From assembly GCA_030595925.1 (NCBI GenBank), contig JAUVLC010000120.1:1-7202 (forward strand): a stretch of 7,202 nt of DNA, given 5' to 3'. Source of the DNA: Clostridia bacterium (GTDB lineage Bacteria > CBDUZB01 > JAGLHV01). A program made the translations under genes and the position numbers. Shown piece after piece: positions 1-7,202 of the stretch. A model generated the notes under the pieces. The model saw only the letters and a program-made list of their open reading frames with translations. It was not told the DNA's origin and did not search any database. Each line of letters starts with the position of its first letter. Within the stretch, counting starts at the first letter, position 1.

Positions 1-123
1 GGTTTTAATAATAAGATTAAACGTTTAAAACGAATGGCTTACGGATATAAAGACATAGATTATTTTAGGTTAAAAATACATCAACATTGTGGATTACTAA
101 ATCCTGGATTAATTCCACAATAA
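1..123 (+). CDS. ISL3-family transposase, C-terminal tail (5' end outside window)
   Basis: Frame 1 is open from the window edge to TAA at 121-123 and encodes 40 residues. The beginning GFNNKIKRLKRMAYGYKD, followed by a YFRLKI segment, matches the conserved C-terminal end of DDE transposases of the ISL3 family (GFNNKIK...KR...GY.....FRLKI). This segment follows the last catalytic acidic residue in the family, so none of the catalytic DDE residues is visible and intactness cannot be judged. The right end of the insertion sequence should lie in the next few tens of bases, before the HIT gene at 169. The residues are recognised by pattern only; another DDE family with a similar tail is possible. 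Confidence 0.72.
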   Translation, partial: GFNNKIKRLKRMAYGYKDIDYFRLKIHQHCGLLNPGLIPQ

Positions 124-168
124 ATACGAATGAACCAAAAAACTTAATTTAATAAAAAAGGAAAAAAG

Positions 169-675
169 GTGAAAGAAACAATTAAGTTGCTCTGGGCTCC
201 ATGGCGAATGAAATATATCCGGGGAAAAAAAGTGAAAGAATGTGTGTTTTGCCAAAAATTAAATGAGAATAGAGATGAAACAAATTATATTCTTTTTCGT
301 AAAAAAAATTGTTTTGTTATTTTAAATGTATTTCCTTATAATAACGGACATTTAATGGTTATACCAAATAAACATCTGGCGGAAATGGAAGAAATGGAGA
401 AAGAAATTCTCAATGAATTAATGTCCACGGTTAAAGAAAGTGTAGGTCTATTGAAAAAAGCTTTTAAACCGGAAGGGTTTAATATTGGGATAAATATGGG
501 TAAAATTGCCGGGGCGGGAATAGAAGAACATTTTCATATTCATATTATTCCCCGCTGGCAGGGTGATACTAATTTTATGCCGGCTATTGCTCAAACAAAG
601 GTGATTTCTGAATCGCTGAACGAAACGTATAATAAATTAAAAGAAGTTTACCTTTTGGGAATAAAAAGAAAATAA
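169..675 (+). CDS. HIT-family hydrolase / Ap4A phosphorylase-like protein
   Basis: This is a complete 168-residue histidine-triad protein. The triad H-F-H-I-H sits at residues 121-125 (H121, H123, H125) and is followed by IPRW and a GDTNFMP segment. The N-terminal LWAPWRMKYI motif (8-17), a CxxC pair (C25, C28) with H69 downstream that could complete a zinc site, PYNNGHLMVIP (56-66) and GINMGKIAGAG (107-117) mark the branch usually annotated as HIT hydrolase or ATP adenylyltransferase (Ap4A phosphorylase-like). Family members act on the alpha-phosphate of nucleotide substrates such as dinucleoside polyphosphates; the substrate here is unknown. GTG at 169 is chosen because the next ATG (208) would remove the conserved LWAPWR motif and because AAGGA at 158-162 lies 6 nt upstream. 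The protein is probably cytoplasmic. It is convergent with ndk, another nucleotide-metabolism gene, with 86 bp between them. Confidence 0.93.
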   Translation: MKETIKLLWAPWRMKYIRGKKVKECVFCQKLNENRDETNYILFRKKNCFVILNVFPYNNGHLMVIPNKHLAEMEEMEKEILNELMSTVKESVGLLKKAFKPEGFNIGINMGKIAGAGIEEHFHIHIIPRWQGDTNFMPAIAQTKVISESLNETYNKLKEVYLLGIKRK

Positions 676-761
676 AATTATTTAGTAACGATTTAAATTT
701 GTTTTATATGGTTTTCATTATGGATCAAATTTTTCTGCATAGTTTAAAGAAAAAACATAAA

Positions 762-1229
762 TCAGGAAATAATTTCGTTTGGTTTAAACCATAATTTTAT
801 TTCCCGTTGGGCTTCTTTTTCATTACTGGAAGCATGAATTACATTTTCATAAACTCCCTTGGTGGTTATGCGCCCGTAAGAGCCGCGGATGGAAGTAGGG
901 GTGGCTTCTTCCGGATTAGTCGCTCCGGCAATTTGTCTTACTTTTTTAATAGCATTTTTACCTTCATAAACCAGAGCTAAGATTTTTTCTTTCTTATGTA
1001 TTTTTCCTTGAAGGTACAAAATTAATTCCGGATAAAAAGGTTTTTCTCTTAAGTGGTAGTAATGATTTTCTGCTAATTTGCGGGATACTTTTGTTACTCG
1101 TGCTCCCACAATGTTCAATTTTGTTTCTGAAAGCCGGGTAAGAATATTTCCGGTCAATGATTTTTTTAAACCATCGGGTTTTATAAGTACTAATGTTTGC
1201 TGAAAAGAGGAATCATTTTTTTTCGACAT
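762..1229 (-). CDS. ndk: Nucleoside diphosphate kinase
   Basis: The 155-residue protein carries the NDP kinase signature throughout. It has TLVLIKPDG (12-20, nucleotide-binding K17), KPFYPEL (63-69), R98 and T104 in the RQIAGATNPEEA region, R115 in SIRGSYG, and the active-site segment NVIHAS (129-134) with phosphorylated H132 preceded by N129. It transfers the gamma-phosphate of ATP to NDPs through phosphohistidine, balancing NTP and dNTP pools in the cytoplasm. It is somewhat longer than the usual 130-145 residues, through an N-terminal extension of about 8 residues, a lysine-rich insert (about 76-82) before the LALVYEG strand, and a longer loop before H132. The start is ATG at 1229-1227 with a weak GGAA site about 7 nt upstream. 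A strong promoter precedes it, so it is probably monocistronic. Confidence 0.96.
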   Translation of the reverse strand: MSKKNDSSFQQTLVLIKPDGLKKSLTGNILTRLSETKLNIVGARVTKVSRKLAENHYYHLREKPFYPELILYLQGKIHKKEKILALVYEGKNAIKKVRQIAGATNPEEATPTSIRGSYGRITTKGVYENVIHASSNEKEAQREIKLWFKPNEIIS

Positions 1230-1270
1230 AATTTTTTTCCATGGTATTTTAATTTTTACATCTAAAAACC

Positions 1271-1299
1271 ATTAAAACAAAAATTTTTTTTTTTGTCAA
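1271..1299 (-). promoter_or_regulatory. Sigma70-type promoter of ndk
   Basis: On the minus strand TTGACA (1299-1294, perfect -35) is followed after exactly 17 nt by TTTAAT (1276-1271, five of six matches to TATAAT). The spacer is an A-tract followed by T-tract. The predicted transcription start near 1264 leaves a leader of about 35 nt before the ndk ATG at 1229. Confidence 0.75.
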
Positions 1300-1319
1300 G
1301 CAAAAGATAACTTTGACAA
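1293..1319. repeat. Inverted repeat TTGTCAA-N13-TTGACAA between divergent promoters
   Basis: The arms at 1293-1299 and 1313-1319 are perfect 7-bp inverted repeats separated by 13 bp. The left arm covers the minus-strand -35 box of ndk. The right arm gives a plus-strand TTGACA (1313-1318), a possible divergent -35, but its best -10 (TAAATA, 1335-1340, 16-nt spacer) is poor. The symmetry may arise simply because two -35 boxes face away from each other, or it may be an operator. Confidence 0.45.
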
Positions 1320-1380
1320 TTTATGGGTCTTTCGTAAATAATGTAGAGATGATAATTTTACTAAAGAAACGAATTGATAC

Positions 1381-1411
1381 TTGCCATTGGGCCAAAGTTT
1401 AGATGTATAAT
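1381..1411 (+). promoter_or_regulatory. Candidate promoter of the four-gene cluster
   Basis: A perfect -10 box TATAAT at 1406-1411 is preceded by TTGCCA (1381-1386, five of six matches to TTGACA) with a 19-nt spacer, longer than the ideal 17. A second TATAAT at 1413-1418 has no good -35 partner. Transcription would start near 1418, about 50 nt before the first start codon at 1471. This is the best plus-strand candidate in the intergenic region. Confidence 0.45.
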
Positions 1412-1427
1412 TTATAATATAAAAGTG

Positions 1428-1447
1428 ACATAAAAAAATTGTTATGT
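1428..1447 (+). promoter_or_regulatory. Inverted repeat ACATAA-N8-TTATGT in the leader
   Basis: ACATAA (1428-1433) and TTATGT (1442-1447) are perfect 6-bp inverted repeats. They lie just downstream of the candidate -10 box and upstream of the GGAG ribosome site (1456-1459) of the gene at 1471. Position suits an operator or a weak leader hairpin. The stem is AT-rich and short, so chance is a real alternative. Confidence 0.25.
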
Positions 1448-1470
1448 AAATAGTCGGAGTAAATTATTTT

Positions 1471-1947
1471 ATGAAACATTCGTTAAAGACAGGACTCAGT
1501 TTTGGTTTGTCATCAGGGGTAATTACTACTCTGGGATTAATTATAGGACTACATGCCAGTACAAATTCGAGGTCTGTTATTGTGGGAGCGATTATTATAA
1601 TGGCTATATCGGATGCCTTTTCAGATGCTATGGGCATTCATTTTTCGGAAGAATCGGAAAATAAACATTGTAAGAGAGAAATTTGGGAATCAACCGGTGC
1701 TACTTTTTTATGCAAATTTATTTTTGCAATGTCTTTTCTTATTCCTGTTTTATTTTTGAATCTTTTTTCGGCTATTGTGGTAAGTATAATGTGGGGAGTA
1801 TTTTTACTCACCATTTTTAGTTTATATTTGGCCAAAGAGCAGAAAGTGAGTCCTAAAGAAGTAATTTTAGAACATTTGGTAATTATTTTGGTTGTAATAA
1901 CTTTAACCCATAACGTTGGTCTTTGGATGGGGCGATTCTTTAAATAG
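1471..1947 (+). CDS. Small VIT1/CCC1-like membrane protein (possible Fe/Mn transporter)
   Basis: The 158-residue protein is very hydrophobic, with about five predicted membrane segments (roughly 8-28, 35-56, 76-96, 98-120 and 131-152). The N-terminal GLSFGLSSGVITTLGLIIGL, followed by a segment containing SDAFSDAMGIHFSEESE (47-63), resembles the first two helices of VIT1/CCC1-type vacuolar iron transporters (glycine-rich GL..G..TTLG, then S.A.G...SE.SE). Those proteins export Fe2+ or Mn2+ from the cytosol. The link between helices 2 and 3 is only about 20 residues but rich in E, H and C (H57, E60, E61, E63, H66, C67, E70, E73), so the long metal-binding domain of plant VIT1 is absent. The start is ATG 1471 with GGAG at 1456-1459. 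It is the first gene of a tight cluster; the next start codon comes 10 nt after its stop. Transport activity is inferred from family resemblance only. Confidence 0.7.
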   Translation: MKHSLKTGLSFGLSSGVITTLGLIIGLHASTNSRSVIVGAIIIMAISDAFSDAMGIHFSEESENKHCKREIWESTGATFLCKFIFAMSFLIPVLFLNLFSAIVVSIMWGVFLLTIFSLYLAKEQKVSPKEVILEHLVIILVVITLTHNVGLWMGRFFK

Positions 1948-1950
1948 GGA
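1946..1950 (+). promoter_or_regulatory. Ribosome binding site fixing the SbcD-like start
   Basis: AGGGA here lies 7 nt before ATG 1958 and overlaps the TAG stop of the upstream gene. It supports ATG 1958 over the longer TTG-started frame at 1916, whose extra 14 residues would overlap the VIT-like gene and precede the family's usual N-terminus. Confidence 0.7.
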
Positions 1951-1957
1951 TGACCAG

Positions 1958-3019
1958 ATGAAAATAATGCATACAGCTGATTTACATTTAAGAAATCATA
2001 AAGATGAACGATGGAGAACCCTGGAAACGTTAGTTGCTGTTGGAAAAAAACTCAAAATAGCGATTTTGGTAATTAGCGGGGATCTTTTTGATAAAAACAT
2101 TGATGCGGAAAATTTGCGGCCGCAAATAAGAAGTATTTTTTCCAACACTGGGTTTAAAATAGTCTTGATTTGTGGAAACCATGATCAGTTTTCATACAAA
2201 AGAGGAATGTTTTTTGGCGAAGATGTTATTGTCTTATACGATTTAATGCATCCTTTTCAATATCAGGATGTTAAAATATGGGGAATGCCTTATGCACAAA
2301 TAGAAAAAGAGGAAATTATAGATAAAATACATTCTTTAAGTAAAGTATTAAATCCCAAGGAAAAAAATATTTTACTTTATCATGGTGAATTACTGGATAC
2401 CTTTTTTTCCAGAAGGGATTTTGGAGATGAAGGAGAGGAACGCTATATGCCGGTGAAGCTTTCTTATTTTAAAGATTTAAAAATTGATTATATCCTTGCA
2501 GGCCATTTTCATACGAAGTTCGAAGTAAGGAGGTTAAAAAATCAAGGATATTTTGTTTATCCGGGGTCGCCCATTGCAATAACCAGAAAAGAAACAGGAA
2601 TAAGAAAAGTTAATGTTTTTGAACTTGGGAAACCTCCTCAGGAGTATCTTTTAGACACGGTTCATTTTGAAGAAATAGTTATAGAATTTGATCCTTTTAC
2701 GGATAAAAGGCCGTTAGAAATTGTAGAAAAATATTTTAATAATTTTCACACTCATGCCAGGGTTATTTTGACAATTAAAGGATTTGTTAATGGAGAATCA
2801 ATAGGAATGAGTGAAGTGGAACTAAAAAGGCTAATTGATAAAATAGTTGCCGACAGGTGTAATGAGATTTATTACGAGTTTAGAGATGTTCGGGTTATTT
2901 TTGAGGATGAATTATTTAAGACTTTTATTGGAAAACTTAAAAAAAGTAATTATTCGGAAAAAAAGAAAAAACAAATATATAATATAGTAATTAAAGCAAT
3001 AATGGAAGCATATTTATGA
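1958..3019 (+). CDS. Mre11/SbcD-like metallophosphoesterase (YhaO-type nuclease)
   Basis: The 353-residue protein has all calcineurin-like phosphoesterase motifs of the Mre11/SbcD nucleases, in order: HTADLHL (D8, H10), SGDLFD (D42, D45), CGNHD (N74, H75, D76), YHGELLD (H142) and AGHFHTKF (H183, H185), then YPGSP typical of the family. These residues bind two metal ions, usually Mn2+, for DNA end or hairpin cleavage. Beyond about residue 230 there is a beta-rich accessory region and a lysine-rich C-terminal helix that could bind the ATPase partner, as in Mre11. It is close to the usual SbcD/YhaO length. ATG 1958 begins directly at MKIMHTADLHL, the family norm. The stop overlaps the next start as ATGA (3016-3019), indicating translational coupling with the Rad50-like ATPase, so the two probably form one complex. 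YhaO is the closest analogue because of the partner's architecture. Confidence 0.92.
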   Translation: MKIMHTADLHLRNHKDERWRTLETLVAVGKKLKIAILVISGDLFDKNIDAENLRPQIRSIFSNTGFKIVLICGNHDQFSYKRGMFFGEDVIVLYDLMHPFQYQDVKIWGMPYAQIEKEEIIDKIHSLSKVLNPKEKNILLYHGELLDTFFSRRDFGDEGEERYMPVKLSYFKDLKIDYILAGHFHTKFEVRRLKNQGYFVYPGSPIAITRKETGIRKVNVFELGKPPQEYLLDTVHFEEIVIEFDPFTDKRPLEIVEKYFNNFHTHARVILTIKGFVNGESIGMSEVELKRLIDKIVADRCNEIYYEFRDVRVIFEDELFKTFIGKLKKSNYSEKKKKQIYNIVIKAIMEAYL

Positions 3020-5331
3020 AGATAAAAGAATTTTCAATAATCCGATATGGAATTTTATCTGATTGCGGAAAAATTAAATTAAGTAATTTCAATCTATTTT
3101 TTGGCAGGAATGAAAAGGGAAAAAGTCTTACTATTGATGCCCTGGTGAAGTTATTGCTCAAAAAGAATGTTAGAGATTTTGAAGCAATAGAACGGGTAGA
3201 GGAAAATCCGGAAGGATATGTAATTGTTGAAGACGATAGAAGAGAGGAAATTAAATTACCGGAAAAAGGAACCCTGTTAAAATTTACTGGATTAGTTTCG
3301 TCAGAGTGCCGCAATGTTTTTATTATCAGAAATAGTGATTTATCAATTTCTGCTGAATCCGAGTTTTACACAAATGTGACTGATCGTCTTACGGGGTTAA
3401 AAACAGAAGAAATTACGAAAATAAAAGAAATATTAAAAAATTTAGGGAAGGTTACTACCAGTGGGGTATTTCGTGATATTAAAGATGAGAAAATAAAAAC
3501 AAAAATAGAAAAAGCAAAAGACTTAATTGAAAAAGTTACAGATTTAACTAAAAAAATTAAAGAAGAAAAATTAAATGAGCTTGAGGAAGAACATACTCGA
3601 TGTCGGGAAGAAGCAGATAGCAATGTGGAGCAACGTCAGGCCTTTGAAGATGCGAGAAAGAGAGAAAAGTTTGAAAAAGGGAAACAGGCTTTAATTATCT
3701 TAACTACAGGCTTGAAGGAACTAAATGATTTGGAATTGTTTAATGAAGAAGATGAAAAATTTTGGGAGAATAATGAAATAAGTATTAAATTTCATAAGGA
3801 AGAAAGAGAAAGAGCATTTATTGAACTTACGAATAAAGAAAAAGAGTTAAGAGAATTAAAAAAAGAATTAATAGATAGAGAACGAAGTTTCTTCATTTTA
3901 CAGGAAAGAAAGAAAATAGTGGAAAATGAAATTAAACCGGATATACATAATTATGAAATGAAAAGCAGAGAATTGGTTTTAAAAAAATCACAAAACAATT
4001 TTTGTACTTATGCCCTGATAGCGACAGTGATATTTACCGGAATAAGTTTGTTGGGGATTATTGTAAAAACCGGAGTATTATTTTACGGGTTGGCAATAGT
4101 TTTTTCTATACTTACTGTGCTTTTTGGGGGATTAAAATTTCTCTTTGTTAAGGAAAAAGCAACCCTTGCGGAAATGTTTGAAAAAATAAGGCTGGCAAGT
4201 TTGAAATTTAAATTAGATGCGGATGATGTAAAAAAAATTATTAATAATATTCAGCAATCGGAGGAAGATTTTTTTAGAAAGCAGGAAGATTTTAAAAAGA
4301 TAAAATTAGAAAAAGAAGGACTGGAAAACAGGATTAAGGAGATAAAAGAGGAGCAGATTGTTGAAGTAGAAGAAAAAGTTAAAAATTGCAATAAAAAGAT
4401 TGAGGGAGTGAAAATAAAATCAGGGGAAAAGATGTTTCAAAAATATGCTGAAAGGTTTAAACTAAAACTAAAGCAAATTTCCCTGGTGGGAGAACAAAAA
4501 AGTGTTTTAGAAAATCTTTTTGGGGTAAAAGAAAAAAATATAGGGGATTTAGAAAAAGAAATAGATTATTGGAATGGAGAAATTTCAAATCTGGAAAAAT
4601 ATAAAGATAGGGCTAAAGATATAGAATATAATGAAAATACTGTTTCCAAATTGAAAGAAGAAAGAAATTTATGTGAGGAAAAAATAGTCAAGTTGGAGGG
4701 GAAGTTAGTACATTTTCAAAAAAGGTTAGAAGAAATAGAAAGGGAAGTAAATAAAGTTTTTCAATTAGAGTCGGATTATTTGTTTTGTAAAACATCAGTG
4801 GATTTAGAGGCCGTAGAAAACAAATTACAGGAGTTTGTCGAAGAAAAAGAAGAGAAAAAGGATACTGTTATAAAAAGTATTGAAATTTTTGAAGAAATTG
4901 AAATGGAGGAAAGAGAAAAGGTTTCTTACCTTTTTGGGAAGAAGAGCGATATTTCCAAGTTTTTTAATCGGATAACAAATGGCCGTTATGAAGAGGTAGT
5001 TTTTAATCTGGACACAGGAAAAATAAAGGTTAAGCGTAAAGATGGAGTTTTTTTAGCTCCGGAGAAATTATCCGGGGGTGCCTATGACCAGTTATATTTT
5101 TCTATTAGGCTTGTTTTGGGAGAAAAACTTCTAAAAGGGAATAAAGGGTTTTTTATTATGGATGACCCTTTTATAAAGGCGGATAGTAACAGATTAAAAA
5201 TACAATTGGAGATGTTGAAGGAAATTTCTAAGTGGGGATGGCAATGTCTGTATTTTACTGCAAAAGAGGAAGTCAGGGATTTTTTTAAAAAAGATATTCA
5301 CTCCGGGTTTATAAATTATTTTGAAGTGTGA
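3016..5331 (+). CDS. Rad50/SbcC-like coiled-coil ATPase with central transmembrane hairpin (YhaN-type)
   Basis: The 771-residue SMC-like ATPase is split in two halves. The N-terminal lobe has Walker A FGRNEKGKS (29-37). A Glu/Lys-rich coiled coil follows (about 160-325). Two hydrophobic segments (about 330-350 and 353-378) form a likely transmembrane hairpin. A second coiled coil (about 381-640) returns to the C-terminal lobe, with ABC signature LSGGAYDQ (685-692) and Walker B FFIMDDPF (712-719). Walker A to hairpin and hairpin to signature are about 293 and 307 residues, so the hairpin sits at the coiled-coil apex. No CxxC zinc hook is present. Walker B ends in Asp-Asp rather than the usual Asp-Glu. 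Bacillus YhaN has the same plan (ATPase lobes, coiled coil, membrane segments) but is longer. The 4-bp overlap with the Mre11-like gene indicates a stoichiometric complex that would be anchored in the membrane. DNA repair is the family expectation; the actual role is unknown. Confidence 0.9.
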   Translation: MKIKEFSIIRYGILSDCGKIKLSNFNLFFGRNEKGKSLTIDALVKLLLKKNVRDFEAIERVEENPEGYVIVEDDRREEIKLPEKGTLLKFTGLVSSECRNVFIIRNSDLSISAESEFYTNVTDRLTGLKTEEITKIKEILKNLGKVTTSGVFRDIKDEKIKTKIEKAKDLIEKVTDLTKKIKEEKLNELEEEHTRCREEADSNVEQRQAFEDARKREKFEKGKQALIILTTGLKELNDLELFNEEDEKFWENNEISIKFHKEERERAFIELTNKEKELRELKKELIDRERSFFILQERKKIVENEIKPDIHNYEMKSRELVLKKSQNNFCTYALIATVIFTGISLLGIIVKTGVLFYGLAIVFSILTVLFGGLKFLFVKEKATLAEMFEKIRLASLKFKLDADDVKKIINNIQQSEEDFFRKQEDFKKIKLEKEGLENRIKEIKEEQIVEVEEKVKNCNKKIEGVKIKSGEKMFQKYAERFKLKLKQISLVGEQKSVLENLFGVKEKNIGDLEKEIDYWNGEISNLEKYKDRAKDIEYNENTVSKLKEERNLCEEKIVKLEGKLVHFQKRLEEIEREVNKVFQLESDYLFCKTSVDLEAVENKLQEFVEEKEEKKDTVIKSIEIFEEIEMEEREKVSYLFGKKSDISKFFNRITNGRYEEVVFNLDTGKIKVKRKDGVFLAPEKLSGGAYDQLYFSIRLVLGEKLLKGNKGFFIMDDPFIKADSNRLKIQLEMLKEISKWGWQCLYFTAKEEVRDFFKKDIHSGFINYFEV

Positions 5332-5384
5332 AACAAAAAATTAATAATTTTTGAAAATCAGGTGTAGTTTTTAAGAGGGAAATA

Positions 5385-6581
5385 ATGGAAAGTAAAGAAA
5401 TTTTTTCGGAAATAGTCTTAAATAATGCAAATCGGGAAGGAAAAATTTTAGCTAAGTATGCCTGTAAGAGCAAAAACGGAATAAGAAAATTTCCTGAAAA
5501 AGAAAAAATTATCGAGAGAATAAATATCCGGCCGATTTTTTTCCATGATACGGATAAGATTATTCATTCCCGTGCTTATTCCAGATATATTGATAAGACC
5601 CAGGTTTTTTACCTGTTTGAAAATGACCACATTACTCACCGGGTTCTGCATGTACAATTTGTTTCTAAGATTGGCCGGGTAATAGGAAGATGTTTAAGAT
5701 TAAACGAGGATTTAATCGAAGCTATTTCTCTGGGACATGATTTAGGGCATGTACCATACGGTCATGATGGGGAGAAGGTTTTAAATGAGATATGTAATAA
5801 AGAAAAAATAGGGTGTTTTGTGCATAATGCCCAGAGCGTAAAATTTTTAATGGAATTAGAGCAACATGGAAAAGGATTGAATTTATCCTTGCAGGTCTTA
5901 GATGGTATTTTAGCGCATAACGGTGAAATGTTAAGCAGGGAATATAGTCCGGATTATGCAAAGGATTGGAAAAAATTTGAAGAGGAATATTACCATTGCT
6001 TCCGTGAAAAAAAATACAGTACGAAAATTTTTCCGATGACGATAGAAGGCTGCGTAGTTAGAATTTCCGATGTTATTGCTTATATTGGAAGAGATATAGA
6101 AGATGCCATTACTTTAAAAGTAATAAAAAGAAAAGATATTCCCGAAGGAATTATACGAATTATCGGTAATACTAATGACAAAATAATAAATACCCTGGTT
6201 ATGGATTTAATCAAAAATAGTTACAATAAAGATTATATAACCTTTAGCAATGATATATTCAGTGCTTTAAGGGATTTAAAGGAGTTTAATAGAGCCAATA
6301 TTTATTCCAATGACCAGATTAAAAAGGAAACACCTAAAATTGAGAATATGTTTAGACAATTATTTGAAAAATTTCTGGACGACTTACAAAATAAAAATAA
6401 TGAATCTCCTTTTTATCGCCATTATTTGAAAGATATTGATGATAATTATCGCAGGAACACGGATAAAAAACGCATAATAATTGATTTTATTGCCGGAATG
6501 ACCGATGATTTTTTTAACAACCAATTCAAAGAAATATTTGTCCCTAAAAGCTACGGATATTTTCTAAAGCCGAAAAAATAA
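5385..6581 (+). CDS. dgt: dGTPase-like HD-domain deoxynucleoside triphosphate triphosphohydrolase
   Basis: The 398-residue protein matches the Dgt/dNTPase family. It has IIHSRAYSRYIDKTQVF (59-75), THRVLHVQFV (84-93, metal ligand H89), HDLGHVPYGHDGE (118-130, the HD pair H118/D119 and H122, H127), FVHNAQS (145-151), a GILAHNGE segment (H178) and ISDVIAY (D229, final metal ligand). Such enzymes remove tripolyphosphate from dGTP or other dNTPs, giving the deoxynucleoside, and so lower the dNTP pool; some protect bacteria from phage. Key residues are intact and the length is normal. ATG 5385 has a good AGAGGGA site (5374-5380). It starts 53 bp after the Rad50-like gene, on the same strand and with no convincing terminator between, so co-transcription is likely. 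Substrate preference cannot be read from sequence. Bacillus YhaN/YhaO also sits beside an HD-domain protein (YhaM), but that is an exoribonuclease of a different HD family. Confidence 0.92.
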   Translation: MESKEIFSEIVLNNANREGKILAKYACKSKNGIRKFPEKEKIIERINIRPIFFHDTDKIIHSRAYSRYIDKTQVFYLFENDHITHRVLHVQFVSKIGRVIGRCLRLNEDLIEAISLGHDLGHVPYGHDGEKVLNEICNKEKIGCFVHNAQSVKFLMELEQHGKGLNLSLQVLDGILAHNGEMLSREYSPDYAKDWKKFEEEYYHCFREKKYSTKIFPMTIEGCVVRISDVIAYIGRDIEDAITLKVIKRKDIPEGIIRIIGNTNDKIINTLVMDLIKNSYNKDYITFSNDIFSALRDLKEFNRANIYSNDQIKKETPKIENMFRQLFEKFLDDLQNKNNESPFYRHYLKDIDDNYRRNTDKKRIIIDFIAGMTDDFFNNQFKEIFVPKSYGYFLKPKK

Positions 6582-6670
6582 GAAAAAACCTTTTTTTATC
6601 CTCATATTTTTAGCAAAATAATCTTTATAATTAAGTAAAAGGGAAGGAATGATGGTATTTGTGGAAATCT
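6582..6670. other. AT-rich spacer with nothing recognised
   Basis: This stretch separates the dGTPase-like stop from the REP-like element. It contains an A-run followed by a T-run (about 6582-6598) that could form only a tiny A:T stem, no clear terminator hairpin and no credible coding frame. No N-terminal RAYT sequence is visible here. Confidence 0.5.
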
Positions 6671-6695
6671 GGTAGCCGCAGACTTTAGCCTGCGT
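6671..6695 (+). repeat. REP-like repeat, left copy
   Basis: The unit starts with GGTAG, giving the GTAG tetranucleotide (6672-6675) that RAYT enzymes recognise 5' of the REP hairpin. It continues with an imperfect palindrome GCAGACTTTAGCCTGC (6678-6693): a stem of GCAG/CTGC plus C:G around one A-C mismatch, with a TTTA loop. Related units with the core GCAGGCTTTAGCCTGC occur as dispersed repeats near RAYT genes in many bacteria. Confidence 0.7.
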
Positions 6696-6882
6696 AGGAA
6701 ATAGAAAAGGGAAATGCTGGCAGAAGGATTTTTACGACCATATTTACAGAAAAAACGAAGATTTAAGAAAGCATATAATCTATCTTTTGAATAATTCGGC
6801 AAGAAAAGGTTTAATTGATAATTGGGAAGAGTATGCGTTTAAAAATTCGTTGGATTTTGGTTTAGAAGAAATTATTACATAA
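6694..6882 (+). pseudogene. RAYT (Y1 transposase) C-terminal fragment
   Basis: One frame ending at TAA 6880-6882 encodes a clear RAYT C-terminus: WQKDFYDHIYRKNEDLRKH (from 6718), then IIYLLNNSARKGL, then NWEEYAF and a final SLDFGLEEI stretch. The tyrosine encoded at 6781-6783 in the Y-L-L-N-N segment aligns by position with the catalytic Tyr of Y1 transposases (YIxxNP in relatives). The N-terminal half, including the HUH metal-binding motif, is missing: the left REP repeat directly abuts the fragment, and TAG at 6673-6675 closes the frame upstream. There is no suitable start codon or ribosome site. The fragment cannot transpose alone. The C-terminal part shows no internal stop, so the deletion may be recent or the fragment may be preserved as part of a small element. 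Confidence 0.78.
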
Positions 6883-6884
6883 AA

Positions 6885-6909
6885 ACGCAGGCTAAAGACT
6901 ACAGCTACC
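6885..6909 (-). repeat. REP-like repeat, right copy (inverted)
   Basis: Read on the minus strand this copy begins GGTAGCTGTAGTCTTTAGCC, so it has the same 5' GTAG (6908-6905) and the same TTTAGCCTGCGT end as the left copy, with three differences. Those changes weaken its own hairpin. It begins 3 bp after the stop of the RAYT fragment. Confidence 0.68.
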
Positions 6910-6946
6910 AAAAAAATAAAAATTTTTTGACACTACCAGATTTTAT

Positions 6947-6953
6947 AGGAGGT
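6947..6953 (+). promoter_or_regulatory. Consensus Shine-Dalgarno of the MNT gene
   Basis: AGGAGGT is a full match to the anti-Shine-Dalgarno complement and lies 8 nt before ATG 6962, making it the strongest ribosome binding site in the window. A TTGACA at 6927-6932 upstream has no correctly spaced -10 box, so the promoter is undetermined. Confidence 0.75.
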
Positions 6954-6961
6954 AAATAAAT

Positions 6962-7202
6962 ATGAATAAAAACAAAAAACTTACAAAAGAAGATATTATG
7001 AAGATTTTGAAACAGAGTAAAGAAATGCTTAAAAAATATGATGTAAAAAGAATAGGTGTTTTCGGTTCCTATGTAAGAAAAGAAAATAAAAAATCAAGTG
7101 ATATTGATTTTCTTGTAGAATTTAAGATAGCTACTTTTGATAATTATATGGGACTTTGTTTGGATTTAAAGCATAAATTGCATAAAAAGGTAGATTTGGT
7201 GA
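6962..7202 (+). CDS. MNT-type minimal nucleotidyltransferase (3' end outside window)
   Basis: The first 80 residues are present. After an N-terminal helix (about 8-26) comes the polymerase-beta-fold signature VFGSYVRKE (33-41, with G35-S36) and SSDIDFLVEF (45-54), giving catalytic D47 and D49. D78 in KKVDLV (75-80) is the likely third carboxylate. All three acidic residues are kept, so it is probably active. Relatives are about 95-110 residues, so roughly 20 are missing at the window edge. MntA-type members neutralise HEPN RNase toxins by adding AMP to the toxin; a HEPN gene would be expected immediately downstream but cannot be seen. Single-gene MNT proteins also exist. It lies 52 bp after the right REP repeat. 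Confidence 0.85.
   Translation, partial: MNKNKKLTKEDIMKILKQSKEMLKKYDVKRIGVFGSYVRKENKKSSDIDFLVEFKIATFDNYMGLCLDLKHKLHKKVDLV

Follow-up and report, generated by a model that had tools for sequence, protein, structure and literature searches.

The locus described here raises the question of what occupies the apex of a Rad50-like coiled-coil ATPase when the zinc hook is missing, and where in the cell such a protein and its Mre11-like partner would then act. Mre11-Rad50 is regarded as a soluble, zinc-hooked complex. The window, the whole stretch of 7,202 nucleotides that was analysed, encodes a pair of this general type for which a preliminary description had proposed that a membrane hairpin replaces the hook.

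The ATPase and Its Nuclease Partner

The ATPase gene (positions 3016..5331, plus strand) encodes a YhaN-type Rad50-like protein of 771 aa, an assignment based on the open reading frame, a match to AAA_27, fold matches to Rad50 and a profile HMM of YhaN-type C lobes. Both ends of the protein are ABC-ATPase lobes and the middle is helical. The Pfam model of the AAA_27 N-terminal P-loop domain scored 22.8 bits (cut-off 22), the match covering only the first 50 of its 206 positions. The Walker A motif GRNEKGKS (residues 30-37; 3103..3126, plus strand) was evident in the sequence and in the alignment of homologues, in which G30, N32, E33, G35 and K36 are invariant. The ABC signature LSGGAYDQLY (residues 685-694; 5068..5097, plus strand) includes the DQLY typical of YhaN-type proteins. 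The Walker B motif FFIMDD (residues 712-717; 5149..5166, plus strand), conserved in the homologue alignment, ends with Asp717 in the position of the catalytic Glu of Rad50. This Asp-Asp in place of Asp-Glu is conserved in the subfamily and recurs in several YhaN-type proteins outside it, among them that of Listeria; replacement of the catalytic Glu by Asp may result in slow ATP hydrolysis.

The gene directly upstream (1958..3019, plus strand) encodes an Mre11/SbcD-like nuclease of 353 aa identified by the Metallophos family of Pfam, an SbcD profile and matches to SbcD/Mre11 chains. A TTG at 1916 is an unlikely start for the nuclease, and the start at 1958 is conserved in homologues. The phosphoesterase metal-ligand motifs (D8/H10, D42, N74/H75, H142 and H183/H185) are invariant in 23 partners. 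These results, together with the Rad50 fold matches described below, bear out the pairing of a Rad50-like ATPase with an Mre11-like protein in the preliminary description. The stop of the nuclease gene and the start of the ATPase gene share 4 bases (ATGA), and an Mre11-like gene directly upstream with the same overlap was found at 24/24 homologous loci, indicating a strict two-gene unit that is probably translationally coupled. A constant third partner gene was considered and rejected; the neighbours vary among the loci.

Coiled-Coil Arms and Predicted Structure

An AlphaFold2 model was obtained with a 23-sequence alignment. The ascending coiled-coil arm, residues about 160-322 (3493..3981, plus strand), was modelled as helices 160-183, 186-238 and 244-322. 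The descending arm, residues about 374-639 (4135..4932, plus strand), is interrupted, with helices at 405-469, 474-502, 512-529, 540-582 and 594-639. The main stretches of both arms show the 3.5-residue periodicity of coiled coils, with p=0.001 for the ascending arm. At the apex the model places helices 244-322, 324-350 and 354-396, the last two joined by a three-residue turn, with a pLDDT of about 77-84, and the hydrophobic stretch does not lie inside a globular domain. The N-terminal ATPase lobe was poorly modelled (pLDDT about 30-47). Rad50 was the best match to the model in both Foldseek and VIA-align, with a Z of about 13 that is partly due to the long helices. Isolated Rad50 C lobes match well, with an rmsd of 2.6 over 127 residues for 1f2u. 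No solved YhaN structure was seen among the chains reached by the profiles, which were those of Rad50, SMC and other ATPases only.

A Hydrophobic Hairpin at the Apex

The apex consists of a hydrophobic helix, here termed TM1 (residues 329-350; 4000..4065, plus strand), a tiny turn (residues 351-353; 4066..4074, plus strand) that reads N/S-P-S in most homologues, and a second hydrophobic helix, TM2 (residues 354-373; 4075..4134, plus strand), followed by Lys/Arg at 374, 379 and 381. The helices were delimited by an insertion scan, the AlphaFold2 model and the alignment columns, and the turn by the model and the alignment. The limits agree within a few residues with the segments 330-350 and 353-378 reported earlier. 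A simplified insertion scale gives energies of -2.3 and -2.6 for the best 19-mers (332-350 and 355-373) and +6.4 for the third-best segment of the 771-aa protein, leaving two membrane-grade segments only. The midpoint of the hairpin lies at 0.49 of the distance from Walker A to the signature, which is the halfway position assigned to it in the preliminary description. That account had also found no CxxC anywhere in the protein, and the motif is likewise absent from all 28 homologue sequences examined, which include partial ones, with no CxxC hook at the aligned position in the protein's own clade.

The single-window hydropathy maximum was equalled in 46/2000 shuffles of the protein (about 2%). 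One protein alone is thus mildly unusual, single-sequence hydropathy was rejected as proof of the hairpin, and the proof lies in conservation among homologues. All subfamily sequences that cover the apex contain the same two segments at 0.49-0.50. Among 23 aligned proteins the 45 columns from 329 to 373 are nearly free of charge, position 328 is Lys/Arg in 22/23 and position 374 in 19/23, and the hairpin shows no 3.5-residue periodicity (p=0.96). A hairpin with almost no charge, Lys/Arg caps and heptads only outside it is, as judged from the alignment, what characterises a membrane-inserted hairpin whose two arms both lie inside the cell, and the hairpin is very probably inserted in the membrane as predicted. 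Conservation, the periodicity of the flanking arms and the modelled helix-turn-helix all support a hairpin at the coiled-coil apex in the position of the zinc hook.

The same features were weighed against a soluble dimerisation module, in which two hairpins would form a four-helix bundle replacing the zinc hook and the complex would be cytoplasmic. The hairpin occupies the very site of dimerisation in Rad50 and SMC proteins, and conservation of small residues at 342, 344 and 347 of TM1 resembles that of packed helices. The Rad50 hook and the SMC hinge are also interchangeable dimer modules (PMC6969161), which is in favour of a soluble replacement. However, a soluble bundle is expected to show the 3.5-residue amphipathic pattern that the hairpin lacks, and the segments are of membrane length, hardly charged on any face and capped by Lys/Arg, with negative insertion energies. 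Both sets of facts would be accommodated if the hairpins dimerised within the membrane, and a wholly soluble module is considered quite improbable.

Placement in the YhaN/SbcE Family

Twelve wider AAA_27/YhaN-type proteins were chosen by sequence match, independent of hydropathy; they comprise nine proteins, one with an atypical P-loop, one lacking the N-terminus and the Listeria YhaN. A mid-protein hydrophobic stretch was found in 12/12. For the nine, two separate segments can be distinguished at 0.50-0.56, and some are weaker than those of the subfamily. In five zinc-hook SbcC/Rad50 proteins examined as controls, the region near the middle contains CxxC and lacks a hydrophobic segment. Head-domain profiles were built from the YhaN-type and the zinc-hook groups. 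The C lobe scored 100.6 bits with the YhaN-type profile versus 30.4 with the zinc-hook profile, and the N lobe scored 34.1 versus 4.1 bits. Profile-profile comparison with the YhaN set gave E=5e-39, the match being confined to 202 columns of the C lobe and the arm next to it. In a tree of the heads all hairpin proteins form one group with an ultrafast bootstrap of 91, within which the present subfamily is a long separate branch (1.78 substitutions per site); several of the internal supports are modest.

These results identify the protein, on the evidence of its sequence, as belonging to a new, compact branch within the YhaN/SbcE family. The resemblance to YhaN drawn in the preliminary description was correct and proved stronger than stated, since the heads are of YhaN type and the hairpin is found family-wide. 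It follows that the hairpin is not peculiar to this protein, and the novelty is limited in that the striking apex feature belongs to the whole YhaN/SbcE family. The family results also bear on whether the protein is simply a soluble SbcC/Rad50 of the ordinary kind in which the zinc hook was lost and a hydrophobic patch arose by drift. The overall fold and the partner do match Mre11-Rad50, as such a history would predict, but a hydrophobic apex conserved in the subfamily and the wider family, and a C lobe that fits YhaN-type proteins 70 bits better than zinc-hook proteins, make drift highly implausible.

Distribution and Genomic Context

The subfamily scan covered one genome per species and returned 24 loci, all in metagenome-assembled genomes, to which further relatives from whole genomes were added. 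The loci are labelled Aerophobetes, Dehalococcoidia, Sumerlaeota, Atribacteria, Thermotogota, Caldiserica, Calditrichaceae, two archaeal bins and others, bearing in mind that phylum labels of such genomes can be wrong. In the window, a gene for a VIT1-like small membrane protein (1471-1947, plus strand) stops 10 bases short of the nuclease gene, with which it is possibly co-transcribed, and a dGTPase-type HD phosphohydrolase (5385-6581, plus strand) begins 53 bases after the pair. Both accompany the pair in the closest relative only (L025 for the dGTPase), and in L030 a relative of the VIT1-like gene occurs about 3 kb downstream of the pair. The start of a minimal nucleotidyltransferase of the MNT type (6962-7201, plus strand) is truncated by the contig end; nucleotidyltransferases of this type are a class common in toxin-antitoxin pairs.

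No zinc hook, SbcC match or second SbcD-like gene was found in the source genome, a 97% complete draft bin. The pair may thus be the only Mre11-Rad50-type complex of this genome, a suggestion for which a draft bin is no proof. The zinc-hook model of Pfam was too insensitive as a test for SbcC, missing the proteins of E. coli and B. subtilis, and TIGR00618 was therefore added. A clear full-length SbcC was present in 0/5 genomes carrying the pair, yet it is also scarce in other genomes. A correlation between presence of the pair and absence of SbcC was not concluded, since few non-carrier genomes show SbcC either.

The context was also considered in relation to a role as an anti-phage or anti-plasmid nuclease rather than in housekeeping repair, which would alter the role of the pair and not its architecture. 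Such a role would agree with a two-gene cassette dispersed over many phyla without fixed neighbours, and at three loci the pair adjoins a restriction or defence-like gene, namely HsdR (L035:658-3867), an AAA_12/MTES_1575 helicase-nuclease (L032:143-3985) or a NOV_C/Sacsin protein (L046:8442-13145). A position at the membrane would also suit incoming DNA. However, the neighbours are mostly housekeeping genes and PADLOC models match only weakly. The characterised relative SbcE/YhaN reportedly acts in repair, and yhaON is listed in the SOS regulon. The pair was not found in viral contigs, and phage and plasmid records gave weak partial matches, none of them full-length. A defence role is therefore held to be unlikely, if still an outside chance. 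A phage, plasmid or viral origin was rejected, those collections containing no full-length match.

Proposed Mechanism

The results as a whole suggest, with a probability of roughly three in four, that the pair is an Mre11-Rad50-type complex which is anchored in the cell membrane on its cytoplasmic side and would process DNA ends there. A coiled-coil arm would leave the N-terminal ATPase lobe, extending up to about 24 nm if straight, enter the membrane as helix 329-350, make a short turn on the outer side and go back as helix 354-373. The second arm would return to the C-terminal lobe, so that the ATPase is folded back on itself. The positive residues flanking the hairpin on both sides would keep both arms cytoplasmic. 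Since the turn is too small for a receptor, the hairpin is probably an anchor, and possibly also a dimer contact like the zinc hook of Rad50. ATP-driven engagement of two heads would control the Mre11-like nuclease near their base, and DNA ends would be caught and processed beside the membrane. The substrate might be broken ends of the chromosome or DNA that comes in via the envelope.

Extended to the family, exchange of the Rad50 apex for a transmembrane hairpin would define a large class of membrane-tethered Mre11-Rad50-type nucleases, a proposal that we regard as reasonably probable. In lineages like the present one it would perhaps be the sole complex of this kind, in which case the membrane would be the place where the processing of DNA ends is organised. 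The apex is accordingly suggested to be a swappable module that can be a zinc hook, a hinge or a membrane hairpin. A family with a membrane hairpin for the hook poses the question of where DNA ends are processed and why at the membrane, which is testable in B. subtilis.

Comparison with Known Systems

Transmembrane helices are annotated for YhaN in sequence databases. Neither membrane anchoring nor a hairpin replacing the zinc hook is discussed for the YhaN family in the open-licence literature searched, in which nothing relevant on membrane-bound Rad50 or SMC was found either. For YhaN of S. haemolyticus (Staphylococcus), at least two of three programs predict a membrane protein, and surface shaving yielded peptides from it (PMC7137321); the latter lends little weight, since most of the recovered proteins were cytoplasmic (PMC7137321). 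The yhaO and yhaN genes of B. pumilus are listed under LexA/SOS and are induced by peroxide. YhaN of B. subtilis is SbcE, a 'novel SMC-like protein' by its 2010 title, with a reported role in repair and competence (PMC3896406, PMC4205851). To the extent that a title can be relied on, the SMC-like naming counts against an anchored protein and the competence role fits DNA arriving at the membrane.

SMC proteins carry a hinge domain. The SMC of the same genome (L059) resembles the present ATPase as a long coiled-coil ABC ATPase, but has neither a hydrophobic apex nor a nuclease partner. The likeness to Rad50/SbcC is closer, extending to a coiled coil that folds back and carries ATPase lobes at its ends, an Mre11-type partner and the best fold matches. 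The difference is at the apex, where the zinc-hook controls have CxxC at 0.52-0.54 where measured and the canonical hook is not found here. The closest known counterpart is YhaN/SbcE of Bacilli with its partner YhaO, examined here in the Listeria copy (L077). The record of this copy, NZ_CP030101.1, stands in the plasmid collection as a Listeria plasmid and at 2.9 Mb is evidently a chromosome. At 907 aa the Listeria protein is longer than the 771 aa found here, and it shares the Mre11-like (YhaO-type) gene directly upstream, the same type of head signature, Asp-Asp at Walker B and a mid-protein hydrophobic stretch without CxxC.
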